64,000 bases of DNA, from positions 59,014-123,013 of the forward strand of contig JAUQQQ010000007.1 in the NCBI GenBank assembly GCA_030549815.1. The letters run 5' to 3'. Shown here piece after piece: positions 1 through 64,000 of the stretch. Source of the stretch: a bacterium. GTDB lineage: Bacteria; DRYD01. The notes below the pieces were generated by a model. It ran no database searches and was not told where the DNA came from. It saw nothing but the letters and a program-made list of their open reading frames with translations. How positions within the stretch are numbered: the first letter of the stretch is position 1; the number at the start of each line of letters is the position of its first letter. The position numbers and the translations under genes are program-made.

Positions 1-2096
1 CTTAGAATATCAACATAAGAATCATAAGAAAACCTATCAATGTATTCTTGTGCTTCCTTTAAAACTTCATTATACTTTCCCGATAGTAGATAGGATTCTA
101 CTTTTAATTTCTTAAACACGTTAATAGTATCCAACTCAAAACTATCTATTATGTCTATAACAGAAAGATAAAAACTATTATCGACAAAAATAGGCAATAA
201 ATCAGACAAAACAGTATTTAAAACATTTTTTTCAAAATCACTGACTTTTTTGTTAGATAAAAGAAAATCAGTAACTATTGAAATAATATCATAATTTGCT
301 TTCAAAACTACGAAATAATAAAAAATCACTAATTTAATAGTATTTATTATTTTTTCCGAGAATAATTCAAATTTTAAGCTTCCAACATTTTCATAACTGG
401 GTATATATTTTTCAACTAGTTCAATAAATGTATCAAGGTATTTTTTGTCCTTATATTCAGAAAAAAGTGTAAAAGAGAGAAGTATTTCAAAAATCCACAA
501 TTTAGCCTTTAGATTTTCATCGACTTTATTTTTATAAAACTCAAGAGCTTGTAATGTATTAGTAAAATATATATATTCTAAGTAAATTACTAATATTTTA
601 ATAAAATCCTTATGAGAACTATCAACAGTTTTTATTATTTCATTGAAAAAAGTTGGTAAAAAATCACTATTTTGTTCTTTTAACAGACTTATTATATCAA
701 GCAAATAATCAAAAGAATAAAGATTATAATTTTTCAATGTAAACAAGAATTTTTCGTATTTTTTTTCTTGTAGATAAATAAATGCTATTCTCTTTGCAGT
801 ATCCTGATCTTTTATTGTTATTTTAGATTTTTCAAGGACTTCTTTCGCTTTATAAAAATCTTTTCTATCCACAAAAATTTTAAATAATTCGGTAGAAATT
901 ATAGGATCATTTGGATTTAATTGATAAAAATTTTCCAAATTTTTAATTAAATCCTCTTCATCAACATACTCTTCTTTAGATTGGTACAATTTTAAAGAAG
1001 AGATTGTAAATATATACAACGCATTTTTATCATCAGGTTTCATTTTAAGTATCCTTTGAGATATCTCCTTAGCTTTAGTAAAATTGTTGGTAGAATAATA
1101 AAGTTGTGCCAAAGAAAGAAGTATTTCGGGATCATTAGAATCAAAAGCCAATTCCTCCAATATTTCTATCGCCCTTTTTGTATTATTATTCAATTGATAA
1201 AGTTTAGCCAAGGCAAGTTTAGCTTCAACAAATTGAGGATCTATATTTATGGCTTTTTCATATTGTTCTATAGCAATATCAAATTGATATTCCTTTTCCA
1301 AGCATTGCCCTAAATAGTAATAAGACCATTTAGAATTAGGATTATTATCTATAGCTAATTGTAAAGTCCTTATTGCTTGAGCATTTTTATCCAGAGTAAA
1401 ATATAGTTTAGCTAATGAATTCAGATAACGTGTATTATTAGGAGCAATTTCAACAGCTTTTTCATAGTTTTTCATCGCCAATCCGTAATTACCAATTTTG
1501 AGGTATATTCTACCCATTATCCAATAAGCTTCTGCTAAAAATTGATTAACAGTAACAGCCCTTTTCAAATAAAAAATAGCCTGCTCATAATTATCCAAAC
1601 CCTCATAAGCTAACCCAAGGTGTAAATAGGCATCCCAGTTATCAGGTTTCAGTTCAATAATCTTCCTAAAATAATTGATAGCTGCTTCAAAATTTTTAGT
1701 ATACAATAAAATTTTTCCTAAAGCAGAAAGATTTTCTATATTGTTTGGTTGGAATTCTAATTGGTCTTGAATAACCTTAACAGACATTTTTACAAGATTT
1801 GAAAGTATTTCTCTTAGCAAATGATCAGCAATCAATTTATTATATACATTTTCGTCAATAGTTGTTGCTTTTTCTAAGTATTTTATACCATTTTTGAAAT
1901 CTCGACCATAAAGTAGTAATAATCCAGCAAAAAATTGGGCAGGAGCAAAATAAGGGTTTAGTTTAATTGATTCTTCTAGAGATTTATGAGCATCTCCTAT
2001 TCTGTTTTCATTAATATAAGCAATGGCTAAATTAAACCAATGCCTTGGGTTTTCAGGTTCTATCTTTACTATTGCTTCTAATTTTTTTATATCCAC
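1..2096 (-). CDS. TPR-repeat protein, 3' end outside the window
   Basis: The minus-strand frame stays open from an in-frame stop near 2106-2108 down to base 3, about 698 codons, and continues past the left edge. My reading gives successive 34-residue TPR units, for example one containing NPRHWFNLAIAYINENRIGD and later ones with PDNWDAYLHLGLAYE and PNNTRYLNSLAKLYF. The first half is regular TPR; the second half (below about 1000) is helical and less regular. I see no signal peptide or membrane segment, so a cytosolic scaffold is likely. No ATG lies at the head of the frame: the choices are GTG at 2096 or ATT one codon upstream, with no clear ribosome-binding site. It follows the SRP RNA on the same strand. 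The TPR call is confident; the partner and role are unknown. Confidence 0.8.
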   Translation of the reverse strand, partial: MDIKKLEAIVKIEPENPRHWFNLAIAYINENRIGDAHKSLEESIKLNPYFAPAQFFAGLLLLYGRDFKNGIKYLEKATTIDENVYNKLIADHLLREILSNLVKMSVKVIQDQLEFQPNNIENLSALGKILLYTKNFEAAINYFRKIIELKPDNWDAYLHLGLAYEGLDNYEQAIFYLKRAVTVNQFLAEAYWIMGRIYLKIGNYGLAMKNYEKAVEIAPNNTRYLNSLAKLYFTLDKNAQAIRTLQLAIDNNPNSKWSYYYLGQCLEKEYQFDIAIEQYEKAINIDPQFVEAKLALAKLYQLNNNTKRAIEILEELAFDSNDPEILLSLAQLYYSTNNFTKAKEISQRILKMKPDDKNALYIFTISSLKLYQSKEEYVDEEDLIKNLENFYQLNPNDPIISTELFKIFVDRKDFYKAKEVLEKSKITIKDQDTAKRIAFIYLQEKKYEKFLFTLKNYNLYSFDYLLDIISLLKEQNSDFLPTFFNEIIKTVDSSHKDFIKILVIYLEYIYFTNTLQALEFYKNKVDENLKAKLWIFEILLSFTLFSEYKDKKYLDTFIELVEKYIPSYENVGSLKFELFSEKIINTIKLVIFYYFVVLKANYDIISIVTDFLLSNKKVSDFEKNVLNTVLSDLLPIFVDNSFYLSVIDIIDSFELDTINVFKKLKVESYLLSGKYNEVLKEAQEYIDRFSYDSYVDIL

Positions 2097-2131
2097 AATG
2101 GATAATTAAAAAGAAAACATATATGATTTTT

Positions 2132-2228
2132 GGGGTTAGGGTTATACTGACGGTGCGGGATCTACTTACCGTTGCTTCCTTCCGGACCTGGCGGGGTTCG
2201 TAGTCCACACCTCAGTAGCCCCAACCCC
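2132..2228 (-). ncRNA. ffs: Signal recognition particle RNA (bacterial small type)
   Basis: The minus strand carries the conserved SRP domain IV loop, CCAGGTCCGGAAGGAAGCA, which binds Ffh. Its ends pair (GGGGTTGGGG with CCCTAACCCC) to close a single hairpin of about 97 nt, the size of the short 4.5S-type RNA without an Alu domain. It guides membrane proteins to FtsY and the translocon. It lies divergent from htpX, a membrane protease gene. Confidence 0.95.
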
Positions 2229-2333
2229 ATTATTACTATTCTCTAAAACATTCAAAACTCCTCCTGTATAAAAAAATAAAAAACAGGAAATAAAAAAATA
2301 GAGAGAATAGTAAAAAATGAAAGGAGTGATGTT
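2229..2333. promoter_or_regulatory. Divergent promoter region between SRP RNA and htpX
   Basis: The sequence AGAGAATAGTAA occurs twice in opposite orientations, just upstream of the SRP RNA 5' end (minus strand, 2233-2244) and upstream of htpX (plus strand, 2302-2313). This suggests matching promoter -10/start regions facing both ways. The htpX ribosome-binding site AAAGGAGTG ends a few bases before the ATG at 2334. The promoter assignment is inference from position and symmetry. Confidence 0.35.
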
Positions 2334-3161
2334 ATGTGGTATTACTTTAAAACAGTTATCCTACTTATGTTCCTAACATTTTTCCTTGTTTATCTTGGTA
2401 AATCATTAGCAGGAGAAATAGGAATGATTATAGCACTTATTATAGGAATTTCCGCTAATTTTATCTCCTATTTCTTCTCAGATAAGATAGTTCTTAGCAT
2501 GTATGGAGCAAAGGAAATAAAAGAAGAAGATTTTCCAGAATTATACAACATGGTAAAATATTTAGCACAAAGAGCTTCATTACCAATGCCTAAAATTTAC
2601 ATCATTGATGAGGATCAACCCAATGCTTTTGCAACAGGTAGGGATCCAAAACACGCTGCCGTCGCATTTACAAGAGGTATAATAAACCTTTTGTCTTTAG
2701 AAGAATTAATGGGAGTAGCAGCACATGAATTAGCACATATAAAAAATAGAGATATATTAATCTCTACAGTAGCAGCTTCAATCGCTTCAGCAATAACTAT
2801 TATAATAGACATGTTGCGTTGGACCCTTATATTTGCAACAAGCAGAGACAATAGCAGAAATATACTAGTAGATTTACTAATGATAATCGTAGCACCGATA
2901 ATAGCTTTACTTATTCAATTGGCGATATCCAGAACAAGAGAATACTTAGCAGATAAAGTTGGAGCACAAATAGTTGGTAACCCAATATATTTAGCCAATG
3001 CTTTAGAAAAATTGGATTATTATTCAAAGATGATACCAATGAATCGATATTCACCTGCCACCAGTCATATGTTCATCGTTAATCCTGAAAATTTTCTCGT
3101 TCTCTTCTCCACTCATCCACCTATAAAAGAAAGAATTAAAAGACTTAGACAAATGATTTAA
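2334..3161 (+). CDS. htpX: HtpX-like M48 zinc metalloprotease
   Basis: This is an integral-membrane peptidase that degrades misfolded membrane proteins. The active site HELAHIKNRD shows HExxH with the usual following N-R-D. Two hydrophobic segments lie at residues 5-50, and a second pair lies between the zinc motif and the downstream glutamate region (SRTREYLADKVGA). At 275 residues it is typical for HtpX (about 280-290). AAAGGAGTG supports the ATG at 2334. The next gene, rpsG, starts 81 bp downstream. Family assignment is firm. Confidence 0.93.
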   Translation: MWYYFKTVILLMFLTFFLVYLGKSLAGEIGMIIALIIGISANFISYFFSDKIVLSMYGAKEIKEEDFPELYNMVKYLAQRASLPMPKIYIIDEDQPNAFATGRDPKHAAVAFTRGIINLLSLEELMGVAAHELAHIKNRDILISTVAASIASAITIIIDMLRWTLIFATSRDNSRNILVDLLMIIVAPIIALLIQLAISRTREYLADKVGAQIVGNPIYLANALEKLDYYSKMIPMNRYSPATSHMFIVNPENFLVLFSTHPPIKERIKRLRQMI

Positions 3162-3242
3162 AAATAAAAAACAAGAAGGGAAATTTTACAAAGCATAGAA
3201 TTTTATAAATTGAAATAAATAATAATCAAAAGGTGATAAAAA

Positions 3243-3710
3243 ATGAGAAAAAAGAGAGCTGAGATAAGAGAAATTTCACCAGATCCGGTATTTAATAGCG
3301 TTAGAGTAGCAAGATTCATTAATAAACTCATGTGGGATGGGAAAAAAACTATTGCTGAAAAAATCTTCTATACAGCACTAAAAAAAATAGAAGAAAGAAC
3401 AAAAAAAGATGGATTAGAAGTATTCAATAAAGCCATTGATAACCTAAAACCAATCTATGAAGTAAGACCAAGAAGAGTAGGTGGAGCTACCTATCAAGTA
3501 CCAGTAGAAGTAGATGAAAGACGTGGAGAAACATTAGCAATGAGATGGCTACTACAAGTTACAAGAGACGAAAAAGGAAGACCAATGGTGGATAAATTAG
3601 TCGATGAAATAATAGAAGCATACAATAACGGTGGAAAAGCAATGAAAATCAGAGAAAATGTTCATAGGATGGCAGAAGCCAACAGAGCATTTGCTCATTT
3701 CAGATGGTAA
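3243..3710 (+). CDS. rpsG: 30S ribosomal protein S7
   Basis: The 155-residue length and conserved blocks ([41 protein letters not shown]-like RWLLQ, and the C-terminal [15 protein letters not shown]) identify S7. S7 nucleates 16S rRNA head assembly. AAAGGTGAT precedes the ATG. In most bacteria rpsG lies between rpsL and fusA; here it lies alone between htpX and an unknown gene, so the str operon is not intact at this site. Confidence 0.97.
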
Positions 3711-3733
3711 AATAATTTAAACCGGTGGTAAAA

Positions 3734-4177
3734 ATGCTAATCTATGATATATACCCAAAAAACGTAAAGAAAAGTTTAAGAGAGTTACTCTTTTTCGCAG
3801 CAGGTGGTCTAAACCACTACCCAGAATGGGCACAAAACAAAATATTAAAAGAATTTAAACCCGAAGAAGTCATCCAAACCGCAGCACAAATGATCTTAGA
3901 TCCAAGCGTACCAAGTGGAATAAAATACAATGTTTTCTTCTTTTGCCTTTATAACTTCGGATTAGGACAAAATGCAGATTTCGTCAAAGAATTGATATAT
4001 GCAGCCGCAAATTTCGACTGGGACAACACCTTAATACCAACTAACTTCAAACGACACCTTAAAGATGAAATAATACCAACTTACATAAAATACTACGAAC
4101 AAAAAGAACAAGAAATACTTTTAGGAAAAAGTAAACACATAATCTACGAAGTAGAAGAAAATCAGGAAAAATGTTAA
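3734..4177 (+). CDS. Conserved-looking hypothetical protein between rpsG and rpmF
   Basis: A soluble protein of about 147 residues with no signal peptide or membrane segment and several aromatic stretches (GGLNHYPEW, FFFCLYNFGLG, AANFDWDNTLIP). I do not recognise the family. A GTG at 3725 would extend it by three codons, but GGTGG at 3724-3728 is better placed as the ribosome-binding site for the ATG at 3734. Its position between two ribosomal protein genes, with 23 bp and 17 bp gaps, implies co-transcription and a possible translation-related role; that is inference only. Confidence 0.75.
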   Translation: MLIYDIYPKNVKKSLRELLFFAAGGLNHYPEWAQNKILKEFKPEEVIQTAAQMILDPSVPSGIKYNVFFFCLYNFGLGQNADFVKELIYAAANFDWDNTLIPTNFKRHLKDEIIPTYIKYYEQKEQEILLGKSKHIIYEVEENQEKC

Positions 4178-4194
4178 AAAGGAAGGGATAAAAA

Positions 4195-4443
4195 ATGGCA
4201 AACCCTAAATTTAAACTTTCAAGATCAAGGGTAAGACATAGAAGGAGCAATAGCCAAAAAATAGATCTACAAAAATATCCAAACTATTCAAAATCGGTCT
4301 GTGTAAATTGTGGTAATCCAAAACTTTCTCACTTCGTATGCCAATTCTGTGGTTACTACGGAGATACAAAAGTAGTAGAACCTGTATTAACAAGAGAATA
4401 CGTAAGATCAGTGTATTACAAAAAGAATTTCGAACAAAGCTAA
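4195..4443 (+). CDS. rpmF: 50S ribosomal protein L32
   Basis: Begins MANPKFKLSRSRVRHRRSN, the normal L32 start, followed by a zinc ribbon with CVNCG at about residue 38 and CQFCG about 13 residues later, so this is the zinc-binding (C+) form. AGGAAGGGA precedes the ATG. The 82-residue product is longer than most L32 proteins (about 57-65), with a C-terminal tail (VLTREYVRSVYYKKNFEQS) after the ribbon. It is last in the htpX-rpsG-rpmF plus-strand run. Confidence 0.92.
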   Translation: MANPKFKLSRSRVRHRRSNSQKIDLQKYPNYSKSVCVNCGNPKLSHFVCQFCGYYGDTKVVEPVLTREYVRSVYYKKNFEQS

Positions 4444-4454
4444 GAGTAGGCATA

Positions 4455-4690
4455 GTCTTGAGTAGTGACCTCTTCTCTTGATTAGGAGCTTATTGTTTCA
4501 TTGGGAAAACTCACACAACCATAAGAATGAGAAGCCAATATTAATGTATAGGCCTTTCCCTCCACAGAGTTAGTTCGGACTAGTCCAGCCCTACTGTCTT
4601 TCTCTCTTTTAGCTTTTTCAGTATTCTTTTATTTTTTTCAACCATTCATCCCTCCTTGGAGAGCCTTCTGGAATTGTGTCTTCGCAAGTT
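4455..4690 (-). repeat. Decayed IS200/IS605-type end with omega-RNA-like 3' terminus (locus A)
   Basis: Read on the minus strand, this gene-free stretch contains CCAGAAGGCTCTCC, then a shortened GGGATGAATGG block, and ends in AAGAGAAGAGGTCACTA. The same order occurs on the plus strand at 16498-16790, with AGGAGAGGAGGTCACTA at its end. The GGTCAC terminus after a small hairpin is typical of the right end of IS200/IS605 elements, which overlaps the omega RNA used by TnpB. No transposase reading frame survives here. The hairpin arms are degraded compared with the 16.7 kb copy. Confidence 0.5.
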
Positions 4691-4796
4691 CACTAAAATC
4701 TGCCTTACTAATATTGTCAATTTTCACATTAACTCTACATTGAGTTTTTTCTTGACTTCTTCTTAAGCCTGTTTCACTTATTTTTTTACTACACAA

Positions 4797-6878
4797 TCAT
4801 AAATTGAAGGTTATATTCATTCTTACTAACTGTACAAATCGGTTGGTAGTTGGAAAAAGAGGAGGTCTTAAAAAGGCAAATCTTCTATCATATCTGTAAT
4901 CTTTCTTAAATCCAGTACTAGGTTGCATAGTAGCACTATTGAAAGTTCCTACTGGCCCTCTAAAATATTGGATGATACCACCATAAACATGCAGTATATT
5001 ATTGGAATTATAAGTCCAACTGTTATAATCCTCAACCATGAAATAACCTCCCCGTTGATTGCTAGTGTAGTTAGCCCGGCTATTACCTGGTCTATCTTTC
5101 ATAGCAAGTATAGAAGCATAAACATATAATCCATTATTATTACCTCCTAAATTAGTATATAGTTTAGCATTTCTTCCAAAAAATACAATGTCCGAATACA
5201 AACCAACAACAATAGAGTTATCGTTAGGAGGTAAAGCACCATTAGATGGATTAACACCATAAGGAACAATAGATCCATTAATTCTTATGCTCTTTATATT
5301 TGCACTATTACCTGCAGCTTGGTTAGAAGATTTAGCAATTATTGTTATAGGTTCAGCAGCTACTCCCGATAATCCACCTGCAGAAGCATTATTTCTATTA
5401 GATGCTCCTAATTCTTCTCCAATACTTCCATTTACCCATATTGCTCCTTTAGGGAAAGTTTGTCCATCAGGCAAATTAAACTTTGTTATATACATCGTAT
5501 TCCCTTCTATTTTTGCCAATACTATGGACTTTTCATTTTGAGGAATAGTATATGAAGATGAATTATTATAACCATTAGGATTATTTAAATAATCCAACAA
5601 ATTTTGCTGTCCATTTGATAGGGTAATTTCCTTAACTTTTAAAGTACTAACACCTGAAGGTTTTGTTATATTATATACTACATCTTTATTTTTCTTTAAC
5701 ATTACCACAGGAGTTGAATAAGTACCAGAGCTATCAAATTGGAAAGTATATTTTGGCAATACTTCTCCATTAGAAGTAGCATAGCCTAAGTTAAGTTGGC
5801 TAAGAATATTATTATTATCAGTATCCCTAACATAAATACCTGAAACTATTTGATTATTTTGAACATCAACGAATATTCCACGTTGGGAAGTAGGAGCTCC
5901 CGCTCCACCATTACCTATTAAAGCAGGCCATACCTGTCTTAAAGTATTTTTAGGATCATTAGGGTCATCAGGAGGTAAACTAACCTGTGGAGAATTAGCT
6001 TTTATACCAGCAGTCCCATTACTAAAAGTTTTATTAAAAAAGTTATCTATTGTTGCTTCATTATTTACAGTATATCCTTGCAATACAAATCCATAGTAAC
6101 CAGTAGGAGGATTATTTGTTACTGTTAAGTTTCCCCTAAAACTAAAAGGTCCATTAAAAATCGGTGTAGAAAAAGGAGAGTTATAATAGCTACCACTACC
6201 TGAAATTCTCACAATTCTACTATTGGTATGAACAGGACCCGTTAAAGTATCATAACCTGCTAAAAACCAAATATTACTATCACTTGGTGTAGTCTCAACA
6301 TTTGTAAAATAAGCAAAACGATTGAAATTCTCAAGATTGATAATACTTATTTGATACATTCTACTACCTTGTCCTATTCTATAGGTATTAGTAACCTCAG
6401 TTAATATTAAATATGGAGCTCCTTCACCATCAAAAACATTAGTATTATCACGATTAATTAAAGATTGAACACCGTTATTTCTTAGATCATTAATCAACTG
6501 ATTTAATCCGTTAGCATTTTGCCAATAACTGTTTATCACATCTTGATCAAATATGAAAACTCTAATTTGAACACCATTAGCAAAATTACTTATAGTTCTT
6601 CCATTTCTATAACCATCAGCTATTAATATATTTGAGTCAGGCAAAACAGAAGGACTACTATTAAAAAGGTTTGTTAAATAACTCCAACCAAGATTAGTTC
6701 CCAGGTTCAACCCTTCAAACCTCTGAGCAAACCTTTCCTTAGATCTAACATAACCCGTTGTTTTTTCAACAACATTGATTATAGCCATCGCTAACATAAA
6801 TATTACGAAAATAATAAACAAGACATAAATTATGGCTATACCCTTTCTATCCTTCATTTTACTTTTCATAATATCCAC
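4797..6878 (-). CDS. PilX-like type IV pilus/pseudopilus protein (DUF4900-like)
   Basis: A 693-residue protein beginning with a short basic stretch and one long hydrophobic helix (KGIAIIYVLFIIFVIFMLA), the layout of PilX-type minor pilins. The Glu at +5 usual in major pilins is not visible. The rest is a large extracellular region rich in Asn, Gly and Ser, likely beta-structured. It is the third gene after two prepilin-like genes, with 17 bp to its upstream neighbour, so the three probably form one minor-pilin operon for type IV pilus priming or DNA uptake. Of the three possible ATGs, MKDRKG best fits a prepilin leader, but the first lies nearest the ribosome-binding site GGAGGTGG. Confidence 0.75.
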   Translation of the reverse strand: MDIMKSKMKDRKGIAIIYVLFIIFVIFMLAMAIINVVEKTTGYVRSKERFAQRFEGLNLGTNLGWSYLTNLFNSSPSVLPDSNILIADGYRNGRTISNFANGVQIRVFIFDQDVINSYWQNANGLNQLINDLRNNGVQSLINRDNTNVFDGEGAPYLILTEVTNTYRIGQGSRMYQISIINLENFNRFAYFTNVETTPSDSNIWFLAGYDTLTGPVHTNSRIVRISGSGSYYNSPFSTPIFNGPFSFRGNLTVTNNPPTGYYGFVLQGYTVNNEATIDNFFNKTFSNGTAGIKANSPQVSLPPDDPNDPKNTLRQVWPALIGNGGAGAPTSQRGIFVDVQNNQIVSGIYVRDTDNNNILSQLNLGYATSNGEVLPKYTFQFDSSGTYSTPVVMLKKNKDVVYNITKPSGVSTLKVKEITLSNGQQNLLDYLNNPNGYNNSSSYTIPQNEKSIVLAKIEGNTMYITKFNLPDGQTFPKGAIWVNGSIGEELGASNRNNASAGGLSGVAAEPITIIAKSSNQAAGNSANIKSIRINGSIVPYGVNPSNGALPPNDNSIVVGLYSDIVFFGRNAKLYTNLGGNNNGLYVYASILAMKDRPGNSRANYTSNQRGGYFMVEDYNSWTYNSNNILHVYGGIIQYFRGPVGTFNSATMQPSTGFKKDYRYDRRFAFLRPPLFPTTNRFVQLVRMNITFNL

Positions 6879-6895
6879 CTCCTTATCTATCCCCC

Positions 6896-7477
6896 TTATC
6901 TATTCGACACTATGTAAGCAGTTTGTAATCTTCTTGAGTATTTCGTTTCAAAAACAGTAATAACAATTTGCAAAGAATCACCGTTACTTGCAATGCTTCC
7001 TGAATTAAATATTCTAAATTCAACATTTTCTATGTTATCAAATGTTGTTCTTTGGGCTGGATTATTTCTTGGAAAAATATCTATAAAACCATCATTAAAA
7101 GGTTGTGAATTAGGAGAAGGAGATCTAAATCCAACTCTCCACTCTTCAAACATATTAGCATTCATATTTAAAGGATTAAAACTATTTCTATTAATTCTCC
7201 AAAACCTAACTTCACTAACATATCCTGCTGTCCTTTCAGAACCAGTAACCAAAGAATAAGGAGGATTAACATTATCAGGTAATGGATTAGATTGGATCAA
7301 TACAGGCAAATCTCTACTTATTTTAGCAAGTCTCGTAAATTCCTCCGATTTAGCAAATTGAACCCTGTAAAGTCTATTAAGAAACATAAATGTATAAATA
7401 GTAATCATACCCAACAAAGAAAACAAAGCAGTATATATTAAAACTTCTGCTAACGTCATCCCTTTTTTATTTTTCAT
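6896..7477 (-). CDS. Type IV prepilin-like protein (PilW/GspJ type)
   Basis: The N-terminus KNKKGMTLAEVLIYTALFSL is a class III prepilin signal: basic leader, Gly cut site, Met-Thr-Leu-x-Glu, then a hydrophobic helix. The mature protein is about 187 residues with a soluble domain. Its ATG directly abuts the stop of the preceding gene, implying translational coupling. PilD-type peptidase processing and assembly into the pilus tip are expected for the family; neither a peptidase nor an assembly ATPase is in the window. Confidence 0.85.
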   Translation of the reverse strand: MKNKKGMTLAEVLIYTALFSLLGMITIYTFMFLNRLYRVQFAKSEEFTRLAKISRDLPVLIQSNPLPDNVNPPYSLVTGSERTAGYVSEVRFWRINRNSFNPLNMNANMFEEWRVGFRSPSPNSQPFNDGFIDIFPRNNPAQRTTFDNIENVEFRIFNSGSIASNGDSLQIVITVFETKYSRRLQTAYIVSNR

Positions 7478-8005
7478 TTACATCACCTCATCATTTGAAA
7501 CAGAGAATATTTTTCTAACACTTCTCCAATTATTTTTATCCCTCCATCTAATAATAACAGTATATACCCATACTCTATGATATCCCAAATTAACGAGATT
7601 AGGATTCCTTCCCTCTCTATTCCATAGACTTTCAACTCTTATGTGTCTTTGAAAAACATTAGCTTTAACAAACTGAAGACTATTCAATGGTGGAGAATTA
7701 AGAGCAACAAAATTTTGATTATTATTAGCAGGAGTAGATTGTATCAATCCTGTTAAAGACGGATCAATAGTAAAAAAATCATTTGTAGAAGATTGAAGAG
7801 TAGAAGAAAACAATACTCCTCTATTAACTCTAACAAATGATTGAATTATATCAATATTTTGCATAGCAGCTTCTGCTAAATTAGAATTAGTGTTTATTCT
7901 CATTGCAGAATAATAGAGAAGAACAACAGAAAACATTGCAATAATGAATATCGATAAAGCCACCAAAATTTCAGTAATAGACAAACCCTTTTCCTTACTA
8001 TTCAT
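7478..8005 (-). CDS. Type IV prepilin-like protein (PilV/GspI type)
   Basis: The N-terminus KEKGLSITEILVALSIFIIA carries a basic leader, Gly cleavage site, the conserved Glu at +5 and a hydrophobic helix. The 175-residue product has a small soluble C-terminal domain. It is first of the three pilin-like genes, and the 144-bp gap upstream probably holds the operon promoter. The gene for the major pilin and the secretion motor are not here. Confidence 0.83.
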   Translation of the reverse strand: MNSKEKGLSITEILVALSIFIIAMFSVVLLYYSAMRINTNSNLAEAAMQNIDIIQSFVRVNRGVLFSSTLQSSTNDFFTIDPSLTGLIQSTPANNNQNFVALNSPPLNSLQFVKANVFQRHIRVESLWNREGRNPNLVNLGYHRVWVYTVIIRWRDKNNWRSVRKIFSVSNDEVM

Positions 8006-8149
8006 TTTTACTTTTCATCTCCCTTCTATTTTCTCCCTCATTATTATATATAACATATTTTTTAAAAAGTCAAGTGATGCAATTGTTAATTAATTGTAAA
8101 AAAATGTTAAATTTTTGTTAAAATTTTTTGTTATTAAATAGCAGCAAAT

Positions 8150-8794
8150 TTAATTTTTTTCTTGCCAAACTCCTTCCTTTTTTAAAACCACAAACACAGT
8201 TTTATAAAGTATAAAAATATCCAAAAGTAAAGAAAAGTTTTTAATGTATATCAAGTCATAATAAATTCTCTTTTCCCAGGGTATTGTATTTCTTCCATTA
8301 ATTTGGGCCAAACCAGTAATTCCAGGTTTAATTAATGTTCTCTGTTTTTGTATTTCATTGAGTTTTTCATACTGTTCAGGTAAATTTGGTCTAGGGCCAA
8401 CAAAACTCATCTGTCCCAACAAAATATTTATCAACTGAGGAAGTTCATCCAGAGAAGTCTCTCGCAAAAACCTGCCAAACCTTGTTATCCTCGGATCATC
8501 TTTATAAGTATGTATATCTTTATTTTCTTGAAAAACTTTGAAAGTCCTAAATTTATACATCTTAAAAACCTTCCCTTTCAAACCTGTTCTTTCTTGCACA
8601 AAAAATACCGGCCAACCATCATCCAAAACTATCAAAAAAGAAATAATTAAAAATAAAGGGAAAAGTAAAATAAGAAAAAACATTGCCAAAACCCTATCAA
8701 AAAAATACTTTATCATTAATTGAAATCTTTGAGAAGAAGAAAAATCGATATCCTTAAATTCTTTTAATTCTATACATTCATTTTCTTTTACCAT
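8150..8794 (-). CDS. Undecaprenyl-phosphate sugar phosphotransferase (bacterial sugar transferase)
   Basis: A 214-residue monotopic enzyme that moves a sugar-1-phosphate onto a lipid carrier to start exopolysaccharide or O-antigen synthesis. It has one N-terminal hydrophobic segment (about residues 30-52), then the conserved blocks KVFKMYKFRTF, RITRFGRFLRETSLDELPQL, SFVGPRP and KPGITGLAQINGRN. It lacks the multi-spanning N-terminal half of WbaP-type proteins, so it is the short PglC/WcaJ-C-like form. It starts 2 bp after the histidine kinase stop, suggesting that the kinase and transferase are expressed together. Confidence 0.92.
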   Translation of the reverse strand: MVKENECIELKEFKDIDFSSSQRFQLMIKYFFDRVLAMFFLILLFPLFLIISFLIVLDDGWPVFFVQERTGLKGKVFKMYKFRTFKVFQENKDIHTYKDDPRITRFGRFLRETSLDELPQLINILLGQMSFVGPRPNLPEQYEKLNEIQKQRTLIKPGITGLAQINGRNTIPWEKRIYYDLIYIKNFSLLLDIFILYKTVFVVLKKEGVWQEKN

Positions 8795-8796
8795 TT

Positions 8797-10011
8797 CTAT
8801 GAGCCATTCACAGGCAAAGTAAAATAAAAAGTAGTACCTCTTGATAATTCACTTTCAAACCAAATTTTCCCACCCAATGTTTCAACCAAATATTTAACGA
8901 TAACAAGCCCCAGTCCAGTTCCCTGAGCAACAGACATAGATATCGAAGTTCTGTAAAATTTTTCAAAAATATGTGGCTTATCCTTATCAGGAATACCTAT
9001 ACCCGTATCTGAAACATAAACTAAAATTTCGTTACCTTTGTTTTGAATCCCAATCGTTATTTCTCCCCCAAAAGGAGTATACTTTATAGCATTATCAACA
9101 AGATTCAAAATTATTTGCTCAACTTTTTCTTCATCTGTAAAAACTATATATTTTTCTTCATCAGAGTAATCTCTGTTTATAACAAGGTCTGATGATTTTA
9201 TTCGTGGATAAACAAGCTCAATAACATTTTCAACTATATCTTTTAGATCCACTTTTTTCTTTTTGAAATGTACTTTAGCAGCTTCTATTCTTGATATATC
9301 AAGAATTGCATTTACAAGATTATTAAGCCTATTTGCTTCATTATAAATAATCTGAACAAATTTCATTATCTCTTCTTTTGATAAATCTTCTTGTAGAATA
9401 GTTTCTGCAAATCCCTTTATAGAAGTTAATGGAGTTCTTAATTCATGTGATACCATCGATATTATTTTTTCACTTATTTCATCAAACTTTTGCCTTAGAT
9501 ATGCTTCAGAAAAAGCATCAAAAATTATACTCCTTATGTTTTTATTCTTATCATACTTCATGAGTGCATAACCATAAGCAAGACTATCAACAACCATTTT
9601 TAATCTTTCAAATTCATTTGAATCCTGTTTTAGGTTACTTATATCAGAAAATATTTTTGTTTTTATTTCCGAAATTATTCTTATTGCCGCTATTTTTAAG
9701 TTATATATATCAAGTGCTTTTTTGTATCTTGGCTTGGATACTAATAAAAGTATAATTTGATCATCCCTATAATCGTTAGTTAAAACTAAATCATCTTGCC
9801 TAAATATCTTTCCTTTCAAACTAAGAATAAACTCAGAAATTTCGTTGAAAATCCTGTTATAAAAATCCAGGCCATACCTTTCCTTTATATTTCCTGATGA
9901 ACTTATTTCAAAACTAATCAATCCGACAACATCTTGTTCCTTAAGCTTTTCAAGTAAAAATTCCGTGCAACTAAATATGGGCTTTAAATCTGGAATTTTT
10001 ATATCACTCAT
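8797..10011 (-). CDS. Cytosolic sensor histidine kinase with degenerate GGDEF-like N-terminus
   Basis: The C-terminal half is a classic kinase: H-box VSHELRTPLTSIKGFAE (about residue 190), N-box NLVDNAIKYT, G1 VSDTGIGIP, F-box IFEKFYR and G2 GTGLGLVI. No membrane helices are visible, so it should be cytosolic. Residues about 30-105 resemble a GGDEF fold (a leading hydrophobic strand, NIKERYGLDFYNRIF) but have DYRDDQIILLL where GGDEF would be, so it cannot be a normal cyclase and may be a sensor. It overlaps the GTPase gene upstream by ATGA. No response regulator gene is adjacent. Confidence 0.88.
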   Translation of the reverse strand: MSDIKIPDLKPIFSCTEFLLEKLKEQDVVGLISFEISSSGNIKERYGLDFYNRIFNEISEFILSLKGKIFRQDDLVLTNDYRDDQIILLLVSKPRYKKALDIYNLKIAAIRIISEIKTKIFSDISNLKQDSNEFERLKMVVDSLAYGYALMKYDKNKNIRSIIFDAFSEAYLRQKFDEISEKIISMVSHELRTPLTSIKGFAETILQEDLSKEEIMKFVQIIYNEANRLNNLVNAILDISRIEAAKVHFKKKKVDLKDIVENVIELVYPRIKSSDLVINRDYSDEEKYIVFTDEEKVEQIILNLVDNAIKYTPFGGEITIGIQNKGNEILVYVSDTGIGIPDKDKPHIFEKFYRTSISMSVAQGTGLGLVIVKYLVETLGGKIWFESELSRGTTFYFTLPVNGS

Positions 10012-11333
10012 CTAACTTTACCTGAATTTAATTTTAACATTTCTTTTAATAAATCTTCCAATTTTAAATTTTCTTCTTCCAAATAATATTCTACAAAAAC
10101 AGTAGGTTTATTTAGTTTCATTAATCTTGTTATATCGAAAGGTGTAGCAATTATAACATAATCAGCATCGATTTTGTTTAGGGTTTCCTCCAATTCTTTT
10201 ATTTGCTCAGGGAAATATCCCATTGCAGGCAAAACATCATTAACTTGTTTATATTTTTCATATGTTTGTTTAATAGATCCAACAGCGTATGGTTTTGGAC
10301 TAATGATTTGACAATTATATTTTTGGGCTATCAAATATCCAGCTCCAAATGCCATGTCTCCATGTGTTAAAGTTGGGCCGTCTTCAACAACAACAACTCT
10401 TTTACCTTTAATTAGCTCAGGATTATCTATTTTTATAGGAGATTTAGCTTTAACCACAATAGCATCAGGGTTGATCCTTCTTATATTTTCTTCCACAATT
10501 CTTATATTTTCTTCAGTAGCAGAGTCTATCTTATTTATCACAGCTATGTTACACATTCTTGCATTCACTTCACCCGGGAAATAACTCAATTCATGTCCTG
10601 GTCTATGGGGATCAAAAACAGTTATCCAAACATTGGGATAAAAGAAAGGAAAATCATTATTTCCTCCATCCCAAACTATTACATCCGCCTCCTTTTCTGC
10701 TTCTCTTAATATCAGTTCATAATCAACACCTGCATAAACCACGTGTCCTTCTTTTATGTGAGGTAAATATTCCTCTCCTTCTTCAATCGTGCAATTGTGT
10801 TTTATTATATCATCGGGAGTTTCAAATCTTTGAACTATTTGTTTAGATAAATCGCCATAAGGCATAGGGTGCCTAACTACAACAACTTTAAAACCCATAT
10901 TTTTTAATACTTTTGCTACTTTCCTTGATGTTTGACTTTTCCCACACCCCGTTCTTACAGCTGTAACAGCAACAACAGGTTTAGAAGAATATAGGAAAGT
11001 ACTTTTAGGAGAGAGCAACTTAAAATTTGCTCCCGCCTTTAAAACCCTACTTGCTAAATTCATAACATAAACATGACTTACATCAGAGTATGAAAAAACT
11101 ACTTCATCAACATCAAATTGCTTTATTAATTCCTCTAATTTTTCTTCAGGGTAAATTGGTATTCCATCAGGATAATTTTTACCTGCCAAAACAGAAGGAT
11201 AAATTCTGTTTTCAATAGAAGGAATCTGAGTAGCAGTAAAAGCAACTACCCTGTATTGTTCATTATTTCTGTAATAAACATTAAAGTTATGAAAATCTCT
11301 TCCTCCTGCACCCAAAATTATTACTTTTCTCAT
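10008..11333 (-). CDS. Cyclic 2,3-diphosphoglycerate synthetase-like GTPase
   Basis: A 441-residue protein with an N-terminal nucleotide-binding fold (KVIILGAGGRDFHNF) and a central P-loop region (VTAVRTGCGKSQTSRKVAKV), then VIWDGGNNDFPF and GPTLTHGDMAFGAGY. These blocks are those of the family named for methanogen cyclic 2,3-bisphosphoglycerate synthetase. Bacterial members are common in thermophiles and are not all shown to make that solute, so I name the family rather than the product. It shares an ATGA overlap with the kinase downstream. A compatible-solute or phosphoglycerate role is inference. Confidence 0.8.
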   Translation of the reverse strand: MRKVIILGAGGRDFHNFNVYYRNNEQYRVVAFTATQIPSIENRIYPSVLAGKNYPDGIPIYPEEKLEELIKQFDVDEVVFSYSDVSHVYVMNLASRVLKAGANFKLLSPKSTFLYSSKPVVAVTAVRTGCGKSQTSRKVAKVLKNMGFKVVVVRHPMPYGDLSKQIVQRFETPDDIIKHNCTIEEGEEYLPHIKEGHVVYAGVDYELILREAEKEADVIVWDGGNNDFPFFYPNVWITVFDPHRPGHELSYFPGEVNARMCNIAVINKIDSATEENIRIVEENIRRINPDAIVVKAKSPIKIDNPELIKGKRVVVVEDGPTLTHGDMAFGAGYLIAQKYNCQIISPKPYAVGSIKQTYEKYKQVNDVLPAMGYFPEQIKELEETLNKIDADYVIIATPFDITRLMKLNKPTVFVEYYLEEENLKLEDLLKEMLKLNSGKVR

Positions 11334-11435
11334 AACTTGATTCCTCCTCTCTTTTTTCTATAAAATTCTATAAAAAAAAATCCAAACCTTCAATTGAAAA
11401 TACTAATGAAAATATACTTTGCTCCTAAAATCTTT

Positions 11436-11957
11436 TTACAACTTCTTTTTTTCGAACCAAATGAAAAGAAACAATGCCCCCAAAGCAAAAATAGAAATAA
11501 CAACAAAAGGTGAAATACCAAAGTATTGATATATAGTTATTTCTCCCAAATTCCCAAAATTCAATAAAGGTTTTAAGATAGGATAGGAGTGGGCAAAAAT
11601 TGCAGATCCAACAAGCATTCCCAGAATTGCAAAAATAGCATGTATCCTTCCTTCAGCCAAAGAAGCAGCAGCAGTCCCAGGACAGTAACCTGTTAAACTC
11701 CATCCCAAACCAAATAAAATTCCACCTATAACAATTGCACCAAACATCATTGGTTTTAAATGTAACTCTATTAAACCAAAACTATTTAACAGATTTATGC
11801 CAATAGCTCCAACGATAACAGCACTAAACATAAATTTAACAATAGTCATGTCCTTTAACAAAAGCGCAGATATTTGTTTTTCAAACCTTATAACTCTCGA
11901 TAAAGTTAGAATACTTCCAAAAAGCACTCCAAAAATAAAACCTAATATTAGATTCAT
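11436..11957 (-). CDS. YeeE/YedE-family sulfur transporter half
   Basis: A 173-residue membrane protein with about four to five helices. The conserved GWSLTGYCPGTAAASLAEG places a cysteine in a membrane loop, as in the thiosulfate channel TsuA (YeeE). TsuA is one polypeptide of about 350 residues; here the two halves are separate genes, 6 bp apart. The likely cargo is thiosulfate or another sulfane-sulfur species. It is the last gene of the sulfur operon. Confidence 0.85.
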   Translation of the reverse strand: MNLILGFIFGVLFGSILTLSRVIRFEKQISALLLKDMTIVKFMFSAVIVGAIGINLLNSFGLIELHLKPMMFGAIVIGGILFGLGWSLTGYCPGTAAASLAEGRIHAIFAILGMLVGSAIFAHSYPILKPLLNFGNLGEITIYQYFGISPFVVISIFALGALFLFIWFEKKKL

Positions 11958-11963
11958 CTTCTA

Positions 11964-12479
11964 TCACCTCCTTCTATAAATTATATTCGCAAAAATAATA
12001 CCAGATAAAAAGAAAACAATAACAGCAAGGAGAGAACTAAGAGCTAATTGCATCATTCCACTTAAACCATGTCCACTGGGACAACCATCAGCAAGTCTAA
12101 CACCAAAAGCAACAAATATACCACCAACAAAAGCCAAAAATGCACGCAAAATAAAGTTATTACCAAAATATTCCTTAAAAACTGGTGGTACAAATTCAAT
12201 TTTGAAAGATTTTGTCAAAAAAGCAGTTATCAAAGCACCTACAAATATTCCAACTACAAACATAAACTGCCAATCAATGTTTAAACCTATTTTACTAAAG
12301 TATTCATTATAAAAGTTAGGTACGCAAGCATTTTCTATCATTCCGGAAATTTTAGCAAAAGTAGTAGAAGTTCCAAAGAAATTTGTTTTTCCGGTTAAAA
12401 CAGTTGTTAAATAGGCACTTAAAGTTGCCAAAACACCTACTAAGGCACCTCCAACATAAGGGTTCAGTTCTTTATTCAT
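11964..12479 (-). CDS. YeeE/YedE-family sulfur transporter half
   Basis: The second half-transporter, 171 residues, with about four helices and the motif RLADGCPSGHGLSGMM, which carries the other conserved membrane cysteine of the family. With the next gene it forms the two-part TsuA/PmpAB-type pore. A ribosome-binding site (AAAGGAGATGG) precedes its ATG. Being just downstream of the CsoR/CstR-like repressor suggests sulfur-dependent control. Confidence 0.87.
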   Translation of the reverse strand: MNKELNPYVGGALVGVLATLSAYLTTVLTGKTNFFGTSTTFAKISGMIENACVPNFYNEYFSKIGLNIDWQFMFVVGIFVGALITAFLTKSFKIEFVPPVFKEYFGNNFILRAFLAFVGGIFVAFGVRLADGCPSGHGLSGMMQLALSSLLAVIVFFLSGIIFANIIYRRR

Positions 12480-12500
12480 AATTACTCCATCTCCTTTCCA

Positions 12501-12797
12501 CTACAAGTATTTTTCTATTAAACTGCTGACAATCAATATTTTTCTTTTTATTTCTTCATCTTCTTTTTCTTTTATTTTTAAGCAACAGTTGCTAAGTAAT
12601 ATTTTAGAAACAAGATTAGTAAAAGTTTTGTGTAGAGCTTGTCTAACTGCTGCTAACTGATGAATAACGTTATCACAGCTTTCTTCTCTCTCTATCATGT
12701 GAATAATAGCCCTTATTTGTCCTTCTATCTTGGAAAGCCTATTAATCAGTTCCTTTTTATCTGCTTTGTCAATTATCTTTATCTCATTCTTTAACAT
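12501..12797 (-). CDS. CsoR/RcnR-family repressor, probably persulfide-sensing (CstR-like)
   Basis: A 98-residue all-helical repressor. LSKIEGQIRAIIHMIEREE and CDNVIHQLAAVRQAL are the family signature. Cys41 matches the first metal or thiol ligand. The histidine used by copper CsoR falls on Ile66, so copper sensing is unlikely. The second ligand position is Asn70, followed at once by Cys71-Cys72. A cysteine pair without the histidine fits CstR-type sensing of persulfides, shifted by one residue. Every gene around it handles sulfur, supporting that role. It lies inside the operon it presumably controls. Confidence 0.85.
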   Translation of the reverse strand: MLKNEIKIIDKADKKELINRLSKIEGQIRAIIHMIEREESCDNVIHQLAAVRQALHKTFTNLVSKILLSNCCLKIKEKEDEEIKRKILIVSSLIEKYL

Positions 12798-12810
12798 AGT
12801 AATTCCCCCC

Positions 12811-13914
12811 TTAAACTAAGATAGCTCCAATAAATCCGATAAAAAATGGTTTTATACCTATTCCTTTAAAGACAGAAAAATTAGTATTCAAACCAACAGC
12901 TGCCATAGCAGTGCCTAAAAGATATTTTGAACCCCACAATTCTCCGATATTATTAACCAAATTTTTCCAGGTATTTGCATCAAACAATCCCAAAGCAAGT
13001 CCTCCATTGATCAAATTTATATCTCCAAGAGACCTAATTATAGCCATACCAATGAAACCGATTATAAAAGCAGGTATTAACGATATAATATTTATTTTCT
13101 GATTACCATCAGAAATTTGGTTTCTCAAGTATAAAAAAGATAATAATGGTACAACAATAGCCAAAAATAAATTTCTTGTCAATTTAGTAACAGTTGCAGT
13201 TTTAAATACAATATCATCTTTAAATACTTCCTTATAGGTCATTGCAGCACCAACAACCTGAGATGTTTCGTGTATTGCAGTTCCAAGGAATAAACCTATT
13301 TGTTCAGAAGTAGAAAAAATGAATTTAGCTAAATAAGGATAAATAAACATTGCCAACAATCCAAAGATAGTAACATTAGCGACAGCGTAAGCAATTTCCT
13401 TATTATCTGCTTTTATAGCAGGCGAAACAGAAACAATAGCAGTAACACCACAAATACTACTTCCTGCAGCAATAAGTGTTCCCAACTTCTCAGGTAACTT
13501 CATCATATTGTTAACATAATATATAAAAATTAAAGCAGAAGCAATAACAACAACAACTATAGGTATTCCCCAAAATCCTAATTTGAGCACTTCATTAATA
13601 CTTAACTTTATACCAACAAATATTATACCAAGCCTAAGTATTTTTGTTACGGAAAAATCAATTCCTTTTTTAAAAATATCAGAAAGTTTAAATAAATTAG
13701 CAACAATTATACCCAAAACTATGGCAATTAAAACGGAAGATATAGGGCTACTTTTTCCAGTAGGATCTATTCCCTGCAAACTAAGCAAAAATTTACCCAA
13801 ATAATCAGCAATAGGTATACTTAAAAGCATAATAATGATAGATAAAAAAAGCCCAGGAAGAATCTTAGGTATATCGGATACCTTATCAACCCCGAACAAT
13901 GCTTTAACCAACAT
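12811..13914 (-). CDS. YeiH/UPF0324-family putative sulfate or sulfite exporter
   Basis: A 367-residue protein with about ten membrane helices. Conserved family blocks are visible: LGIIFVGIKLSINEVLKLG, the re-entrant GSSICGVTAIVSVSPAIKA and the loop GTAIHETSQVVGAAMTY. The family is annotated as a sulfate or sulfonate exporter. In this operon it would remove sulfite or other oxidised products of persulfide dioxygenase. It is 16 bp from the DsrE-like gene and 13 bp from the repressor gene. Confidence 0.85.
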   Translation of the reverse strand: MLVKALFGVDKVSDIPKILPGLFLSIIIMLLSIPIADYLGKFLLSLQGIDPTGKSSPISSVLIAIVLGIIVANLFKLSDIFKKGIDFSVTKILRLGIIFVGIKLSINEVLKLGFWGIPIVVVVIASALIFIYYVNNMMKLPEKLGTLIAAGSSICGVTAIVSVSPAIKADNKEIAYAVANVTIFGLLAMFIYPYLAKFIFSTSEQIGLFLGTAIHETSQVVGAAMTYKEVFKDDIVFKTATVTKLTRNLFLAIVVPLLSFLYLRNQISDGNQKINIISLIPAFIIGFIGMAIIRSLGDINLINGGLALGLFDANTWKNLVNNIGELWGSKYLLGTAMAAVGLNTNFSVFKGIGIKPFFIGFIGAILV

Positions 13915-13930
13915 TTTTATTCCTCCTTTC

Positions 13931-14527
13931 CTAAATAAATATAGTCATTGAAGAATTTAATGAATGTGATAAAAAGTAAGCAACTCCTCCTGATTCAGTT
14001 CCCTCAATTAATTCCTCATCTTCTATTCCCAATACATCCTTTGACATTTCACAAGCTATAAACTTAACTCCCAATTCCTTTGCCATTTTTATTAAATCTT
14101 CTAAAGAAGAAACATTTTTTTCTTTCATCATCATTTTCAACATTTTAGATCCCAAACCAAAGAAGTTCATTTTAGATACTGGTAAATTAGAAGCACTTGC
14201 TGGATTTAGAAAAGCAAATAGTCTTTGATGCCACTTTTTATTAGATAATTTTTTCTTCACTTTTATAGCATTCAGTCCCCAAAAAGTGAAAAATACACTG
14301 ACTTCCTTACCAAAGGTAGCAGCACCAGTAGCAATAATAAGAGCTGCCAAAACTCTATCTAAATCGCCAGAAAAAACAACTATACCAACTTTATTTTTCT
14401 TTTCCAATATATCAGCCAACTGTTCCTCTAAATAACTTATTCGTTTTTTCAAATTTTCGATTTCAATTTTATAATTTTCAAGTTGATCCACATTTTTTAG
14501 ATCTTGATTTAAACTTTGGGAATTCAT
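13931..14527 (-). CDS. DsrE/F-like (DsrE2) sulfur carrier protein
   Basis: A 198-residue protein with an N-terminal coiled coil (about residues 15-45), then a DsrE2/peroxiredoxin-like core beginning VGIVVFSGDLDRVLAALI. FIACEMSKDVLGI holds the conserved cysteine expected to carry sulfane sulfur, and GVAYFL is near the C-terminus. DsrE2 proteins pass sulfur to or from TusA and are often membrane-associated; here the helix AALIIATGAATFGKEVSVFF is moderately hydrophobic. It lies 15 bp downstream of tusA, and the pairing is common in sulfur oxidisers. Confidence 0.88.
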   Translation of the reverse strand: MNSQSLNQDLKNVDQLENYKIEIENLKKRISYLEEQLADILEKKNKVGIVVFSGDLDRVLAALIIATGAATFGKEVSVFFTFWGLNAIKVKKKLSNKKWHQRLFAFLNPASASNLPVSKMNFFGLGSKMLKMMMKEKNVSSLEDLIKMAKELGVKFIACEMSKDVLGIEDEELIEGTESGGVAYFLSHSLNSSMTIFI

Positions 14528-14542
14528 ATCTTTCCCTCCATT

Positions 14543-14788
14543 TTACTTTTTCTTTACGTAATGAACATAAATTTCTTTTCCATTTTCATCTTTTTCCGTT
14601 TCTTGTTTTATTAGTTCAATGGTTTTATCTGTGTTAGCCCATCCTTGAAAATCTTTGATAGATCCTTTATCTGTAGTTAATACTTTAAGTATTTTTCCAC
14701 TTTCCACTTTATTAAGTTCTTGTTTAGTTTTAACAATTGGCATAGGGCAATTCAATCCTCTAACATCCAACATTACATCGTAATTCAT
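14543..14788 (-). CDS. tusA: TusA-family sulfur carrier protein
   Basis: An 81-residue protein with the diagnostic LDVRGLNCPMPIVKTKQEL; the Cys of the CPxP motif carries persulfide sulfur. The remainder (GKILKVLTTDKGSIKDFQGW) matches the alpha-beta sandwich of TusA. AAAAGGAGGTGTG precedes the ATG. It lies between the rhodanese-dioxygenase and the DsrE-like carrier, so it is likely a relay between them. Confidence 0.95.
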   Translation of the reverse strand: MNYDVMLDVRGLNCPMPIVKTKQELNKVESGKILKVLTTDKGSIKDFQGWANTDKTIELIKQETEKDENGKEIYVHYVKKK

Positions 14789-14817
14789 AATTCACACCTC
14801 CTTTTAGGATTTTTTAC

Positions 14818-14840
14818 AGGAGGGGGGATTACCCCCTCCT
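14818..14840. promoter_or_regulatory. G-tract/C-tract inverted repeat upstream of tusA
   Basis: A perfect 9-bp inverted repeat, AGGAGGGGG and CCCCCTCCT around a GATTA centre, stands out in an AT-rich genome. It lies between the rhodanese-dioxygenase stop and tusA. There is no T-run after it on either strand, so it is not a standard terminator. G-tract/C-tract palindromes are operators of CsoR/RcnR-family repressors, and such a repressor is encoded in this operon. A transcript-stabilising hairpin is the alternative. Confidence 0.5.
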
Positions 14841-14848
14841 ACTATCTT

Positions 14849-16036
14849 TTACACATAAGCTTGTGAAAGAGCACAAACATTCTTTCCAGTTTCTAATTCA
14901 TCAGCCTTTTCATCATCTACTTCAATTAACCCAGCATTAACTCTTTTTATTTCAACATATTGAGGAGGAAATACAGGTAAGCTGGAAAGCATAAATCTTA
15001 TAAATTCTTCCTTACCTTTTGTGATTAATAAATTCAATGCGTCGTTTGTTTTCTTTAGATTTCCTAATTTTTCAATATATAGTCCTTGCTCATTAGCTTC
15101 TGAGATTTTACTGAAGTGTGCGGGTAAAACTATCGTTTCGTCAGGTAATTGAGTTAGTTTATAAAGAGATTCTGCTTGTAGAGGAGCCCATGTTTCTCCT
15201 CTTCCTCCCAAATCGGGTCTTGCTACAGAAAGGATAAATATGGTATCTCCTGTAAATAGGTATTTTCCATTAAGTAGAAATACGACATTACCCAAGGTAT
15301 GGCCCGGTACGTGAATAACTTCTATCTTAGCCGAACCCAAATTGAAAACATCACCATCTTTCAAGTATTCAAAATTAAGTTTTCCTGGGATCATATCTAT
15401 TGGATGTATTGCATCATAAGGATGTAGATAATATGGAACGTTTAAAATTTTTGATAATTTAGGTCCTGAACTGATATGGTCTGCATGAGCGTGAGTATCA
15501 AGGATAAACTTGATTTTTGCTCCCTTTTGATTAATGAAATCAGTGTATTTTTCAATATGTCTAAGAGGATCTATGATTGTAGCTTCTTTATTTGAAATTA
15601 TAATCCAGCTGAGGTCACCTCGAGATATCCTACTTACTTGGTAGATTGATAATTCTGGTGTTTCAATAACAGTTTTATAGTCGTAGTAATTAAACCATTC
15701 CTTCATTCCTCCTACGACATTATAAACGTCGTATCCCAATTCTGAGAGGTTTCGTGCGAAGATTTCAGAAGTTCCACCTTCTGAACAAATTACGTATATT
15801 GGTTGATCTTTGGAAATGGCATTACTAAGATTTTTAGTTATATAGTTTTTCATATCTTTATCTATGTCTCCTGTTTCAATCATTTGAGCGTAGTATATAT
15901 TAAGGATTCTAAAATTATCTTTTCCTTCGATTTTATGGTTTTTAAATTTATCAGGACTCCTGAGGTCTATTATTGTAATGTTTTCATCCTTCAGCATCTT
16001 TTCATACAGTTCAGAAGGACTTATATTTTTTGTCAT
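14849..16036 (-). CDS. Rhodanese-persulfide dioxygenase fusion (ETHE1/CstB-like)
   Basis: The N-terminal rhodanese domain (about residues 1-115) has the active loop ICSEGGTSEIF. The C-terminal metallo-beta-lactamase domain has THAHADH, VPGHTLGN and FTGDTIF, the iron-binding set of persulfide dioxygenases. It should oxidise glutathione- or low-molecular-weight persulfide to sulfite and move sulfane sulfur. The domain order, rhodanese first, is the reverse of CstB. Length is about 395. A GTG at 16045 extends the frame, but AGGAGGTG overlaps that codon and is correctly spaced for the ATG at 16036. It is first in the operon. Confidence 0.92.
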   Translation of the reverse strand: MTKNISPSELYEKMLKDENITIIDLRSPDKFKNHKIEGKDNFRILNIYYAQMIETGDIDKDMKNYITKNLSNAISKDQPIYVICSEGGTSEIFARNLSELGYDVYNVVGGMKEWFNYYDYKTVIETPELSIYQVSRISRGDLSWIIISNKEATIIDPLRHIEKYTDFINQKGAKIKFILDTHAHADHISSGPKLSKILNVPYYLHPYDAIHPIDMIPGKLNFEYLKDGDVFNLGSAKIEVIHVPGHTLGNVVFLLNGKYLFTGDTIFILSVARPDLGGRGETWAPLQAESLYKLTQLPDETIVLPAHFSKISEANEQGLYIEKLGNLKKTNDALNLLITKGKEEFIRFMLSSLPVFPPQYVEIKRVNAGLIEVDDEKADELETGKNVCALSQAYV

Positions 16037-16070
16037 TTTACTCACCTCCTGTTACTTTACATTTTATCCC

Positions 16071-16104
16071 TACACCTATACCCTATACCCATACCCCTAT
16101 ACCC
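16071..16104. repeat. Tandem C-tract repeats upstream of the sulfur operon
   Basis: Four to five copies of a (T)ATACCC(C) unit run in a row about 35-70 bp before the start of the rhodanese-dioxygenase gene. The position is that of an operator or promoter. Short C-tracts flanked by TA resemble half-sites of CsoR-family operators, but here they are direct repeats rather than palindromes. The binding role is inference. Confidence 0.4.
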
Positions 16105-16304
16105 TTTTTTCTTCCCATTAATATATTTATACAAAAAAAATTAAAATTCCTCCTATTTTATAAACTTTTTCATAGAGATTTTATACCTCAAAACTGTAGA
16201 AGAAACCCTTAATCTCTGGAAAAAACCCTTCCTCTGTTTAAACAGAGTTTTTTGAGTTCTATATAAACTCTAATTTTGACAGTGCCTATTCTACTTTTTT
16301 TCTA
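16105..16304. other. Gene-free stretch, likely downstream part of the TnpB remnant
   Basis: No coding frame is supported. The minus strand downstream of the TnpB fragment contains the hairpin CTCTGTTTAAACAGAG and nearby AAGGGTTTTTTCC and AAGGGTTTCTTC repeats. This could be the degraded right end of the element whose TnpB fragment lies at 16305-16472. Confidence 0.3.
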
Positions 16305-16472
16305 TCATGGTAAATAATTCAATACTTTAATTAATATATTTTCAGCTGCATTTACATCAACGCTATCTCCTATTCTACATTTAAGAAAAAATCCAATACT
16401 ATCTTTTAGTTCCAAATGTTCTTTCTTAGACCCATATACATTGCAAAGCTTTGATGAAAGATTGAAACTTAC
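16305..16472 (-). pseudogene. TnpB (OrfB) C-terminal fragment
   Basis: The minus-strand frame reads KKEHLELKD, then DVNAAENIL before a stop at 16305-16307. This is the C-terminal zinc ribbon and last RuvC motif of IS200/IS605 TnpB, whose usual form is CxxCG-x-KKEHLELKDR...CxxCG...DRDVNAAxNI. Here the first pair is C-N-V-Y and the second is broken (KCRIGD), while the final Asp-Val-Asn-Ala is kept. The N-terminal 300 or so residues are missing. It is a decayed relic. Confidence 0.75.
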
Positions 16473-16497
16473 CTACAACATTTTTACAAAACCCAAG

Positions 16498-16675
16498 CCA
16501 GAAGGCTCTCCTTTTCAAGCGAAGCCTGCCTGCAAGCAGGCGAAGCCTCCCTTGGGGTAGGCAAAGCCTCCCTTCGGGTAAAAGAGAGATGGAATGGCTG
16601 AAACCAACAATCTATAAAGCTATTTATCTCTCACCTCTACAGGTGGGAGATAGATGGCTTGAAATTTTTCAAAAA
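16498..16675 (+). repeat. IS200/IS605-associated hairpin repeat (locus B)
   Basis: CCAGAAGGCTCTCC is followed by palindromic GAAGCCTGCCTGC/GCAGGC repeats, CTTCGGGTAAAAGAGAG and an imperfect hairpin formed by GAGAGATGGAATGGCT and AGCTATTTATCTCTC around ACCAACAATCTATAA. Nearly the same string occurs inverted at 35985-36110, and a shortened version in the 4.5 kb remnant. A second small hairpin (CACCTCTACAGGTG) follows only here. It is GC-richer than its surroundings and non-coding. Confidence 0.6.
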
Positions 16676-16689
16676 AGGAATATAATATA

Positions 16690-16790
16690 AAAAGAGAAAA
16701 GCCTCTGCACTGGGGTCTAACTCCTATATTCGTGTAAGCTTTAGGAGGAAGCTCCTCGTTTTAACGAGGAGAGGAGGTCACTATACCATT
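16690..16790 (+). ncRNA. Omega-RNA-like right end of an IS200/IS605-type element
   Basis: The stretch CACTGGGGTCTAACTCC, then GTAAGCTTTAGGAGGAAGC, then the perfect hairpin CTCCTCG-TTTTAA-CGAGGAG and finally AGGAGGTCACTA has the layout of the 3' end of TnpB guide RNAs (omega RNA), where the hairpin precedes a GGTCAC terminus and the next bases act as guide. No tnpB lies upstream on this strand; the nearby TnpB fragment is on the other strand. It may be a solitary, possibly still transcribed, relic. Confidence 0.55.
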
Positions 16791-16967
16791 TAAAGGTTAG
16801 GTATTGGGTAAACCTTCTCTAATTGACATTCTGATACTCACTCGGAAAATCTCTGGTTCCTAAGGAAACCTTTTACATTTAAATTTCTAAGAATAATAGT
16901 TAGTTTTTCATTTTGACACTTCTTAGATTGTTTATGATATCCAAGATACTATTAATAGAATAAAAAA

Positions 16968-17177
16968 TTAATCACTTGGCAAAATATTTTGTATAAGATT
17001 TTTCAAAGATTTTGTTAATTGTTTCGTAAATGTTTCTTTGGTTTCATTATCTAAATTTTCATAGATTACGTAAGCTATAACTCCTAAAGTAGCACCGAGT
17101 AAAGCAGATAAAAGTATCTTCCTTTTTGAATATTTTACCTCTCTTTTTTCTTCAACTTTCTCCATCGATAATTCCAT
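16968..17177 (-). CDS. Small YtxH-like membrane protein
   Basis: A 69-residue protein with one membrane helix (KILLSALLGATLGVIAYVIY, glycine-rich as in YtxH-type proteins) and an amphipathic charged tail ending in KSLKNLIQNILPSD. A strong ribosome-binding site (AAAGGAGGTATAAAATG) supports the start. It is 12 bp downstream of another small membrane protein gene. The function is unknown. Confidence 0.75.
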   Translation of the reverse strand: MELSMEKVEEKREVKYSKRKILLSALLGATLGVIAYVIYENLDNETKETFTKQLTKSLKNLIQNILPSD

Positions 17178-17189
17178 TTTATACCTCCT

Positions 17190-17708
17190 TTATTTTACCT
17201 TATCAAAGATAGTAGATCTTTTTCGTGGCAGTTTAGTAAAGTATTTTTCATATATGGGTGTAGATTCCAATTGTCTCGACCTATTATATATTGAAATCGA
17301 AATAGAAATTAAAATAAATAAAATCAACACAAAAAAAATTATTAATAAACTATTCCTATTACTCTTTTTAGGACTATTCTGAAAGTCAAAAGTAGTATTA
17401 TCCGTGTTAGTTTGTTGGTAATAATTTGTATTTCTATAATTTTCCTCTTTTTTTGTGGATTGTATATATTTCCCACTACTATAGTATTCTTGAAAAACAT
17501 TTGGTTTATAATAATATATCGGAGGGGGTTTTTCGTTTTTTAGTTCAGGATCCTCAGGATCTAAATCCGGACTCTTGTAATTAGGATCATGCTTATACAT
17601 TAAATCCTTTGGAGGAACAGCAACACCAGAATAGGATACCAATGTAGAAAACAGAATAAATATAAATGTGAATATTACAGTTAAAATACCTAAACCAATC
17701 CTTAACAT
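17190..17708 (-). CDS. Hypothetical protein with two membrane segments and a Pro/Tyr/Asn-rich middle
   Basis: 172 residues. Hydrophobic segment 1 (LGILTVIFTFIFILFSTLV) could be a signal or anchor; segment 2 (NSLLIIFFVLILFILISISI) lies near residue 130. Between them is a disordered stretch rich in Pro, Tyr, Asn and Gln. AGAGGTAATT precedes the ATG. Its 5' end meets that of hemW on the opposite strand, and the two starts overlap or nearly touch. I do not recognise a family. Confidence 0.6.
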   Translation of the reverse strand: MLRIGLGILTVIFTFIFILFSTLVSYSGVAVPPKDLMYKHDPNYKSPDLDPEDPELKNEKPPPIYYYKPNVFQEYYSSGKYIQSTKKEENYRNTNYYQQTNTDNTTFDFQNSPKKSNRNSLLIIFFVLILFILISISISIYNRSRQLESTPIYEKYFTKLPRKRSTIFDKVK

Positions 17709-18759
17709 AATTACCTCTATTAATAATTTAGGTATTTACATCCATTATCCCTTTTGTATAAAGAAATGTTTTTACTGTGATTTTTATAAAACAACAACAC
17801 CACAAAAATACTTCGAAAAAAAAATAATAGAAGAAATAAAAAAAATGAAAGAAGATTTAATAAAAATAGGATATCAATTCTCACCTGTAGGAACAATTTA
17901 TTTTGGAGGAGGAACTCCCTCATTAATGCCCATCCACACCTTAGAAAAAATTATAAACTATATTAATTTAGAATTCGAAACCTATAAAGATATAGAAATA
18001 ACAATAGAAGCAAACCCAGAATCTATAAACCTTACATACCTAAAAAATTTAAAATCAATAGGAATAAACAGAATTAGCATAGGAATTCAATCATTCAATA
18101 TATTCGGTTTAAGAATTATGGGAAGAATTCATAACCCTACAGATATACTACAAAATATTAAAATAATACAAAAATGTTTTGACAACTACAACCTCGACTT
18201 CATCTTACTCTATCCATACCAAACTATACAATCCTTGAAAAATGACTTAAAAACAATAATTTCAATTACTCCACCACACCTGTCATTCTACATGATGGAT
18301 ATCGATAAAAAAAACCTCTACCCTACAACACTTATAAACAAAATAAAAAAACTACACGAACAAGCAGATAAATACTACAATCTCATAATAGATCAACTAT
18401 CAAAAACTTACGAACACTATGAAATATCAAATTTTGCTATTAATAAACTATATTGCAAACACAATATAAAATACTGGTATTACGGAGACTATATAGGACT
18501 TGGCCCATCAGCAGTATCAAAAATAACCATAAACCAGAACGCATATAGAATACAAAACTTACCAAACAATAAAAAATATACCGAAAAAATAGATACCAAT
18601 AAACAAATAGAAGAAAAAATAATGTTAGGTCTAAGAACTAAATGGGGAATAATCATTAATAACCAACAAATAAAACTTAATTCATTCTCAAACTATAATA
18701 TACAAGTATTAGAAATTTTAGAAAAATCTCGACAAACTTCGGAAAAATTTTACATTTGA
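17668..18759 (+). CDS. hemW: HemW-like radical SAM protein (heme chaperone)
   Basis: GIYIHYPFCIKKCFYCDFY contains the CxxxCxxC iron-sulfur motif and extra Cys of HemW, followed by GTIYFGGGTPSLM, IGIQSF and the C-terminal IMLGLRTKWG. HemW delivers heme in respiration and is often misannotated as coproporphyrinogen dehydrogenase. The only standard start is GTG at 17668, giving a 17-residue extension and a 41-bp overlap with the divergent gene. An ATT at 17719 would begin MNNLGIYIHYPFC, the normal HemW start, but I see no ribosome-binding site. At about 346-363 residues it is slightly short for HemW. Confidence 0.85.
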   Translation: MNITVKIPKPILNIITSINNLGIYIHYPFCIKKCFYCDFYKTTTPQKYFEKKIIEEIKKMKEDLIKIGYQFSPVGTIYFGGGTPSLMPIHTLEKIINYINLEFETYKDIEITIEANPESINLTYLKNLKSIGINRISIGIQSFNIFGLRIMGRIHNPTDILQNIKIIQKCFDNYNLDFILLYPYQTIQSLKNDLKTIISITPPHLSFYMMDIDKKNLYPTTLINKIKKLHEQADKYYNLIIDQLSKTYEHYEISNFAINKLYCKHNIKYWYYGDYIGLGPSAVSKITINQNAYRIQNLPNNKKYTEKIDTNKQIEEKIMLGLRTKWGIIINNQQIKLNSFSNYNIQVLEILEKSRQTSEKFYI

Positions 18760-18860
18760 AAATTATAATTAATATTTTTAACAAAACAAAGTTGGTTATG
18801 TTTAGCTAAATTATTAAAAAATAATAGGAAGAAAAATTTTAACAAAAGGAGGTTTTATCA

Positions 18861-19943
18861 ATGCTTAATATTAATTATAACTATAACATTCCTAACCAAA
18901 TGCAACTTTACACCAATATAATAAGAAATAATCAATTTAATAATGAATTTAACTTAGATAAAATAAACGTCAATCCAATATTAAGTTCCCTACCATCAAT
19001 AGATACTTTCGGAGGATTTGGAATTAATCCCATCAAAAACAATAATCTTACCTTCAATCCATTCTTTCCCGATTTAAACTTTTTGATTTTCCTTTTAAGT
19101 CTCATACTTAGCAACTTTGGGAATTTTCCTCCAATACCTAACCTACCACCTACACCACCAATATCTTCCCCCATATCATTACCATCTCCAATTCCACCAA
19201 AAAACCCCAGATATAAACCCAATATAAGACCTATACAACCAAACAACATAACTCCAACACTACCAATATCAAGATTCATAACAACACCACAAATAGCAGG
19301 ATTTAACCCACCTACACAAAATATTCCTATAAACCAACCGACCATAAACAATAATAATCAAAATAACCAAATAAATTTTCAAAATCAAGAAAATCAAGCA
19401 CAAAATCCAACAAACAATGCCACCAATACAACAAATAATACAACAAATAATACATCAAATGCTGCACAAGACACTCAACAAAACGCTCCTACAAATCAAC
19501 AAAACAACCAAAATAATCAAAATAGGGAATACGATATTGAATTTATAAAGAGGTTTGAAGGATTCAGCCCAACACCATACGGAGATTATCAACAGCTTTC
19601 CATCGGATATGGAACCAGAGCTAAAAGTCCAAATGAAGTTATAACAAAAGAAGAAGCAGAACAAAGAATGATCGAGCACATAGAAAACGTCGTTAAACCA
19701 GGAATAATAAACATCATAGGACAAGAAAGATGGAATAACTTGGATTATAATCAAAAAACTGCTCTCATAAGCTTAGCATATAACTTAGGAGTTCCAGGAT
19801 CAAGCGAAATACTAAAACTTGTTAGAGATGGAAACATACAAGGAGCAGCAGAAGAAATGAAACAATACGTCCACGCTAATGGACAAGTTTTAGAAGGATT
19901 GGTTAGAAGAAGAGAAGCAGAAGCCAAACTCCTCCTCTCCTAA
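18861..19943 (+). CDS. GH24 (T4-type) lysozyme with a long disordered N-terminal region
   Basis: The last 140 residues form an endolysin domain: FIKRFEGFSPTPYGD has the catalytic Glu and Asp region, followed by LSIGYGTRAKSP (Thr), NQKTALISLAYNLG and VLEGLVRRREAEAKLLL. It should cut peptidoglycan. Residues 1-220 are low-complexity, rich in Asn, Pro, Gln, Ile and Thr, with one hydrophobic patch (LNFLIFLLSLILSNFG, about residues 73-88) but no standard signal peptide. AAAGGAGGTTTTATC precedes the ATG. No other phage genes are adjacent, so it may be a host wall-remodelling or antibacterial enzyme. It converges on uvrB with 10 bp between stops. Confidence 0.88.
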   Translation: MLNINYNYNIPNQMQLYTNIIRNNQFNNEFNLDKINVNPILSSLPSIDTFGGFGINPIKNNNLTFNPFFPDLNFLIFLLSLILSNFGNFPPIPNLPPTPPISSPISLPSPIPPKNPRYKPNIRPIQPNNITPTLPISRFITTPQIAGFNPPTQNIPINQPTINNNNQNNQINFQNQENQAQNPTNNATNTTNNTTNNTSNAAQDTQQNAPTNQQNNQNNQNREYDIEFIKRFEGFSPTPYGDYQQLSIGYGTRAKSPNEVITKEEAEQRMIEHIENVVKPGIINIIGQERWNNLDYNQKTALISLAYNLGVPGSSEILKLVRDGNIQGAAEEMKQYVHANGQVLEGLVRRREAEAKLLLS

Positions 19944-19953
19944 ACGATTCATT

Positions 19954-21960
19954 CTAAACCTTAGAGAATTCTTGAATAATCTTTAATTTTTCTCTCATAA
20001 CAATAGCTTGCTCAAATTCCATCTTATCAGCAAAATCTTTCATACTTCTCTGTAAATACCTCTTTAATTCTTCTAACTGTTTCCTACTAAGTTTTTCCAA
20101 ATAACTAATAAACTCATCATCATCCAAATAAGCTAAATCCTGAATAGTAAATACTTCATGATCCTTTCCAATCAACTGAAAAACAATCTTTAAAATATCC
20201 TTAGGCTTAGGAGGAATACTCTTAGGTATTATACCATTTTCAATGTTATACCTAATCTGAAAATCTCTTCTCCTACTTATTTCATCAATTGCTTCTTTAA
20301 TAGCTGGGGTAATAGAATCGGTGAAAATAACAACTTTAGAGGCCATATTTCTTGCTGCTCTACCCGCTAACTGTATAATACTATTCTTGCTTCTCAAAAA
20401 ACCTTGCTTATCCCCATCAAGTATAACAACAGTTGAAACTTCGGGTAAATCCAAACCCTCCCTCAATAAATTAACACCAACTATAACATCATACAACCCT
20501 TTCCTAAAATCAAATAAAATTTTAACCCTATCTAAAGGCTTTATTTTAGAATGTAAAAAAGTCGATTGGATAGAATTAAGAACAAGATACTCACTTAGAT
20601 CCTCAGCCATTTTTTGGGTCAAAACATTAACAATAACCCTATTATTACTTTCTTTCTCTTTCTTAACTATATCGATAACCTGAGAAACAACATTTCTATT
20701 TTCTTCAATAATCAATTCAGGATCAACAATACCGCTTGGCCTAACAAGAAGTTCAACAACATTGCCTTGACTCATCTCAAAATCTCCTGGAGTTGCAGAT
20801 ACAAAAACAACCCTCTTTACCTTATCCCAAAACTCCTCAAATTTAAGAGGTCTATTATCAAGACAAGAAGGCAACCTAAAACCATACTCCACCAAAATCT
20901 CCTTCCTACTCCTATCAGATTTATACATCGCTTTCAATTGAGGAACGGTAACATGACTTTCATCAATAAAAACAATAAAATCTGTGGAAAAATAATCAAG
21001 CAAAGTGTAAGGAGTACTACCAGGAGGCCTACCTGATAAATACCGAGAATAATTCTCAACTCCAGGACAAGTCCCAAATTTAGACAACATAGCAATATCG
21101 TATTCAACCCTTGTTTTTAATCTCTCAGCCTCAACAACTTTACCCATCCTTAATAATTCATCATATCTTTTTTGCAAATCAATCTTAATCTCATTAATAG
21201 CCCTTAAAATCATATCGTATGAAGAAAGATATATTTTCGCAGGGTATATAGTAAAAACATCAACTTCACTAACTTTCTTAAAACTGATAGGTTCAACTAA
21301 GAATAAATGTTCAACTCTTTCATCATCCAAATCTATCCTCAATACTCTATCTTCACCAGCAGGAAAAACATAAATTGTATTTCCCCTAATTCTAAAATTA
21401 CCTTGTTTAAAATCATATTCATTATTTTCATAATGAACTTTTACTAACTTTCCTGTGAATTCATCTACATTAATTTTTTGATCCTTGTAAACATTAATAA
21501 AAGACTGTTCATATACCTCAGGAGAACCCAAATTGTATATACAAGAAACACTGGAAACGATAATCGAATAAGGATTAGATATAGCAGCCTGTGTTGCTCT
21601 ATGTCTTAATTTATCAATCACCATATTTATAACTGCTTCTTTTTCAAGATATAAATCTTGTTGGGGAATATAAGACTCTGGCCTGTAAAAATCGTAATAA
21701 CTGATAAAATACTCAACTTGATTATCAGGAAAGAAATTTTTGAATTCTCCAAAAAGTTGAGCAGCTAAAACTTTGTTATGGGATATAATCAAAGCAGGCT
21801 TCTGCAACTTTTCTATAACAGAAGCCATCACAAAAGTCTTACCCGAACCTGTAACACCTAACAAAGTAGTAGCTTTATTCTTCTCTATACTATCAACTAA
21901 TTTATCAACCGCTTCTTTCTGAGCTTTAGTTAAACTATAATTAGATTTTAAAACAAACAT
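19954..21960 (-). CDS. uvrB: Excinuclease ABC subunit B
   Basis: 668 residues, full length. TLLGVTGSGKTFVMASV is Walker A, YYDFYRPESYIPQ and the beta-hairpin region follow, FIDESHVTVPQ is motif II, and ILDGDKQGFLRS and IQLAGRAARN are motifs V and VI. The C-terminal UVR coiled coil (DFADKMEFEQAIVMREKLK) for UvrC contact is present. It loads onto damaged DNA in nucleotide excision repair. It starts 2 bp after the lspA stop. No unusual residues seen. Confidence 0.97.
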   Translation of the reverse strand: MFVLKSNYSLTKAQKEAVDKLVDSIEKNKATTLLGVTGSGKTFVMASVIEKLQKPALIISHNKVLAAQLFGEFKNFFPDNQVEYFISYYDFYRPESYIPQQDLYLEKEAVINMVIDKLRHRATQAAISNPYSIIVSSVSCIYNLGSPEVYEQSFINVYKDQKINVDEFTGKLVKVHYENNEYDFKQGNFRIRGNTIYVFPAGEDRVLRIDLDDERVEHLFLVEPISFKKVSEVDVFTIYPAKIYLSSYDMILRAINEIKIDLQKRYDELLRMGKVVEAERLKTRVEYDIAMLSKFGTCPGVENYSRYLSGRPPGSTPYTLLDYFSTDFIVFIDESHVTVPQLKAMYKSDRSRKEILVEYGFRLPSCLDNRPLKFEEFWDKVKRVVFVSATPGDFEMSQGNVVELLVRPSGIVDPELIIEENRNVVSQVIDIVKKEKESNNRVIVNVLTQKMAEDLSEYLVLNSIQSTFLHSKIKPLDRVKILFDFRKGLYDVIVGVNLLREGLDLPEVSTVVILDGDKQGFLRSKNSIIQLAGRAARNMASKVVIFTDSITPAIKEAIDEISRRRDFQIRYNIENGIIPKSIPPKPKDILKIVFQLIGKDHEVFTIQDLAYLDDDEFISYLEKLSRKQLEELKRYLQRSMKDFADKMEFEQAIVMREKLKIIQEFSKV

Positions 21961-21962
21961 AA

Positions 21963-22397
21963 CTACTTTCTATCAAAAATGAAACAAGCTACTAACAATG
22001 TAACACCAATAGAAACAAATACATCAGCAAGATTAAAAACGGGAAAATTTAATATTGAAATAAAATCCACCACCTTCCCGTGTATTAATCTATCTATCAA
22101 ATTACCAACACCACCAGCACTAACAAAAACGAGGGAAACAAGATATAGAAATTTATACCGATTTTCAGCCTTATTGTAAAGATAAAAAATGATAAAACTG
22201 AATAGAATAAGAATAAAACTATTGACGATCAAATATTGTTCATTAGACATCAATTTAAAACCAAAAGCACTGCCTTCATTATAAACCAGTATTATATCGA
22301 AAAAATTAGAACTAAATCTAAAGCCATCAAGAACTATTTTTTTAGTATATTGATCGATTAGAATAAGGATGATTAAAAGAGGTATTAATGATTTCAT
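21963..22397 (-). CDS. lspA: Lipoprotein signal peptidase (signal peptidase II)
   Basis: A 144-residue, four-helix membrane aspartyl protease. Catalytic residues appear in GGVGNLIDRLIHGKVVDFI and FNLADVFVSIG; YNEGSAFG is the other signature. It matures lipoproteins such as those encoded at 30346-31764 and 33374-33913. The lspA start lies 7 bp from the 3' end of the tRNA-Arg gene. Confidence 0.95.
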   Translation of the reverse strand: MKSLIPLLIILILIDQYTKKIVLDGFRFSSNFFDIILVYNEGSAFGFKLMSNEQYLIVNSFILILFSFIIFYLYNKAENRYKFLYLVSLVFVSAGGVGNLIDRLIHGKVVDFISILNFPVFNLADVFVSIGVTLLVACFIFDRK

Positions 22398-22404
22398 ATT
22401 GATT

Positions 22405-22478
22405 TGTGCCCGGGGGGACTCGAACCCCCAACCTCAGGATCCGCAATCCTACGCTCTATCCACTTGAGCTACGGGCAC
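22405..22478 (-). tRNA. tRNA-Arg(GCG)
   Basis: The minus strand folds into a standard cloverleaf: acceptor GTGCCCG with CGGGCAC, D-arm GCTC...GAGC, anticodon loop TTGCGGA reading CGC/CGU arginine codons, and T-arm GGGGGTTCGAGTCCCCC. CCA is not encoded. Its 5' 23 bases are also the last codons and the TAG stop of hisC. Confidence 0.97.
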
Positions 22479-23601
22479 CCAACACCTCTCCCAACTTCTC
22501 TATAAATAATTCATTATCCTGCCTAAACGGACTTATCGTAACTCTAATGTAAGAACCCATATTCATATCACTGGCAGGTCGTACTATTATGCCTCTTCTT
22601 AATAAATCGTTATAAACCCTCATATGATCATCAACCTTAATAGCGATAAAATTAGAATAAGTAGGAATATATTCAATACCTATCTTTTCAAATCTTTTAT
22701 ATAAATAATACTTCTCCTTTATAATTTTTCTAATCCTTCTTAAAATTTTTGGATAAATTTCTAAAGAATAAATAACAGCTTTTTGAGCCAAGGTATTAAC
22801 ATTGAAAGGAAGCCTAATATTGTTTATAGCCTTTATAATGTGTTTATTTGAAACAGCAATACCCACTCTTAAACCAGCCAAAGAGAAAACCTTAGAAAAA
22901 GTTCGTAGAACAATAACATTCTCAAAATTTTTGAACAATTTAATCCCATCATGATAATCAGGATGATCTACAAACTCAAAATAAGCCTCATCCAATATAA
23001 CTATAATCTCCTTTTCCAAAGCATACTTGAGAACCTCAATCAACTCACTGTTTGTTATAATACTACCCGTGGGATTATTAGGACTACAAATAACTAAAAC
23101 CTTAACTTTTGTTTTCTTTTCCATCTTCTTCAAATTTTGGATAATATCATCGGCTTTTATTTCATAATTAGGAGGTTGAAGGTTGTAAGTAAGAAAATTA
23201 GCACCAAAAAGATTAGAATCGATATAGTAAATAGCAAAAGTTGGATGAGGAGCAAATAAATTATCACCTTCTCTCACCAAAACATGAAAAATATATCTTA
23301 TTATTTCAACAACACCATTACCAACAGTAATATTATCAATATCAACTCCATAAAAAGAGGATAACTTATGAAGCAAATAATACATACTATCATCAGGATA
23401 ATAATGAACACCTTCTAAATCTTTTTTTAATTTTTTCAATATTTCCTTATCAACACCGAATAAATTTTCATTAGACGCTAATTTTAAAATTCTAACATCT
23501 TTATTACCAAATATTTCCCTCTTTATTTCTTCTATAGGTTTTCCTGCTTTATATCTTTGCAAATTGTAAGCCCTTCTATCAATATATTGTTCTATCCACA
23601 T
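22456..23601 (-). CDS. hisC: Histidinol-phosphate aminotransferase
   Basis: A 381-residue PLP enzyme (fold type I) for histidine biosynthesis. It shows LASNENLFG, VICSPNNPTGSIITNSEL, IVILDEAYFEF and the PLP lysine in VLRTFSKVFSLAGLRVGI. The C-terminus runs into the tRNA-Arg gene, so the last seven residues (GARSSSG) and the stop are written in tRNA sequence. No other his genes are adjacent. Related aminotransferases could share these motifs, but HisC fits best. Confidence 0.88.
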   Translation of the reverse strand: MWIEQYIDRRAYNLQRYKAGKPIEEIKREIFGNKDVRILKLASNENLFGVDKEILKKLKKDLEGVHYYPDDSMYYLLHKLSSFYGVDIDNITVGNGVVEIIRYIFHVLVREGDNLFAPHPTFAIYYIDSNLFGANFLTYNLQPPNYEIKADDIIQNLKKMEKKTKVKVLVICSPNNPTGSIITNSELIEVLKYALEKEIIVILDEAYFEFVDHPDYHDGIKLFKNFENVIVLRTFSKVFSLAGLRVGIAVSNKHIIKAINNIRLPFNVNTLAQKAVIYSLEIYPKILRRIRKIIKEKYYLYKRFEKIGIEYIPTYSNFIAIKVDDHMRVYNDLLRRGIIVRPASDMNMGSYIRVTISPFRQDNELFIEKLGEVLGARSSSG

Positions 23602-23602
23602 A

Positions 23603-23959
23603 TTATTCCCCTTTAATCATTATTTTGTCATTATCGTACAGAAGCCATATTTGGGTTGGAACATATAGTTTCTTTATTCCCAGCTTTTTTTTAATGTTAT
23701 CAATACTGCCAAAAGACGTAATTAAATCTGTATAAATACTAAGATCATTATTTAGAATTTTTAACAATTCTTGATTAGAAGAATACTCTCTTTCAAGATT
23801 ATTTTTTACCGAAAGCAAGAAGATATATACTAAAACCAAAGCAAAAAAAAGTAAGTAGAAACCTACATTAATAAATTTACTAAAAATAAACCTGAATTCT
23901 TTTTTTATTTTTTCTTCTTCTTCCTTTAATTCCTCTTCACTTAATTCTATTAATATCAT
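23603..23959 (-). CDS. Small bitopic protein, possibly FtsL/DivIC-like
   Basis: 118 residues: charged N-terminal region, one membrane helix (VGFYLLFFALVLVYIFLLSV, about residues 32-51), a coiled-coil stretch, then LGIKKLYVPTQIWLLYDND. This layout and the Leu-Gly then Tyr-x-Pro ending are like division proteins FtsL and DivIC. There is no division gene nearby, so the assignment is a suggestion. Its start overlaps the end of the deacetylase-family gene by 23 bp, and hisC begins right after it. Confidence 0.65.
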   Translation of the reverse strand: MILIELSEEELKEEEEKIKKEFRFIFSKFINVGFYLLFFALVLVYIFLLSVKNNLEREYSSNQELLKILNNDLSIYTDLITSFGSIDNIKKKLGIKKLYVPTQIWLLYDNDKIMIKGE

Positions 23960-24878
23960 CCTCTACTACCTCTTTAAGGACATTTAAATTATATCCTCCC
24001 TCTAAAACAAAAATTAAATTCTTTCCACCAGCTTTACTAATAATTATATCCTTTATTTTTTTTATGCCATTACTTGAACAAGTCATGTATGTTATAGGAT
24101 CATGAGAATGAATATCATAACCACTTGAAACAATAAGAAAATCCGGTTGAAAAGAATCAAAAACAGAGATAAATTCATTCTCATAAATATTAATCAATTC
24201 TTTATCACCAGCATAAATAGATAAAGGGAAATTATAAGTATACCCATATCCTTCAGATCTACCTTTTTCAGAAAGAGAGCCAGTAAAAGGATAAAACGGA
24301 TAAGCATGAGTAGAAAAATACAAAACACTACTATCTTCATAGAATATTTCTTGGGTTCCATTACCATGATGAGCATCAAAATCTACTATCATTATCTTCT
24401 TCATGTTATACTGTTTTTGTATAAATCTTGCCAAAACAGCAACATTATTTATAATACAAAACCCCATTGCTCTATTAGATTCTGCATGATGCCCCGGTGG
24501 CCTTATGTAAGCAAATCCCATCCCATTACTTCTTATAATCCTATCACAAAGCCCAAATAATAATTCTAAATTAGTAAAAACCACATCCAAAGTATGAGGA
24601 GTTATATAAGTATCAGGGTCAAGAAAATCAATTTTCTTTATTTTCTTTACCTTCTGGATTAATAAATCAATATAATCATGCTTATGAACTAATTTAACCC
24701 AAGAAATTATTTCATCAGAATATCTAAGTTCATTTGCAACAAAAAAATCAGCTTTTATTTCTTTCTTTTCCCTTATTTCCTTTATTTTGGAAATAATAAC
24801 TTTAGTTCTTTCAGAATTTTCCACATGATTATCTAAATCATGTAAGTAATCTAACTCATTGTAAGCTATACTAATCAT
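23937..24878 (-). CDS. Histone-deacetylase/AcuC-family amidohydrolase
   Basis: A 313-residue zinc enzyme of the arginase-deacetylase fold. RPPGHHAE has the His-His catalytic pair, MIVDFDAHHGNGTQEIFY the metal ligands, IVSSGYDIHSHDP the second Asp, and VLEGGYN the C-terminal Tyr region. Bacterial members deacetylate acetyl-lysine, polyamines or small amides; the substrate cannot be read here. It overlaps the next gene by 23 bp. Confidence 0.92.
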   Translation of the reverse strand: MISIAYNELDYLHDLDNHVENSERTKVIISKIKEIREKKEIKADFFVANELRYSDEIISWVKLVHKHDYIDLLIQKVKKIKKIDFLDPDTYITPHTLDVVFTNLELLFGLCDRIIRSNGMGFAYIRPPGHHAESNRAMGFCIINNVAVLARFIQKQYNMKKIMIVDFDAHHGNGTQEIFYEDSSVLYFSTHAYPFYPFTGSLSEKGRSEGYGYTYNFPLSIYAGDKELINIYENEFISVFDSFQPDFLIVSSGYDIHSHDPITYMTCSSNGIKKIKDIIISKAGGKNLIFVLEGGYNLNVLKEVVEDDINRIK

Positions 24879-24881
24879 AAT

Positions 24882-26105
24882 TCAAGAACTAATGTTATCT
24901 ATAGCTGAAAGGATATAACCTTTAACAAAAGAGTCGTTTTCATGATTGAGTAAATCCTTTAATAGTTCTTTTTTGTTTTTAAAATCAGAAAAAAGAACGA
25001 TGTTGATAAATCCTATTTTATTTTTCATATCAAACTTATCATAATGATCCCTAATTTGATAAATTTCATCACTAATTGGTAGCAAGTGCAAAGTTTTTAT
25101 TATTTCATCTTTAAATGAATTAGAAATATTGTTATCAAAAAATAAGGATAAAAGTGTTTTATTGAATTCCTTTTTTCTTAGTATCTGAACTGAAACAAGC
25201 AAAGCCAATTTAGTCAATTCATCTGTATTGTTATCCAACAACTTTTCGTTTATCCATCTAATATTATCTTCGCTATTAATAGTTCCAATTAAATTGCCAG
25301 CATACAACTTTAAAACAGGATTATGAATTTTAAAAATTAATCCATAAATAAAATCAAGTATTTTTAATTTATCATCATTACTTAATCCCAGCAAAGCGTT
25401 AATAGCTTGTGCTTTGACACTATTAGAATAATCCTTCCCTTCAATTATTTCTTTAATTTTATCCCAAAAGTCTGGGAACAAACAATTTTGAAAAACAACA
25501 CATGCATAATAAATCATATCCTTATCTTCCAACAATTCAGAGAATTTTTGCTTAACATAATCTTTATCCTTTAAATATTTTGCCATTACTCCAACTATAT
25601 AAGCCATTTCATACCTTACATAATTGGGATAGTTTTTTTTGTATATTTTAGATATGGGCCACCAACCGTCCTCAAAAAGCTTATTAAAAACCTCCCTCAA
25701 CCTATTTTCATCAAGTTTTAAATTTATATCCTCATTATTAGCCTTTATTCCAACAGATTGTAATTGATTAAACAGAGTTTTATTAACCCCTTTGGTTAAT
25801 CTTTGGTGAGAAATAGAAAATGGATTAACAACAATTTTATTTAGCCCAACACCTTTAACAGAAAAACTATTAGGTGCCCACTGCCCACCCCATTCCTTGA
25901 TAACTGTATTACCAACAAAGCTACCAACCAAACTAATAGCAATATTAGAATTAGTTCTTTGTCCTTCAAAATACAAAGAAATCAAAACATCAGATATGTA
26001 AACACTTGTTATATCATTATAAAGATCAACGTTAAATTTTCTTTTAGCAACATAAAAAAAATCATTATTTAATTTATCAAAATCTTCCTTCATTATTTTT
26101 TCCAC
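24882..26105 (-). CDS. Hypothetical protein with HEAT-like helical repeats
   Basis: 407 residues with no signal peptide. The first 130 residues are mixed (GGQWAPNSFSVKGVGLNK), and the rest looks like alpha-helical repeats (VKAQAINALLGLSNDDKLK and similar). I do not recognise the family. GGGAGG with about 9 bp spacing fits the GTG at 26105; an ATG four codons on is the alternative. It lies in the glycolysis-to-hisC operon between a degenerate M50 protease and the deacetylase-family gene. Confidence 0.75.
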   Translation of the reverse strand: MEKIMKEDFDKLNNDFFYVAKRKFNVDLYNDITSVYISDVLISLYFEGQRTNSNIAISLVGSFVGNTVIKEWGGQWAPNSFSVKGVGLNKIVVNPFSISHQRLTKGVNKTLFNQLQSVGIKANNEDINLKLDENRLREVFNKLFEDGWWPISKIYKKNYPNYVRYEMAYIVGVMAKYLKDKDYVKQKFSELLEDKDMIYYACVVFQNCLFPDFWDKIKEIIEGKDYSNSVKAQAINALLGLSNDDKLKILDFIYGLIFKIHNPVLKLYAGNLIGTINSEDNIRWINEKLLDNNTDELTKLALLVSVQILRKKEFNKTLLSLFFDNNISNSFKDEIIKTLHLLPISDEIYQIRDHYDKFDMKNKIGFINIVLFSDFKNKKELLKDLLNHENDSFVKGYILSAIDNISS

Positions 26106-26119
26106 AACACACTACCTCC

Positions 26120-26737
26120 CTAACTCCAACCTGCTAAATACATAACCAACGCAGCCACAAATCTAAAAACGGGAAATAATAAATAAACCAGTGGGAAAAA
26201 TAAAATCAAGATCACCATCTGATTTCTAAATTGAAAATCTTCCCATTTATAAAATAAATTTTTGTTTATTTTTCTTAGTAAAACAGAGAGGATAATCTCG
26301 CCATCAAACCCTTTCAACGGCAATAAATTAAGAGCCAAAAGAAAAGAGGACATAAGAGCCAGAAGATAAAAAACTTGATAAAGCTGGGGAAAAAAACCAA
26401 TCAAATATTTACTTAAAAAAACAATCAAAAAGAAGCTACCAAGCCCTGTAAATCCAACAATAAGCTCTCCTAAATCCCTATTCTTGAAGTAAGAAGAATC
26501 ATAAGAAACGTATTTAGTCCAACCAAATATAAAGCTACCACTACTAATAATCGGTGTAATAAAAAGAAGCAAGGTTCCAATAGAATCAAGATGATTAAGG
26601 GGGTTGGAAGACAACAACCCCCTATACCTCGGTGTAGGATCTCCTAACATATAAACTACGTAAGCCTTCAATATATTCCTTAATACCAAAATTATAAACA
26701 TAAAAAGAGAGATGAGAATAAAGAGAGCAATGTTCAT
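26120..26737 (-). CDS. Site-2-protease (M50)-like membrane protein lacking the HExxH motif
   Basis: A 205-residue membrane protein with about five helices. MLGDPTPRYRGLLSSNPLNH, LDSIGTLLLF, FGWTKYVSYD and NLLPLKGFDGE match the compact M50 group. The first helix should carry the zinc motif HExxH right before A-x-x-x-x-L-G-D, but reads LRNILKAYVVYMLGD: His-Glu is Arg-Asn and the second His is Lys. The later Asp ligand (FDGE) is kept. It is probably not proteolytic and may be a pseudoenzyme. Its ATG follows the aldolase stop directly. Confidence 0.85.
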   Translation of the reverse strand: MNIALFILISLFMFIILVLRNILKAYVVYMLGDPTPRYRGLLSSNPLNHLDSIGTLLLFITPIISSGSFIFGWTKYVSYDSSYFKNRDLGELIVGFTGLGSFFLIVFLSKYLIGFFPQLYQVFYLLALMSSFLLALNLLPLKGFDGEIILSVLLRKINKNLFYKWEDFQFRNQMVILILFFPLVYLLFPVFRFVAALVMYLAGWS

Positions 26738-27667
26738 CTATTTTAATTCTTCCTCTCCCCTATAAATTTTCATTGCTTGTTCAACAGTATAATTTCTAAC
26801 AGTTATTGCGTATATAGCATTGGAAAATCGGACAGCTTCATCCAAAGATTTTTGATGTATATTTCTACCAGTTGCATTACCACAAACACCAGCAATATGT
26901 ATTTGATCATATAATTTTTGTAGAAATTCCTCAGGTTGAATACTCTTTCCTCCAGCACAAATAACTCTTGTTCTTCCTGCTGCTAAGACAGCTTCCTTTA
27001 AAAGAGCAGGATTCTCTTTTCCATTCTCATCCTTAGGAGGATTTACTTTAACAAAATCCGCGCCTATGCAAGCAACTAAACCTGCAGCTCCAGCAATCAA
27101 ATGTGGATCTTTCTCATCCTTAACTGCTTTACCCCGTGGATAAGACCATATAACAACAAGCAATCCTTCTTTATGAGCTCTGTAGGTTATCCTTGCAGCT
27201 TCCTTAAGCATATCAGCTTCAAATTCACTACCTGGATAAATCGTATAACCCACACCCACTATATTTAATCCACTTTGCTTCTTAAAATCAATAACATCCT
27301 CTATGTCAACCCATGATAAACTCACGGGATCGCGTTGAGAAGTCTTAACTAAATGAGTTTTTGAATTTATTTTAACAATATAGGGAACATTAGGATAATC
27401 CATTGCATACCTTGCAATTAATCCCAACTGAGTAGCAAAAGCACCTATCTTTGACTTACTTGCAATTCTAAACAAATGCTCAGGATCATTATCATCGGGA
27501 TGAACATCAGGGCCGTAAAAATCATCATTAAGGTGCTCAACTTTTTGATCTCCTGCAAAGAGGAACAGCCTACCTGTACCTTCAGTAGCAGTGTAATAAT
27601 TTTTCATGTATTCTTCTTTTTTAGTAGGTGGCACATCCAAAGGAATCTTTATATCTACTTTCAACAT
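26738..27667 (-). CDS. Class I fructose-bisphosphate aldolase, DhnA type
   Basis: About 309 residues, a TIM barrel. FLFAGDQKVEHLND, PYIVKINSKTHLV, VVIWSYPRGKAV and DFVKVNPPKDENG (Schiff-base lysine region), then RVICAGGKSI, are the DhnA/archaeal class I aldolase blocks. It splits fructose 1,6-bisphosphate or runs in the gluconeogenic direction. GGAGGG is well placed for the ATG at 27667; an ATG at 27679 is possible. It sits 89 bp or so after the phosphofructokinase stop, with a palindromic element between. Confidence 0.9.
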   Translation of the reverse strand: MLKVDIKIPLDVPPTKKEEYMKNYYTATEGTGRLFLFAGDQKVEHLNDDFYGPDVHPDDNDPEHLFRIASKSKIGAFATQLGLIARYAMDYPNVPYIVKINSKTHLVKTSQRDPVSLSWVDIEDVIDFKKQSGLNIVGVGYTIYPGSEFEADMLKEAARITYRAHKEGLLVVIWSYPRGKAVKDEKDPHLIAGAAGLVACIGADFVKVNPPKDENGKENPALLKEAVLAAGRTRVICAGGKSIQPEEFLQKLYDQIHIAGVCGNATGRNIHQKSLDEAVRFSNAIYAITVRNYTVEQAMKIYRGEEELK

Positions 27668-27690
27668 TTTTCCCTCCATCTTTCCCGCTT

Positions 27691-27722
27691 ATTTATATAC
27701 CGCCAAACCGGGAAGGCGGTTT
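27691..27722. promoter_or_regulatory. Palindromic element ACCGCC-N10-GGCGGT before the aldolase gene
   Basis: ATTTATATACCGCCAA, ten loop bases, then GGCGGTT. The same arrangement, with equal spacing, is found at 42421-42451 before mdh. On the minus strand the palindrome is followed by TATATAAAT and then the aldolase ribosome-binding site. It can be read as an operator overlapping a -10 box, or as an RNA hairpin that processes or attenuates the phosphofructokinase-aldolase transcript. Confidence 0.55.
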
Positions 27723-27768
27723 TCCATTTATTTTATTTAACTAAAATAAACACTATCCTTCAATAGGA

Positions 27769-28785
27769 TTAATAAAAGAAAGTTTTCATTTGATTATATA
27801 ATTCAGGGCTAACCTTTTTGGTTTTTCCTTCTGCCACCTCCAAATCAACAACATCAACTTTGCCATTTCTTATGCAAACAAGTTTTCCAGAAATTTTATC
27901 TTTAGCCAATTCTATAGCTTTGTAAGATAACATAAGAGGGATGATCCTATCGTAAGATGTAGCAGGTCCACCTCTTTGAATATGTCCCAAATTAACAGCT
28001 CTCGTTGTTATTTTAGTCTTATCCTCAATTATTTTGGCTACTAATTCTCCTACTCCGCCTAACTTAACATGCCCATATTCATCAACAACTTCATACTTTT
28101 GAGCATCGCTAATTTTAACACCTTCTGCAACAACGATAACAGCATATTTATCCCCTCGTTCATATCTCTGCTTTATGAAATCAACTAATTCGTTGATATC
28201 AGGCTGAATTTCAGGGATGAGTATATAGTTAGCTCCTCCAGCCAGTCCTCCATAAAGAGCGATCCAACCCGCATGCCTACCCATCACTTCCAAAACCAAT
28301 ACCCTCTTATGAGATTTAGCTGTGGACATTAACTTTTCAACAGCATCCATAACAATATTTATAGCAGTATTAAAACCAACAGTAAATTCTGTTCCTTCTA
28401 AATCATAGTCTATTGTTTTAGGGAGTCCTATGACAGGGATCCCTGCTTTATGCATCTTAGAAGATGCTCCTATCGTATCTTCCCCACCTATCGCAATAAG
28501 CACATCAAAACCAGAAGATTTAAAGTTTTCTATTGCTTTATTCATTGTTTGTTCATCTTTAGCCGGGTTAGTTCTTGAGCTACCAATAAAAGTTCCTCCT
28601 TCAAAGAATTCTCGTATAACATCATTAACATCTATCTTTATGTATTTGTTTTCTAAAACCCCTTTCCATCCGTCAAGATATCCGTATAATTCAAAGCCAT
28701 ACTTTTGGCAAGAAAGATAGAGCCCTTTAAGATAGGCGTTTAACCCTGGAGCGTCTCCCCCACCTGTCAATACAGCTATCCTCAT
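27769..28785 (-). CDS. 6-phosphofructokinase, pyrophosphate-type by key residues
   Basis: About 338 residues of the PFK fold. VLTGGGDAPGLNAYLKG is the N-terminal glycine loop; EVMGRHAGWIALYGGLA and AEGVK follow. ATP enzymes have GGDGT and PGTIDND; here the sequence is GGEDT and PKTIDYD. An Asp after the GG-acid pair and a Lys in P-K-T-I-D are the two changes that select pyrophosphate over ATP. The Tyr in TIDYD is unusual. AGGAGGGG supports the ATG at 28785 rather than an upstream GTG. It is followed by the aldolase. Confidence 0.88.
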   Translation of the reverse strand: MRIAVLTGGGDAPGLNAYLKGLYLSCQKYGFELYGYLDGWKGVLENKYIKIDVNDVIREFFEGGTFIGSSRTNPAKDEQTMNKAIENFKSSGFDVLIAIGGEDTIGASSKMHKAGIPVIGLPKTIDYDLEGTEFTVGFNTAINIVMDAVEKLMSTAKSHKRVLVLEVMGRHAGWIALYGGLAGGANYILIPEIQPDINELVDFIKQRYERGDKYAVIVVAEGVKISDAQKYEVVDEYGHVKLGGVGELVAKIIEDKTKITTRAVNLGHIQRGGPATSYDRIIPLMLSYKAIELAKDKISGKLVCIRNGKVDVVDLEVAEGKTKKVSPELYNQMKTFFY

Positions 28786-28911
28786 TATAACCACCCCTCC
28801 TTCCTATAAAACACATTAAATCCCTTAATCTCATAATTAAAAATTCTACAAAAATTCCTCAAATCTTCTTTTATCAAAATCATTCTCTTTAAAAATAAAA
28901 TTGATATTTCC

Positions 28912-29535
28912 TTATTTTCTCAAACTATTGATCATCAATCGAACAGCATAATCATAAGCGGCATCAAGTTCTTCCTTACTCTGCCAAGATAAAAATCCTG
29001 CCCCATATCTACTTGCTGCATAGCCTAAAACTAAAGCTTTATATACATAATCTTTCTCATATAATTGAAAAATCTTAGTCCCCATAATAGAAGAGCAACC
29101 CATACTATAAAGAAAGTTTTCCATATTATAACTTGAGCCAACACATCTAGCAAAAACAACTTTGTAATTTCTTACTACAACAAAATTAAGAGCATTTTTT
29201 GACAATGTTATATTTAGCTTTCTATTATATTCATCAAGATAAGGATATATGAAATAAAAACTTAAATAATAATTACTCCCCTTTGACTTGTTATATGCAA
29301 CCCCCTCAAGCTTAACCCCATAATAACCATCTATAGAATTACTACTATCAACAGGATAGGATGTAATATAAAAATAATAATTTCCATAATCTTTATTTAA
29401 TTTTTCATCTTTACTAATCACATCGGAAAGTAAAATTAAAGTCAAATCATAATCAGTAAGATATTCATTAGCAAAACAATAAGAAAAAGAAAAAATGGTA
29501 ACCCAAATTAGAATGATAATCATTTTTCTCATCAT
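28912..29535 (-). CDS. Secreted hypothetical protein, paralogue 1
   Basis: 207 residues with a signal peptide (MIIILIWVTIFSFSYCFA). The C-terminal third (IFQLYEKDYVYKALVLGYAA) closely matches the upstream gene, with matching lengths, so the two arose by tandem duplication. The rest is Tyr-rich and likely beta-structured; shared cysteines sit around GCSSIMGTK. Family unknown. GGGAGGTG precedes the start. Confidence 0.75.
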   Translation of the reverse strand: MMRKMIIILIWVTIFSFSYCFANEYLTDYDLTLILLSDVISKDEKLNKDYGNYYFYITSYPVDSSNSIDGYYGVKLEGVAYNKSKGSNYYLSFYFIYPYLDEYNRKLNITLSKNALNFVVVRNYKVVFARCVGSSYNMENFLYSMGCSSIMGTKIFQLYEKDYVYKALVLGYAASRYGAGFLSWQSKEELDAAYDYAVRLMINSLRK

Positions 29536-29546
29536 TAAACACCTCC

Positions 29547-30170
29547 CTATAAAGATGAAAATAAAACTTTAATAGCTTCCTTAAACTTTTTATCTATATC
29601 AGCCTTATCACTCCAAGAAATATAGTCTAAGTACATACATTTTATTGCAGCATAACCCAAAATCAATCCTTTATGAACATAACTTGTTTCATAAAACTGA
29701 AAAACTTTTTTCGTAGTAATAGCAGTACAACCCATATTATTAAGAAAATAAATTATAGTAGAAAAATAACTACCCTTATCATAAAGATACTTAGAATAAA
29801 TTACAAAAGATAAATGCTCCTCTTCTAATGATATTATAAAATAAAAATTATCTTTCATTAAATAATAACCAATATCCTCAAGATAAACATTATTAAGAGA
29901 ATATATAAAATAAATTCTAAAATAGTAATATCTATAGCTATCAGAACCAAAATACTTAGCTTTTAACATTGTTCCATAGAACTTTTTACTAACATCACTA
30001 TAATTTTCAGGATAAGAGTAAATTTCAAAATCATCAGAAGTTAAAAGCACAGTTACATTATTATCATTAAGCATGTTTTCAGGATTTTTGTAATATGGAT
30101 AAGAAAAATTAAAACACAAAATAAAAATAAAGAATAAAATACTTAAAATATATCCTCTTTTACATTTCAT
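29547..30170 (-). CDS. Secreted hypothetical protein, paralogue 2
   Basis: 207 residues, with a signal peptide (GYILSILFFIFILCFNFS). VFQFYETSYVHKGLILGYAA and MGCTAITTK correspond to blocks in the following gene. It begins a two-gene unit; 11 bp separate the pair. Both probably have the same envelope or extracellular role, with sequence divergence high enough to suggest an old duplication. Confidence 0.75.
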   Translation of the reverse strand: MKCKRGYILSILFFIFILCFNFSYPYYKNPENMLNDNNVTVLLTSDDFEIYSYPENYSDVSKKFYGTMLKAKYFGSDSYRYYYFRIYFIYSLNNVYLEDIGYYLMKDNFYFIISLEEEHLSFVIYSKYLYDKGSYFSTIIYFLNNMGCTAITTKKVFQFYETSYVHKGLILGYAAIKCMYLDYISWSDKADIDKKFKEAIKVLFSSL

Positions 30171-30345
30171 CTTTAAAACACCTCCTTATTGTTTTAAAAT
30201 CCATAGGGTTTTTATTTTAAACAAAAAAGTAAAAAATCCCTCCATTGTCCTTCAAACTTTAATGATTATTTAATTGATTTATATCAATAATTTATAAAAG
30301 TTTTAAAAAAATTATTTTTTAGATTTTTTCATTAGTTAGCAAATA
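30171..30345. other. AT-rich intergenic region
   Basis: Contains the imperfect inverted repeat GTTTTAAAAT / ATTTTAAAC near 30190-30220, which is upstream of paralogue 2 and downstream of the delta-60 lipoprotein gene. A promoter for the paralogue pair is expected here. No gene is supported. Confidence 0.3.
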
Positions 30346-31764
30346 TTAATTATGTTCCATTTTAATCACAAAACTTTTATTTTTACTGCGACCCATTAAA
30401 TAAATTTCGTCATTTCGATTAACAAAGATAGAATATGGGTAGTCTGACGAAAATATTTCTCCCGAAATCCCATCCAATACCAAAGCCGTATCACCTTCAT
30501 TATCTCCATTGAAATCTGTCCCCACTTCTCTCCCAAAAGTTTTATCTATTTCTCCTGTGGATTTCAATCTTATTATAACAGCATCTTTATGAGAAAAAGT
30601 ATAGAAAGAAAAACAAGAAAAAACATCTTTACGAGTATATCCTGTAATGTAAATGTTAGATGAATGAACTGTAACGTCAGAAATATTTAGATTATTAAAT
30701 AATAATTTTCCCTTTCTTCCAAAACTATTGTCAATGTTTCCCCTACTATCTAATTTTATTAAAAACGAATTTTCATCAATACTATAAGGTAAATAAATTC
30801 CTGTAAGGTAAATTTGAGAATGTTGATCAACAAAAACTCGACTAACTTCCGCTCCCCAAAAACCACCAATTAATAAATCTTTTACAGGAATTATTACATT
30901 TCCTTCATTCCCAAAATTCCTATCTAAACTCAAATCATTATTCAACTTTAAAATAAAAATTTTATTTTCAATATTAGGTTCGCGATAATCAAGAACACCA
31001 GCAATATATATCTTGCCTTCCTTATCCACATACAAATGTAAAAACTTAAATTCTTTTTTTTGAATTTTTGCTAATAATATCTTACTCACCTTTTCCCCAA
31101 ACTCTTTATCTATTTTACCATCGATATTAAATTTTACTACAACTGGGATAATATCAACAGTACTACGTTTACGAAAAATCTGCCTTTGGTAGGCAATATA
31201 AATATTACCTTGTTTATCCATAGATGCCGAATTAATTTCATTATTTGAATAATCATCATCAAAAATAATCACCTTTCCATTATCTCCAAAAGATTTGTCT
31301 ATATTTCCATCATTATTTAATTTTAAAATATAAATCCTGCCAAACATACCTGCTTTAGTGTTTACAGAAAAAGTCCCAATAATGAATATTTCTTTATCTT
31401 TTGCAAAAACTGAAATAGGTTTACCAATTGATACTATATTTAAATTATAGTTATAAATCATATTGCTAACAATATCAAACCTCCCTTGCTTAGCAAAACT
31501 ACTATCCCACTTTCCATCATTATTCAATCTTATTATAAAATCATTGGGACTTGTGATATAAACTCTTCCTTGGTCATCAACAAACATCGAGTTTATAGGA
31601 GCTTCACAAAGAAAAGCAGAATCCCTATCTTGATCACCATCCATATCCCTGACCAAATCCGTTCCAAAACTATTTGATACCCTATAACCAGTATTTTTAT
31701 AACAACTCCAAAGAAAAAAAGATATTAAACTTATAAACAATAACAGCAAATATTTTTTTATCAT
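30346..31764 (-). CDS. Delta-60-repeat lipoprotein with calcium-loop-like segments
   Basis: 472 residues. The signal peptide ends in a lipobox-like LWSC, so it is probably a lipoprotein processed by LspA. The body has about six repeats of a delta-60/beta-propeller type: (I/V)Y(I/L)(T/A)G... then (F/L)I(I/L)KLN(N/S)DG.(L/I)D..FG..G. Two Asp-rich loops, MDGDQDRDS near the N-terminus and FNGDNEGDT near the C-terminus, resemble calcium sites. A related shorter lipoprotein lies at 33374-33913. Function unknown, probably surface-exposed. Confidence 0.8.
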   Translation of the reverse strand: MIKKYLLLLFISLISFFLWSCYKNTGYRVSNSFGTDLVRDMDGDQDRDSAFLCEAPINSMFVDDQGRVYITSPNDFIIRLNNDGKWDSSFAKQGRFDIVSNMIYNYNLNIVSIGKPISVFAKDKEIFIIGTFSVNTKAGMFGRIYILKLNNDGNIDKSFGDNGKVIIFDDDYSNNEINSASMDKQGNIYIAYQRQIFRKRSTVDIIPVVVKFNIDGKIDKEFGEKVSKILLAKIQKKEFKFLHLYVDKEGKIYIAGVLDYREPNIENKIFILKLNNDLSLDRNFGNEGNVIIPVKDLLIGGFWGAEVSRVFVDQHSQIYLTGIYLPYSIDENSFLIKLDSRGNIDNSFGRKGKLLFNNLNISDVTVHSSNIYITGYTRKDVFSCFSFYTFSHKDAVIIRLKSTGEIDKTFGREVGTDFNGDNEGDTALVLDGISGEIFSSDYPYSIFVNRNDEIYLMGRSKNKSFVIKMEHN

Positions 31765-31799
31765 TTTTACATTTCGATACTTTCGAATACATAGATTTT

Positions 31800-32990
31800 T
31801 TATTTTATTTTGTGATTATATTTAGTTAAATCCTTGGTCATATTTTTTTGGTGAGCTTCGATGGTTCCACCACCTATTTCGATTAATTTAGCTGACCTCC
31901 ACATTCTATCAACGACAGCTTCTGCAAAATATCCATATCCTCCCAAAACCTGCATAGCATTATCTGCAATTTCCTTGGCAGCAGTAGAAGCAAATAATTT
32001 TACTCCATCGGTATCCACTCTTTGCCCTGGCTTGTTTAGATCAATCTTAGAAGCAACATAATACAGATAACTTCTTGCAGCCATATATTTGGCATAAGAA
32101 TCAGCGATATACCTTTGGATCTGTCCAAACTCTTTAATCGGTTTTCCAAAAGCATACCTATTGTTCGCATAATCTATCATTATTTCAATACACCTGGCAG
32201 CAATTCCTGTAGATATGGCAGCCAAAGTAAGCCTCTCTATTTCCAAATTTTTCATCATATGTATCAAACTATCTCCTTCCTTACCCAATAAATTTTCAGC
32301 AGGAACTTTACAATTTTCAAAAACAAGCTCAGCGGTAATAGATGATCTCATTCCTGTCTTATTCTTCAACACTTGCCCTAAAGAAAAACCTTCAAAATTT
32401 TTTTCAACAACAAAAGTGCTTATTTCTCTTTCCCCAGTCTTAGCATAAACCAAAAAAATATCCCCAGGAGTATTATTATCAATTGCTCCATTGGTTATGT
32501 AAGTTTTTCTTCCAGTTATGTAATAATAATCTCCTTTTCTTACAGCTTTGGTTTTCATAGACATAACATCTGTGCCTGCATCAGGCTCAGTCATTCCCAT
32601 AGCTCCTATCCATTCTCCTGAAATAACTTTATCTAAATACTTCTTTCTCTGATGATCATTAGAATTTTGATAGAAGTTATTAACAAAAAGAATAGAATGG
32701 GCAAGATAAGCTAAAGCAAATCCTGGATCAGAATAAGCGAGTTCCTCATGGACAATAACAGCAGCAACAGCATCCATACCAGCACCGCCATACTCTTGAG
32801 GCACAGTTATACCTAATAACCCCAACTCTCCTACTTTCCTAAATAAACCAATATTAAATTTTTCTTTAATATCATGCTCCAAAGCCTGTGGCTCAACCTC
32901 ATTCTTCACAAAATCCCTAACAGTTTCTCTTAAAATAGAATGTTCTTGTGTAGGAGAAAAAAGATCAAAACTAATAGTTTTCATCATCAT
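31800..32990 (-). CDS. Acyl-CoA dehydrogenase
   Basis: A 396-residue FAD flavoprotein that makes the trans-2 double bond in acyl-CoA during fatty-acid or amino-acid breakdown. IGAMGMTEPDAGTDV is the FAD/substrate signature, YYITGRKTYITNGA follows, and GGYGYFAEAVVDRMWRSAK has the C-terminal signature. A catalytic Glu fits EIGGGTIEAHQ near the end. GGGAGGTAAGGT precedes a run of three ATGs; TATAAT-like boxes lie about 60 bp upstream. No beta-oxidation partners are adjacent. Confidence 0.95.
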   Translation of the reverse strand: MMMKTISFDLFSPTQEHSILRETVRDFVKNEVEPQALEHDIKEKFNIGLFRKVGELGLLGITVPQEYGGAGMDAVAAVIVHEELAYSDPGFALAYLAHSILFVNNFYQNSNDHQRKKYLDKVISGEWIGAMGMTEPDAGTDVMSMKTKAVRKGDYYYITGRKTYITNGAIDNNTPGDIFLVYAKTGEREISTFVVEKNFEGFSLGQVLKNKTGMRSSITAELVFENCKVPAENLLGKEGDSLIHMMKNLEIERLTLAAISTGIAARCIEIMIDYANNRYAFGKPIKEFGQIQRYIADSYAKYMAARSYLYYVASKIDLNKPGQRVDTDGVKLFASTAAKEIADNAMQVLGGYGYFAEAVVDRMWRSAKLIEIGGGTIEAHQKNMTKDLTKYNHKIK

Positions 32991-33373
32991 ACCTTACCTC
33001 CCAAAACCATTATTACCACAATTATAAAAATTATAGAACTATCGATAAAAACCTCCAATGAAAACAATACTAAAAGATACCGACAAAATTTAGAATTACC
33101 GGCATAACAAATAAGAAAACAATCCTTATAAACTACTATTGACTTGTATCCTGGTATTTCTTCAAACCTATCTTACTTCGACATTTTCTTGTCTTATAGG
33201 AAACTTCTTGATAATCTCTGTTAAATATCTGCCCTCAACACTTCCATACTTATCTTATCCACATGTTGAAATATTTGTCAAAAATCGTCAATTACAAATT
33301 CGGTAGCTTCTTCATTTTATGTCCACACAACTTGCTATCTAATTTCCCCATTGCCAATTTTTTCCCTACCTTT
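32991..33373. other. Gene-free region between acyl-CoA dehydrogenase and lipoprotein genes
   Basis: No frame is supported. The first 60 bp probably hold the acyl-CoA dehydrogenase promoter (minus-strand CTATAATTTTTATAAT). The minus strand at 33120-33260 has short open stretches broken by stops that may be an old gene relic, but I recognise no family. Confidence 0.35.
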
Positions 33374-33913
33374 TTATTCTATTTTTATTACAAAAACGTC
33401 ATCATTAGAACCATTAGAGCTAGATCCTGTAACATAAACTTTTCCATTTTTATCCAGTGCTATTGAATAACCATTATCATCAGAATTTCCACTAGCAATG
33501 TTGTTTAAAATAACACCGGCATCAGTATTTCCATCTTTGTCTATATCTCTACCTAAAGAATTTCCAAAATCACTATCTATGCTTCCATCACTATTTAACC
33601 TTATTACATAAACATCAGTATTAGAACCATTAGAACCCCTTCCCATAACATAAATTTTTCCATTTCCATCTATTGCCATTGAAGGACCAATATTACTATT
33701 ACTGCCTGCGATGTTGGATAGAACAACAGCGCTGTCGTTATCACCATCCATATCTATATCTCTTCCCAAATTACTACCAAATGTATTTGATACTTTTCCT
33801 ACTACAGGTATAAATCGTTTCCCACCACAACCTGATATCATTAAAACTACTACTTCTACCATTAGCAATGCTAAAATTACTAAAATCTCTATCTTTTTTC
33901 TCATTTTTATCAC
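33374..33913 (-). CDS. Lipoprotein with two repeats and calcium-binding-like loops
   Basis: 179 residues. The hydrophobic N-terminus ends in MISGC, a good lipobox. Two repeats of about 70 residues follow, each running from LGRDID and an Asp-rich loop (MDGDNDSAV or KDGNTDAGV) to a delta-60 unit (GKIYVMGRGSNGS and GKVYVTGSSSNGS). The final VFVIKIE resembles a repeat edge, so it may be a shortened relative of the 472-residue lipoprotein 1.6 kb away. Confidence 0.78.
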   Translation of the reverse strand: MIKMRKKIEILVILALLMVEVVVLMISGCGGKRFIPVVGKVSNTFGSNLGRDIDMDGDNDSAVVLSNIAGSNSNIGPSMAIDGNGKIYVMGRGSNGSNTDVYVIRLNSDGSIDSDFGNSLGRDIDKDGNTDAGVILNNIASGNSDDNGYSIALDKNGKVYVTGSSSNGSNDDVFVIKIE

Positions 33914-34730
33914 TCCTTTTTCCCTTTTATTTGTCTACCCTTTTATATTTTTCCCTACATATATTTCAAAATTTCTTGTTTTAGGATTTTTACCAACCCT
34001 TATTCATATTTTCTCCCACTTGTAATTCATTTTTCTTTTTTTGGTATCAAAATTCATTCCACATATTATTACTTTCTCTTCCAACACATACTTACCATAA
34101 TATTCCTTTTCTCTTATCTGCTCTATTGCTTTCTCTTTATCTCTGCCTACCTTTATCTCGAAAATATACACCCTCTTGTTTGGCGTTCTTAGAATAATAT
34201 CAATTCTTCCTAATTTCGTATGCAATTCTGCATTACATTCAAAACCCGTTGAATACAAATACACATACAAAAACGAGTTTATACTCTTCTCATCATTCCC
34301 ATATAGATCATACGGTATATTCTCTAACAATTTGTTTATCATGTACTCTATTTCCTGAAAATCACAATTTTCCAATGCTCTTCTTAATGGATTTATCTCA
34401 CTATCTTCTCCTTTCCATTCTCTTACAAATTCTCTTAACAAGTTTTCATTAAAACTTATCTGCACCTCCTTATTTGGATATCTCAATTTATAAAACTTCC
34501 TATCATATTCTTCTTTTTCATAATCTATCGTTAAATATCCTGTCTGATACATTAATGCTTCTATACTTATCTTCTCTACATCTACTCTATTCAAGTCTTC
34601 TTCTGAAACCATTAACTCCAAATTTGGCATCTCATACTTTTTCTGTCTTATCTATTTTATCAACACTTCCGGCTTCCCTGTCTCATACCAATAACTACTT
34701 TTTTTCTCTCCTGAAAATACAATAACACAT

Positions 34731-34750
34731 CAGGGGTAGGGGGCCCCCTT
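34731..34750. repeat. GC-rich micro-insert, copy 2 (inverted)
   Basis: On the minus strand AAGGGGGCCCCCTACCCCTGA interrupts the frame between ...NPLI and VLLYFQE. Removing about 19 bases restores a normal family sequence. It matches the insert at 35505-35526 in the opposite orientation at 16 of about 17 positions. Confidence 0.6.
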
Positions 34751-35504
34751 AATCAATGGATTGTATATTTTACTACTTAGCCACCAATAGCCATTATACC
34801 ACTCCCTTATCTCTAAAAATTCTTCTTCACTTTCTATTATTTCTCCAAACACATCTTCCAATTCCCTTTCTGTATATCCACATATATCTCCATATTCCTT
34901 ACTTAAACTTATATCTCTCAATTGGTTTAATCCTGAAAACAAAGACACTTTTGCAAATTTACTTATTCCCGTTATAAAGACAAACTTTAAGTACTTATCC
35001 AATCCCTTTATTGTTTGATAAAACCCCTTCAATACTTCCCTTATTTCATTGGCCAATCCCACTTTCTCTATATTATCCAATATAGGCTTATCATATTCAT
35101 CCACCAATAATACCACTTTTTTTTCACTCTTCTCGTTTATACTCATTATCAATTCACTAAATTTTTTAAAATACAACCTTTCCATTAACCTTATTCTATG
35201 TCTCCTAGCGTAGAAATTAACACAAGAAATTATGTATTCTTTCAATTCCTCTTTACTTTCCACTTTCCCCTCATCAAATGCTATCCTTACTACCGGATAC
35301 TTTTCCTTCCAATCCCAATTGTTTTCTAAATACAAACCTTCGAATAATTCTTTTTTTCCTTCAAATGCACAACGTAAGGTATCAACAAACAAGCTTTTAC
35401 CGAATCGTCTAGGACGCGATAAAAAATAATACTTTCCCCCTTCCATCAAATTCTTTACATACTTCGTCTTATCCACATAATAGTATCCCCCCGTTCTTAT
35501 CTCC

Positions 35505-35526
35505 ATAGAGGGGACCCCTACCCCAC
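35505..35526. repeat. GC-rich micro-insert, copy 1
   Basis: On the plus strand AGAGGGGACCCCTACCCCAC separates SSF from EIRTGGYYY in the nuclease gene. Deleting about 20-23 bases rejoins the frame. The inverse copy lies about 760 bp away, so the two flank the ATPase part of the gene. Confidence 0.6.
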
Positions 35527-35559
35527 AAAGCTACTTATTCCTATCGGTAATTTCTTCAT

Positions 35560-35984
35560 TTCACACACCTCTTTTTTTATTAAATATTTGAATCGCTCTC
35601 AGCAGGATTTTCCTTCCAAAACTACACATTCTTTAATTCGAAAAATCCCAACACTAACAAATTACTATCTCTTTAACCAATCCTTTGATCCTTTTTTATA
35701 TTTCTCCAATCAACACACGTTTCCTATACCTTTTTCAAAATATTATGTTTCAGTCACATACACAATTTTTATGATTACCTTATATTAAGAAACTTCTTGC
35801 TAACCTCTATAAAGATAGGCAGATTTATTTTTTAACTTAACATAATTGTAAAAAAACTTCATAAAAATTTTCGTATTTATCAACATCTCTTTTGACATCA
35901 TCAATATTCCTATTGAATAGTTAGTAGGTATATATCCTAAAAGAAAATACTCCTTACTTTTTAATTGCTGAATAATCATATACC
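35560..35984. other. Gene-free AT-rich stretch
   Basis: No gene is supported. The minus strand has a short open segment around 35830-35930 without a start. It continues into the IS-type repeat at 35985, so it may be transposon-derived debris. Confidence 0.3.
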
Positions 35985-36110
35985 GGTGAGAGATAAATGG
36001 CTTTATAGATTGTTGGTTTTAGCCATTCATCTCTCCTTTACCCGAAGGAAGGCTTCACCTGCCTTTAGGCAGGCTTCACCTGAAAAAGAGATCTTTCTAG
36101 CTTTGGTTTC
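35985..36110 (-). repeat. IS200/IS605-associated hairpin repeat (locus C)
   Basis: The minus strand repeats the locus B string at 16508-16650: TCTTTTTCAGG, GAAGCCTGCC, CTTCGGGTAAAGGAGAG, ATGAATGGCTAAAACCAAC and AATCTATAAAGCCATTTATC. It forms a stem of about 15 bp from GAGAGATAAATGGCT and AGCCATTCATCTCTC. No transposase or GGTCAC terminus is attached, so only the hairpin part survives or moved. Confidence 0.6.
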
Positions 36111-36201
36111 GTAAAAACAAATATTGACACACTATCTTAATAAGGATTACTATAGCCAATAAAAACTTCTTACCCATTTAACTAACTTCTTTCCTTAAGA
36201 A

Positions 36202-36924
36202 CTAAGTAAATAAATACTGCAATTCGTTAAACAGGGTTATTTCTAAATCAAAAAGTTTATAAGGATCAATATAAAAACTTTCTAAATCTTTAATAAAAGG
36301 AACAAAAACAACTTTCTCAAAGTTTTTAGCAAGCTCCTCATAAACATCCATCCCTTTAACGTCATTTTCAAAAATCCTATTAACAAAAAGAATAGGAATT
36401 TCTTTTTTCATTTCCTTTAATAATTTTACAAACTTTAGGGTAGTATGGAAAGATAAAATTGAATTAGAAGAAACAACCCAAAACTCTGCCTTGGGTAAGA
36501 ACCTAAATATGTCAAGAATAGGATCAGTGAGAGTAGGAGGAGTATCAAAAAGAAGTAAATTAATATCTTTCCAATTAGTAATCGTAAGTAATTCTAAAAA
36601 AACATCCGTTATTTCTTCCCCCCTTAAAGCTAAAGGATTATCTTTTGAGAAAAAATTAACAGATAGCAAAAAAACATTTTTCAAAACCTCCGGCAAAACT
36701 ATACCATCTTCTTCCTTAAAAGTAGAAGTAGAATTAAAGATTATATGTAAAGAAGAGCCGGTAAAATCCAAATCGCAAACCCCAACTTTAACAAACCTTG
36801 AAAACACCAATGAAAGCAAAAAAGTCAAAGTAGACTTACCAACCCCACCTTTAGAACCACATATAACTATTATTTTTTTATTTTCTAAATTCTTTTTTAT
36901 ACCTTCTACTCTTATATCTATCAT
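36202..36924 (-). CDS. MinD/Mrp-type ATPase, likely nickel-insertion partner of HypA (HypB-like)
   Basis: A 240-residue SIMIBI ATPase with ICGSKGGVGKSTLTFLLSL (deviant Walker A with the signature Lys), VCDLDFTGSS (Walker A') and LLFDTPPTLTDP (Walker B). No membrane-targeting helix of MinD is evident at the C-terminus. The gene lies just downstream of hypA. In Thermococcus the partner of HypA is a MinD-type ATPase rather than the GTPase HypB, and this arrangement fits that. The hydrogenase protease at 48335 supports a nickel hydrogenase in the cell. ParA-type plasmid function is less likely. Confidence 0.75.
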   Translation of the reverse strand: MIDIRVEGIKKNLENKKIIVICGSKGGVGKSTLTFLLSLVFSRFVKVGVCDLDFTGSSLHIIFNSTSTFKEEDGIVLPEVLKNVFLLSVNFFSKDNPLALRGEEITDVFLELLTITNWKDINLLLFDTPPTLTDPILDIFRFLPKAEFWVVSSNSILSFHTTLKFVKLLKEMKKEIPILFVNRIFENDVKGMDVYEELAKNFEKVVFVPFIKDLESFYIDPYKLFDLEITLFNELQYLFT

Positions 36925-37019
36925 TACTACATTATTATTAACAAAAATTTTTCCAATGTAGTTTTATCTAAAAATAAGAAAACTTAGTATTATTAATCCA
37001 AAACAAGAATTTACTATTT

Positions 37020-37388
37020 TTATTTTGTTTCGCATTTTTCAATAAAAACGCCCCTACCTTCCACAATCTTAAAGTCGTTAGAAAAACATTTAGGACACTT
37101 AACAAAGATATGAATAGATTCAGGTAAAAAATGTATATCTTCCTTCTCCTCTTCACTTAAATCAATTTCATCATAATAAAATTCATTAGCACAAACATTA
37201 CATTTAAATTTCGCTTTTACCTCTTGAAAAGATACATTCACATCCATTCCATTAAGCTCAGATAACAAAGCATTTTTAAACAAATCAATATCTATTTGTT
37301 GAATTTGACCAATATATACAATAATTCTATTACAATTAAGGGATAAAATAGTTTCTTTAGCAGCTCTTGCTAATGAAAATTCATGCAT
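37020..37388 (-). CDS. hypA: Hydrogenase nickel-incorporation protein HypA
   Basis: The protein starts MHEFSLARA; the N-terminal Met-His binds nickel, so ATG 37388 is the functional start, not the TTG four codons upstream. A zinc domain with CNVC and CPKC lies in the second half. About 122 residues, typical for HypA. It delivers nickel to the hydrogenase large subunit (or urease in some species). A MinD-type ATPase gene follows, and the stop of the deacylase gene is 4 bp upstream. Confidence 0.92.
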   Translation of the reverse strand: MHEFSLARAAKETILSLNCNRIIVYIGQIQQIDIDLFKNALLSELNGMDVNVSFQEVKAKFKCNVCANEFYYDEIDLSEEEKEDIHFLPESIHIFVKCPKCFSNDFKIVEGRGVFIEKCETK

Positions 37389-37392
37389 GTTA

Positions 37393-38961
37393 TTAATCAA
37401 AATCCCTTAAAACCTTTCCATTCTTACAAATAACTGTTCCATTTTCGAAGGCTTTTTTTCCATTAACAAAAACATTAACTATCCCCTTAGCCAAAGATTT
37501 AGGATTAGAATAAGTAGCTCTATCTTCTATTTCTTTATAATTAAAAACAACAAGGTCAGCAAAAAATCCCTTCTTTATAGCTCCCCTATTCTTTATGCCA
37601 AACTTTAAAGCTGGAAAATAAGTCATCTTAAAAACTGCATCAGACAAAGATATATCTTTCCTTTCTTTAACGTAATAAGAAATAAATTTAACGAATGATC
37701 CAAATGTTCTCGGATGAGGAAACGCAGGAGTATCACAGTTTCTTACGGCACTATCGCTTGCTACCATAACAAAATCTTGTTTTGCTATATAATCCACTTC
37801 CTCCTGATCCATTAAGAAATAAATAGCTCCCAAGTCATATTCTTCAATTCTCATTAATTCTATCACAGTCCTTGCCTCACTTAATTTCATATCCCGAGCT
37901 ATTTCACTTATCGACATACCAAGATACTTGCTAAGTTTAGGGTTATATGCTTCAGAAATTATTATCTTATCCCAGGGAGTATGAGGATATTTTTCTATTT
38001 CCTCTGCAACCATTTCAGGATCCTCACTTATCTTTTTGATTATTTCTTCTATCGACCCTTCTAAATATTGTGGAGGCAATACTTGAGATAACCCCGTATT
38101 AGAAGCGTTATAAGGATACTGATCAGCAGCTATGTTTATACCACTATCAATCGCTTCTCTTATCTTTTCACAAGCTTGCAAAGCCTTACCTCTTCCACTT
38201 CCTGCAGCTTTTAAATGTGATATTTGAAAATTAACCCCTGAAAGCCTTGATATATCTATACTCTCTTGTATTGCTTCCAAAAGTGCAGAACTTTCTGACC
38301 TCATGTGATTAGTAACAACCCTTTCTTTCTTTTTTACAACCTTAGCTAATTCAACCAGCTCTTCCAAATCAGAAAACCTTCCTGGTATGTATATTAAACC
38401 AAGTGATAAACCAATTGCTCCTTCATCTAACGCTTTTTCAACTTCAAATTTCATTTGCTGCAATTTTTCATAGTCTAATTTAGTATTAGAATAACCAACA
38501 ACTTCCGCTCTTATCTGACCATGGCCAACTAAATAAGCATGGTTAACAGCAATCTCAGTTTTTTCTAAAAAATTCAAATACTCTCCTACTGTTCTCCATT
38601 GAATATCCTCTATCCCATAAGATTTTGCTTCCGTTAAAATACTACTAATCGTATTATTTGTTGGACAAACAGAAAATCCACAATTACCAGATATAACTGT
38701 AGTAACTCCTTGTGAGATCGCACTTTCTGCCTCAGGATAAGCTATAATAGTTAAATCACTATGACTATGAACATCTATAAACCCTGGACAAATATAATTT
38801 CCTTCTATATCGATAACCTCATAATTATCCTGATTTATTTTATCTTCAAAAATAACGTCTTGTATAATCTCGTTTTCTATTATAATACTGCCTTTTTTTA
38901 TTTCAGAATTCTTCTGCCCGTCAACAATAAACCCATTTTTTAATAAAAGTTTCTTTGTCAT
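37393..38961 (-). CDS. N-acyl-D-amino-acid deacylase family amidohydrolase
   Basis: A 522-residue metal amidohydrolase. It has CPGFIDVHSHSDLT (first metal ligands), GVTTVISGNCGFSVCP, VVTNHMRSES, FQISHLKAAG, VMVASDSAVRNCDTPAF and the C-terminal KKGFFADLVVFN. These are typical for D-aminoacylase and related dihydropyrimidinase-type enzymes. It hydrolyses N-acyl-D-amino acids or a related amide; the exact substrate is unknown. It is upstream of hypA, with no obvious functional link. Confidence 0.88.
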   Translation of the reverse strand: MTKKLLLKNGFIVDGQKNSEIKKGSIIIENEIIQDVIFEDKINQDNYEVIDIEGNYICPGFIDVHSHSDLTIIAYPEAESAISQGVTTVISGNCGFSVCPTNNTISSILTEAKSYGIEDIQWRTVGEYLNFLEKTEIAVNHAYLVGHGQIRAEVVGYSNTKLDYEKLQQMKFEVEKALDEGAIGLSLGLIYIPGRFSDLEELVELAKVVKKKERVVTNHMRSESSALLEAIQESIDISRLSGVNFQISHLKAAGSGRGKALQACEKIREAIDSGINIAADQYPYNASNTGLSQVLPPQYLEGSIEEIIKKISEDPEMVAEEIEKYPHTPWDKIIISEAYNPKLSKYLGMSISEIARDMKLSEARTVIELMRIEEYDLGAIYFLMDQEEVDYIAKQDFVMVASDSAVRNCDTPAFPHPRTFGSFVKFISYYVKERKDISLSDAVFKMTYFPALKFGIKNRGAIKKGFFADLVVFNYKEIEDRATYSNPKSLAKGIVNVFVNGKKAFENGTVICKNGKVLRDFD

Positions 38962-38973
38962 TATTTTTGCCTC

Positions 38974-39328
38974 CTATCTATATTCTCTAAATAATACCAA
39001 ACACAATATACTGATGATAGCAATTATTTTTTCTCCCGAATCCTTCAAATCAAAATTAACAGAAACAGATCCATCTAAATTTTTTTTCATGAATACTTGG
39101 CAAATAACTTCTTCTTCACTTTTTCTATCATCCAAGAAAATTACTTCAAATTTTGCCATAGCACACCTTGATTTTAAACAGGATTTTAAATATGACAAAC
39201 GGGTAAAAATAAAAAGGGAAAATTTCCTTTACTTTCCATACTAAATCACTATTTTCGAAAATTTCATAATCAACAAAAGGATATATTAATTTTTTATTAT
39301 AAAATGCGTATGTTTTTTTGTTTTTCAC
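38974..39328 (-). pseudogene. Scramblase/LURP-one-like protein, apparently split by a frameshift
   Basis: Two short frames read as one domain. The first (from ATG 39328) gives YAFYNKKLIYPFVDYEIF, like the first strands of a scramblase-related beta barrel; the second (from ATG 39159, preceded by AAGGTG) gives AKFEVIFLDDRKSEEEVICQ, then DGSVSVNFDL and a C-terminal hydrophobic helix. They overlap at 39146-39198 and differ by one base in frame. The second frame alone may be a real 61-residue protein. A single-base error or a true frameshift would both explain the pattern. Confidence 0.4.
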
Positions 39329-39359
39329 AAATTAATTTCAACAAAATTAATCACAATAA

Positions 39360-39713
39360 TTAAATTTTTTGAGCAACAACATTATCAACCAATTGCTTAA
39401 AAACTTCAAAATTTTCAACTGCCAACAACTGTAGATTTTTCCTATCTATCTTAATATTATTTTTCTTGAGTAAATTAATGAACTTACTATAAGATATTCC
39501 ACAGAGTCTACAAGCTGCGTTTATTCTTTCAATCCATAATTTTCTAAAATCTCTTTTCTTTTGTCTTCTATCCCTATGAGCATACTTACCTGCATGTAAT
39601 AAGGCTTCGTTAGCAGTTTTAAATCTTCTACTTCTTGCTCCTCTATAACCTCTTGCTAATTTAAGTATTTTTTTATGGGCTTTCTTTTTAATTTTTGCTC
39701 TTTTTATTCTCAT
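39360..39713 (-). CDS. rplT: 50S ribosomal protein L20
   Basis: 117 residues with LARGYRGARSRRFKTANEAL, RDRRQKKRDFRKLWIERINA and AACRLCGISYSKFINLLKK, the L20 signature. It binds 23S rRNA early in 50S assembly. The usual infC-rpmI-rplT order is absent; rpsT is upstream instead, 18 bp away. AAAGGAGAGA precedes the start. Confidence 0.97.
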   Translation of the reverse strand: MRIKRAKIKKKAHKKILKLARGYRGARSRRFKTANEALLHAGKYAHRDRRQKKRDFRKLWIERINAACRLCGISYSKFINLLKKNNIKIDRKNLQLLAVENFEVFKQLVDNVVAQKI

Positions 39714-39731
39714 ATAAATCTCTCCTTTACA

Positions 39732-40070
39732 CTAAACTTTGCTTAAATTTTGAATAGAGGAAATAGTTTTATTATAAAACAGAGTGATTCTTGATTTTTT
39801 TCTTGCTGCTTCATTTTTATGAAAGACCCCTTTTGAAACAGCTTTATCTATTTCTTTGTATGCTTGTCTTAACATTTCTTCAACGTTCAATTTTTGCTGT
39901 TCTGAAAAGTTAGATTTTAAATTAATGATGCTTTTTCTGACATTTTTCAATAATACCTTTACTTTTTTGGTAATTTGTTTATTCCTTTGGGTTTTTTCAG
40001 CCACTTTTCTTAAAATTTTTCTTTTCTTTAGCCTTCTCTTTTGTTTCTTAGATAAAGTTTGTTCAGACAT
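39732..40070 (-). CDS. rpsT: 30S ribosomal protein S20
   Basis: 112 residues, all-helical and basic. The core [19 protein letters not shown] and [10 protein letters not shown] is S20; the N-terminal part [20 protein letters not shown] is unusually long and basic compared with the normal 85-90 residues. AAAGGAGAGGTG precedes the ATG. It is immediately followed by rplT. Confidence 0.92.
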
Positions 40071-40121
40071 ACTCTACACCTCTCCTTTATTTATTCTATT
40101 CATAAAATTCTATAAAAACTT

Positions 40122-41447
40122 TTATTTACCTTTTTGTGCCAATTCTACAATAGTTTTAATAGGTAGGGATTTTGGACGTTCGATAGGGAATCCAACGGCT
40201 CTTGCCCAAACAACTTGCGCAGTCATCCCCATTATCCTTGAAACACCAAACATAACAGTATAAAAATCGTATTCCTTTAAATTATAGTGATAAAGAACGG
40301 CTCCAGAATGCCCATCAACATTAGGATAAGGATCTTTAACTTTACCAGTCGCTTTTAGAATATCAGGAACAACTTCATACAATAACCTAACCATCTTGAT
40401 AACATCTGAATCTAATTTCTTATCTTTAGCAAAATTAGCAAAAGCAGTATATCTTGGGTCAGTAACTCTCAAAACAGCATGTCCAAAACCTGGTATAACC
40501 TTCCCACTTGCTAAATGATTATTTATATATTCAATTAACTTATCTTTAGGAGGAATACCATTGAAGAATTTAAGAATATTAAGAATCCATCTTAAAGATT
40601 CACTACTTGCATTACCATGTAAAGGACCAGCCAAACCACACATTCCCCCTGCAACAGAATAATATATATCAGATAAAGCAGAACTAATATTGAAACACGT
40701 ATGAGCACTAACGTTTCCACCCTCATGGTCACTATGCAAAATTAAATAAATTCTAATTAAATCTGCAAAATCCTTGTCCAACACAAAATCATCATTAACA
40801 TTCAACATGTTAGCAAAATTAGCTCCATAATCAAGGTTTTCATTAGGTTTAACAAAAACATCATCCCTGTATGTTCTTCGATAAATATAAGCAGCGATAA
40901 CAGGAGCACGGGCTATTAAATTAATACAATCCTCCAACATTGGCTTCCATAAATCCCTCTTACTCATGCCCTCATAATAGCTCTTTGCAAAAACAGATTC
41001 CCTCTGCATAGCAAGAATAGCCATAGCAAACTGAGTCATAGGATGAGTATTAGCAGGTGTATTCCTCAAAACCTCAATGACATACTTTGGCAATCTTTCC
41101 CTTATCTTTATATACTCTTCTAATTCTTCAACTTCATCCTTAGAGGGTATTTCTCCCGTCAGTAAAAGATACCATAAACCTAAAACATAAGGAAAATCAG
41201 AAACCTTCGGTAGAAGTTTTATGACTTCATCTATCGAGTAGCCCCTAAATTTTATCCCTTCATAAGGATCAACGACAGAGATTTCGCAAACCAAAGCAGG
41301 TACATCTCTCATACCACCTAAAACTTGAGAAACTTTAACATCAGCAATTGTTTGCTCACCATAACTTTCCAATACACTCTTATACTCTTTTCTCCACTTA
41401 TCCACTACATCTTCCATTCTCTGGAAAAGGCTAACCTTTAGCTTCAT
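40122..41447 (-). CDS. gltA: Citrate synthase
   Basis: 441 residues. FRGYSIDEVIKLLP, IHAD-like LILHSDHEGGNVSAHT (catalytic His), GLAGPLHGNAS, IPGFGHAVLRVTDPR and the final catalytic Asp region in YPNVDGHSGAVLYH identify it. The sequence is of the longer eukaryote-like/Bacteroidetes type. It condenses oxaloacetate with acetyl-CoA. AAAGGAGGG precedes its ATG. It is last in the icd-mdh-gltA run, immediately downstream of mdh, giving a coherent citrate-cycle unit. Confidence 0.94.
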   Translation of the reverse strand: MKLKVSLFQRMEDVVDKWRKEYKSVLESYGEQTIADVKVSQVLGGMRDVPALVCEISVVDPYEGIKFRGYSIDEVIKLLPKVSDFPYVLGLWYLLLTGEIPSKDEVEELEEYIKIRERLPKYVIEVLRNTPANTHPMTQFAMAILAMQRESVFAKSYYEGMSKRDLWKPMLEDCINLIARAPVIAAYIYRRTYRDDVFVKPNENLDYGANFANMLNVNDDFVLDKDFADLIRIYLILHSDHEGGNVSAHTCFNISSALSDIYYSVAGGMCGLAGPLHGNASSESLRWILNILKFFNGIPPKDKLIEYINNHLASGKVIPGFGHAVLRVTDPRYTAFANFAKDKKLDSDVIKMVRLLYEVVPDILKATGKVKDPYPNVDGHSGAVLYHYNLKEYDFYTVMFGVSRIMGMTAQVVWARAVGFPIERPKSLPIKTIVELAQKGK

Positions 41448-41459
41448 AGAGACCCTCCT

Positions 41460-42404
41460 TTAAACAATGTTAAGAGTATATAGTTCTTGGCATAACTGTT
41501 TTATTTTTTGGGCAGACTTATTTAACTCTTCTTTCTCAAAATCACTTAAATCAATCTCCACAACTTTTTCTATACCTTTGCTACCAAGCACAACAGGTAA
41601 CCCTATAACCAAATCATCATATCCATACTCTCCCTCACAATAAACAGAAACAGGAAGGATTTGCTTTTTATCAAAAATAATAGATTTAATCATTTCGAGA
41701 GTAGAAGCAGCTGGTGCATAATAAGCAGAACCAGTTTTTAGAAGAGAGACTATCTCAGCTCCTCCATTCCTCGTCCTCTCAACCAGTTCTTTTAATTCCT
41801 CTTTTTTTAGCATTTTTTCTATAGGAATACCGGAGATTGTTGTATGAGTTAAAACAGGAACCATCGTATCCCCATGGCTACCCAAAACAAGAGCATTAAT
41901 ATTATCCAAAGATACACCCAATTTTTCAGAAATAAAGTACTTAAACCTTGCAGAATCAAGAACACCTGCCATACCCATAACATTAAACCTATTCCATCCA
42001 TAATTTTTTAAAATCTTGTAAGCCAAATAAGTCATAACATCAAGGGGATTTGAAACAACTATGACTATACTATTTGAAGCATATTTTCTAACATTTTCAA
42101 CTACTTCCTTCATTATGTTAGAATTAGTATTCAATAAATCTTCTCTTGACATACCCGGTTTCCTTGCAATACCTGCTGTTATAACAACTATATCACTACC
42201 TTTAATATCTTGATAATCATTACTACCTACAATTTTAATAGAATTATTGAACACTGCCATCATTTGCATCATGTCCAAAGCTTTACCTTTAGGCATGTCC
42301 TGAACTACGTCAACCATAACAACATGAGCTAACTCATTCAAAGCTATTAAAGAAGCCAGTGTAGATCCAACATTACCAGCACCTATTATACTTACTTTTC
42401 TCAT
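41460..42404 (-). CDS. mdh: Malate dehydrogenase
   Basis: 314 residues of the LDH-like MDH type. VSIGAGNVGSTLASL is the NAD-binding loop, ITAGIARKPGMSREDL has the substrate Arg pair (Arg-Lys-x-Gly-Met), VVSNPLDVMTYLAY follows, then LGSHGDTMVPV with the catalytic His. Arg at the specificity position (RKPGMSR) indicates malate rather than lactate. A palindromic element lies upstream, and gltA is 12 bp downstream. Confidence 0.95.
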   Translation of the reverse strand: MRKVSIIGAGNVGSTLASLIALNELAHVVMVDVVQDMPKGKALDMMQMMAVFNNSIKIVGSNDYQDIKGSDIVVITAGIARKPGMSREDLLNTNSNIMKEVVENVRKYASNSIVIVVSNPLDVMTYLAYKILKNYGWNRFNVMGMAGVLDSARFKYFISEKLGVSLDNINALVLGSHGDTMVPVLTHTTISGIPIEKMLKKEELKELVERTRNGGAEIVSLLKTGSAYYAPAASTLEMIKSIIFDKKQILPVSVYCEGEYGYDDLVIGLPVVLGSKGIEKVVEIDLSDFEKEELNKSAQKIKQLCQELYTLNIV

Positions 42405-42420
42405 AAACCTTCTTCTGGGG

Positions 42421-42451
42421 ATTTATATACCGCCAATTCCCCAAGGCGGTT
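42421..42451. promoter_or_regulatory. Palindromic element ACCGCC-N10-GGCGGT before mdh
   Basis: This matches the element at 27691-27722: ATTTATATACCGCCAA, then AAGGCGGTT with a ten-base centre of different sequence. It occupies nearly the whole gap between the icd stop and mdh. The minus strand again shows TATATAAAT after the palindrome. Conservation of arms, spacing and flank but not centre is what a protein-binding operator or a structured RNA would show. Confidence 0.55.
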
Positions 42452-42452
42452 A

Positions 42453-43667
42453 TCAAGCATTTATAAATTCATCATACTTTTCTTCTAATTTCGGATCCAC
42501 TATTAAAGAAAGCAAATAATCACCAAATTCCCTGGTTGTAGCACCATCATTTCTACCTGTTATAACAACCTTCCTTTCAAATTGATTAGCAACATCAAGA
42601 GCCATATCTATTTTTTTAGCAATACTTTGAAATCCTATATATTCGAGCATCATTGAAGCAGCTTTGATAATGCTGGAAGGATCCGCATAATGTTGCCTAT
42701 TTTCCTGAACCATCCTGGGAGCACTACCATGTATAGCTTCAAACATAGCATATTTACTGCCAATATTAGCAGATCCTGCGGTTCCAACTCCACCTTGTAT
42801 CTCAGCAGCCTCATCTGTTAAAATATCCCCGAAAAGATTAGGTAAAACAAAAACCTGAAATTCACTTCTCCTTTTAACATCTATCAATTTAGCAGTCATT
42901 ATATCAATAAACCAATCATCTGCTTGTATTTCAGGATAATCCCTTGCAATCTCATAGAAAACTTTTAGAAATATACCATCAGTTGTCTTTATAACATTAG
43001 CCTTATTAACAGCAGTTACCCTTTTAAATCCATTATTCTTTGCATATTCAAAAGCCATTTTTATTATTCTTCTACTACCTGCATAACTAATAAGTCTAAA
43101 ATCTATACCAAAAGTGTTTTCAAATTCTATTCCCTTCGATCCAAGAGCATAAAGATCTTCTGTATTTTCCCTAAAAAATATCCAATTAATCTTCTCGTTC
43201 AAAACCTTAACAGGTCTAACATTGGCAAAAAGGTCGAATTCTTTTCTAAGGAAAACATTAGCACTTTCTATATTAGGAATGCCTTCCCCTGCTTTCGGAG
43301 TAGTAGTAGGTCCTTTTAGAAATACATTACATTCCCTAATTTTTTCAAGTACATCGTCAGGAACAGGTTTCATTTCCTTTATTCTTCTTTCTAAAGTCAA
43401 CCCTTCAATATCTTTAAAAATAACATTTCCTTTTTCTATTTCATCTTTTAATAAAATCTGCAATATTCTCTTTGCTTCATCAACTATATAGGGTCCAATG
43501 CCATCTCCCCCGACAAATCCAATTTTAATAGGCCTCAACTTAGTAAAATCAATAAACTCAGTATCAGAAGAAATTTTCTTTACTCTTTCCATTTGTTCTC
43601 TTATAATATCCTCAAAATATTTCTTTGCTTGTTCCCATAAATTATCCTCAATCTTAATTATTTTCAT
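42453..43667 (-). CDS. icd: Isocitrate dehydrogenase (NADP type, IcdA family)
   Basis: About 404 residues. IKIGFVGGDGIGPYIVDEA, GPTTTPKAGEGIPNIESAN (the Ser-Asn substrate loop), FRENTEDLYAL, KANVIKTTDGIFL, VLPNLFGDILTDEAAEI and the C-terminal EAIHGSAPRMV form the isocitrate dehydrogenase signature. AAAGGGGAGAG is well spaced from the ATG at 43667; the GTG-type start at 43703 would add 12 residues and overlap the sigma factor stop. It feeds 2-oxoglutarate and NADPH. Confidence 0.92.
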   Translation of the reverse strand: MKIIKIEDNLWEQAKKYFEDIIREQMERVKKISSDTEFIDFTKLRPIKIGFVGGDGIGPYIVDEAKRILQILLKDEIEKGNVIFKDIEGLTLERRIKEMKPVPDDVLEKIRECNVFLKGPTTTPKAGEGIPNIESANVFLRKEFDLFANVRPVKVLNEKINWIFFRENTEDLYALGSKGIEFENTFGIDFRLISYAGSRRIIKMAFEYAKNNGFKRVTAVNKANVIKTTDGIFLKVFYEIARDYPEIQADDWFIDIMTAKLIDVKRRSEFQVFVLPNLFGDILTDEAAEIQGGVGTAGSANIGSKYAMFEAIHGSAPRMVQENRQHYADPSSIIKAASMMLEYIGFQSIAKKIDMALDVANQFERKVVITGRNDGATTREFGDYLLSLIVDPKLEEKYDEFINA

Positions 43668-43689
43668 ACCACTCTCCCCTTTTACATTC

Positions 43690-44382
43690 TTAAATTTCAG
43701 CATTATCTACAATACTTTTAACTTTCTTTCTTATTCTTTGAAGTGCATTATCAACAGATTTAGAGGGAATGCCCATTTTCTTAGCTATTTCACTATAAGT
43801 AAATCCTTGAGATTTTAATTTTAATATTTCCCTTTCCCTTGGGGTTAATTTAGAAAACAGAGTTTCTTTTATTTTACTTTTCTCAATAAAATCTATTATA
43901 GCATCCTCTATAGATTCCTCCTGATAGGCACCATGTATTATTTTAGAAGGTATAATATAGTCATATAAATTTTTTTCAGTAGATCCTTCATCAAAAATAT
44001 TACTTTCTAGAGAAATTGGATTTTTTAAAATTTTCGATTTATTTCTATTAGAAGACTTTATAGCAGTAGTAATCTGTCTTTGAACACAGAGATTAACAAA
44101 ATTCAAAAAATTACCTTTATTTTTATCAAAATCTTGAATAGCTTTAAGAAATCCTATGTAAGCCTCCTGAACTATATCCTCTCGTTCAGCACCAGGAATG
44201 TAAAAAGGTATAACTTTTGAAAACAAAAATTTAGAATATTTTTTTATTAATACTTTCATCGCTTCTTTATTTCCTTGTTTTGCCAATTCAACAAGTTCCT
44301 CATCACTTAAATTTTCCAATTCATTATTATTAAATATACCTTCAATATTTAATTTATCTTTTTCTTTTCTTTTCTTTGACAT
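43690..44382 (-). CDS. RNA polymerase sigma-70 family factor (SigH-like)
   Basis: 230 residues. Region 2 is VIPFYIPGAEREDIVQEAYIG and FDKNKGNFLNFVNLCVQRQI; region 4 ends with LTPREREILKLKSQGFTYSE, followed by EIAKKMGIPSKSVDNALQRI. The lack of region 1 and 3 fits the Spo0H/SigH-type alternative sigma group. It starts within the ferredoxin stop (TAATG) and ends close to icd, so it is embedded in the energy-metabolism operon and may control it. Confidence 0.9.
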   Translation of the reverse strand: MSKKRKEKDKLNIEGIFNNNELENLSDEELVELAKQGNKEAMKVLIKKYSKFLFSKVIPFYIPGAEREDIVQEAYIGFLKAIQDFDKNKGNFLNFVNLCVQRQITTAIKSSNRNKSKILKNPISLESNIFDEGSTEKNLYDYIIPSKIIHGAYQEESIEDAIIDFIEKSKIKETLFSKLTPREREILKLKSQGFTYSEIAKKMGIPSKSVDNALQRIRKKVKSIVDNAEI

Positions 44383-44771
44383 TATACATTCCCACTTTTC
44401 ACTATAATCCTTTGATCAAAAGTTTTTCTTTCATCATATTCAAAATACTCATCCATCCTGACAACATCCTGTTGATTATACATTGCAAATTCATAAGTAT
44501 TTTCCATTTCAATTACTTTAGTAGGACAAATTTGTTCACAAAGTCCACAAAATATACAAGCACTGACATTTATTTCAAACTTTTCAACTATTGTCCTTCC
44601 CAATTCATCTTGCAATACTTCCATCCTTATAGCTTTAACAGGACAAATTTGAGCACAGTAACCACAAGCAATACAAACACCACTTTCACAACTTAAACAT
44701 CTAATTCCTTCATCTATACTATAATCATTTATATCCACATTATTCCTGACATACTCAGGTAATTTTGCCAT
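44382..44771 (-). CDS. NuoI-like ferredoxin, C-terminal 2x[4Fe-4S] half
   Basis: 129 residues with CIACGYCAQICPVKAI and CIFCGLCEQICPTKVI, then FEFAMYNQQDVVRMDEYF, the normal C-terminal order of NuoI. An additional pair CLSCESG precedes the first cluster. It lacks the N-terminal amphipathic and GxRG part of NuoI, which is instead at the start of the upstream gene. It should pass electrons between the flavin arm and the quinone end of complex I. It is 10 bp downstream of the GltD-type gene. Confidence 0.85.
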   Translation of the reverse strand: MAKLPEYVRNNVDINDYSIDEGIRCLSCESGVCIACGYCAQICPVKAIRMEVLQDELGRTIVEKFEINVSACIFCGLCEQICPTKVIEMENTYEFAMYNQQDVVRMDEYFEYDERKTFDQRIIVKSGNV

Positions 44772-44781
44772 AAATTCCCTC

Positions 44782-46443
44782 CTAAACAGCTACTGCTTTT
44801 CTATAAACTTTATTAACATTAAGAGGTCCCAGTATTTTAACAAAATCTTGGCTTAGAATAGGTGGAGTCTTATTGGTTAAAAAGTAATGAACTTTTTCAG
44901 CAGTTCTATTTCCACTGGCCAAAGCAACTATTGCAGGCTGTGGACCATAGCAAGCTTCACCTGCGGCAAAGACTTTTTTCCTCTTTGTTTGTCCAAACCT
45001 ATAAACAAAGCCATTAGCCATCGTATCAAAACCATCAACGACAATCTCTCCTCTCGGCCCAACAATATCCTTCGGAGCAAACGGAATATCTATATCTCTT
45101 GAAACAGCTAATATTATAGTATCACATGGTATAACAAATTCTTCGTTTGTTCTGATTATTTTTTTCCTACCATTAGGCAAAAGAGGACCATAAACACATT
45201 TGGCAACTTTTAGACCTTTGATATTATTATTTTCATCAATAACAACCTCAAAAGGCATAACTTGGCAAATAAATTCAATATCATCATCTTCTTCAGCTTC
45301 AACTTTTTCTTCTTCGCTAACAGGTATATCTTCCCTGGCTAATATATCAACAATAGTAACTTTATCGGAGAAAACTTTTTTACAAGTCCTTGCAGCATCT
45401 ATACCTGTTCCACCTCCACCAATAACAACAACTTCCTTACCTATCTTATAAGTTCTTTGTCCCGTATTCCAATCTTCTAAAAACCATTCAGCTTGAATCA
45501 AATTGACCTTCTCAGCATTTTTCAAATTCAATCTTCTTGGCTTAGTTGCACCAGCTGCAATAATGACCGCATCATAATTTTCTTCTAAATCACTAAACAA
45601 TATTGCACAAGAAGATAGATGATTTATTTGGTCTTTATAATTTTCCAATTCCTTTACAGAAACAATATTTTGATATTTTTCTTTTTCTTCATCCCCTATA
45701 ATAGTAACATTATAAAAAATTCTTCCATTTTCAGTAAAAGTTATTAGATTTTCGTATTCTTTATTCATTAAATCCTTATCCAACCTAAAGAAAGCAACTC
45801 CAGAATACAGGTATCCTCCACAAAAATTGAATTTTTCAAACAAATCAACTTTATGTCCGAATCTGAGTAATCTATGAGCAGCAGCAATACCTGCAGGCCC
45901 TGCTCCTATAACGGCTATTCTCTTATTAGTTGGTTCAGAAACGATTGTATATTTAATAGTTTCCTTTCCCCGGTAATAATTTTTAATATTATACTCACTG
46001 ATCGCTTTTTTTATTAATCTAATAGATATTGGTTTATGATCCTGCACTCCTCTACTACATGTGGTTTCACAAGGAGCAGTACATAAATTACCAAAACAAA
46101 AAGCAGTGGGATTATTAACAGTTTCTTCACTTAAAGATTTTATAAAATTACCCTCTCCTGCTAACATTACATATCCTCTTGCATCAACATTTGCAGGACA
46201 TCCTCTTACACAAGGTGGTAAATTAAAAGAATAATTCAAATAATTTGTTCTCTTATATATTGTTTCAACAGTATTAAATGCTCTAACTCTAACTTTTCCT
46301 CTCCATCTTGCAAATGGTTCTCTTATAGTCAAAGGATAATTAACCGTATATATTGGTTCTTTCAAAAAATACCTATAGGTTATATTCAATCCCTCTATTA
46401 ATCTTCTTAATCCATCAGCCAAGAAATTTAGAGTTCCAATCAT
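44782..46443 (-). CDS. NuoI N-terminal segment fused to a GltD-type flavoprotein
   Basis: 553 residues. The first 50 (LIEGLNITYRYFLKEP, YTVNYPL, REPFARWRGKVRV) match the N-terminus of NuoI, which anchors the ferredoxin to the membrane arm. After about residue 70 it becomes GltD-like: PPCVRGCPANVD and FCFGNLCTAPCETTC for the clusters, AVIGAGPAGIAAAHRL for FAD, EVVVIGGGGTGIDAARTC for NAD(P), and AAGEACYGPQPAIVALASGN at the end. NAD(P)H oxidation feeding the NuoI clusters is likely. It is between nuoH and the NuoI ferredoxin half. Confidence 0.88.
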   Translation of the reverse strand: MIGTLNFLADGLRRLIEGLNITYRYFLKEPIYTVNYPLTIREPFARWRGKVRVRAFNTVETIYKRTNYLNYSFNLPPCVRGCPANVDARGYVMLAGEGNFIKSLSEETVNNPTAFCFGNLCTAPCETTCSRGVQDHKPISIRLIKKAISEYNIKNYYRGKETIKYTIVSEPTNKRIAVIGAGPAGIAAAHRLLRFGHKVDLFEKFNFCGGYLYSGVAFFRLDKDLMNKEYENLITFTENGRIFYNVTIIGDEEKEKYQNIVSVKELENYKDQINHLSSCAILFSDLEENYDAVIIAAGATKPRRLNLKNAEKVNLIQAEWFLEDWNTGQRTYKIGKEVVVIGGGGTGIDAARTCKKVFSDKVTIVDILAREDIPVSEEEKVEAEEDDDIEFICQVMPFEVVIDENNNIKGLKVAKCVYGPLLPNGRKKIIRTNEEFVIPCDTIILAVSRDIDIPFAPKDIVGPRGEIVVDGFDTMANGFVYRFGQTKRKKVFAAGEACYGPQPAIVALASGNRTAEKVHYFLTNKTPPILSQDFVKILGPLNVNKVYRKAVAV

Positions 46444-46458
46444 ATTAATCTCCTCTCC

Positions 46459-47820
46459 CTATGTAAATTTTGGGATATTTCTATACTTTGTTGATAATTT
46501 AACATTTCTTTTAGAAGCCAAATAAACAACAAAAGCAAATAAAATCCAAGAAAGTACAGGAATCTTATTAAATAACAGGACATCAATAGCAGAAACCATC
46601 ATTGAAATAAGAGTTATTGGAATAAATGCCTTCCAAGCCAAATCCATAAGATGGTCTATTCTTATTCTTGGATAAGTCCATCTAAAGAACATTATCAAAC
46701 CAACCACAACAAAAGCTTTTAATATGATCCAAATAAAATTATCATTTATAGCCATAATATAACCATAAATTCCAATGCTTTGAAGCAAAGGAGAAAGTAA
46801 ATTAAGTATTGAGTGAGGAATAAGAGAATATCCCCCTAAAAATATCGTTGCAATAATTGCACTATTAAAAAACAAATATCCATATTCCGCTAAATAAAAT
46901 AAAGCAAAGGTCATTGAACTGTATTCAGTAACAAATCCTGCAACCAATTCAGATTCAGCTTCTGGTAAATCAAAAGGAGCTCTATTGTTTTCAGCAACCA
47001 TAGACCACAAGAATATCACAAACATTAAAGGACTATAGAAAATCAACCAAAAATGATCATTTTGAAAACTAACTATATCAACTATTTTGAAACTACCCGT
47101 AAAAACCATAACAGCGAGAAAAGATAGAAGAAGAGGAATTTCGTAACTAAGCATTTGAGCAACTGTTCTCAAACCACCTAAAAGAGAATATTTATTGTTA
47201 GAAGCCCAAGCAGCCAAAACAAGAGATAAAACCATATAACTTGAAACAGCAAAAATAAATAACAATCCAACATCAAGGTTACCTAATAAAATGTAGTTAT
47301 TCGAAAAAGGAAACATCCCAAAAGCAACAACTACCGTTGTAAAAGCAAGTATAGGAGAAAGAATATACAAAAACGGGTAAGATCCTTGGGGAATCATTAT
47401 TTCTTTTTGTATTAGTTTAATAACATCAGCTATAGGTTGAACCAATCCCCCTAACCACATATTTTTAGAACCTGCTTTTAAAAGAAAAGGTAAATTAACC
47501 AAAGTAGGCCCCATCCTACCTTGTATCTTAGCAGACAATTTTCTTTCTATCCAAACATTAACAATAACACTAACCATAAGCACCGTGATAACTAAGATAA
47601 TACCTATAACAGAAGTAGCAATAACCATTGGCAAATTACCAAAATTCTTCCATATACCACCATTAACACCTAAAATATTATTAATCAAAGCCAAAACTCC
47701 AAGCATATCCATTAAATAGTAAATAGGTAAAATTAATAAAATTAAAGCAAAAGAGATAAGAAAATAAAAAACGATTGTTTTGATTGTAAAATTGACAAAT
47801 CTTAAGATATCATTTTTCAT
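46459..47820 (-). CDS. nuoH: NADH-quinone oxidoreductase subunit H
   Basis: A 453-residue membrane protein with about nine helices. NVWIERKLSAKIQGRMGPT, GLVQPIADVIKLIQKE, FSLWSMVAENNRAPFDLPEA-like residues (LWSMVAENNRAPFDLPEAE) and the ELVAGFVTEYSSMTFALFYL block identify NuoH, the quinone-site subunit. It is about 100 residues longer than the E. coli form, mainly at the N-terminus (residues 1-75) and C-terminus. No other membrane-arm genes are nearby, so the rest of complex I must be elsewhere. It starts the operon. Confidence 0.93.
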   Translation of the reverse strand: MKNDILRFVNFTIKTIVFYFLISFALILLILPIYYLMDMLGVLALINNILGVNGGIWKNFGNLPMVIATSVIGIILVITVLMVSVIVNVWIERKLSAKIQGRMGPTLVNLPFLLKAGSKNMWLGGLVQPIADVIKLIQKEIMIPQGSYPFLYILSPILAFTTVVVAFGMFPFSNNYILLGNLDVGLLFIFAVSSYMVLSLVLAAWASNNKYSLLGGLRTVAQMLSYEIPLLLSFLAVMVFTGSFKIVDIVSFQNDHFWLIFYSPLMFVIFLWSMVAENNRAPFDLPEAESELVAGFVTEYSSMTFALFYLAEYGYLFFNSAIIATIFLGGYSLIPHSILNLLSPLLQSIGIYGYIMAINDNFIWIILKAFVVVGLIMFFRWTYPRIRIDHLMDLAWKAFIPITLISMMVSAIDVLLFNKIPVLSWILFAFVVYLASKRNVKLSTKYRNIPKFT

Positions 47821-48031
47821 TCGTTAAACCTCCCTTACTAAATCAAAAATACATCGACATTTTTCTCATAATATTTTTCTCCAGCAAAAAACTTTATCCT
47901 TTATTAAATCACAAAATACCAAAACATATTTAAAATTTAGATATAAATTCTACATTTTTTAACATTTTTTTTACAATCTAAGAGAAAAAAGTAAATTATT
48001 AAAAAATAAAAAAAATAAGGAGGTGAAAAAT
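47821..48031. promoter_or_regulatory. Divergent intergenic region, nuoH and the Tyr/Gly-rich gene
   Basis: About 200 bp of very AT-rich sequence with no gene. It must contain two divergent promoters. Toward the small gene, ACATTTTTTAAC, TTTTTTACAATC and then a strong AAGGAGGTG ribosome-binding site are seen. The exact promoter boxes cannot be fixed. Confidence 0.35.
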
Positions 48032-48247
48032 ATGAAAATAAATGGATACAACTTATACGTGGCTAATAACAATAAAAAAACTCCCGATTATCCACAGAAA
48101 AATGATAATGTAGATGGATATGGGAAGGAAGAATCCAATAGTCCAGATTACTACGATTACACAGATGAGTATGCCGGTGGAGGCGGTGGAAATTCTTACG
48201 AATACAGTGGCCCCGATGGTACTTACGATTATGACCCATATCACTAA
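48032..48247 (+). CDS. Small Tyr/Asp/Gly-rich protein
   Basis: 71 residues starting MKINGYNLYVANNN, with a strong AAGGAGGTG six bases before the ATG (48032; a GTG at 48023 overlaps that site). The last 40 residues are made of Asp-Tyr, Glu-Tyr and a run of five glycines (YAGGGGGNSY), ending TYDYDPYH. There is no signal peptide, cysteine or recognisable domain. It could be an adhesive or structural peptide, or a precursor peptide, but neither is shown. It has its own promoter region and converges on the hydrogenase protease gene. Confidence 0.65.
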   Translation: MKINGYNLYVANNNKKTPDYPQKNDNVDGYGKEESNSPDYYDYTDEYAGGGGGNSYEYSGPDGTYDYDPYH

Positions 48248-48334
48248 ACAAATAAATATAAATAGTAGAAGAAATCATTAAAACAATAAATCGAAAAGAT
48301 TGGAAAAGATCTAGTTTATATATTCTCCTTTCCC

Positions 48335-48766
48335 TTATAATTTTATTTTTCTATCGATAAAATTTTTTAGAAATTCGATAGCTTTGTTCATATTTTTAAT
48401 ACATTCTGGACTTAATTCATTTTTCCAAGAAAAATCATATCCCCTTATCTTTAAAATATATCCCTCCAAATTACTGTTATAGTACTTTGCAAGGGAAAAA
48501 ATATTTTTTAGGGAAATGTGATGAGAAAAAGAAGATAATTTTTCGACACTTTCCATTTTTTCAAAAGAAAAACAATCTACATCTAAAGATGCATCAACAA
48601 ATATGACCATATCAAATTTTACTATCTTATCAATCAAATCAAAGTCAGGATAATTAATAACTATCTTTTCAATTTGATCATATTTAAAATCTTCAACAAA
48701 TTTTATTCCTAATCCATCGTCAGCTCTTAATTCATTACCAACACCAACAAGTAAAATCGTTTTCAC
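48335..48766 (-). CDS. Hydrogenase maturation protease (HycI/HybD, M52)
   Basis: 143 residues. LVGVGNELRADDGLG has the Asp that senses nickel, VIFVDASLDVD the second ligand and FSHHISLKNIF the His. It cuts the C-terminal tail of the [NiFe]-hydrogenase large subunit after nickel insertion. It starts with GTG. No hydrogenase structural gene is in the window; hypA and its ATPase are 11 kb away. It is the last gene in a run from the phosphodiesterase-fold gene at 52030. Confidence 0.88.
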   Translation of the reverse strand: MKTILLVGVGNELRADDGLGIKFVEDFKYDQIEKIVINYPDFDLIDKIVKFDMVIFVDASLDVDCFSFEKMESVEKLSSFSHHISLKNIFSLAKYYNSNLEGYILKIRGYDFSWKNELSPECIKNMNKAIEFLKNFIDRKIKL

Positions 48767-48774
48767 TTTTATAT

Positions 48775-49437
48775 CTATTTTTTATACAAATTTTCAATAA
48801 TATGCAGTAGATAAGGAGGTATTCTCTGAGGTTTTGAAAAATTTTTAAGCAAATAATTTATTTTTGCTATTTCTTCACAAGAAAAACTTAAATCAACACA
48901 TCTATCAACATTATCCGAAAAAACAACAAGTCCATGATTTCTCATTAAAACAACTGCCTCCTTAACATTCCCCAGCTCCTTTTTAACTTTTTTAACAACT
49001 TCAATCCCCAACTCTTTAGTCCCTGGAGTTATATACTTAACATAAACGATCTTTTTTATTTTTAGGTAATATTCAGGTAGTAAAGAAAGCTCTATTTTCT
49101 TTTTTGTGCAAGAAAAAATACAACAAAATAAAGGATGTGTATGAACAACACAATTTACTCCATCAAAATTACGATATATTTCCAAATGCAAATTTATCTC
49201 ACTTGTTTGTTTATTACCATCTATTAGATTATTGTCCAAATCAACAACAGAAATTTTTTCTACATCCAATAATTTTTTTCTAATAGAAGTTGGAGTGCAG
49301 AAAACCAGCCCCCCTTCCCTTACACTAATATTACCCGAAAAGGAAGGGAAAAAATAATCCCCTAATTCATCTATTACTTTCTTTATTTTAATCCAGGACG
49401 ATATCTTCGTCTCTTGATTTATCATATTTTTTAGCAA
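48775..49437 (-). CDS. Class II aldolase/adducin family protein
   Basis: About 216-220 residues. FSGNISVREGGLVFCTPT, VVHTHPLFCCIF (zinc His-x-His), and VVLMRNHGLVVFSD (third His), with a catalytic Glu in SLLPEYYLK, are those of L-fuculose-phosphate or ribulose-phosphate 4-epimerase-like aldolases. The substrate is unknown. The start is uncertain: TTG 49437 or ATG 49425; both overlap the preceding M4-like gene by more than 30 bp with a shift of frame. Confidence 0.88.
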   Translation of the reverse strand: MLKNMINQETKISSWIKIKKVIDELGDYFFPSFSGNISVREGGLVFCTPTSIRKKLLDVEKISVVDLDNNLIDGNKQTSEINLHLEIYRNFDGVNCVVHTHPLFCCIFSCTKKKIELSLLPEYYLKIKKIVYVKYITPGTKELGIEVVKKVKKELGNVKEAVVLMRNHGLVVFSDNVDRCVDLSFSCEEIAKINYLLKNFSKPQRIPPYLLHIIENLYKK

Positions 49438-51133
49438 TTATATTAGCATAATCTTGCATATAAGATACTTTTTCAAGAGAAGGTTTCTCAATATTAGAAT
49501 AAATAAGGTTCAAGTTTTTGTCAAGTACTAACAATACTCCACCTAATACAGGAACTTCTTTCCCATCAAACATAACTCCAACAGGATAAGTAAAAGTAGC
49601 TTCAATATTGATTCCTCCATTCATTCCAGGAACAACATTAGCTTTTAGATCATTAATAATAGAAAAATCTGGAAAAGTTTTCTTCAATATTTCCAATAAC
49701 TTTCCACTTATATCATTACCTCTTAACAAATCATCTTTTAAAGTCGACAAATCAATATTTTTCGAATCTTCTATTTCTTTTTTTATATCATCTAAGGACA
49801 CTTTTAATAATCCACTTTCATTTGCAGCTTTTACCAGGAAATTTGATAACTTTGAGTCATTATAGAGTATATCTGCTACGATAAATGATTTATAAAATTC
49901 AGGCATTGTAGATGTAGCAACAGGTGAAATTTTTGTACCTATGGAAAAGACTTTAAAAAACTCATCGGCCGCTTCTTTTACATTTCCTACACTTTTAGCA
50001 TATTCACTAAAAGCTTTATAAAAAGTTGTACTTAAAGGTAAAGAATAATGATGAGGCTCCTTTTCATCTGTACTTAATTCCTTATAATCCTTATAATTAA
50101 CCAAAGAACTAAGTTCCCTAATTGGTTTATTTACATTTATCTGACTAATATCTCCATAAGGATTATTTTTAAGAATTTGTTTTTCTACTTCCAATTGGGT
50201 ATAAATAGCAGGCCCGAAATATTCAGATATTGAAGAAATAAAATTTGGTTTATAAAGATCATCAATATTAACACTTATATTAGGATCTTTAGCAGCTGCC
50301 AAAAATGCGTTAATATCTCCAAAAGCTTCATGAACAGCAGCAGATTCCAAATGAAAAGTATTATGAATATAAAGTGGTCTCAATTTATCTAAAGTTGCAT
50401 GCCCAACTTCATGAAAAACAACATCACTATCCTGAGAAGCATTATAAACTTTTCCATCTTTATAGGAAACAAAAGTACCAAGAGACAAAATATTCTTAGA
50501 AGGAATGTAAGCAGCATTAGTTATAAACTTTTTAAAATAATCTTGCCCTAACAAGTCAATCCCCACAGAATCAAAAAACTTTTCTTGGATTCCCTTCTGC
50601 CATTCAACTACATTCTTTTCAATACTGTAAGCAGTTACAAATGAGGAATAAAGAATAGATTTCGGTTTTATATTTGTTAAATCATTACCACTTGTCGGTA
50701 AATTAGACATTTCTTGTTTTACCTTATCATACTGTTTTAAAACATTAATAGTATGATCAGTCTTTATAATATAGGCTTTTGATGGAAAAGATTTGATCAG
50801 ATCCTGAATAAATTTTTCTTTTACAGAATCGCTTTTTTGCTTTTCTGTAGTATCGATGGTTTTATTCTTTTCTGACTTTTCCTTTGATATTTTTATTAAG
50901 CTCGAAGAAAAAATATTTTGTTTTATGTATTCTTTCAATTTATCCTCATTTTTCTCCAAAATAAACTCTCTTATCTCAAGCTTTGAAGGCAAAGTAGTTT
51001 TATAAAACTTATCCTCATTTTGAGGATGATAATTAATAGTTGGATTATCAAATTCCGCAACTTTTTCAGAAACATCATACATAATCTTAGGTAAAACACC
51101 ATTCAATAAATTTTGTATCTGTAAATTAAACAA
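49388..51133 (-). CDS. M4/thermolysin-like metallopeptidase without signal peptide
   Basis: 581 residues. The active site VVFHEVGHATLDKLRPLY (about residue 240) has HExxH, and AAVHEAFGDINAFL about 28 residues later provides the third ligand Glu and Asp, as in gluzincins. Regions before and after are of unknown family. No signal peptide or propeptide cue is visible; it starts MFNLQIQNLLNGVLPK. The next gene upstream, also without a signal, is a phosphodiesterase-fold protein. Secretion by a nonstandard route or an intracellular role are both open. Confidence 0.78.
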   Translation of the reverse strand: MFNLQIQNLLNGVLPKIMYDVSEKVAEFDNPTINYHPQNEDKFYKTTLPSKLEIREFILEKNEDKLKEYIKQNIFSSSLIKISKEKSEKNKTIDTTEKQKSDSVKEKFIQDLIKSFPSKAYIIKTDHTINVLKQYDKVKQEMSNLPTSGNDLTNIKPKSILYSSFVTAYSIEKNVVEWQKGIQEKFFDSVGIDLLGQDYFKKFITNAAYIPSKNILSLGTFVSYKDGKVYNASQDSDVVFHEVGHATLDKLRPLYIHNTFHLESAAVHEAFGDINAFLAAAKDPNISVNIDDLYKPNFISSISEYFGPAIYTQLEVEKQILKNNPYGDISQINVNKPIRELSSLVNYKDYKELSTDEKEPHHYSLPLSTTFYKAFSEYAKSVGNVKEAADEFFKVFSIGTKISPVATSTMPEFYKSFIVADILYNDSKLSNFLVKAANESGLLKVSLDDIKKEIEDSKNIDLSTLKDDLLRGNDISGKLLEILKKTFPDFSIINDLKANVVPGMNGGINIEATFTYPVGVMFDGKEVPVLGGVLLVLDKNLNLIYSNIEKPSLEKVSYMQDYANIIAKKYDKSRDEDIVLD

Positions 51134-51148
51134 TTCAATCCCTCCCTT

Positions 51149-52030
51149 CTAATTTTTATTTTCAACAAAACCTTTCAAAAATCCCCCCAAAATAACACTC
51201 ACAGGTCTGTGGTTAGACGCAATAGCAGTATTGGGATCCTCGTACTTTTCCAATACATCAAAACTACCTTGAACAACATACTTAGAAATATTCGGAGTAA
51301 CTCTTATGTAATCAATTATACTTGGTTTTGGTTTATCAACATATGTTTCATTTTTATCACTACTTTCAATACTATTATTTTCATTAGCTAAATTTTCTAT
51401 GCTAAAATGGGTAGGAGTACCAGTATCTTTTGATTGTTTATCAATTTCCCTAACATCGATAAAGCCAGCTTTTTCAAACATCATGCTTACTTCAGAATTT
51501 GGTAAATCGTTGTAATCTCCAAGTATTATAGTAGGGATATTTTGTTTTTTGGCTAATTCTATAGTTCGTTGAGCCTCTTTTTTTCTTTGCTCCTCGGATT
51601 TAGGATCCATTTTAGCTTTAAAATGAACGGCAAAAATTTGAACATTAAATGAAGGAGCTAATTCTACAATAGCTTGTACAGGAGGACGATAAAAAGTATT
51701 ATCACCCTCATTAATAGTATAACTTTTAATAGGAAACTTTTTATCCACAAGTAGAGCACACGCTATTCCTCTACCATCACTTTTACCAACAATAATATTA
51801 TACCTATCCTGCAAACCAGCCATGGATAAAACTTCTTTGATAATATTAACATTCTCAACTTCTTGTAAAGCAATAATATCACTATTCAAATTCTTAATAA
51901 CTTCAGCCAATGCTTTTTTCCCTTTTTCACTTTTAGGTGGTCCATCATCCTTCGATGGATCATCAATATTATCAAACAAATTTTCCACATTGTAGGTCGT
52001 TATTTTTATATTTGACACTCTATTAATCAT
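51149..52030 (-). CDS. Endonuclease/exonuclease/phosphatase-family protein
   Basis: 293 residues with ITTYNVENLFDN, IIALQEVENV (metal Glu), FAVHFKAK, IILGDYNDLPNS (Asp-x-Asn) and SNHRPVSVIL (catalytic His). These define the DNase I/sphingomyelinase-type fold, so it may be a nuclease or a phosphodiesterase. It has no signal peptide. AAAGGGGGAAAAA precedes the ATG. It is the first gene of the operon with the M4-like peptidase. Confidence 0.9.
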   Translation of the reverse strand: MINRVSNIKITTYNVENLFDNIDDPSKDDGPPKSEKGKKALAEVIKNLNSDIIALQEVENVNIIKEVLSMAGLQDRYNIIVGKSDGRGIACALLVDKKFPIKSYTINEGDNTFYRPPVQAIVELAPSFNVQIFAVHFKAKMDPKSEEQRKKEAQRTIELAKKQNIPTIILGDYNDLPNSEVSMMFEKAGFIDVREIDKQSKDTGTPTHFSIENLANENNSIESSDKNETYVDKPKPSIIDYIRVTPNISKYVVQGSFDVLEKYEDPNTAIASNHRPVSVILGGFLKGFVENKN

Positions 52031-52241
52031 TTTTTCCCCCTTTCATAGTGTCATAAATTGACTATTCAAAACATACTCCAATAAAAATAAATCTAATTGT
52101 TAAATAATTGTTAAATTTATTCAACCAAACCCATTTTTTTGATAGAGAGCCTTTTTTATTTTTTAATAAAATATAAACAATAATTATCTGCAGGAAACAG
52201 AGAAATATTTGTGGAATACTATAAACGGGAAATTTATTCAT

Positions 52242-52313
52242 GGGGCTGTAGCTCAGTGGGAGAGCGTCTGCTTGGCGTGCAGAAGGTCGGGGGTTCAAGT
52301 CCCCTCAGCTCCA
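52242..52313 (+). tRNA. tRNA-Ala(GGC)
   Basis: Cloverleaf: acceptor GGGGCTG with CAGCTCC (one G-U), D-arm GCTC...GAGC, anticodon loop TTGGCGT reading alanine GCC/GCU, and T-arm GGGGG-TTCAAGT-CCCCT. CCA is not encoded. A MarR-type regulatory gene begins about 10 bases downstream on the same strand. Confidence 0.97.
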
Positions 52314-52323
52314 ACTAAAAAAC

Positions 52324-52875
52324 ATTAACGACCAAATCCTCTTCGCAATAAATAAATTCTGCCAAGCCTATCAAAAAGAAATCATAAAACTATTAAAACA
52401 AGAAAAACTACAAAATATCACAGAATTACAAATTAAAATAATGACAACCCTCCATAATTACCCTTATCCTTTGAATTTATCAGAAATTCAAAGAGAATTA
52501 GGGCTCTCAAAACCTACAATTTCCAAAACCATAAAACTACTATCATCAAAAAAATTAATCAACACAATAAAACAAAAAAAGGAAAAAAAACTTACTTTAA
52601 CACTAAAGGGTACAAAAATAATAGAAAAAGTTCAAAAAATAAACAATTTATTCGCAAAAATTATAGAAGAAACATCCAATGAACAAATCTATTACTTTCT
52701 CTTCCAGCTAATAAATAATCTCTATTCAAAAGGCTTCGTTTCCTTAATAAACATGTGCAAAAATTGCTACTTTTTCGAAGAAAAAGAAAAGGAATTCTAC
52801 TGTAATTTCTTGAAAAGAAAATTAGAGCCAAAAGATTTAAAAATATTTTGCATGGATTGGAAAAAGAAAGAATAA
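52324..52875 (+). CDS. MarR-type HTH regulator with C-terminal cysteine cluster
   Basis: From ATG 52441 the frame encodes 144 residues, but 39 upstream sense codons read like the first helices of MarR proteins (DQILFAINKFCQAYQKEI, KLLKQEKLQNITELQ). I therefore mark the domain from 52324, an ATT codon; no ATG, GTG or TTG is available after the tRNA. The HTH is LSEIQRELGLSKPTISKTIK with a wing KEKKLTLTLKG. The C-terminus has MCKNC, FYCNF and FCMDW, a four-cysteine set that could bind zinc or an iron-sulfur cluster. It is followed after 14 bp by a Cys-rich gene. Confidence 0.78.
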   Translation: MNDQILFAINKFCQAYQKEIIKLLKQEKLQNITELQIKIMTTLHNYPYPLNLSEIQRELGLSKPTISKTIKLLSSKKLINTIKQKKEKKLTLTLKGTKIIEKVQKINNLFAKIIEETSNEQIYYFLFQLINNLYSKGFVSLINMCKNCYFFEEKEKEFYCNFLKRKLEPKDLKIFCMDWKKKE

Positions 52876-52889
52876 GGAGTTGATTAAAT

Positions 52890-53279
52890 ATGTTTTTTTT
52901 CAAAAAACAAAAGGAAACACAAAAAATGACAGATAAAGAACTTTGGAAATTCAGAGGAAAAAATTGCCCGTTCGCTAAAAAAGTAAAAAAAGTTAAAGAT
53001 AACAAAGTCCAAGAAATATTTATGTGCTACGGATATATTGAAAAATTTGAATTAGATGAGAAATTTGAAATATGTAAAAAATGTTCAGTTCCTGAAACAA
53101 TAACATCAAATCCAACAGCTTGTAAGAATTTAGCAGCGTTGGATATGAAAGGGAAAAACGGCACAACAAGATACTACTGCCAAGTCCTTAAAACTAAAGA
53201 TTTAGATACAAAACGATGCTTACCACAATTTTGTAATTATTATGAACTTCGCCCACAAGATCAAAGATTCACACATTAG
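52890..53279 (+). CDS. Cys-rich hypothetical protein partner of the MarR-type gene
   Basis: 129 residues with eight cysteines: NCPF, MCYGY, CKKC, ACKN, YYCQ, RCLPQFC. It is basic and probably cytosolic. The cysteine spacing suggests a zinc or Fe-S protein, though I do not recognise the family. AAGGAGTTG precedes the ATG. It is 14 bp downstream of the regulator, whose own C-terminus has a cysteine cluster, so the two may respond to the same redox or metal signal. Confidence 0.72.
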   Translation: MFFFKKQKETQKMTDKELWKFRGKNCPFAKKVKKVKDNKVQEIFMCYGYIEKFELDEKFEICKKCSVPETITSNPTACKNLAALDMKGKNGTTRYYCQVLKTKDLDTKRCLPQFCNYYELRPQDQRFTH

Positions 53280-53280
53280 C

Positions 53281-53629
53281 TTTCTACTCCAATTTCTCAC
53301 TTATCTTACCACTAACCCCAGGAAAAAATTCAAATCATATTTCATTCTCCAACATATCCAATACCTATTGAAAGGTTTGAAAAACTAACTCATTCAGGAC
53401 TACTTCACTATCCTCCAGTATTCCTCTGATGTTAATAACTTAATTATTACCAGATGTCTGTACAAAAGAATTGATTACATTACAAACTAAGACTTTTTTC
53501 CTCAGAGAATTAGAAGTGGAATTGTATTGATAGTTAATAACTATCTTTATATGTTCACTATTTAGGTTTAATTGTTCTCCACTATAATATACCCAAACAG
53601 ATTCTATAAAAAATTCATTTTTACTTTAA
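53281..53629. other. Gene-free stretch between the Cys-rich gene and alpha-2-macroglobulin
   Basis: About 350 bp. The minus strand just after the alpha-2-macroglobulin stop has an open segment of about 60 codons (VYYSGEQLNLNSEHIKIVIN) without a start; I cannot assign it. The remaining part is without recognisable features. It may hold a decayed C-terminal coding fragment. Confidence 0.3.
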
Positions 53630-56600
53630 TCATTTGACTTTTATAATTTCTCCTTCTTTTAAAACAAAATTCTGAGGATTATAGTATTCATAAGCTTTCG
53701 ATAAAGGTATTTTAACCGTTAAAGGATACTTTGAAACCATATCATATTTCAATTCAATAACTTCATCTTTTTCTATCTTTTCGAAATATACGATAATTTG
53801 TCTTGTAGTTGTTTCAACATTTTTGACTTTAGGGTTATTTTGAATTTTTGAAATATCAACATTAAAACCTGGTGGGATTCCCAAATCAAGGACAACCATT
53901 TCTAAAATCCCCTTGCTCAAATTTTTAACTTTAACAGAAACACTAACTTTTCCACTAACCTCTAACTCTTTCCTATCATACTTAATATCGATATCAAGTA
54001 GAGGTTTAGTAGGTTTATAAAACGAGTAAGGTAAGTAAAAATTGTAATTTAAATCCGTAATAACTGGATTTTCAGATTCAATAACAACTTTATTATTTCC
54101 TTTCCTAACAAAGTTTGTTACATCAACTATTCTATAAGCCAAATCATTTTGTTCAAATTTCAATTCAAATTCCTTGTTATTTACAACAATCCTTACCTTA
54201 TTTGGCTTTATAGGTTTAGAAGCGTAATTATCAAAAGTCGTAATGGCCTTCAAAGCCAAAATAGTTGGTTGAGTAGAATACCACATTCCCCTATTATCTT
54301 TTGAATTAATTAAAAACTTAACAGCTTGATTTGCCAATTCTATTTTATCTAATTTTATCAACCCAAGTATAATTATTGAAGTAGTTTCAATGTCTGAAGA
54401 AATTTGTTCACCGTAGAACAAAGTTTTGGCATTACCTGGCCAGTATACATAATCTCCTTTCTTTATCATTCTTTTTTCAAGTAAATCCATCACTTCATCA
54501 ACTTTATTTTTATCAGTAATAGCAAAGATATTTAGTATTAATCCCAAAGTATAATTATCTATGTTATCTTTATTACTTTTTAATTGGCTATAAATAAAAT
54601 TAACAGACTTTTTTATATTTTCTGGATATTGCTGAATTATTTTTTTGTCATCATCAAGCAAAGACATCAGAATGTAAGAAGTTACAGTTAATTTTTGTTT
54701 TTGTATATTTCCCCAGGATTCCTCGTGTAGATAATTTTTATCAGGATCCCATGATCCATCACTATTTTGTTGTTTCATTAAAAACTCCTTCGTTCTTTCT
54801 ATTAATTTTGTATCAACGAAGAATACTTTCTTCATATCTTTGAATTCCATTAGTCCAAAGGCAGTAAGTACCTTATTTGCAGGTTTGTCGCCAAACCAAG
54901 AAAATCCTCCACCTTCTACCTCAAAAGTAAGCAATCTTTGATATCCTATGTTTAAATAATACTCCGCTTTCATCTCTATAGAAGGATTAGAAATCCCTCG
55001 TCTCCTAAGATAATCCAATACCAAAATATTGGGATAATTAATAGAAGAAGCCTGCTCGAAGCATCCATAAGGCATGGACAATAACTTATCAAGCCCACTT
55101 AAAAGTTGGGAAGAAAAACTCGGATAAACATAAAAATAAACTCTTTCAGAATCATCTATCGCATCATTAGGTATAACAAAATCAAAATTTTTTGAACCAG
55201 TTATAAAAATAGAATTACTTGAGTTTACAACAAATCCATCGGGAATAACCTCTATTTGCTTTTTTATTGCATCCTTAAAACTACCACTATCTGCATAAAC
55301 AGTTAACTCATTAATTCCAATCTTTTTAGATTTTATTCTAAAGAAAACACTTTTCACTGAGTTAGATTCTACAATTAATTCTTTAAGATTCTGATCCATC
55401 AATTCAAACCAGTTTTCTTCCTTTAATCCAATCTTAACCGTTAGTTTTTTATTTGTATAGTTATATACAACAACAGGAATAGAAACTTCATCATTTTTGG
55501 TTAAAAATAAAGGATTGTTAACATCGATAAAGAATTCTTGAAAAACGGTTATATCTACGGTTTTAGTGCCTATTTTTCCTCCGCTTGAAACTCCAAAAAA
55601 CTGTGCTTTCCAATTGGTTATACTATCAGGTAAAGTCAATGATAGTTTGTAGTTTTTATCAACCGTTATTAATGAGCTGTAGAAAGTTTCAGGAAAATAT
55701 TGCCTAACCAAGAAATTTTCTCCCTGATTATTTTCCTGCTTTTCTTTGGTAATAGTCATTTTAGGAACAGCAGTAATAGGTCCTTCCACAGTTTTTAATA
55801 TCCTTACCCCTTCTTCTAAACCGTATTTAGGATAAATTACATCATCTTCTGTACCAAACTTTCTGTCAAAACCAGCACTTATGATTTTAATATCGTATTT
55901 CACTTTATCAATTTTAAACTCTGTTCCCCATTCATCCTTTAAGTCTTTACTCGTCAGCCCCAAATCCTTTAAACTGTCAGGGAATTTTTTATGCAAACTG
56001 TAATAATTGAAGTATCTATAATATATTTTTTCAGCCTTTTTTAATGTTTTTTCTTTTTTCAAATCAATACTATTTATGAAATTAAAGTGCACGTTAGATA
56101 TTCCCTCATCCACGTATTTTTTATCGAGTAAAGCTTGAAGTAAAGTTTCCTTTTTCTGAATTATTAAATCTTTTATAGAATGGGCCTCATATTTTGGTTC
56201 TAATAATTCTCTTTCAAGTTGCAGGTATAGTTTTAACAACTCTGGTTCAGATTTAGCAAGATAGAGTAAAGCTTCATCAACTATATCGATAAAAATATTA
56301 GCTTTCTCAGATGTTTCAATATTGAGTACAAGTTGATCCCTTGCTTTATAGGTATCTTTATTTTTTATAACATTAATTTTCAGTTCATTTGGATCTTTAA
56401 TAATAAATGATTTAAAATTGTTGAAAATAGTTCCGTCATTTTTTACAAAGTATGCTCTTATGATTAATTGTCCAACAAAATTTCTATTAACCGGAATTTC
56501 ATAATCTTTTTCTTTAAAAGCTTGGACAAATACACTATCCATCCAAACAGTTCTATAATACGTTTCATTATTAACAAAAAAGTCAAGATAGACATTTGTC

Positions 56601-57898
56601 GATACATTTGAATAGAGCTTAAATTTCAACTTGTCTCCAACATTATAAATCGATCTATTTCTAAATAAAAATACTACTTCTTCCTTCGAAGAAGCTATTT
56701 CTTCTTCGAATTTCTGTCTATTATTTTTTGAGTCGATTACTTCAAAAACAAATTTTTCATGTTGGTTTTTTGGTGCATAACTAAATTCCAAAAATCCATT
56801 CGTCTCAAATTTTTTATTGAAAGGAGATTTAAAATTAACGACAAATTTTTGGTCCTCATTTACACTATCTATGATTAGATAAAATTTATTTTCTATGCTA
56901 ACAGTAGGCGGATTAGATGGAATAATATAAGCATTTATAGGTTTAAGGAATACATCAAACATAAAAGTTTTTTGTTCTACTTGTCCTGCACTATCCTCAA
57001 CTTGGACATCAATTTTTATCATCCCTTTATTTTTATCTATTCCTGCAATAAAATCAGGGACTTTTAAATCAAAATTAAAAACCCCATCTTTATCAGTCTC
57101 TCCTTGGATCGAAAAAATCTTATTGAAACCTACATCAAAAACATAAACATTTATTTTTACTAAGCAATTATTAAGGTTTTTACCAAAGAAATAGGAAGCC
57201 TTAAGTCTACCCTTATATTTTTTACCTACCATTAAACCCTCTTTAGTGTCCAAACTAAGGTCAATCTTAAACTTAGGTAAAGTATATTTTTTTACTTCAA
57301 AAGTGTTAGAAGATAAAATTTTGCCGTTATTTTGAACAGAAATTCTATATAAGCCATTAATAACAACATCAGAAAGAATAAATTTTTCAAAAATTAATCC
57401 ATTATCAGGATTAATAGCTTTATAAAAAAGTTTATTAGATTTAGGGTCCTCAATAACCAATTCCAATTTTTCTCTGTAAGGTAAATTATTCTTAAATACA
57501 ACTGCTTTAATATAAACTGTTTGTCCAGGTTGGTAAAGTGGTTTATCTGTAAATATTATTGCTTTTATATTAGGTTTATATTGAAGATCAATTACATTTT
57601 TATCCTGATCAACCTGGAAATTTAGCTGAACAACTTCATTTTCATTAATTTTAAACCCAGAAAGATTGAGGTTAAAAGATGTAGTGTTCTGTATCTTTTC
57701 ATTTACTAAAACTTTATTTTTATAGGATATTTTAACTGGTATTTTTTGGTTTTCCTTATTGTCCATAATTATAATTCTGTAGTTTATATTTTGTAGAGAA
57801 GAAACATTTTTAGGTCCAGTTATTTGATATTCAAAAGCATTTGATAAATTTAAGAGAAAGAAGAACAAAATTATGAAAATCTTTGATTTTTTAAACAT
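53630..57898 (-). CDS. Bacterial alpha-2-macroglobulin with intact thioester and embedded GspG-like domain
   Basis: 1422 residues, with a signal peptide (KIFIILFFFLLNLSNA) and no lipobox. Macroglobulin beta domains occupy the first 550 residues (VIFTDKPLYQPGQTVYIKAV is the typical early motif). The thioester PYGCFEQASS is near Cys946, followed by the toroid TED helices (GGFSWFGDKP, SWDPDKNYLHEESW). Between residues 620 and 690 lies a segment (YYSLHKKFPDSLKDLGL, LKDEWGTEFKI, SAGFDRKFGTEDDV) that has the look of the C-terminal fold of pseudopilin GspG. It should trap proteases at the cell surface. No penicillin-binding protein 1C partner is adjacent. Confidence 0.92.
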   Translation of the reverse strand: MFKKSKIFIILFFFLLNLSNAFEYQITGPKNVSSLQNINYRIIIMDNKENQKIPVKISYKNKVLVNEKIQNTTSFNLNLSGFKINENEVVQLNFQVDQDKNVIDLQYKPNIKAIIFTDKPLYQPGQTVYIKAVVFKNNLPYREKLELVIEDPKSNKLFYKAINPDNGLIFEKFILSDVVINGLYRISVQNNGKILSSNTFEVKKYTLPKFKIDLSLDTKEGLMVGKKYKGRLKASYFFGKNLNNCLVKINVYVFDVGFNKIFSIQGETDKDGVFNFDLKVPDFIAGIDKNKGMIKIDVQVEDSAGQVEQKTFMFDVFLKPINAYIIPSNPPTVSIENKFYLIIDSVNEDQKFVVNFKSPFNKKFETNGFLEFSYAPKNQHEKFVFEVIDSKNNRQKFEEEIASSKEEVVFLFRNRSIYNVGDKLKFKLYSNVSTNVYLDFFVNNETYYRTVWMDSVFVQAFKEKDYEIPVNRNFVGQLIIRAYFVKNDGTIFNNFKSFIIKDPNELKINVIKNKDTYKARDQLVLNIETSEKANIFIDIVDEALLYLAKSEPELLKLYLQLERELLEPKYEAHSIKDLIIQKKETLLQALLDKKYVDEGISNVHFNFINSIDLKKEKTLKKAEKIYYRYFNYYSLHKKFPDSLKDLGLTSKDLKDEWGTEFKIDKVKYDIKIISAGFDRKFGTEDDVIYPKYGLEEGVRILKTVEGPITAVPKMTITKEKQENNQGENFLVRQYFPETFYSSLITVDKNYKLSLTLPDSITNWKAQFFGVSSGGKIGTKTVDITVFQEFFIDVNNPLFLTKNDEVSIPVVVYNYTNKKLTVKIGLKEENWFELMDQNLKELIVESNSVKSVFFRIKSKKIGINELTVYADSGSFKDAIKKQIEVIPDGFVVNSSNSIFITGSKNFDFVIPNDAIDDSERVYFYVYPSFSSQLLSGLDKLLSMPYGCFEQASSINYPNILVLDYLRRRGISNPSIEMKAEYYLNIGYQRLLTFEVEGGGFSWFGDKPANKVLTAFGLMEFKDMKKVFFVDTKLIERTKEFLMKQQNSDGSWDPDKNYLHEESWGNIQKQKLTVTSYILMSLLDDDKKIIQQYPENIKKSVNFIYSQLKSNKDNIDNYTLGLILNIFAITDKNKVDEVMDLLEKRMIKKGDYVYWPGNAKTLFYGEQISSDIETTSIIILGLIKLDKIELANQAVKFLINSKDNRGMWYSTQPTILALKAITTFDNYASKPIKPNKVRIVVNNKEFELKFEQNDLAYRIVDVTNFVRKGNNKVVIESENPVITDLNYNFYLPYSFYKPTKPLLDIDIKYDRKELEVSGKVSVSVKVKNLSKGILEMVVLDLGIPPGFNVDISKIQNNPKVKNVETTTRQIIVYFEKIEKDEVIELKYDMVSKYPLTVKIPLSKAYEYYNPQNFVLKEGEIIKVK

Positions 57899-57967
57899 AA
57901 AAACACCTCCCCTTTATTTTAAAAATTTTATTACAATAATATTCTTTTGTTTCTTTACCGTTTTCCC

Positions 57968-58100
57968 TTTGTGAACTACTCCAAGCTATATGGAGTTTCC
58001 TGCTTCATCGGAGCCTAAAGCCTCTCCACTTTTCTTAAGGACAGTTCCTGTCCTACCAATACTGCATAGACACCCAAAAGATTCCTAACCCGTATTATAT
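57968..58100 (-). repeat. IS200/IS605-type right end with TnpB tail remnant (locus D)
   Basis: On the minus strand CGATGAAGCAGGAAACTCC, then a small hairpin, then GGAGTAGTTCAC is the typical 3' end of a TnpB/omega-RNA locus (GAAGCAGGAAGC...GTAGTTCAC). The translated upstream sequence includes APMKQETPYS, like the MKQEAPSL tails of many TnpB proteins, broken by stops. Its GTTCAC terminus differs from the GGTCAC of loci A and B, so this is a different lineage of element. Confidence 0.6.
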
Positions 58101-58104
58101 TTCG

Positions 58105-58266
58105 CTTCACAATTTTTCCATCCTCCTAACAAGCAATTCATCATGGAAAGACTTCTTTCTAATTCCTCTTGAATTTTTCCCAATTCATTTTCTACTTCTG
58201 TTTTTGTTATTTCCTCCTCAAACTTCCTCTTCTGTATCTCATAAGCACAATCAAAAATTGAAATCC
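58105..58266 (-). pseudogene. Coiled-coil coding fragment downstream of the OLD gene
   Basis: A minus-strand frame with no proper start reads GISIFDCAYEIQKRKFEEEI and VENELGKIQEELERSL before a stop. It begins 3 bp after the OLD stop in another frame. It could be a short lost tail of a gene cut by the IS-type insertion at 57968-58100. No family recognised. Confidence 0.35.
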
Positions 58267-58268
58267 CT

Positions 58269-60059
58269 TTATATAGATAGATTACTTATTTTTTCCTTTA
58301 ATTCTCTAAATAAATCCCATCCTTTTTCTTTTTCTTTTTCTTTTTCTTTTCTTTTTGTTAATCTATATGCAATTTCCCTCGCTAATATTTTTGAAGAACC
58401 TAATTCCTTTTTTACTTCTTTCTCTATCTCCTCATACTCCTTAAAAATTTTTTTCATACAATCTTCAAATTCATTGATAAAACATAGATACTTATCCTTA
58501 ATAATATAACCTTTTTCTTCTTCTATTTTTTCTATTTCTTCTATTTTTTCTATTTCTTCTATTTGTTTCTCGATTTCGTTTTCCTTTTCTCCTAAAGCTT
58601 TTAGTATTTTTTTAGCTTCCTCTTTTCTTCCATTCTCAGTTTTTTTATTTTTATCATAGTCAAATATAACATAACATGGTATTCCGTATAGTGAAAACAA
58701 TAATATCCAATAATGTAAGTTAGCCTTTCCCTCAACAGCTATAATATCTATTCCTTCTTTATCAAGGTCAATTCCAACTTCGTTTAAATATACAGGTAAT
58801 GCAAACTCCTCTGTTTTTCCTTCAGTTAAAATAACTTTATTAGCAAAAAGCCCTTTCAAAATGCTGTATGCAGATCTTCTAATATAATCTTGCTTAATAC
58901 TATCTTCATTTTTATTTTCCCTATAATATTCCCTAAACTTTTCCGAAATTTGATTTACAGTAACATTTTTAACAATACTACTAGATTCTTCTTTTTTAAC
59001 AATACTACCAGATTTTTCTTTTTTTCTAACAAGATAAATAGAATCCACATAATCCATTGAAATAAAATTAGGATTATGTGTAGAAATAACAATTTGTAAA
59101 TTATCAAGTTTAGAAAGCTCACATAATTCTCTATAAAGCCACTTTTGAGCAAGAGGATGTAAGTGAGATTCAGGTTCATCTATTATCAATATTAAACTAT
59201 TACCTCCTTTGAAATGTTTAGCATAAGCATAAGCAAAAAACAAAACAAATAATTGCTTTTGGCCACTACCAAGTTCATCAAAATCAACAAAACCTCCCTC
59301 TTCTCCTAACTCTTTTCCTAATAAAGGCAATACTCTAATTGTTTTAAAATAATTAGTTGGGTCATAAGCAGAAAAATCCATTTTTAACCCATACCTCATG
59401 TTATTAATTAGTTTATCAGAAATGCTACTAATTTCTTCTTTAAACTTTTTGAATTCCTCTACGCTTTCAAAAGTACTAACTATATTATTGTAAGTCTCTT
59501 TTAATTTCTTAGTGCTGTCCTCTTTAGATGTAATTTTGTCATGAAAAGCTTTAGTAACTCTGGATAAAAAAGTATATTTCGAAGCATAGCTTAAATGATA
59601 ATCTATGCTCCTCTCAGTAGAAATAAAAATTGAGAAAATTTGTTCTCTTTCTTTATTAGTAATGTTTCTCCTCACTTTATTAGTATTTTCCCTACCCCCG
59701 TGTTTGTTTTCTGTTTCTATGTAAAACTCACTATCTTTACTTCTATCATTCGAAGTTCTGAAAACCATTTTTACTCTCTCATTTACTCTCTCAGATTCAC
59801 TATCTAAAAGGAAACCACTTACTTCTGCTACTATACTTATCTCATTTGATTTATTTCTTGAATAATAATCACATTCTTGTAGATCCTTATATTTAGGATG
59901 ATATTCTCCAAAGATAAAATCAATTGCTCTTAAAATATTTGTCTTTCCACTGTTATTTTCTCCAATAAGTAATAACGGTTTATCAGCAGAAAAATTTATT
60001 TCAATTTCTTCACCAATGGATCTATAATTTCTAATTTTAATACTTTCCAATCTTGGCAT
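58269..60059 (-). CDS. OLD-family ATP-dependent nuclease
   Basis: 596 residues. The ATPase half has LLIGENNSGKTNILRAIDFI (Walker A), DELGSGQKQLFVLFFAYAYA (signature) and LILIIDEPESHLHP (Walker B). The TOPRIM half has VILTEGKTEEFALPVYL (Glu) and CYVIFDYDKNK (Asp-x-Asp). OLD nucleases cut DNA and act in phage defence. The gene is full of repeats: KEKEKEKEK at the C-terminus, EEIEKIEEIEKIEE, and a duplicated SIVKKEESSSIVK. It is 22 bp downstream of the methylase gene, with AAGGGGGAAT before its ATG. Confidence 0.92.
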   Translation of the reverse strand: MPRLESIKIRNYRSIGEEIEINFSADKPLLLIGENNSGKTNILRAIDFIFGEYHPKYKDLQECDYYSRNKSNEISIVAEVSGFLLDSESERVNERVKMVFRTSNDRSKDSEFYIETENKHGGRENTNKVRRNITNKEREQIFSIFISTERSIDYHLSYASKYTFLSRVTKAFHDKITSKEDSTKKLKETYNNIVSTFESVEEFKKFKEEISSISDKLINNMRYGLKMDFSAYDPTNYFKTIRVLPLLGKELGEEGGFVDFDELGSGQKQLFVLFFAYAYAKHFKGGNSLILIIDEPESHLHPLAQKWLYRELCELSKLDNLQIVISTHNPNFISMDYVDSIYLVRKKEKSGSIVKKEESSSIVKNVTVNQISEKFREYYRENKNEDSIKQDYIRRSAYSILKGLFANKVILTEGKTEEFALPVYLNEVGIDLDKEGIDIIAVEGKANLHYWILLFSLYGIPCYVIFDYDKNKKTENGRKEEAKKILKALGEKENEIEKQIEEIEKIEEIEKIEEEKGYIIKDKYLCFINEFEDCMKKIFKEYEEIEKEVKKELGSSKILAREIAYRLTKRKEKEKEKEKGWDLFRELKEKISNLSI

Positions 60060-60081
60060 ACTTCAAATTCCCCCTTAGTTA

Positions 60082-63000
60082 TTACTTTTTGTAAAAATTC
60101 TGTAATAATTGAAACAAACTATCATTAAATTTTAAACCATTTCTAACTTCAAAATCATAATTAGCAATATGGAGCCATTCCTGATAATCTAATCCATAAA
60201 TATTTATACACAAAATATAATCAAGCAAATCTATCTCTCCCTTAATTTCACTTGTGTTAAACCTATGTTTCTGTTCGTCAAAAACAGAAAATAACTTTTC
60301 CATAAACCAATTAGAAACCTTTTCCAACAAAATCTGATTACTCTGAATTTTTTCATACATAGGTAAAGGGAATTCTTCTAATATATCAATATTCATATGT
60401 CTTCCATCCCCGTATATCCTAAACCACCAATAAAATAAAGAAGAGTTCATAAGTAAAATAAAAAAATATTTATAATCCTTCTTGATCAATACATCTCTTA
60501 TATCAAAACCTGTGTAAGGTTTTCTATCCCATGCATTATACCAATAGTTACCACTTGTTCTTATCCATACTTTTTCTTTATTACTATCCTTAGGGTTAAG
60601 AATGCTCCTAACTTTATCAGGATAATTTAGTAGTTTTTCAAGTATTTGGACATTAATTTTTTCACCAAGTTTAGGTAATCTATGAGGATATTTTTGATAA
60701 GAACAAAAATCCACACCTGTGGGTATTAAGTATTTTTTATCACATTTACTAACTTCAATTGAATACAAATCTGGCATTTTTCTAAACATCCTACTCGTGT
60801 ATATACCATCTTTTCTATCAGAGCATTTATTTATTGCAAATAATAAAGCAACAGATTGAGACATATTCTGAAAAATTCTACATTTATCTCTATCAAAAAC
60901 AAATATTTTTACTTTCTCGAAATTTTTATTTAACTGGCACCTGTTCCCTGAAAAATCCTTCCTGAAAGTTATTGCAAAAGTAATTATATAATAAAGAAAA
61001 CCTCCCTTTCTCAATAGATCAATTCCTCTTTCTATAAAAGGACTTGCTATCTCTGAATCTGTTGAATAATTGTAGTTATTTTTAATATATTCCTTTGTTT
61101 TTTGTAAAGCGTTTAAGTGTTTTCCCGCAATATCGCCATAAGGTGGATTTCCTATGACAATATCAAAACCATCACTAATCCCAAACATCCATTCACTGTC
61201 AAACCAGTCCGCAGAAGCAGTCTGAGAAAATATATCAAAATTCGCTATCTTCTCTGCCACAAAATAATTCCACTTGTATTTTACAAGAATATCCTTTATC
61301 TGCTGCCTTAACAAATTCACTGCATCTTCTAATCTTTTCTTCTCCGTCCTCGTCCTAATTCTAAAAAACCTCTTGTATATATCCTTCAACTTATCAATCA
61401 ACTTTTTCGCCTCAACAGGAATTAACTTACCCTTGTCAATCCCAACAAGGGTATTAGCAGTAACAAATTTAGTCTCAAGATGAGGCAATGGCTTTATACC
61501 AAAATTACTATCCAAAAAATTCACCTTACTCTCAACCAACAAGCTCAAAAAGAATCTCAACTTACATATCTGTATCGCTATAGGTTGTATATCCACACCA
61601 TAAATACAGTTTTCAATAACATAAAGCTTCCTTGCATAATCCGGATAAGCAACAGAATCATCGAAACTTCTATTTATTTCTGTAATTAATTCATCCTTAT
61701 CTACTTCCTCATTTTCCTCTTTTAATTTCTCAATTTCTTCCAACGCCCTATTAAGTTGCAAATCATACCACATTTCCTTGTCAGGATCAACTCTGTTCAA
61801 CAAATGAACCAAAGCACGAACAATCCCCATCGGAAAAGCACCAGAACCAACAGCAGGATCCAATACTTTCAACTCATCAACCGCTTTGACAATTTCTAAC
61901 CTATCCTCTTTGCTTAAAACAATTTCATCCTCATCATAAGACAAAACCTTATGAAGCAAATCCTGCGAAATATTCGTTCTATAACTTAAATATTGGCATA
62001 CCACTTCTCTAACCATAAAATCAACAATTTCTTTAGGAGTGTAATACGATCCCGTTACCTTACGAGCAGTTGTATTCGTCTCAGGATTATAAACAGCAAG
62101 CAAATTTTCAAAAATATTCCCTAACAATTCCGGATCCAGCGATACCTCAACATCTATCGGACTGCTCTCATCAACCGTCCAACTATAATCCTTAAGAATG
62201 TTAATCAATCCCCTAACTTTTTCTACCCTCTTTTCCCCATAAAACTCGGATAAATCCTCTTTTCTTTCAGCAGAAAAAAACAATGAATCATCAATCTTTG
62301 CTCTTTTATTTTCATTCCGTGAAAAACCATCGATATAATCATTATCATCATCCAAACATTCAAATAAACCACCATTAATAAAAGGCACTCTCTCAAAAAT
62401 CCTAATAAACTCATCCTTAGTAATAAGCAAAAATTTCTCATACCGATACAAAGTTTTAATACCAAAATTATTTCTATTATAAACAAACCCTTCATCTTCT
62501 GCAAATGCCCTATCATTAGGATATCTATTTAATGTAGCAAAAAATAAATTTTGTAACATACAATTGTAGTAATAATTTGAACTACCGAAATCCTTAATGA
62601 TTCTTCTTAAATCGCTTTCATTGAATATTTCGTGAGGAACTAAATCCATTTGTTTTAAGAACCAAACAAAGATTAACCTTGTAAGCAAACGGATTAGATT
62701 ATCTTCTATTTTACCTCCGGGAAACCAAACCCTGTTATTCATTGATTCCTTAATAGCCCACGCATACCAATTTTGGATTTCCTGATAAAACTCTTCAGTC
62801 AATGGGACAACAGAAAAAGCCGAGATTATATCCTCAAGTGTCTCTGTTTTCATCTCAGTAAGAGCTTTCTTGACCGTTCTATAAGGCTTACCTTTCTCAA
62901 CATAATAGGTATATCTCTTGTAAAAACTGTATTCTTTTTTTGTTCCCTTAGGAATAGAATAAACGAGAGAAAACCGGAAATTGCCGTTTTGGTCAAAAAA

Positions 63001-63321
63001 GACAAAAAATCCAGCATCATAGAATCCATTCTTCAATAACCTTTTAGCAATTTCAAACTGCTTTTTTTTGCTCGCCCTTTCATTTAGTTCTCTTTCGTAT
63101 TCAATAGCAAAAACACAAAAATTATTAGTTACATCAATCTTTACATCTCCCAATTTAGTAATTTCTTTAACATTCTCGAAGATTTTTTCTTTATCAAAGA
63201 GAAATTTTTGTTTTTCAAAGTTAAAACCGCTAAATTTAAAAAACAAAAATTTTTCAAGGTTCTCTAAACTAAAATTCAGGTTTTCAACTATTTCATTTAT
63301 TTGATTTTGTGAGTAAGGCAT
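60082..63321 (-). CDS. Eco57I/Type IIL-like restriction-modification methylase
   Basis: About 1079 residues. Motif I LDPAVGSGAFPMGIVRAL and motif IV FDIVIGNPPYGDIAG identify an N6-adenine DNA methyltransferase, with YYTPKEIVDFMVREV before them. The first 180 residues (FAIEYERELNERASKKKQFE, FRFSLVYSI) match the N-terminal region of fused type IIL enzymes; catalytic nuclease residues cannot be confirmed by eye. The C-terminal third likely recognises target DNA. AAAGGAGATTTT is well spaced for ATG 63321; the upstream ATG at 63390 lacks a site. The OLD nuclease gene follows. Confidence 0.88.
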   Translation of the reverse strand: MPYSQNQINEIVENLNFSLENLEKFLFFKFSGFNFEKQKFLFDKEKIFENVKEITKLGDVKIDVTNNFCVFAIEYERELNERASKKKQFEIAKRLLKNGFYDAGFFVFFDQNGNFRFSLVYSIPKGTKKEYSFYKRYTYYVEKGKPYRTVKKALTEMKTETLEDIISAFSVVPLTEEFYQEIQNWYAWAIKESMNNRVWFPGGKIEDNLIRLLTRLIFVWFLKQMDLVPHEIFNESDLRRIIKDFGSSNYYYNCMLQNLFFATLNRYPNDRAFAEDEGFVYNRNNFGIKTLYRYEKFLLITKDEFIRIFERVPFINGGLFECLDDDNDYIDGFSRNENKRAKIDDSLFFSAERKEDLSEFYGEKRVEKVRGLINILKDYSWTVDESSPIDVEVSLDPELLGNIFENLLAVYNPETNTTARKVTGSYYTPKEIVDFMVREVVCQYLSYRTNISQDLLHKVLSYDEDEIVLSKEDRLEIVKAVDELKVLDPAVGSGAFPMGIVRALVHLLNRVDPDKEMWYDLQLNRALEEIEKLKEENEEVDKDELITEINRSFDDSVAYPDYARKLYVIENCIYGVDIQPIAIQICKLRFFLSLLVESKVNFLDSNFGIKPLPHLETKFVTANTLVGIDKGKLIPVEAKKLIDKLKDIYKRFFRIRTRTEKKRLEDAVNLLRQQIKDILVKYKWNYFVAEKIANFDIFSQTASADWFDSEWMFGISDGFDIVIGNPPYGDIAGKHLNALQKTKEYIKNNYNYSTDSEIASPFIERGIDLLRKGGFLYYIITFAITFRKDFSGNRCQLNKNFEKVKIFVFDRDKCRIFQNMSQSVALLFAINKCSDRKDGIYTSRMFRKMPDLYSIEVSKCDKKYLIPTGVDFCSYQKYPHRLPKLGEKINVQILEKLLNYPDKVRSILNPKDSNKEKVWIRTSGNYWYNAWDRKPYTGFDIRDVLIKKDYKYFFILLMNSSLFYWWFRIYGDGRHMNIDILEEFPLPMYEKIQSNQILLEKVSNWFMEKLFSVFDEQKHRFNTSEIKGEIDLLDYILCINIYGLDYQEWLHIANYDFEVRNGLKFNDSLFQLLQNFYKK

Positions 63322-63536
63322 TTTAAAAATCTCCTTTTTTAGTTCTCTGATCTTAAAATCTTTTTTAATAAAGATTTTTATATTTCCCAAAAAAATCCTG
63401 CTATATAATAAAATGTGCCAACCCTATCCCATTGTATCTACCACATTTAGAAAAGATTCTTGCATTGAAAAGGTTCTTGTAGTAAGGGGATCAATCTAAA
63501 AAATAGACGAGAAGATGAAAAGTAACTTCGTAAGAA

Positions 63537-63998
63537 TCAATTTTTAGCAAATTCCATTTCTTTCTTATTTCTCTTTTTAAAAATCATAAACAATATTATA
63601 ACAAAAACAAAAGTTAACAAAATACTCATAAAAGCCATGATAGGTAAAATCCAAAGGATAAGAGTGCTTAATAAAATTTTTATACTTACAAGAATATCCT
63701 CGATAAAACTTATTATGGGGTTTGCAGTTCCTGCCGTAGTAGTGGTAGAAGCTAATCTAACTACTCCCTTCGTTCCCATGGAAACTGAAGTTGTAGAAAG
63801 AGCAAGAGTTATTGATATTATCGCATTCTGCCAAGGCTCCAAATTTGCAGAGATAACCGCATATGAAGACAAGAAAGCAATAACAGGTTTTATTACAGTA
63901 TATACACCATCTAAAAAATTATCAACAGCAGGAATCTTATCAGACAATATTTCAATAACAGTAGCAAGGATTAAAAATAACAATACTCTATCATCAGT
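63537..63998 (-). CDS. DUF4126-like membrane protein, 5' end outside the window
   Basis: The frame is open to the right edge, so the N-terminus is missing. The visible 154 residues have SDKIPAVDNFLDGVYTVIKP, LEPWQNAIISITLALST, TANPIISFIEDIL and a final hydrophobic helix followed by a basic tail. The dense match to DUF4126 motifs (ANP-x-x-S-x-x-ED) supports the family. Its function is unknown. TTG at 63983 is not needed as a start, because the frame continues upstream. Confidence 0.8.
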   Translation of the reverse strand, partial: TDDRVLLFLILATVIEILSDKIPAVDNFLDGVYTVIKPVIAFLSSYAVISANLEPWQNAIISITLALSTTSVSMGTKGVVRLASTTTTAGTANPIISFIEDILVSIKILLSTLILWILPIMAFMSILLTFVFVIILFMIFKKRNKKEMEFAKN

Positions 63999-64000
63999 TA

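Follow-up and report, generated by a model that had tools for sequence, protein, structure and literature searches.

The seven tightly packed minus-strand genes examined here, found in a 64-kb window (the whole stretch of DNA analysed) from an uncultured hot-spring bacterium, Candidatus Calescibacterium, probably form a CstR-controlled operon for reactive-sulfur (persulfide) homeostasis of the yrk/cst kind. Operons of this kind are already known from Bacillus and haloarchaea; it is the exporter that differs. In the order of transcription, the putative operator and the genes are:

16068–16105, minus strand: G-tract half-site array GGGTATAGGGGTATGGGTATAGGGTATAGGTGTAGGG, a putative CstR operator, with the core ATAGGGGTATGGGTA at 16086–16100
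14849–16036, minus strand: persulfide-dioxygenase-type protein of the YrkH type, rhodanese domain N-terminal and MBL domain C-terminal (Pfam Rhodanese 7e-15, Lactamase_B 4e-19)
14543–14788, minus strand: TusA sulfur carrier with a CPMP motif (Cys14; Pfam TusA 5e-19)
13931–14527, minus strand: DsrE2 sulfur carrier with a conserved Cys159 (Pfam DrsE_2 7e-50)
12811–13914, minus strand: putative sulfite exporter of the YeiH/PSE family (Pfam PF03601, Cons_hypoth698/YeiH, 7e-72)
12501–12797, minus strand: CsoR-family, CstR-like repressor with Cys41 and Cys71/Cys72 (Pfam Trns_repr_metal 1e-18; alignments; best PDB sequence match 7mq3)
11964–12479, minus strand: C-terminal half of YeeE/YedE, PmpA-like, with a GCPSGH motif (Cys133; Sulf_transp model positions 175–309; aligned with the haloarchaeal half)
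11436–11957, minus strand: N-terminal half of YeeE/YedE, PmpB-like, with a GYCPG motif (Cys92; Sulf_transp model positions 14–151 plus DUF6691; aligned with the haloarchaeal half)

The initial annotation had placed a rhodanese-dioxygenase, TusA, a DsrE-like carrier, YeiH, a CsoR/CstR-like repressor and two YeeE/YedE halves in one run. All seven were found in that order, and Pfam and NCBIfam agreed on the family of each, although the NCBIfam match of DsrE2 (SulfCarrDsrE2, 8e-25) fell below its cut-off. Cys159 of DsrE2 is invariant within the genus. The intergenic gaps along the run are 60, 15, 16, 13, 21 and 6 nt. Its end at 16036, as first read, was borne out: the ATG at this position is preceded by AGGAGG and was preferred over the GTG at 16045 that opens the longest ORF, since the GTG overlaps the ribosome-binding site and the sister genes begin at the corresponding ATG. 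The same seven-gene order was present in two sister species of Ca. Calescibacterium (G002 and G003), with about 67–83% protein identity, so the run is not the product of chance or of an assembly artefact. A fourth species (G001) retained the dioxygenase, TusA, DsrE2 and repressor genes, and had neither YeiH nor the YeeE halves at the locus.

The survey of other genomes for this gene order, which the initial annotation had proposed, was positive for the two sister species and negative for the loci sampled outside the genus. A scan of genome contigs with the dioxygenase as query matched only the three sister species, and one with YeiH as query gave no match. No adjacent YeiH or CstR was detected at 40 loci around DsrE2 matches, nor at 12 loci with YrkH-type proteins in genomes of other phyla, although several of the contigs are short.

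A separate feature of the run is an intercistronic hairpin (14817–14841, minus strand) between the dioxygenase and tusA genes, which folds at -21.7 kcal/mol (z -2.8). As a terminator it was ruled out on the coding strand, a U-tract being absent. Hairpins also occupy this junction in the two sister species, with sequences that differ.

Known clusters account for most of these parts. Those of Bacilli bring together CstR, DsrE2, TusA, a rhodanese-MBL protein and TauE; in yrkDEFHIJ these are YrkD (CstR homologue), YrkE (DsrE), YrkF (TusA-rhodanese), YrkH (rhodanese-MBL), YrkI (TusA) and YrkJ (TauE). In B. licheniformis, sulfane sulfur is sensed by YrkD, which represses such a cluster, and YrkH has been termed a hypothetical PDO (PMC9918477). 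The window shares with the Bacilli the CstR-type repressor, DsrE2, TusA and the rhodanese-first MBL protein, and with Paenibacillus the 15-base operator core. However, the Bacilli clusters encode TauE where the window has YeiH, lack the YeeE halves, carry additional rhodanese genes and have an inverted-repeat operator, and the repressor gene comes first in the yrk clusters of Mesobacillus and Sporosarcina but fifth in the window. Haloarchaeal clusters consist of DsrE2, TusA, a rhodanese-MBL protein and two YeeE halves, with TauE in one of them. These are the same five core parts, and the split YeeE likewise adjoins the rhodanese-MBL gene, but the DsrE2-TusA carrier genes are divergent, CstR and YeiH are lacking, and the dioxygenase is only about 38% identical. 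The S. aureus cst operon (CstR, TauE, CstA, CstB, SQR) is likewise a CstR-controlled set of a sulfurtransferase and a dioxygenase-sulfurtransferase. It differs in that sqr is absent among the seven genes described here, which also include no CstA-type fusion of the carriers and have YeiH in the place of TauE; in addition, the rhodanese domain, N-terminal in the window protein, is C-terminal in the CstB-type 3r2u. Finally, in the BigR/PmpR yeeE-yedE-pdo2 operon of Acinetobacter and Serratia (PMC7315123, PMC11582611) a persulfide sensor controls two short YeeE proteins together with a persulfide dioxygenase, but BigR is not a CsoR-family repressor, and no TusA, DsrE2 or YeiH is reported there.

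In the light of these comparisons, only part of what had seemed unusual relative to staphylococcal cst was upheld. The replacement of TauE by YeiH still looks unusual; the other two traits are ordinary. The rhodanese-first fusion was rejected as a novelty, YrkH-type proteins that cover 98% of the query being common in Bacilli and haloarchaea. The two-part importer was rejected likewise, as it corresponds to the published PmpA/PmpB pair (PMC11582611) and haloarchaeal YeeE halves lie directly after the rhodanese-MBL gene.

The YeeE pair bears on what the operon is for. The gene for the C-terminal half comes first and that for the N-terminal half second, and each short protein has one conserved Cys, as in PmpA and PmpB, although their lengths, 171 and 173 aa, exceed the ~130 aa stated for PmpAB. 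A full-length TsuA, in contrast, is a single chain of 330–350 aa with three conserved Cys; here there are two genes, and the NCBIfam TsuA match is far below cut-off. An assimilatory role, in which the YeeE halves and TusA would form a TsuA/TsuB-like thiosulfate uptake system supplying sulfur for the biosynthesis of cysteine and thio-cofactors, with the dioxygenase, repressor and YeiH only clearing overflow, appears unlikely. Each of the two proteins does match one half of TsuA models, and TsuA requires a TusA-like partner (PMC11582611). Half-length PmpAB proteins, however, have been described as not serving assimilatory purposes (PMC11582611). Further, G001 keeps the dioxygenase, carriers and repressor without YeeE, which indicates that import is not the core function, and both the first gene and an operator of the persulfide type speak for a stress function.

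The product of that first gene (residues numbered here from the GTG at 16045) contains the rhodanese Cys and all the MBL metal ligands. Cys87, the metal ligands His185, Asp189, His249, Asp267 and His310, and the tail Cys391 were present in all 24 homologues, and His187 and His190 in 22 of them. Its domain order and full-length similarity are those of YrkH-type proteins: matches in Bacilli and haloarchaea showed 96–99% coverage and 35–37% identity (about 38% for the haloarchaeal dioxygenase), and a relative in genome G196 was 53% identical. That the MBL domain might be a glyoxalase II-like hydrolase or some other enzyme, in an operon that merely relays and exports sulfur, is more doubtful still than an assimilatory role. 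The metal ligands are common to hydrolases and dioxygenases, so the residues alone are indecisive; the best NCBIfam match, below cut-off, is GloB; and no heme-copper oxidase was found in the genus. Profile searches of the PDB nevertheless ranked 3tp9 (2e-40), 3r2u (4e-39) and 4ysb (3e-28) ahead of GloB/glyoxalase II (about 1e-14), and by both profile and predicted fold the best relatives were CstB-like proteins, followed by ETHE1-type and other persulfide dioxygenases. Both comparisons place the domain among the persulfide dioxygenases, with glyoxalase II ranking lower. The AlphaFold model is of moderate quality (mean pLDDT 69), its last 44 residues being unreliable, so that Cys391 could not be placed. 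The rhodanese fusion and the neighbouring TusA, DsrE2 and CstR also fit a persulfide substrate. The genome also encodes a bd oxidase, as do four of the five related genomes that were searched (the G001 match being a fragment); this indicates exposure to O2 and makes O2 chemistry plausible.

The repressor was correctly recognized at the outset as CsoR/CstR-like. It combines the CsoR-family fold with two putative sensing cysteine sites (Cys41 and a C-terminal Cys pair, the register of the second being shifted by an alignment gap), and a CstR-type operator core lies at the promoter. The Cys-His-Cys copper site of copper CsoR is missing, Leu taking the place of its His in the alignment. Sensing of copper or another metal by the repressor, which would make this a metal-stress operon, is highly improbable: the CsoR-family fold and the closest NCBIfam names, all far below cut-off, suggest metal sensors, but the CopZ-linked CsoR at locus L088 retains the His that is replaced here, the operon contains no metal transporter or chaperone, and the operator core is shared with a yrk operon.

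Each of three Calescibacterium genomes (G000, G002 and G003) contains that exact 15-base core, ATAGGGGTATGGGTA, a single time, directly upstream of the operon, and the Paenibacillus yrk operator has it as well; the core is recognizable across phyla. Although this is a putative G-tract/TA operator as expected for CstR, its half-sites are direct, whereas CstR operators of Bacilli are inverted repeats. The core is missing in G001, whose repressor has lost the second cysteine site; this species, also without YeiH and YeeE halves, offers a natural comparison. The array is a canonical G-quadruplex motif, with no other in the window, and three species have kept it at this promoter. In the literature searched, no description of a head-to-tail GGGTAT half-site array as a CstR operator was found, and a search for G-quadruplexes with CsoR returned unrelated papers only. 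A speculative joint reading, to which we give little weight, is that repressor binding and DNA/mRNA folding at the array both gate expression at high temperature, and that the invariant tail Cys391 (GxNxCA) of YrkH-type dioxygenases relays sulfur, in a role so far unrecognized, between the rhodanese site and the metal site.

For the favored reading, a persulfide-homeostasis operon, we infer each catalytic, sensing and transport step from knowledge of the families. The reduced CstR-like repressor would occupy the GGGGTAT operator ahead of the dioxygenase gene; a rise in persulfide or sulfane sulfur would cross-link its cysteines via sulfur bridges, release it from the DNA and allow the operon to be expressed. 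Sulfane sulfur may enter the cytoplasm as thiosulfate or in another form via the two YeeE halves, probably acting as a heterodimer, or arise inside the cell. The rhodanese domain, TusA and DsrE2 would hand it from one to another; excess persulfide would be oxidized with O2 to sulfite by the MBL domain, and YeiH would expel the sulfite. Counted against this reading are the lack of sqr in the operon and of a heme-copper oxidase, the shortness of YeiH, the absence of YeiH and YeeE from the G001 locus, and the direct orientation of the operator half-sites. Under this reading, CstR-type control of reactive sulfur would reach into a deep-branching, uncultured phylum of thermophiles.

The use of a YeiH gene rather than a TauE gene for the exporter does look unusual, as first suggested, and among the sampled genomes it is confined to this genus: only two YeiH relatives were found outside it at the threshold used, both in other gene surroundings. 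The window protein exceeded the Pfam cut-off but stayed below that of TIGR00698 (2e-47; 161.9 bits against a cut-off of 232.6). In the alignment it lacks about 34 C-terminal residues that both sister-species proteins have, and it might be impaired. In Hyphomicrobium, thiosulfate raises the YeiH transcript more than any other (PMC11582611). Salmonella YeiH, a member of the same Pfam family, confers sulfite resistance (PMC12880088); it adjoins the LysR regulator YeiE, outside any persulfide operon, whereas the window YeiH lies inside a predicted one. The presence, in one operon, of a protein only recently tied to sulfite resistance and an enzyme predicted to make sulfite lends support to the view that YeiH can stand in for TauE.

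On the minus strand of the window, from position 16036 to 11436, seven consecutive genes are separated by gaps of 60, 15, 16, 13, 21 and 6 nt, in the order rhodanese-MBL (a YrkH-type protein), TusA, DsrE2, YeiH, a CsoR-family repressor, the YeeE C-terminal half and the YeeE N-terminal half. The tight run of persulfide/thiosulfate genes described in the initial annotation was borne out in this genome (G000; 1.59 Mb in 23 contigs). Judged from sequence, it is likely a persulfide operon of the CstR type, in which control as in Bacilli is joined to a core resembling that of haloarchaea, with YeiH as the probable exporter. Position 16036 was preferred as the rhodanese-MBL start over that of the longest ORF (16045), since the latter overlaps the ribosome-binding site. 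The spacing, common strand and conserved order of the genes, together with the finding of no U-tailed hairpin between them on the coding strand, support co-transcription. A hairpin at a conserved position between rhodanese-MBL and TusA, the first two genes, may adjust the ratio of the dioxygenase to the remaining products.

The strongest evidence here for CstR-type control comes from the promoter, which contains these features, shown with their counterparts in two sister species:

Positions 16068-16105, minus strand: putative CstR operator in front of the first gene, made of GGGTAT-like half-sites repeated head to tail
Positions 16081-16104, minus strand: G-quadruplex motif
L032 (locus of one sister species) 5824-5844, minus strand: G-quadruplex motif
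L033 (locus of the other) 8120-8144, minus strand: G-quadruplex motif

The 15-mer ATAGGGGTATGGGTA occurred exactly once in each of G000 and the sister species G002 and G003, always at the operon promoter; elsewhere in these genomes the nearest match differed at two positions. It was absent from G001 (a fourth species), G004 and G005, even allowing one mismatch. This 15-mer is also part of ATACCCATAGGGGTATGGGTAT, an element upstream of Paenibacillus yrk genes. In other yrk promoters of Bacilli the element is an inverted repeat, TACCC-GGGTA, whose inverted left half is missing from the Calescibacterium sites. Cys41 and Cys71/Cys72 are present in the repressor, with Leu replacing the His of copper CsoR proteins, and the best PDB sequence match of the repressor was 7mq3, filed as CsoR, which we take to be Streptococcus pneumoniae CstR.

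The putative operator array is also the only place in the 64-kb window with a canonical G-quadruplex motif (the mean over mononucleotide shuffles was 0.015, under a null that ignores the tandem repetition giving rise to it). G002 and G003 have the motif at the corresponding place in their promoters, and the G001 locus (L034) lacks it. The simplest reading is that it is a by-product of the tandem operator half-sites; a separate role is possible.

Rhodanese Cys87 and the metal ligands His185, Asp189, His249, Asp267 and His310 were invariant in all 24 rhodanese-MBL homologues, and His187 and His190 were present in 22; the window protein has all of these residues. Such ligands are common to hydrolases too, and so do not settle the chemistry. 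A profile built from nine homologues gave the CstB-like 3tp9 (2e-40) and 3r2u (4e-39) as top PDB matches, followed by 4ysb, 9rhq, 8zbd, BpPRF and ETHE1, with GloB/glyoxalase II well behind. ETHE1, CstB-like proteins and BpPRF also ranked top for the predicted fold (a moderate model, mean pLDDT 69). Because both rankings favour CstB-like/ETHE1 proteins, persulfide dioxygenase is the most likely activity. Outside the MBL fold, residues 387-392 (gene at 14849-16036) form a tail motif, GxNxCA, whose Cys was invariant in 24 of 24 YrkH-type proteins; it is possibly a third sulfur-handling cysteine, in a tail modelled too poorly for it to be placed.

Close relatives of the first gene were found in three other genomes, all labelled as the same genus as G000, one being deposited as Candidatus Calescibacterium sp. 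SKYB25. A survey for the same seven-gene order found it in G002 and G003, next to the same downstream gene. The G001 locus, on a 3.3-kb contig, contains rhodanese-MBL, TusA, DsrE2 and the repressor; YeiH is absent, since DsrE2 and the repressor are only 15 nt apart, and the gene after the repressor differs from that in the other species. Sulf_transp had no match anywhere in the G001 genome, which is only 71% complete. No full-length rhodanese-MBL was found in G004 or G005 (the family's other genus) or in G006 (the order's one other genome). Sensor, carriers and dioxygenase therefore seem to form the core, with the transporters as apparent accessories. The G001 repressor (L034 2680-2967) keeps Cys41 and has lost the C-terminal cysteine pair, a loss that coincides with a locus without YeeE, YeiH or the operator core.

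The closest rhodanese-MBL outside the genus (53% identity) was that of genome G196, which clustered with the Calescibacterium sequences in a tree (support 0.99):

L095 (G196 locus) 7356-15153: two TusA genes, a DsrE2-family gene, rhodanese-MBL, an Fe-S/NrfD protein and a molybdopterin oxidoreductase, in that order

This neighbourhood again sets rhodanese-MBL among sulfur carriers, and its last two genes are possibly a route for further oxidation of sulfite or sulfur. An unannotated Geobacillus plasmid record (L094 6001-11694) has, within a single stretch, two rhodanese-MBL genes together with genes for TusA, DsrE2 and CstR-like proteins.

Two of three features initially called distinctive are already known, because rhodanese-first proteins are widespread in Bacilli and haloarchaea (96-99% query coverage) and a split YeeE has been published. 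In Bacilli yrk clusters the rhodanese-first gene stands alongside CstR, DsrE2, TusA and TauE, and the B. licheniformis repressor YrkD is a sulfane sulfur sensor (PMC9918477). The split importer corresponds to the PmpA (C-terminal half) and PmpB (N-terminal half) pair, for which a heterodimer has been proposed (PMC11582611). In Haloterrigena and Halorussus both halves directly follow rhodanese-MBL, with TusA and DsrE2 divergent and, in Halorussus, TauE also nearby. A persulfide-sensor-controlled operon, yeeE-yedE-pdo2, has also been described (PMC7315123). YeiH does stand out: in 386 genomes, a sample rather than a census, comparably close YeiH proteins were found in only two outside the genus, and there in unrelated gene neighbourhoods. 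Since YeiH makes Salmonella resistant to sulfite (PMC12880088) and its induction by thiosulfate is strong in Hyphomicrobium (PMC11582611), a sulfite exporter is a reasonable inference. The window copy (12811-13914) is shorter at the C-terminus by ~34 residues than the G002 and G003 proteins and ends 13 nt before the repressor gene; this could be a true C-terminal deletion or an assembly error, and activity of this copy should not be assumed.

The gene families suggest a consistent chain in which the CstR-like repressor would sense persulfide, sulfur would enter via the two YeeE halves and be relayed via rhodanese, TusA and DsrE2, rhodanese-MBL would oxidise persulfide to sulfite, and YeiH would export the sulfite. 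Oxygen chemistry is plausible, since a bd oxidase gene is present in G000 and in four of five related genomes searched (in one as a fragment). Heme-copper oxidase was not found in the genomes searched of the genus; it has been reported for Calescamantes populations other than G000, as has an sqr-like gene for Ca. C. nevadense (PMC4791363).

Upstream of the operon, positions 16480-16790 contain GC-rich direct repeats and a long hairpin that look like mobile-element remains. Downstream, after a gap of 102 nt and in the same orientation, lies a gene with no match in Pfam or NCBIfam, presumably resembling cyclic 2,3-diphosphoglycerate synthase:

Positions 10008-11333, minus strand: 441-aa gene, neighbour of the operon in G002 and G003 too

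What the first reader, a model, noticed from the sequence alone, without database searches (positions are those of the whole stretch)
44382..47820. Rebuilt complex I input arm: NuoI split, with its N-terminus fused to GltD
The first 50 residues of the GltD-type protein match the membrane-anchoring N-terminus of NuoI, and the NuoI two-cluster ferredoxin half is a separate downstream gene. nuoH is directly upstream. The simplest reading is that a GltD flavoprotein was inserted into NuoI, making a NAD(P)H-oxidising module wired directly to the quinone arm and replacing NuoEFG. The seam (RWRGKVRV to VRGCPANVD) is visible in the sequence; the electron path is inference. The same operon encodes a sigma factor and isocitrate, malate and citrate enzymes, so it may take NADPH from Icd.
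Basis: partly seen in the sequence, partly recalled or inferred. Interest (0 to 1): 0.75.

Follow-up and report, generated by a model that had tools for sequence, protein, structure and literature searches.

The report
GltD flavoprotein spliced into complex I
In an uncultivated hot-spring bacterial lineage, the complex I subunit NuoI has been cut in two and a GltD-type flavoprotein put between the halves, so this respiratory proton pump probably takes its electrons through a different NADH-oxidising module from the usual NuoEFG.

Summary
Residues 12-54 of the 553-aa GltD-type protein match the NuoI N-terminus (E about 1e-9; best of 5000 shuffles 0.11). The 129-aa ferredoxin is the rest of NuoI. 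The two tile a NuoI profile (positions 14-55 and 63-149) without overlap. The order nuoH, fusion, ferredoxin, sigma factor is kept in all six sequenced members of one Calescibacterota family and was found nowhere else. No intact NuoI and no complex-I-type NuoG was found. NuoABCDHJKLMN exist, scattered over the genome.

The GltD part is StnC-type. StnC is itself a GltD inserted into NuoG. The fusion keeps the FAD and nucleotide domains and StnC's lysine cluster ligand, but has lost the usual NADPH motif (YRR to D-I-L), so I predict NADH. The two cysteines that StnC-type GltD carries in its tail (RCLxC) are missing from the fusion and appear at the start of the ferredoxin. This suggests one iron-sulfur cluster shared between the two proteins.

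NADPH from Icd is not supported, and replacement of NuoEFG is likely but unproven: hydrogenase-type NuoE/NuoF/HoxU genes exist elsewhere. NuoI-GltD fusions of another order are already known (PRK13984). Verdict: a new variant of a known kind.

The parts
46459..47820 (-). nuoH, 453 aa, membrane subunit that anchors NuoI in complex I; N-terminal extension with one extra predicted TM segment (aa 15-33)
   Evidence: PF00146 3.4e-100; best NCBIfam model NuoH, 296 bits against a cut-off of 305; hydropathy
44782..46443 (-). NuoI(N)-GltD fusion, 553 aa
   Evidence: ORF; PF07992 5.4e-24, PF14691 9.6e-10; orthologues in 5 other genomes, 75-87% identical
46282..46443 (-). aa 1-54 of the fusion: NuoI N-terminal membrane-anchor segment, predicted helix aa 2-26, ending at RWRGKVRVR
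   Evidence: NuoI N-terminal profile E 4.8e-10 against 0.11 for best shuffle; profile positions 14-55; helix in model
46009..46212 (-). aa 78-145: GltD iron-sulfur domain; C82, C121, C125 + K145 = StnC-like FAD-proximal cluster; C78, C129 = half of the distal cluster
   Evidence: alignment to StnC (C104, C108, C147, C151, C155, K170) and homologues; StnC K170 ligand from PMC10482914
45346..45348 (-). D366 at the end of strand beta-2 of the nucleotide domain, where 17 of 20 other GltD homologues have the Y of the NADPH motif YRR
   Evidence: strand 361-366
44382..44771 (-). NuoI C-terminal half, 129-aa 2[4Fe-4S] ferredoxin subunit
   Evidence: TIGR01971 1.5e-22 from model position 41; profile positions 63-149
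44688..44702 (-). RCLSC (aa 24-28) at the ferredoxin N-terminus: GltD-tail motif, proposed to complete the GltD distal cluster in trans
   Evidence: invariant in 6 orthologues; same motif at the GltD C-terminus in 15 of 16 homologues of this type, and in StnC
43690..44382 (-). sigma-70-family factor overlapping the ferredoxin stop codon; follows the ferredoxin in all six genomes
   Evidence: PF04542/PF08281; synteny
42453..43703 (-). isocitrate/isopropylmalate dehydrogenase family (Icd); downstream in this genus only, probably not part of the module
   Evidence: PF00180; absent downstream in the sister genus

Best explanation
This is the electron-input subunit pair of a quinone-reducing, proton-pumping complex I in Calescibacterota, rebuilt by inserting an StnC-type GltD flavoprotein into the loop of NuoI between its membrane-anchor segment and its two-cluster ferredoxin, followed by a gene split in the GltD tail. 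The NuoI N-terminus anchors the flavoprotein on NuoH. NADH (predicted, rather than NADPH) passes a hydride to FAD. Electrons then go singly to a FAD-proximal [4Fe-4S] cluster (C82, C121, C125, K145), to a distal [4Fe-4S] cluster built by both proteins (C78 and C129 of the fusion, C25 and C28 of the ferredoxin), to the two NuoI clusters N6a and N6b, to N2 in NuoB, and to quinone. The module thus does the work that NuoEFG does in ordinary complex I. Shown by computation: the domain make-up, the tiling, the conservation, the presence of the other subunits and the residue replacements. Inferred: the assembly, the shared cluster, NADH as substrate, the electron path and the replacement of NuoEFG.
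For: NuoI N-terminal homology and exact tiling of the two halves. Synteny nuoH-fusion-ferredoxin-sigma in all 6 family members. Only one strong NuoI-like match per genome, and always this one. NuoA, B, D, H, J, K, L, M, N found in this genome and NuoC in a sister genus, of quinone-type Nuo families. StnC is the best solved-structure match by sequence and by fold, and its FAD-proximal cluster uses a lysine at the position of K145. Of 16 StnC-type homologues, 15 carry RCxxC at the C-terminus; the 4 others examined carry it just before the first GltD Cys; the fusion has neither, while its ferredoxin has RCLSC, invariant in 6 of 6, at a place where 0 of 28 NuoI have any Cys. YRR to D-I-L or D-L-L in 6 of 6 against YRR kept in 17 of 20 others, with D366 ending strand beta-2 in the model. 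NuoF-like and HoxU-like proteins elsewhere match StnB/HydB and NiFe-HydA better than complex I NuoF/NuoG (341 against 255 bits; 166 against 102 bits).
Against: A NuoE, NuoF and HoxU-like set (without the large NuoG domain) is present in the family, also in a genome where no hydrogenase was found, so an ordinary-style NADH module could still feed complex I. Apart from RCLSC, the ferredoxin's first 23 residues are not clearly GltD-tail-like (110 of 2757 scored shuffles that keep RCLSC do as well), so the trans-ligand idea rests on the motif and on ligand counting. Loss of YRR suggests but does not prove NADH. No complex could be modelled, and aa 28-77 of the fusion are predicted with low confidence.
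Confidence: 0.6

Rival explanations
1. Dual input: complex I keeps an NADH module made of the dispersed NuoE, NuoF and HoxU-like proteins, docked on the NuoI ferredoxin, and GltD is a second flavin site (NADPH or NADH entry, or transhydrogenase).
For: A NuoE/NuoF/HoxU set occurs in the family, including in G005 where no hydrogenase was found. All nuo genes are scattered, so absence of linkage is uninformative. Colman et al. 2016 annotated a nearly complete nuo complex in Calescamantes (PMC4791363).
Against: NuoF and HoxU resemble hydrogenase/transhydrogenase subunits more than complex I NuoF/NuoG. One NuoF lies by hypE/hypF, another U-like protein lies in the HoxYH operon, and in the sister genus NuoE-NuoF lie beside a 2-oxoacid:ferredoxin oxidoreductase beta subunit. 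If GltD uses NADH, two NADH sites would be redundant.
Confidence: 0.22
2. Soluble or reverse use: the GltD-ferredoxin pair works mainly as an NAD(P)+-reducing outlet, so the enzyme runs in reverse (quinol to NAD) or exchanges electrons with soluble ferredoxin.
For: The GltD module of Stn works in both directions (PMC10482914). Hydrogenase and 2-oxoacid:ferredoxin oxidoreductase genes are present.
Against: Heme-copper oxidase and nosZ genes reported for Calescamantes point to forward respiration (PMC4791363). The NuoI N-terminus and the NuoH neighbourhood point to a membrane-bound input arm.
Confidence: 0.12
3. Chance or secondary resemblance: the first ~54 residues are just a membrane anchor of an ordinary GltD-family enzyme, and the neighbouring ferredoxin is a coincidental neighbour of nuoH.
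For: Pfam and NCBIfam do not report NuoI in the first 75 residues.
Against: Profile E about 1e-9 against shuffles, exact tiling with the ferredoxin, no other strong NuoI-like match in six genomes.
Confidence: 0.03

Closest known systems
NuoI-GltD C-terminal fusion, NF010590/PRK13984 (e.g. L081, L083, L084; also rings in Thermotoga maritima)
   Same: NuoI and GltD joined in one protein, in operons with NuoB, NuoC, NuoD, NuoH and antiporter subunits
   Different: Order is whole NuoI first, GltD behind it; the CxxC ligands are in the same chain; GltD forms its own clade (99/99) that excludes the Calescibacterota proteins; full-length hits in 17 of 386 sampled genomes, none in this family
StnC of the Stn transhydrogenase (PDB 8oh5_C; Sporomusa ovata)
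   Same: GltD inserted inside a complex-I-family iron-sulfur subunit, tail motif RCLxC just before the host resumes, Lys ligand on the FAD-proximal cluster
   Different: Host is NuoG, not NuoI; soluble bifurcating enzyme; uses NADPH with YRR kept; single chain
Nuo-Bfu (Geobacter and others), complex I with BfuABC in place of NuoEFG (PMC9304861)
   Same: Quinone-type complex I whose NADH module was exchanged for another flavin module
   Different: The exchanged module is NuoF-like BfuB with FMN and ferredoxin input, not GltD with FAD; no GltD insertion into NuoI is described
11-subunit complex I without NuoEFG (Desulfitobacterium and others)
   Same: NuoABCDHIJKLMN without a linked N-module (PMC11238625)
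   Different: There nuoI is a normal gene and the donor unknown; here a dedicated flavoprotein is built into NuoI
Bacterial complex I, 14 subunits (Thermus, E. coli)
   Same: NuoH, NuoB, NuoD, NuoLMN and the two NuoI halves are homologous
   Different: No complex-I-type NuoG found, NuoI split, FAD-GltD next to NuoH

Membership tests
Respiratory complex I (quinone-type Nuo) | Membrane and Q-module subunits NuoABCDHJKLMN | tested here: met
   NuoC was seen only in the sister genus; NuoL and NuoM exceed the TIGR01974 and TIGR01972 cut-offs
Respiratory complex I (quinone-type Nuo) | NuoI as one polypeptide with anchor and 2[4Fe-4S] | tested here: not met
   Both parts present but in two proteins with GltD between
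Respiratory complex I (quinone-type Nuo) | NuoEFG N-module of complex I type | tested here: inconclusive
   NuoE/NuoF and HoxU-like proteins exist but resemble hydrogenase/transhydrogenase subunits more
GltD-like flavoproteins, StnC/PRK12771 type | Fer4_20 + FAD/NAD(P) Rossmann pair | tested here: met
   predicted fold mean pLDDT 79.5
GltD-like flavoproteins, StnC/PRK12771 type | RCxxC pair in the C-terminal tail of the same chain | tested here: not met
   Absent from the fusion in 6 of 6, present on the ferredoxin instead
GltD-like flavoproteins, StnC/PRK12771 type | NADPH motif YRR | tested here: not met
   D-I-L or D-L-L in 6 of 6; YRR in 17 of 20 other homologues
PRK13984 NuoI-GltD fusion | NuoI ferredoxin N-terminal to GltD in one chain, same clade | tested here: not met
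   No match at 1e-100 in the family; separate clade
Bfu (BfuABC) module | NuoF-like subunit with C-terminal ferredoxin domain | tested here: not met
   The NuoF-like 480/491-aa proteins end after the NuoF iron-sulfur region
Respiratory complex I (quinone-type Nuo) | NADH:quinone reduction coupled to proton pumping | not testable with these tools
   Needs biochemistry

The most novel reading that the evidence does not exclude
A proton-pumping complex I whose NADH site is an FAD/GltD module spliced into NuoI instead of the FMN/NuoF module, with a [4Fe-4S] cluster whose ligands come from two separately encoded proteins at the point where one subunit was split.
Probability: 0.5. Interest if true: 0.78.

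Novelty: new variant of a known kind. Interest (0 to 1): 0.62.

Why it matters
Complex I is thought to have grown by docking different electron-input modules onto a conserved quinone/pump core. This would be an independent exchange of the NADH site for one of a different fold and flavin (GltD/FAD for NuoF/FMN), made by insertion into NuoI rather than by docking. With PRK13984 (fusion behind NuoI), StnC (insertion into NuoG) and Nuo-Bfu, it shows that GltD and NuoF modules are exchangeable input plugs. The ligand arrangement gives a sharp test: the ferredoxin should complete an iron-sulfur cluster of the flavoprotein.

Tried and rejected
Pfam and NCBIfam alone would have missed the NuoI N-terminus; a dedicated profile was needed. 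First structure model with six near-identical rows was useless (pLDDT 42.7); 30 rows gave 79.5 but left aa 28-77 weak. Tested whether the ferredoxin N-terminus as a whole is a GltD tail: not significant beyond RCLSC. Considered that the fusion belongs to the PRK13984 family: rejected by domain order and tree. Considered a frameshift or assembly artefact: rejected, the split is in six genomes with different spacers. Literature searches for a GltD/NuoI insertion found nothing; the library lacks most subscription papers. No plasmid match.

Full report
What is there. The window is from a 1.59-Mb genome, 90% complete, in 23 contigs. Its close relatives in public genomes include a 'Candidatus Calescibacterium' MAG, so the family belongs to Calescibacterota, earlier called Calescamantes (the phylum name is my own knowledge). 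On the minus strand run nuoH (46459-47820), a 553-aa GltD-type protein (44782-46443), a 129-aa ferredoxin (44382-44771), a sigma factor, and Icd, Mdh and citrate synthase. Spacers in the first part are 15 bp, 10 bp and a stop/start overlap.

The observation. A profile built from the N-termini of 28 NuoI proteins of other lineages finds the first 75 residues of the 553-aa protein and its five orthologues at E 2e-10 to 1e-9. The best of 5000 shuffles has 0.11. On a full NuoI profile the fusion covers positions 14-55 and the ferredoxin 63-149, so the two proteins together make one NuoI with a gap only in the loop before the first cluster motif. The order nuoH-fusion-ferredoxin-sigma is the same in all six members of the family, in two genera, 75-87% identical for the fusion. 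No other strong NuoI-like match exists in any of them (a second, weak ferredoxin-like match in the window's genome scores 34.9 bits). In 386 genomes from 327 genera no genome outside the family matched the N-terminal part: the other matches begin at query position 37 or later and cover the GltD start. A pattern scan of 84,980 species genomes found only this family (a scan that reaches close relatives only).

The rest of complex I. NuoA+B, NuoD, NuoJ+K, NuoL and NuoM+N are present but lie in five places apart from this one. NuoC was seen in a sister genus. NuoL, NuoM and NuoN match the quinone-type Nuo families best. Two NuoF-like proteins and two HoxU/NuoG-like proteins exist. One of the latter is in an operon with a NiFe hydrogenase (HoxYH type by my reading); one NuoF lies beside hypE and hypF; in the sister genus NuoE-NuoF lie beside a 2-oxoacid:ferredoxin oxidoreductase beta subunit. 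Against solved structures, NuoF (sister genus) matches transhydrogenase and hydrogenase subunits (341-312 bits) better than complex I NuoF (255 bits), and HoxU matches a NiFe-hydrogenase HydA (166 bits) better than complex I NuoG (102 bits). So I found no complex-I-type NuoG, but a generic NADH-oxidising diaphorase is encoded.

The GltD part. Its best solved relative by sequence and by fold of the model is StnC (8oh5_C). StnC is a NuoG with GltD inserted at residues 102-565, and its FAD-proximal cluster is held by three cysteines and K170 (PMC10482914). The alignment puts K145 of the fusion on K170 and C82, C121, C125 on StnC C108, C147, C151. Which cysteines hold which cluster is my assignment, by analogy with dihydropyrimidine dehydrogenase and NfnB (general knowledge). 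The second GltD cluster needs two more cysteines besides C78 and C129. In canonical GltD, and in the known NuoI-GltD fusions, these come from an RCLxC just before the first GltD cysteine (L131, L081, L083, L084). In 15 of 16 homologues of the StnC type they come from an RCxxC in the tail; the one exception, L122, has a frame that ends earlier. StnC itself has RCLECGC there. The Calescibacterota fusion has neither in 6 of 6, but its ferredoxin begins with ...EGIRCLSCESG, invariant in 6 of 6, and ordinary NuoI has no cysteine there (0 of 28). The simplest reading is that the gene split fell in the GltD tail, and that the second cluster is completed in trans by the ferredoxin. The counter-test is fair to state: the 23 residues before RCLSC are not significantly GltD-like.

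Nucleotide. Where 17 of 20 other homologues have YRR (the usual NADPH signature of GltD proteins; role from general knowledge), the six orthologues have D-I-L or D-L-L. The aspartate (D366) is the last residue of strand beta-2 in the model, the place where NADH-binding Rossmann folds usually carry an acid (general knowledge). I therefore predict NADH. The link with Icd as NADPH source is not supported: Icd, Mdh and citrate synthase follow only in one genus.

Mechanism proposed. NADH to FAD (fusion), to [4Fe-4S] with C82/C121/C125/K145, to the shared [4Fe-4S] with C78/C129 and C25'/C28', to NuoI clusters N6a and N6b, to N2 in NuoB, to quinone. The NuoI N-terminal helix (model aa 2-26) keeps the flavoprotein at NuoH. 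Domain content and residues are shown; assembly, direction and substrate are inferred.

Relation to known systems. Exchange of the complex I input module is known: Nuo-Bfu (PMC9304861), ferredoxin-fed and N-module-free complexes (PMC11238625). Fusion of NuoI and GltD is known as family PRK13984, with whole NuoI in front; full-length hits occur in 17 of 386 sampled genomes, and the family also rings in Thermotoga maritima. They form their own clade (99/99) apart from the Calescibacterota proteins, which sit on a very long branch. Insertion of GltD into NuoG is known as StnC. The insertion into NuoI with later fission is, as far as I could find, undescribed. Colman et al. 2016 reported only a 'nearly complete' nuo complex in this lineage (PMC4791363). 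I therefore call it a new variant of a known kind.

What remains open. Whether the dispersed NuoE/NuoF/HoxU also feed complex I (0.22), and whether the enzyme is run as NADH dehydrogenase in vivo. Both need biochemistry or complexome data.

Noticed in passing
window 46459-47820: NuoH has an N-terminal extension of about 70 residues with an extra predicted TM segment (aa 15-33), seen also in the relatives; it may be linked to holding the altered NuoI.
   Followed up: partly
G000 C3, C7, C10, C14, C15 (L072, L014, L149, L130, L015): The complex I genes of this family are broken into at least six separate places (NuoAB, NuoD, NuoH-I, NuoJK, NuoL, NuoMN), so linkage cannot be used to assign subunits.
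   Followed up: yes
L163 4644-6617, L164 5420-7469: In the sister genus a NuoE-NuoF pair lies beside a 2-oxoacid:ferredoxin oxidoreductase beta subunit, which suggests a soluble NADH/ferredoxin link.
   Followed up: partly
L071 6130-9684: A NiFe hydrogenase (HoxYH type) whose diaphorase subunit is a 526-aa NuoG-like protein with only a short remnant of the molybdopterin domain.
   Followed up: no
window 36202-37400 and 48335-48766: Likely hydrogenase maturation genes by eye (HypA-like, MinD/HypB-like ATPase, HycI-like protease) on both sides of the region, far from the hydrogenase itself.
   Followed up: no
window 43690-44382: A sigma-70-family factor overlaps the ferredoxin stop codon and stays with the nuoH-GltD-ferredoxin cluster in both genera, although the genes behind it differ.
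   Followed up: partly
window 34004-35506; L071 12430-15495; L016 851-2368: Multi-copy genes with the start ...YYYVDKT...FLSRPRRFGKSL (AAA-ATPase/nuclease-like), some broken into pieces.
   Followed up: no
L081, L084: Two of the three known-order NuoI-GltD fusions examined also lack the YRR motif, so loss of the NADPH signature may recur when GltD is tied to NuoI.
   Followed up: partly
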